Source: Anaerolineales bacterium (GTDB lineage: Bacteria > Chloroflexota > Anaerolineae > Promineifilales > Promineifilaceae). Taken from it: a stretch of 5,173 bases of DNA. Below are positions 1 to 5,173 of this stretch, in pieces. Location: contig JAGQGA010000421.1 of the NCBI GenBank assembly GCA_020432595.1, positions 1 through 5,173 on the forward strand, in the 5' to 3' direction. Under the pieces are notes generated by a model. That model worked only from the letters and a program-made list of their open reading frames with translations. It was not told where the DNA came from and did not search any database. The position numbers were made by a program, and so were the translations under genes. The first letter of the stretch is position 1; every line of letters begins with the position of its first letter.

Positions 1-278
1 TGGGCGATCTGTGGATTGACCAGCAGTACGGCATTGTCATCACCAACCCGCCCTACGGCGTGCGAATGGCTGAGTATCAGGCACTCAACCAGATTTACCT
101 CGCCCTCAACAAAATGTTCCGCAAAAAGCAAGGTTGGTCAGTCTACGTCCTCACCGCCGACCGCAAATTCCCCGACTACTTCAAACGCGCCCGCCCCGAC
201 CGCGTTCGCAAACTCTACAACGGCACCATTGAGACCAACTATTATCAGTATTATGGAGAAAAACCACCGGAAAATTGA
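1..278 (+). CDS. Class I SAM-dependent RNA methyltransferase, YpsC/RlmL-like, C-terminal fragment
   Basis: The gene is cut by the window edge. The last 91 codons are visible, in the frame beginning at base 3 and ending at a TGA at 276-278. The fragment opens with a beta strand leading into ITNPPYGVRM; the NPPY tetrapeptide at nt 45-56 is motif IV of amino-methyltransferases, which binds the target base amino group and S-adenosylmethionine. The tail contains GWSVYVLTADRKF and RKLYNGTIETNYYQYYG, which I recognise as the C-terminal signature of the YpsC/RlmL family. These THUMP-containing enzymes make N2-methylguanosine in 23S rRNA and are often mis-annotated as N6-adenine DNA methylases. The THUMP domain and SAM-binding motif I would lie upstream of the window. 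It is convergent with the large regulator, and the two stops are 90 bases apart. Family assignment is firm; the exact modified nucleotide is inference. Confidence 0.88.
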   Translation, partial: GDLWIDQQYGIVITNPPYGVRMAEYQALNQIYLALNKMFRKKQGWSVYVLTADRKFPDYFKRARPDRVRKLYNGTIETNYYQYYGEKPPEN

Positions 279-299
279 GGTTTGAGAATGGGAGACGAA

Positions 300-339
300 T
301 GATCGAGAACGTCATCCATGCCTGGTTCTCACATGATCA
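300..339. other. Bulged hairpin between convergent genes
   Basis: TGATCGAGAAC at 300-310 can pair with GTTCTC at 325-330 and GATCA at 335-339, giving 11 base pairs with a 4-base bulge (331-334) and a 14-base loop. It lies in the 90-base gap between the stops of the methyltransferase and the regulator, where a bidirectional terminator would be expected. Neither strand has a T-run after it, so it is not a standard intrinsic terminator. It may be a weak or Rho-assisted 3' end structure, or chance. The rest of 279-368 shows no gene or motif. Confidence 0.25.
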
Positions 340-368
340 ACTGTTCTCTATCTTGCGTAGTTTACTCA

Positions 369-3300
369 TCAAAATGATAAGCTGCTGTAGGCTCGCTGTT
401 GAAAACACTCTTTTAAGGTCTCATCAGGTATGATAGCAGCTAACTCCGTAATCAGAGTCTCTGCAGTCGCCAGTGCATTCTCGGCTGCTTCCCACTGCCC
501 CAAAATACTGTAAAGTCGTCCCATACTCGCATAAAGTCGCCAGAGTAAAAACCGTTCTCCTGTGGCCTGGGCATTGGCAATGGCGACCGGCAAAAGCGGT
601 AAAGCATCTTCTGGGCAGCCACTTGCTGCCAATGCTTCCGCCTTTAATTGCCACAGAAGCGTGATAACACGCCCCGGTAACAATCCCCGTGCCGAGGCGA
701 TTAACCGCTCCATGATGTCCAGAGCTATTGCTGCCTCTCCCTGCGCTAAAGCTAACTCAGCCCGCCGCATCCAACAGTAGCGTCTGCTCAAGGTGTCCAT
801 AGGGGTTTGTTCTGACACCACCATTGCCAGACAACACCCGGCTGAATCCAAATCATTTAGTCCTAAGTAGGCTTCGGTCAATGTTCCGCTTACCAGGTAG
901 ATCCACTGTGGGGAGTTCAGGTCTTTCGCCAGGGCCAACACGCTTTCCAATTGTTCTTTCGCTTCCTCATAGGCAAATAAGGCGACATGCAACATGCCTA
1001 GAGCAAATCGGGTAGCGACTACCCATTCGCCATGTCCAACTGCTGCAGCAATTTGGAGGCCACGCTGCATGATCTGAAGGGCAGCTCCAAAACGGCCGTT
1101 TACAATATGCCACAAACCATACGTCCAATGTGCCCAGGTCTCTTCTGAAACTGAACCAGTCTCCCTCGCAACTTGAAGTGCCTCATCAAAGTCCGAAGAA
1201 ACATTAGGCGCAGGCATAGCGGGCACAGAAACCCCATACACCAACACCGAGCCAATAGTAGCACGCCCTACCAAGCTAGATGCCAACCGTGGACGATTAT
1301 CCAATGCTCGAAACAGGGCAACAGCTTGATCATAATGACGGAGACATTGATTTAGATCGCCACCCAACATATTGGCAATTCCCAACAGATCAAGCGTATT
1401 CGCCAATTCTTGCTGATCGCCAAAATGATCAAAAATAGCCAACGCTTCCTCGTGGCAAGCAATAGCCTGTTGGGAATTCTCATCGTTGGCATACCAGTTA
1501 CCCATCCAGTTCAGGCTTCCTGCAAGCAAGGCTTGATCGTTAACACCACGCGCCAGTTCCAATGCTGCTTCAAAATATTCGCGGGTCTGGTTGTAGTTGC
1601 GTGAAGCCCACAATCGCCCCAAATCAATCAATGCTTGCCAAGCTATTTGATGGTTACCCGCAGCTTGGGCAAGCCCGAGGATCGTGGTGTGATCGCTGTC
1701 TGCCTGATTGAAATCACCCAGCCTTTCAGAAGCTATGCCACGCCCACGGTGCAGCGCAACCAGCGAGACCACATCTGGGGAAACCTTTTCCGAAAGCTGA
1801 ATAGCCCGCGTATAGTGGGTAATGGCCTCCCTACTCTCGTAAAGACGTGCGGCACGGTCGGCAGCCAAAGCTGAATAATGGAAGGCTTGTTGGTAATTAT
1901 CGGCTTGGTAAAAGTGATGGGCTAAGGTTACGGCTATCTCGTCTAATTGACCTGCATAAAGCTTTTCCAAGGCTGTGGCGACATCTCCATGCAATAGCTG
2001 CCGCTCTCTCTGGCTTAGAGATTGGTAGAGATATTCCTGAAAGAGAGCATGACCAAATTGGTAACGGGATATCCATCCTTGACCCGTATAAACCACTTCC
2101 TGTTCGCGCACAAGCCGGTGCTGCTTTTCTATATCCTGTGACAAACGATGCAGCAAGGCTCTTTCGTCCAAATGGGCCACGTCAGCTAACACTTGCGCCG
2201 TGAACAGTTCTCCCTCCACGCTGGCAATGGCGAGCACCTCGCGCAATTCGGGATCAAGGCGATCCATACGCTCTGCAATCACTGCCTCTACGCGAGCCGG
2301 AAGACCTTCCCAAGCCAGGGTTGGCCCTTCAATCCATGCCTGGTCAGCATCACGGATAAGTTCGCCCCGTGCCTGCATGTTGCCGAGCAGTTCAAGCGTG
2401 AAGAGAGGATGCCCCTTAGTACGCTCAAACAGACGGTCACGGAACCGTTCTCCCAAGCGATTATGCTCACCGTCTAAAAGGGCATCTGTGAATTTGCGTT
2501 CTTCCTCTTTTTCAGCTTGGCCCAATTCTATCCAGACATCACCGAAGACACGCTTGCATTCGTTTAGCACTTTGGCAAGGGGGTGGCGTTCGCCGCTGCG
2601 ATTTAGGGCAACCTCTTCAGGGCGATAGGCACAAACGATCAAGAGCCTGCTGCCCACATCAGCGAGCTGGCGGCTGAGGTGGAACAGGAGGGCAATGGAG
2701 GCGGTGTCTGCCCATTGGAGGTCATCGAGAAATAGCAATAACGGCCGTTTTTGCGCCACCGCATACAGCACATTTGTTACCTGCTGGAATAGATAGCTCT
2801 GTTCCAAATCCTTTGTTGTGACCCTACGGCGTTCAACTTGCTCTCGCAGGCGCGGCAGCCACGGCGCAACGGTTTGCCCCACAGCCGCCGAACGAGACAA
2901 AAGCACCGTTCCCGATACAAAGACCTCAAGCAAATCGGGGTCTTGGTTTAGCAAGGCAGGGATCACAAGTGCAGAGGCATCCCAGAGCCGCTGGGCATGG
3001 TCACGACTGATCGTTCCAGCCTGCCAACGACCTTCAATATCTCCGGTGAGCATTGCCAGTGCTTCGCGGTAAGGCAAATAGGGGTCGCCCATGCCAGCGT
3101 AGGCGTTGCATTTGCCGCTGGCAACCAAGAGGCTAGGGTGCTTTGCCATCGCCTGTTGGGCAAAGGTGGTCAGCAGCGCGGTTTTGCCACGACCGGGGCC
3201 ACCGGTAACAAATACAACGCGACCTTCTCCAGCGAGGGCGGTTTCGAGGAAGCTGTCTAATTGGGCTAACTCACGTTCGCGGCCGACGAAAAACGGCCGT

Positions 3301-4115
3301 TTAAACCTATGCTCCGCCGACTCATCCGTGAGAAAGGCGGGAAGCTGTGGCGGCAGATCGAGTTGACCCTGCTTGATCTGCTGATAAAGTGTGACTGTCT
3401 CTGTCGCCGGTTCAACGGCCAACTCCTCCCATAACACCTGCTGGCACAGCTCAAACTGGTGCAGAGCCGCGCCACGCTGCCCTGTCCACGCCAAAAAGCG
3501 CATCATCTGCCGGTGCGTTTCTTCATCCCACGGAGCAAAGCGTAGCAAGTGACGGGCATAGCGCAAAGCAGCAGGGTAGCGGCCTCGTCTAGTAAGCCCC
3601 TCGATGACCTGCTTCAAGATGATTTCGGCACGACTACGCCAGCGTTCCCGCTCATTCAGCAGCCAGTTCTCAAACTCCAGATTGTCATCCAGAACAAGGC
3701 CTTCGAGAAATTCACCGCCAAGCAAAACGGCCGTTTCTTCCCACCGTTCTTGCATTTCAAGCTGCACCAGGCGGTCAACATCAACGATTGTGCTGGCAGA
3801 GGGAGCAAAGGCTACTGCTTGGCGATTTAGCTCCCAACAATCGGGCAAAATTTGAGCCAGATTGTGGAGTTCGCGGCTGAGGTTGGCGCGCCCCTTGGCT
3901 GGCAGTGCGTCAGGCCAGAACAACGCCGCCAAAAAGTCGCGGGCGACGGGGCGGCGTTCGGCAGCAAGATAGCCAAGTAGCGCCACCGTGCGCCGCGAAC
4001 GGAAGCGCGGCACACCGCTTGCCAATGTTTCATGGGCATCGCTATCGTTTTCGGAGACTTGATCAACGCCAACCGGCCCTAGCAGCCTGAGGCGGCGCAT
4101 AATCTTTTGTGTCAT
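369..4115 (-). CDS. BTAD/SARP-type transcriptional regulator with STAND ATPase and TPR domains
   Basis: An intact protein of about 1,248 residues, apparently a cytoplasmic, signal-responsive transcription factor. Residues ~6-100 resemble the SARP winged helix (LRLLG start, RRTVALLGYLA, ALFWPD, NLSRELHNL). Residues ~108-250 are the bacterial transcriptional activator domain (ENWLLNERERWR; FAPWDEETHRQMMRFLAWTGQRGAAL). An AAA_16/STAND ATPase starts at FVGRERE (~277). Its Walker A is GGPGRGKT with K311, its Walker B is LLLFLDDLQWAD with D464-D465, then comes CAYRPEE (~495) and the STAND motif GHPLF (568-572). From ~720 to the end the protein is alpha-helical with TPR-like repeats, probably the sensor or partner surface. 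The order resembles AfsR-type regulators, and there is no C-terminal LuxR helix-turn-helix. The stop is TGA at 369-371. I chose ATG at 4115; an in-frame TTG at 4121 and ATG at 4100 are alternatives, and none has a strong Shine-Dalgarno. It is divergent from the SnoaL-like gene. The ligand and target genes cannot be read from the sequence. Confidence 0.93.
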   Translation of the reverse strand: MTQKIMRRLRLLGPVGVDQVSENDSDAHETLASGVPRFRSRRTVALLGYLAAERRPVARDFLAALFWPDALPAKGRANLSRELHNLAQILPDCWELNRQAVAFAPSASTIVDVDRLVQLEMQERWEETAVLLGGEFLEGLVLDDNLEFENWLLNERERWRSRAEIILKQVIEGLTRRGRYPAALRYARHLLRFAPWDEETHRQMMRFLAWTGQRGAALHQFELCQQVLWEELAVEPATETVTLYQQIKQGQLDLPPQLPAFLTDESAEHRFKRPFFVGRERELAQLDSFLETALAGEGRVVFVTGGPGRGKTALLTTFAQQAMAKHPSLLVASGKCNAYAGMGDPYLPYREALAMLTGDIEGRWQAGTISRDHAQRLWDASALVIPALLNQDPDLLEVFVSGTVLLSRSAAVGQTVAPWLPRLREQVERRRVTTKDLEQSYLFQQVTNVLYAVAQKRPLLLFLDDLQWADTASIALLFHLSRQLADVGSRLLIVCAYRPEEVALNRSGERHPLAKVLNECKRVFGDVWIELGQAEKEEERKFTDALLDGEHNRLGERFRDRLFERTKGHPLFTLELLGNMQARGELIRDADQAWIEGPTLAWEGLPARVEAVIAERMDRLDPELREVLAIASVEGELFTAQVLADVAHLDERALLHRLSQDIEKQHRLVREQEVVYTGQGWISRYQFGHALFQEYLYQSLSQRERQLLHGDVATALEKLYAGQLDEIAVTLAHHFYQADNYQQAFHYSALAADRAARLYESREAITHYTRAIQLSEKVSPDVVSLVALHRGRGIASERLGDFNQADSDHTTILGLAQAAGNHQIAWQALIDLGRLWASRNYNQTREYFEAALELARGVNDQALLAGSLNWMGNWYANDENSQQAIACHEEALAIFDHFGDQQELANTLDLLGIANMLGGDLNQCLRHYDQAVALFRALDNRPRLASSLVGRATIGSVLVYGVSVPAMPAPNVSSDFDEALQVARETGSVSEETWAHWTYGLWHIVNGRFGAALQIMQRGLQIAAAVGHGEWVVATRFALGMLHVALFAYEEAKEQLESVLALAKDLNSPQWIYLVSGTLTEAYLGLNDLDSAGCCLAMVVSEQTPMDTLSRRYCWMRRAELALAQGEAAIALDIMERLIASARGLLPGRVITLLWQLKAEALAASGCPEDALPLLPVAIANAQATGERFLLWRLYASMGRLYSILGQWEAAENALATAETLITELAAIIPDETLKECFQQRAYSSLSF
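1090..1101. repeat. Iterated palindrome AAACGGCCGTTT, copy 1
   Basis: Perfect 12-base palindrome inside the TPR part of the regulator gene, where it encodes N-G-R-F (residues 1006-1009). It is one of five copies of the AACGGCCGTT core in the window. This reading frame differs from copies 2 and 3. Confidence 0.8.
2740..2749. repeat. Iterated palindrome AACGGCCGTT, copy 2
   Basis: Perfect 10-base core; the outer pair is T/T, so the 12-mer is not complete. It lies in the regulator gene at the start of the Walker B strand and encodes K-R-P-L (residues 456-459). Confidence 0.75.
3291..3302. repeat. Iterated palindrome AAACGGCCGTTT, copy 3
   Basis: Perfect 12-base palindrome in the regulator gene at the entry to the ATPase domain, encoding K-R-P-F (residues 272-275) just before FVGRERE. 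It has the same frame as copy 2. Confidence 0.8.
3725..3736. repeat. Iterated palindrome AAACGGCCGTTT, copy 4
   Basis: Perfect 12-base palindrome in the BTAD part of the regulator gene. Here it is read as E-T-A-V (around residues 127-130), with the core in the same codon phase as T-A-V. Its peptide is unlike those of copies 1-3. Confidence 0.8.
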
Positions 4116-4172
4116 TTTCAACTCTGCGTTTCGGTTCCCCTGGCAGTTTTGTGCGTTGGGGGTAATGTGAAA

Positions 4173-4181
4173 ATCATACCA
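4173..4181 (-). promoter_or_regulatory. Candidate extended -10 promoter of the regulator gene
   Basis: Read on the - strand, the sequence is TGGTATGAT: an extended -10 TG one base upstream of TATGAT, which matches the TATAAT consensus at five of six positions. No good -35 hexamer lies 16-18 bases upstream, as is allowed for extended -10 promoters. It would start transcription about 50 bases before the ATG at 4115. This is motif reading only. Confidence 0.35.
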
Positions 4182-4219
4182 GGTGGAGTGGATAAATAGT
4201 GGAGAGTTGTCCTGTACAC

Positions 4220-4232
4220 TGATACTGTATCA
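4220..4232. promoter_or_regulatory. Candidate operator palindrome TGATACTGTATCA
   Basis: A 13-base perfect dyad with 6-base arms around one central base, in the non-coding region between the two divergent genes and upstream of the regulator's candidate -10. The size and symmetry suit a dimeric DNA-binding protein. The regulator itself is one candidate binder, but SARP-type proteins usually bind direct repeats, so another protein is equally possible. Confidence 0.35.
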
Positions 4233-4235
4233 ACA

Positions 4236-4309
4236 ACAAATCCTATTTACGTTTAGCATTATAAAGCCGACGAGGGTGAAACGTAAAGAGCATAAGCAGA
4301 TGGATTTGT
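4236..4309 (+). promoter_or_regulatory. Nested inverted repeats upstream of the SnoaL-like gene
   Basis: The outer arms ACAAATCC (4236-4243) and GGATTTGT (4302-4309) and the inner arms TTTACGTTT (4246-4254) and AAACGTAAA (4279-4287) are each perfectly complementary. The inner loop is 24 bases. The arms are separated by 2 bases on the left and 14 on the right, so an RNA could form a 17-base-pair stem with an asymmetric internal loop. This may be a structured 5' leader or paired protein sites. I recognise no known riboswitch class. No convincing + strand promoter was found nearby, so whether it is transcribed is unknown. Confidence 0.4.
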
Positions 4310-4337
4310 CTATGCAGATAAAAAAATTTTTGCGTAG
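4310..4337 (+). other. A/T-rich hairpin in the leader region
   Basis: CTATGCA (4310-4316) can pair with TGCGTAG (4331-4337), with one G-T wobble, enclosing a run of seven A followed by five T. It directly abuts the nested inverted repeats. The A/T tract could also simply be intrinsically bent promoter DNA. Confidence 0.25.
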
Positions 4338-4342
4338 AGGAT

Positions 4343-4354
4343 AAACGGCCGTTT
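4343..4354. repeat. Iterated palindrome AAACGGCCGTTT, copy 5 (intergenic)
   Basis: The only non-coding copy of the 12-base palindrome, 33 bases before the Shine-Dalgarno of the SnoaL-like gene. If transcribed it could form at most a four-base-pair stem with a GGCC loop, so RNA structure does not explain it well. Confidence 0.8.
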
Positions 4355-4387
4355 TTACCCACCCCAAAAAAGTGATTTCAAAACGGC

Positions 4388-4393
4388 AAGGAG
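4388..4393 (+). promoter_or_regulatory. Ribosome binding site AAGGAG of the SnoaL-like gene
   Basis: AAGGAG is a near-consensus Shine-Dalgarno, 12 bases before the ATG at 4406. The spacing is longer than ideal, but no in-frame start lies closer. It favours 4406 over the internal ATG at 4448. Confidence 0.6.
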
Positions 4394-4405
4394 AAAAGTG
4401 TTGTC

Positions 4406-4960
4406 ATGACAATCTCAGGAAAACGGTTAGAGGAAAAAAGCACTTCCATGAATTTTTCGTGGGGGCAACTGTTGGTAGCGCTTCTCTTGCTCGTTGTGGG
4501 GCTGCTTGCTGGCTATTACATCACTTCAGCCTTTAGCAGCAGCACACCCAGCGAAGCAGAAATTGCCGCAGAGGTGGCAGAAATTAGAGGGATGTCGGTC
4601 AAATACGCAGCTGCCTTAAATGCCGGTGACTTTGAGAATTGGATTGTTTTGTGGGATCCAGAAGGCGTGCGGATGCCGCCCGATCAACCGCAGAGTGTTG
4701 GTCTCGAAGAAATTCGGGCGACGGTGGAGCCGGGTTTTGAAGCCTTTGATTTCAGCAACTTTGCTGTCAGCATTGATGAAATTCTGGTTTTTGGCAACAA
4801 AGCCTATATGCGCGGCCCGTACCATTTCTCGATGACACCAAAAGAAGGCGGGGAAACGCTCAATTTTGAGGGCAAGTATCTCAGCGTCCTCAGAAAACAA
4901 GCTGACGGTTCCTGGAAATTCTATATTGATTGCTTCAACTATGATGGCCCACCCGCCTAA
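4406..4960 (+). CDS. Membrane-anchored SnoaL-like/DUF4440 (NTF2 fold) protein
   Basis: A protein of 184 residues. Residues 1-15 are polar with K6, R7 and K11. One hydrophobic helix at ~19-43 (QLLVALLLLVVGLLAGYYI) has no lipobox, so it reads as an uncleaved signal anchor with the C-terminal domain outside the cytoplasm. After a short Ser/Thr linker, residues ~52-178 match the SnoaL-like/DUF4440 pattern of the NTF2 superfamily: an N-terminal helix ending YAAALNAGDFENWI, a strand LWDPEGVRMPP, a G-x-EEIRA helix, and the C-terminal strands GKYLSVLRKQADGSWKFYIDCFN. This fold makes a cone-shaped pocket and serves as an enzyme, binding protein or subunit, so the activity cannot be assigned. The start at 4406 has an AAGGAG; ATG at 4448 would remove the charged N-terminus but keep the anchor. 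A strong terminator follows, so it is probably a single-gene transcript. Confidence 0.9.
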   Translation: MTISGKRLEEKSTSMNFSWGQLLVALLLLVVGLLAGYYITSAFSSSTPSEAEIAAEVAEIRGMSVKYAAALNAGDFENWIVLWDPEGVRMPPDQPQSVGLEEIRATVEPGFEAFDFSNFAVSIDEILVFGNKAYMRGPYHFSMTPKEGGETLNFEGKYLSVLRKQADGSWKFYIDCFNYDGPPA

Positions 4961-4987
4961 CCATGCTGAATCGCTCGTGCTAACATG

Positions 4988-5019
4988 AAAAGCTGCCCTC
5001 AAAAGAGGGCAGCTTTTTT
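4988..5019 (+). terminator. Rho-independent terminator of the SnoaL-like gene
   Basis: A perfect 13-base-pair stem, AAAAGCTGCCCTC (4988-5000) with GAGGGCAGCTTTT (5005-5017), closes an AAAA loop and ends in a run of six T (5014-5019). It begins 27 bases after the TAA stop at 4958-4960. The A-run on the other side means it could also act weakly on the - strand. Confidence 0.95.
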
Positions 5020-5035
5020 GCTGATAGGCCCCAAA

Positions 5036-5041
5036 GGGAGG
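5036..5041 (+). promoter_or_regulatory. Strong Shine-Dalgarno before a small ORF
   Basis: GGGAGG lies 5 bases before an ATG at 5047, a near-ideal arrangement. It is the main reason for taking the following 25-codon ORF seriously. Confidence 0.45.
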
Positions 5042-5046
5042 AAGTG

Positions 5047-5124
5047 ATGATTAAGCAAATTCTTCAAGTTGTTGCGCGTACTTTCATTTTGCTCTCTCGG
5101 CTCTTTGGGAATTCAGGGGGTTGA
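5047..5124 (+). CDS. Possible 25-residue hydrophobic/basic small protein
   Basis: ATG at 5047 opens 25 codons ending with TGA at 5122-5124. The peptide reads MIKQILQVVARTFILLSRLF followed by GNSGG: a helix of about 20 residues with basic residues at positions 3, 11 and 18, then a flexible Gly-rich tail. It would suit a small membrane-associated or amphipathic peptide, as seen for type I toxins and other small membrane proteins, but I recognise no family. In favour is the strong ribosome binding site. Against is the terminator ending only 27 bases upstream, which leaves little room for a separate promoter. It could instead be a decayed gene start or a chance ORF. Confidence 0.35.
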   Translation: MIKQILQVVARTFILLSRLFGNSGG

Positions 5125-5135
5125 CTTGCTTTTGA

Positions 5136-5170
5136 CGTGGTGCGTGGTGCGTGATACGTGGCACATGAAC
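5136..5170. repeat. Degenerate 7-base tandem repeat
   Basis: Successive 7-base units beginning at 5136 read CGTGGTG, CGTGGTG, CGTGATA, CGTGGCA, CATGAAC. The first two are identical and the rest drift progressively. The tract starts 11 bases after the small ORF stop and runs to within three bases of the window end, so its true length is unknown. It looks like the edge of an intergenic low-complexity repeat. Confidence 0.5.
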
Positions 5171-5173
5171 CTT

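Follow-up and report, generated by a model that had tools for sequence, protein, structure and literature searches.

A HIP1-like iterated palindrome with lineage-specific spellings in a family of Chloroflexota

Introduction

Highly iterated palindromes (HIPs) are known from cyanobacteria, where HIP1 was reported in 1995. Other classes of short strings with unusual frequencies are the uptake sequences of Neisseriaceae and Pasteurellaceae, which occur as lineage dialects, and restriction sites, which tend to be avoided. Passages of Elhai 2015 describe the function of HIP1 as still disputed, state that a putative matching methylase is present in each such cyanobacterial genome, and also list HIP1 genomes without a CGATCG methylase (PMC4390886). 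An open-access literature search returned, among the matches listed, no report of the motif studied here or of a HIP in Chloroflexota.

The present study followed up a preliminary description of the palindromic 10-mer AACGGCCGTT in a stretch of DNA of 5,173 nt (hereafter, the window). The survey set comprised 52 genomes of one Chloroflexota family, and the named relatives belong to the Promineifilaceae.

Results and Discussion

The palindrome in the window

The five positions given in the preliminary description matched exactly, as did the extension of four of the five copies to the 12-mer AAACGGCCGTTT, the exception being the copy at 2740:

1091 to 1100, unstranded (.): AACGGCCGTT copy 1, within AAACGGCCGTTT; regulator gene, read NGRF
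2740 to 2749, unstranded (.): AACGGCCGTT copy 2, without the 12-mer extension; regulator gene, read KRPL
3292 to 3301, unstranded (.): AACGGCCGTT copy 3, within AAACGGCCGTTT; regulator gene, read KRPF
3726 to 3735, unstranded (.): AACGGCCGTT copy 4, within AAACGGCCGTTT; regulator gene, read TAV
4344 to 4353, unstranded (.): AACGGCCGTT copy 5, within AAACGGCCGTTT; intergenic, between the regulator gene and a SnoaL-like gene
3280 to 3285, unstranded (.): sixth CGGCCG core, in GCGGCCGA, outer A/T absent; not an octamer copy
369 to 4121, minus strand: host gene of four copies, a BTAD + AAA_16 + TPR regulator of 1250 aa; context only

The large excess claimed for the 10-mer was upheld, as five copies were seen against 0.016 expected under an order-3 Markov model of the window, an expectation that fell to 0.005 with the copies masked. 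The Poisson probability of at least five copies at 0.0159 was 8e-12, or 9e-9 when multiplied by the 1024 palindromic 10-mers. No extra copy was gained in the window when two mismatches were permitted, and 15 of 200 shuffles attained five copies under that rule; therefore, the signal lies in the exact copies. The regulator-gene copies fell in phases 0, 1, 1 and 2 and the fifth copy was intergenic, in agreement with the earlier statement that all three codon phases are used. GCCGGC did not occur within the window. The five copies most probably represent, at this locus, a highly iterated palindrome with the strict unit ACGGCCGT.

Abundance and dispersal in relatives

The preliminary description had likened the motif to HIP1, and the relatives bore this out, with thousands of copies and with the octamer far above Markov expectation in sampled stretches. 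AACGGCCGTT was present in 564-5060 copies in 27 of the 52 family genomes, compared with 1-42 copies of a reversed control in the same genomes, so that in relatives neither of the outcomes named beforehand as contrary to the claim, a count near the Markov expectation or copies confined to this locus, was found. By extension from these relatives, the window's own genome would be expected to be rich in the motif.

The octamer ACGGCCGT ranked first of the 256 palindromic octamers in all 19 sampled genomes of that spelling (10 + 9), at one copy per 0.5-1.1 kb, or 880-2040 per Mb, in ten sampled genomes; among the relatives, to which this result is limited, it was thus the most over-represented palindromic oligomer at hundreds or more per Mb, as expected of a HIP. 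Ten of the 27 ACGGCCGT genomes lay outside the palindrome-ranked stretches or were ranked by short ones alone, and eight (G405, G408, G412, G244, G388, G378, G214, G315) were labelled from the 10-mer count. A 20-kb sample of G254 held just 9 octamers versus 0.9 expected.

Dispersal over all reading phases and noncoding DNA, also typical of HIPs, was found in relatives. Codon phases were occupied unevenly (632, 396 and 175 copies), so protein sequence steers the possible placement of sites, and density was one per 621 bp in coding and one per 988 bp in noncoding DNA. Restriction of ACGGCCGT to housekeeping genes was not seen when methylase loci and rpoB were compared: of the 60 loci L031-L090, the 35 methylase loci that came from ACGGCCGT genomes had the octamer once per 811 bp, and rpoB had it once per 985 bp, no denser there than elsewhere. 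Regular spacing was not found in relatives, where the gaps had a CV of 1.14. Gaps shorter than 20 bp were depleted (6 seen versus 41 expected), a deficit due in part to the fact that two copies cannot overlap.

Of 400 Chloroflexota genomes surveyed, 397 were not recognised as members of the order, and in none of these 397 was an excess of the CGGCCG core seen. The top CGGCCG/GCCGGC ratio among these 397, judged by eye, was 3.4 (G669), and an 11-kb sample of that genome was without CGGCCG excess. A lead for a different string, CACGCGTG in G551 (18 in 20 kb), was not borne out by two additional stretches.

Conservation of sites by position

Conservation at synonymous positions, which the preliminary description had proposed as a check, was found at the nucleotide level in relatives. 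Between the close species G358 and G388, 59 of 64 sites were intact, compared with 60-63% of other octamers (P 9e-8). Against five genomes at 71-73% identity, 6/17, 7/19, 8/17, 10/23 and 7/12 sites were kept, while controls were kept at 5-15%. Codons that lay fully within sites and encoded the same residue were identical in 106 of 107 cases (87.4 expected from the same codons outside sites), 17 of 20 (8.6), 18 of 23 (10.5), 22 of 25 (11.1), 24 of 28 (14.1) and 15 of 17 (8.8) in the six sets.

In rpoB, where the genome pairs are not mutually independent, ACGGCCGT genomes had 194/278 and 880/1197 sites in common (70-74%), compared with 10/327 and 9/143 (3-6%) between ACGGCCGT genomes and a 7-genome clade at similar divergence. 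Bare-core and ACGGCCGT genomes, described below, had 65/341 rpoB octamers in common, versus 9-14% for control octamers, and ACGGCCGT and TCGGCCGA genomes 0/148.

These comparisons bear on whether the copies could have arisen by chance at this locus, through codon usage or under protein constraint. The uneven codon phases would fit such an origin. Against it stand the thousands of copies in relatives, the 123 noncoding copies in 122 kb, conservation above the codon-matched expectation, and places in rpoB at which other genomes encode an unchanged peptide yet lack the octamer. Chance and codon usage were ruled out by the copy numbers, the codon-matched conservation and the rpoB comparisons, and we regard this explanation as having virtually no probability left. 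The earlier claim that protein sequence does not account for the motif thus held, on both the codon-matched and the rpoB evidence.

Anatomy of the unit

The octamer ACGGCCGT forms the strict unit, and A/T further out are weaker, mostly independent preferences. In ACGGCCGT genomes, one-off variants of the outer base stood at 4.9 (T), 2.4 (G) and 1.1 (C) times expectation, and core near-misses at 0.39-1.18 of expectation, mostly at or below it. The TCGGCCGA genomes agreed (outer variants 2.1-2.7 times, core 0-0.96), and the single GCGGCCGC genome disagreed (outer 0.8-1.4 times, core 0-2.8 times, with 0-4 copies per variant). Deviations were accordingly gathered at the outer positions, as in a HIP, in the genomes of the first two spellings.

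A mutation or conversion bias of another kind, such as a mismatch-specific nuclease or biased gene conversion acting without methylation or function, would be consistent with core near-misses that are not enriched despite thousands of copies, an observation from which it follows that decayed copies do not pile up. However, the outer A and T of the octamer co-occurred across the six intervening bases, with odds ratios of 2.4-41 in ten genomes, which a single-base bias does not predict, and the outer base varies among lineages. We therefore consider such a bias improbable.

The uptake-signal role that had been suggested for the motif was also made less likely by its strict palindromy. A DNA-uptake sequence built up through preferred uptake and recombination could account for dispersed, positionally conserved sites, and lineage spellings on a constant core recall uptake-sequence dialects. 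Yet the motif is strictly palindromic and its halves depend on each other, unlike a non-palindromic string in one orientation; known uptake sequences are non-palindromic, according to passages of Bakkali 2007 (PMC1939737). Mismatched uptake sequences are also over-represented in that account (PMC1939737), whereas core near-misses here were not enriched; this contrast is weak, because the same source reports similar behaviour for a cyanobacterial palindrome. An uptake origin therefore appears very improbable.

Lineage-specific spellings

The CGGCCG core was constant across the spellings in the family and the outer bases varied by lineage: the spelling was TCGGCCGA in 2 genomes, GCGGCCGC in 1 genome and bare CGGCCG in 6 genomes, in which the hexamer CGGCCG ranked first of 64. 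Slight outer-base preferences were seen in bare-core G281 (ACGGCCGT 7, 0.9 expected) and G151 (TCGGCCGA 7, 1.2 expected).

The octamer was almost absent from the 7-genome clade, which is probably Ca. Promineofilum. One member, G068, had a mild CGGCCG excess (157 versus 100 expected) and 9 copies of ACGGCCGT versus 2.9 expected. The tree covered 50 of 56 genomes, there being no usable rpoB in G358, G383, G405, G410, G412 and G416. Branching within the 32-row clade is partly open, and loss of the octamer by the 7-genome clade is therefore the most economical interpretation, not a forced one. G335, also without the motif, was placed among ACGGCCGT genomes. The label "without" denotes whole-genome counts of two strings for G335, G409, G410, G411, G328, G413, G414 and G415, and genomes so labelled may have other HIPs; the samples of G335, G400, G413 and G414 were 3-5 kb and little informative. 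The CGGCCG/GCCGGC ratio of G036, 2.6, was counted among the results limiting the reading.

Methylases and biased repair

The main rival explanation is methylation-guided biased repair, the Elhai model for cyanobacterial HIPs, in which mismatch repair, directed by the mark that a cytosine methylase sets on the core, preserves palindrome-creating mutations, so that copies accumulate without function. Enriched outer-base variants beside unenriched core variants match what passages of Elhai report for HIP1, and the sampled density falls inside the 500-2500 per Mb given there (PMC4390886). MutL was found in 34 of 36 carriers. Further, m5C methylases occurred in 22/36 carriers versus 2/15 other family genomes (Fisher p 0.002, kinship uncorrected), a difference to be read with the tendency of carriers toward larger genomes.

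However, 14 of the 36 carriers lacked PF00145, for which a miss rate of 12% gives P 4e-5, compared with 2 that lacked MutL. PF01555 had no match better than 1e-15 in 9 carriers, and the D12 methylase was absent in 6 carriers and present in non-carriers. All 20 D12 methylases read had the DPPY motif, which is usual in adenine methylases. The GmeC step would also leave an obligatory, switching outer base unexplained, because GGCC already contains GC. A single methylase family as the cause, and with it the suggestion that the motif is the methylation target of one conserved methylase, was unsupported, as no family tested covered all 36 carriers. Five carriers (G363, G167, G407, G412, G204) had neither PF00145 nor a confident PF01555; 5/36 matches the 12% miss rate (P 0.44), and therefore a patchwork of methylase families may lie behind the carriers. 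Taken as a whole, methylation-guided repair seems to us rather unlikely, though far from negligible.

A putative DNA-binding factor

The explanation we favour, at about an even chance, is that ACGGCCGT is the sequence recognised by a DNA-binding factor that is symmetric (dimeric) and sequence-specific. It draws support from the genome-wide excess, the coupling of the two outer bases, the retention of sites by position at the nucleotide level, the lineage pattern in rpoB, the change of spelling around an invariant core and the lack of one methylase family common to all carriers. Of the roles suggested in the preliminary description, a repair or recombination site and a site for a DNA-binding protein are those that stay plausible. 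Such a factor, for example a nucleoid-organising or a repair or recombination protein, would need a site close to nearly every point of the chromosome. Purifying selection would hold the sites, new ones would arise by point mutation where protein sequence permits, and a change in the specificity of the factor would change the outer base of the sites. Against a binding factor, the scarcity of core near-misses fits a biased-repair ratchet as well as selection, m5C methylases are commoner in carriers, sites are no denser in rpoB than elsewhere, and, because the gaps are irregular, an architectural role gains no support from any spacing rule. More tentatively, and with the balance tilting toward doubt, Promineifilaceae could have established, separately from cyanobacteria, a palindromic address spanning the whole chromosome, with a constant CGGCCG and an outer pair that switched among A, T, G and none in different lineages. 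Its reader would be a putative dimeric protein other than a classical DNA methylase, the factor and thousands of sites having changed together.

The motif represents a second case of such a signature, outside cyanobacteria and in another phylum, and makes the methylation-repair model for these signatures testable beyond cyanobacteria. Several spellings of one core, together with a related clade nearly without the octamer, provide contrasts set up by nature: the factor that reads the sites would have to differ between them or be missing, so that it can be looked for by comparison of gene content.

Comparison with Known Systems

The motif core is the same string as the EagI restriction site, CGGCCG, and the spelling of G181 the same as the NotI site, GCGGCCGC. 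Unlike restriction sites, CGGCCG was in large excess here; some other Chloroflexota genomes were nearly without it (G455, 43 CGGCCG versus 8052 GCCGGC). The palindrome resembles the uptake sequences of Neisseriaceae and Pasteurellaceae in being short, dispersed and present in thousands of copies, whereas theirs, as passages of one study describe them, are non-palindromic and over-represented in mismatched forms too (PMC1939737).

The closest likeness is to the cyanobacterial HIPs, as they are described in passages of Elhai 2015 (PMC4390886). HIP1, GCGATCGC, is likewise a dispersed palindromic octamer at hundreds to thousands per Mb in genic and intergenic DNA; its deviations lie chiefly at outer positions; the core by itself is not in excess after octamer removal; and the alternates GCGATCGC and TCGATCGA are one core with other outer bases. 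In contrast, the core here is CGGCCG, not that of HIP1, and the phylum is Chloroflexota, four spellings occur inside one family, and no tested methylase family was found in all carriers; PF00145 was found in 22/36, and a patchwork of families may account for the rest. The palindrome works like cyanobacterial HIP1, yet is not HIP1.

The palindrome in the window and in related genomes

The preliminary description placed five copies of the palindrome AACGGCCGTT in the window, and all five were recovered at 1091, 2740, 3292, 3726 and 4344, with no extra copy when two mismatches were allowed. Their large excess was upheld, with 0.016 copies expected under an order-3 Markov model (P ~1e-8, corrected for all palindromic 10-mers). 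As had been claimed, the four copies within the regulator use all three codon phases (0, 1, 1 and 2), and the fifth is intergenic, flanked by the regulator and a divergent SnoaL-like gene.

Features of the window
3-278: UPF0020 (RlmKL-like) methyltransferase domain, fragment
369-4121, minus strand: BTAD/AAA_16/TPR regulator, host of four copies
4406-4960: SnoaL-like gene, divergent from the regulator

A terminator-like inverted repeat followed by T's was seen by eye 3' of the SnoaL-like gene (4988-5019).

Relatives of the regulator were named mostly as Chloroflexota groups, two of them as Candidatus Promineifilaceae. A 52% relative was found in a stretch (L001) of genome G001, which holds one AACGGCCGTT copy in total. 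Across the order (56 genomes), long matches among those listed were at 39-45% identity, and short ones went as high as 63% (G204). The regulator is one of a family whose members are numerous within single genomes, with at least 4-21 matching stretches in each of the 56.

The extension AAACGGCCGTTT was present in 98 of 396 genomes of G001's class, with 10-987 copies in 23 (reversed motif string, counted as background, 0-26), and 22 of these 23 belong to one 52-genome family. In 27 of the 52, AACGGCCGTT occurred 564-5060 times (control 1-42); two further genomes had 361 and 396 copies, and the other 23 had 4-149 (control 0-42, except 157 in G402). The preliminary description had proposed comparing counts in relatives with a Markov model, and there the excess proved to be genome-wide, not limited to one locus. 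The remaining genome of the 23, G136, is not in the order and has 16 copies of AAACGGCCGTTT; its stretches L279 and L280 showed a modest octamer excess (8 vs 1.4 expected), and AACCGGTT was likewise at 8 vs 1.4.

RpoB of G406, a relative's genome, matched a protein labelled Anaerolineae at 100%, probably its own entry, and named proteins of Ardenticatenaceae (95%), Candidatus Promineifilaceae (94%) and Candidatus Leptofilum (93%). We infer that the motif-rich family is Promineifilaceae and that the clade of G328 is Ca. Promineofilum.

The octamer and its spellings

Sorted by hand, the 52 family genomes comprised 36 carriers of the motif in any spelling (27 with outer A, 2 T, 1 G and 6 bare core), G402 with another core, G400 with a weak signal and 14 without. 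The strict octamer ACGGCCGT ranked first among all 256 palindromic octamers in ten carriers (stretches of 14-101 kb), at 21-191 copies vs 0.8-7.8 expected, or one per 491-1141 bp, and in nine more genomes, the weakest being G254 (9 vs 0.9). In four 100-kb samples, CGGCCG outside the octamer numbered 116, 96, 80 and 17, vs 123, 76, 75 and 28 expected for all CGGCCG; this closeness to expectation indicates that in these genomes the repeated unit is the octamer and not the hexamer.

The outer A and T flanking CGGCCG co-occurred (odds ratio 2.4-41 in ten genomes), and A was preferred more weakly, and mostly independently, at the next two positions outward. Across 19 genomes (869 kb, 1326 copies), variants of ACGGCCGT with one altered outer base were enriched (T 4.9-fold, G 2.4-fold, C 1.1-fold), while one-off core variants stood at 0.39-1.18 of expectation. 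The same pattern was seen in the TCGGCCGA genomes and was absent from the sole GCGGCCGC genome, where near-misses were few. By a simple longest-frame rule, octamer density was one per 621 bp in coding and one per 988 bp in noncoding sequence, with codon phases split 632/396/175; gaps between copies were irregular.

In the palindromic octamer ranking, TCGGCCGA, with outer T, reached 62 copies in 40 kb of G094 (2.7 expected) and 63 in G399 (2.0 expected), and GCGGCCGC, with outer G, 56 in 40 kb of G181 (2.4 expected), where ACGGCCGT numbered 0. Bare CGGCCG with no dominant outer base marked G281, G416, G352, G204, G417 and G151 (27-101 copies in 8-27 kb, 3.9-9 times expectation). G402 (L164, L289) carried TGCCGGCA instead, at 32 in 40 kb vs 2.9 expected and 15 vs 1.4 in an independent stretch, with CGGCCG scarce (1 vs 12.7); TGCCGGCA is an alternate highly iterated palindrome (HIP) with a different core within the same family. 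A further candidate, CACGCGTG in G551, was rejected as local: 18 copies in 20 kb (L276, G551:C1:1-20000; 1.1 expected) fell to 3 in two further stretches.

Whole-genome counts of CGGCCG/GCCGGC were 13814/51 in G181 and 21019/132 in G151, in agreement with the sampled stretches; GCCGGC was nearly absent from both, as if avoided while its mirror string was collected. A ratio above 3.4 was not seen in 397 of 400 phylum-wide genomes, and the other three were recognised as order members. Five other Chloroflexota (G455, G447, G479, G514 and G463) held 43, 47, 27, 23 and 81 CGGCCG vs 5432-8052 GCCGGC, a near-absence that looks like restriction avoidance.

Conservation and history of the sites

Positional conservation at synonymous positions, which the preliminary description had suggested looking for, was found. 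Over 31 kb in which G358 and G388 are 92.7% identical, 59/64 octamers were intact, vs 60-63% of other octamers; in five genomes at 71-73% identity, 6/17, 7/19, 8/17, 10/23 and 7/12 were intact (controls 5-15%). Unchanged-residue codons wholly inside sites were identical in 106/107, 17/20, 18/23, 22/25, 24/28 and 15/17 cases, vs 87.4, 8.6, 10.5, 11.1, 14.1 and 8.8 expected, in the same order, from the same codons outside sites. Amino acids inside sites showed no consistent extra conservation (0.62-0.99 vs 0.74-0.95).

Counted over genome pairs, which are not independent, rpoB sites of ACGGCCGT genomes were shared with one another at 194/278 (70% identity bin) and 880/1197 (75% bin; controls 13-16%), with a seven-genome clade at 10/327 and 9/143, with TCGGCCGA genomes at 0/148, with bare-core genomes at 65/341 and with other motif-free genomes at 21/624. 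At four rpoB places, 14/16, 21/22, 19/22 and 16/23 ACGGCCGT genomes had the octamer, and the first two of these encoded an unvarying peptide (GRPL and YGRI, respectively) in every genome with letters there. The entire rpoB of the seven-genome clade contained one octamer, and both TCGGCCGA genomes placed TCGGCCGA where 0/22 ACGGCCGT genomes have an octamer. The codon-level excess and the rpoB sharing pattern together indicate that what is kept is the word in the DNA rather than the protein, and that this varies with lineage. G358 also carries short dispersed repeats: L113:8085-8161 has many scattered matches in G388, and L113:10315-10377 likewise in G214 and G315.

On the rpoB tree, which holds 50 of the order's 56 genomes, the motif was absent from all four outgroup genomes and the ACGGCCGT genomes clustered (3 changes vs a shuffled mean of 16.8; 0/500 shuffles as low). 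The seven-genome clade (support 100), nearly without the octamer, sits with the ACGGCCGT genomes in a 32-row clade (97); both TCGGCCGA genomes fall together with a single bare-core genome (99), and four bare-core genomes form one clade (100). The simplest reading, though not one compelled by the only partly settled branching, is that the motif was gained in the family, changed its outer base and was lost in the seven-genome clade.

Candidate readers of the sites

We judge it about evenly balanced whether a dimeric DNA-binding protein, the candidate factor, reads the octamer, with its sites under selection. Methylation-linked repair as the source of the motif seems rather unlikely to us. m5C methylases (PF00145) were found in 22/36 carriers vs 2/15 others (G402 plus the 14 without the motif; uncorrected Fisher p 0.002, carrier genomes being larger on the whole), but PF00145 was missing from 14/36 carriers and MutL from 2/36, and nine carriers had no PF01555 match better than 1e-15. 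Five carriers lacked both PF00145 and a confident PF01555, a number that incompleteness alone could give (P 0.44); two of these, G407 and G363, have long contigs with MutL and rpoB both present. D12 methylase occurred in 42/52 genomes, and was missing from 6 carriers; all 20 copies read, including four from non-carriers, showed a DPPY motif. Clustering of 59 of the 60 fetched methylase loci gave patchy groups only. With these gaps and patchy clusters, no single methylase family tested accounts for the motif; a patchwork of families may do so.

Comparison with known systems

HIP1, the cyanobacterial case, reportedly has Robinson 1995 as its reference. The motif has a HIP-type signature, with a constant core and a changing outer base, and a description for Chloroflexota was not found in the literature searched. 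The available portions of Elhai 2012 (PMC3497702) did not mention Chloroflexus-like names, nor did those of an overview from 2023 on Chloroflexota in wastewater (PMC10746286) mention methylation or motifs; as excerpted, Hiraoka 2019 (PMC6329791) gave lake Chloroflexi methylation at GANTC, TTAA and GCWGC, not at this motif. Uptake sequences, on the excerpted account of Bakkali 2007 (PMC1939737), stand in contrast to it. Every cyanobacterial HIP genome is stated to have a putative fitting methylase in the portions available of Elhai (PMC4390886), a correspondence not reproduced in this Chloroflexota family, and since GGCC already contains GC, the GmeC mechanism set out there does not alone predict an obligatory outer base. 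On the same portions (PMC4390886), cyanobacterial HIPs are the closest known thing, agreeing with the Promineifilaceae-type motif in anatomy, density and alternates.
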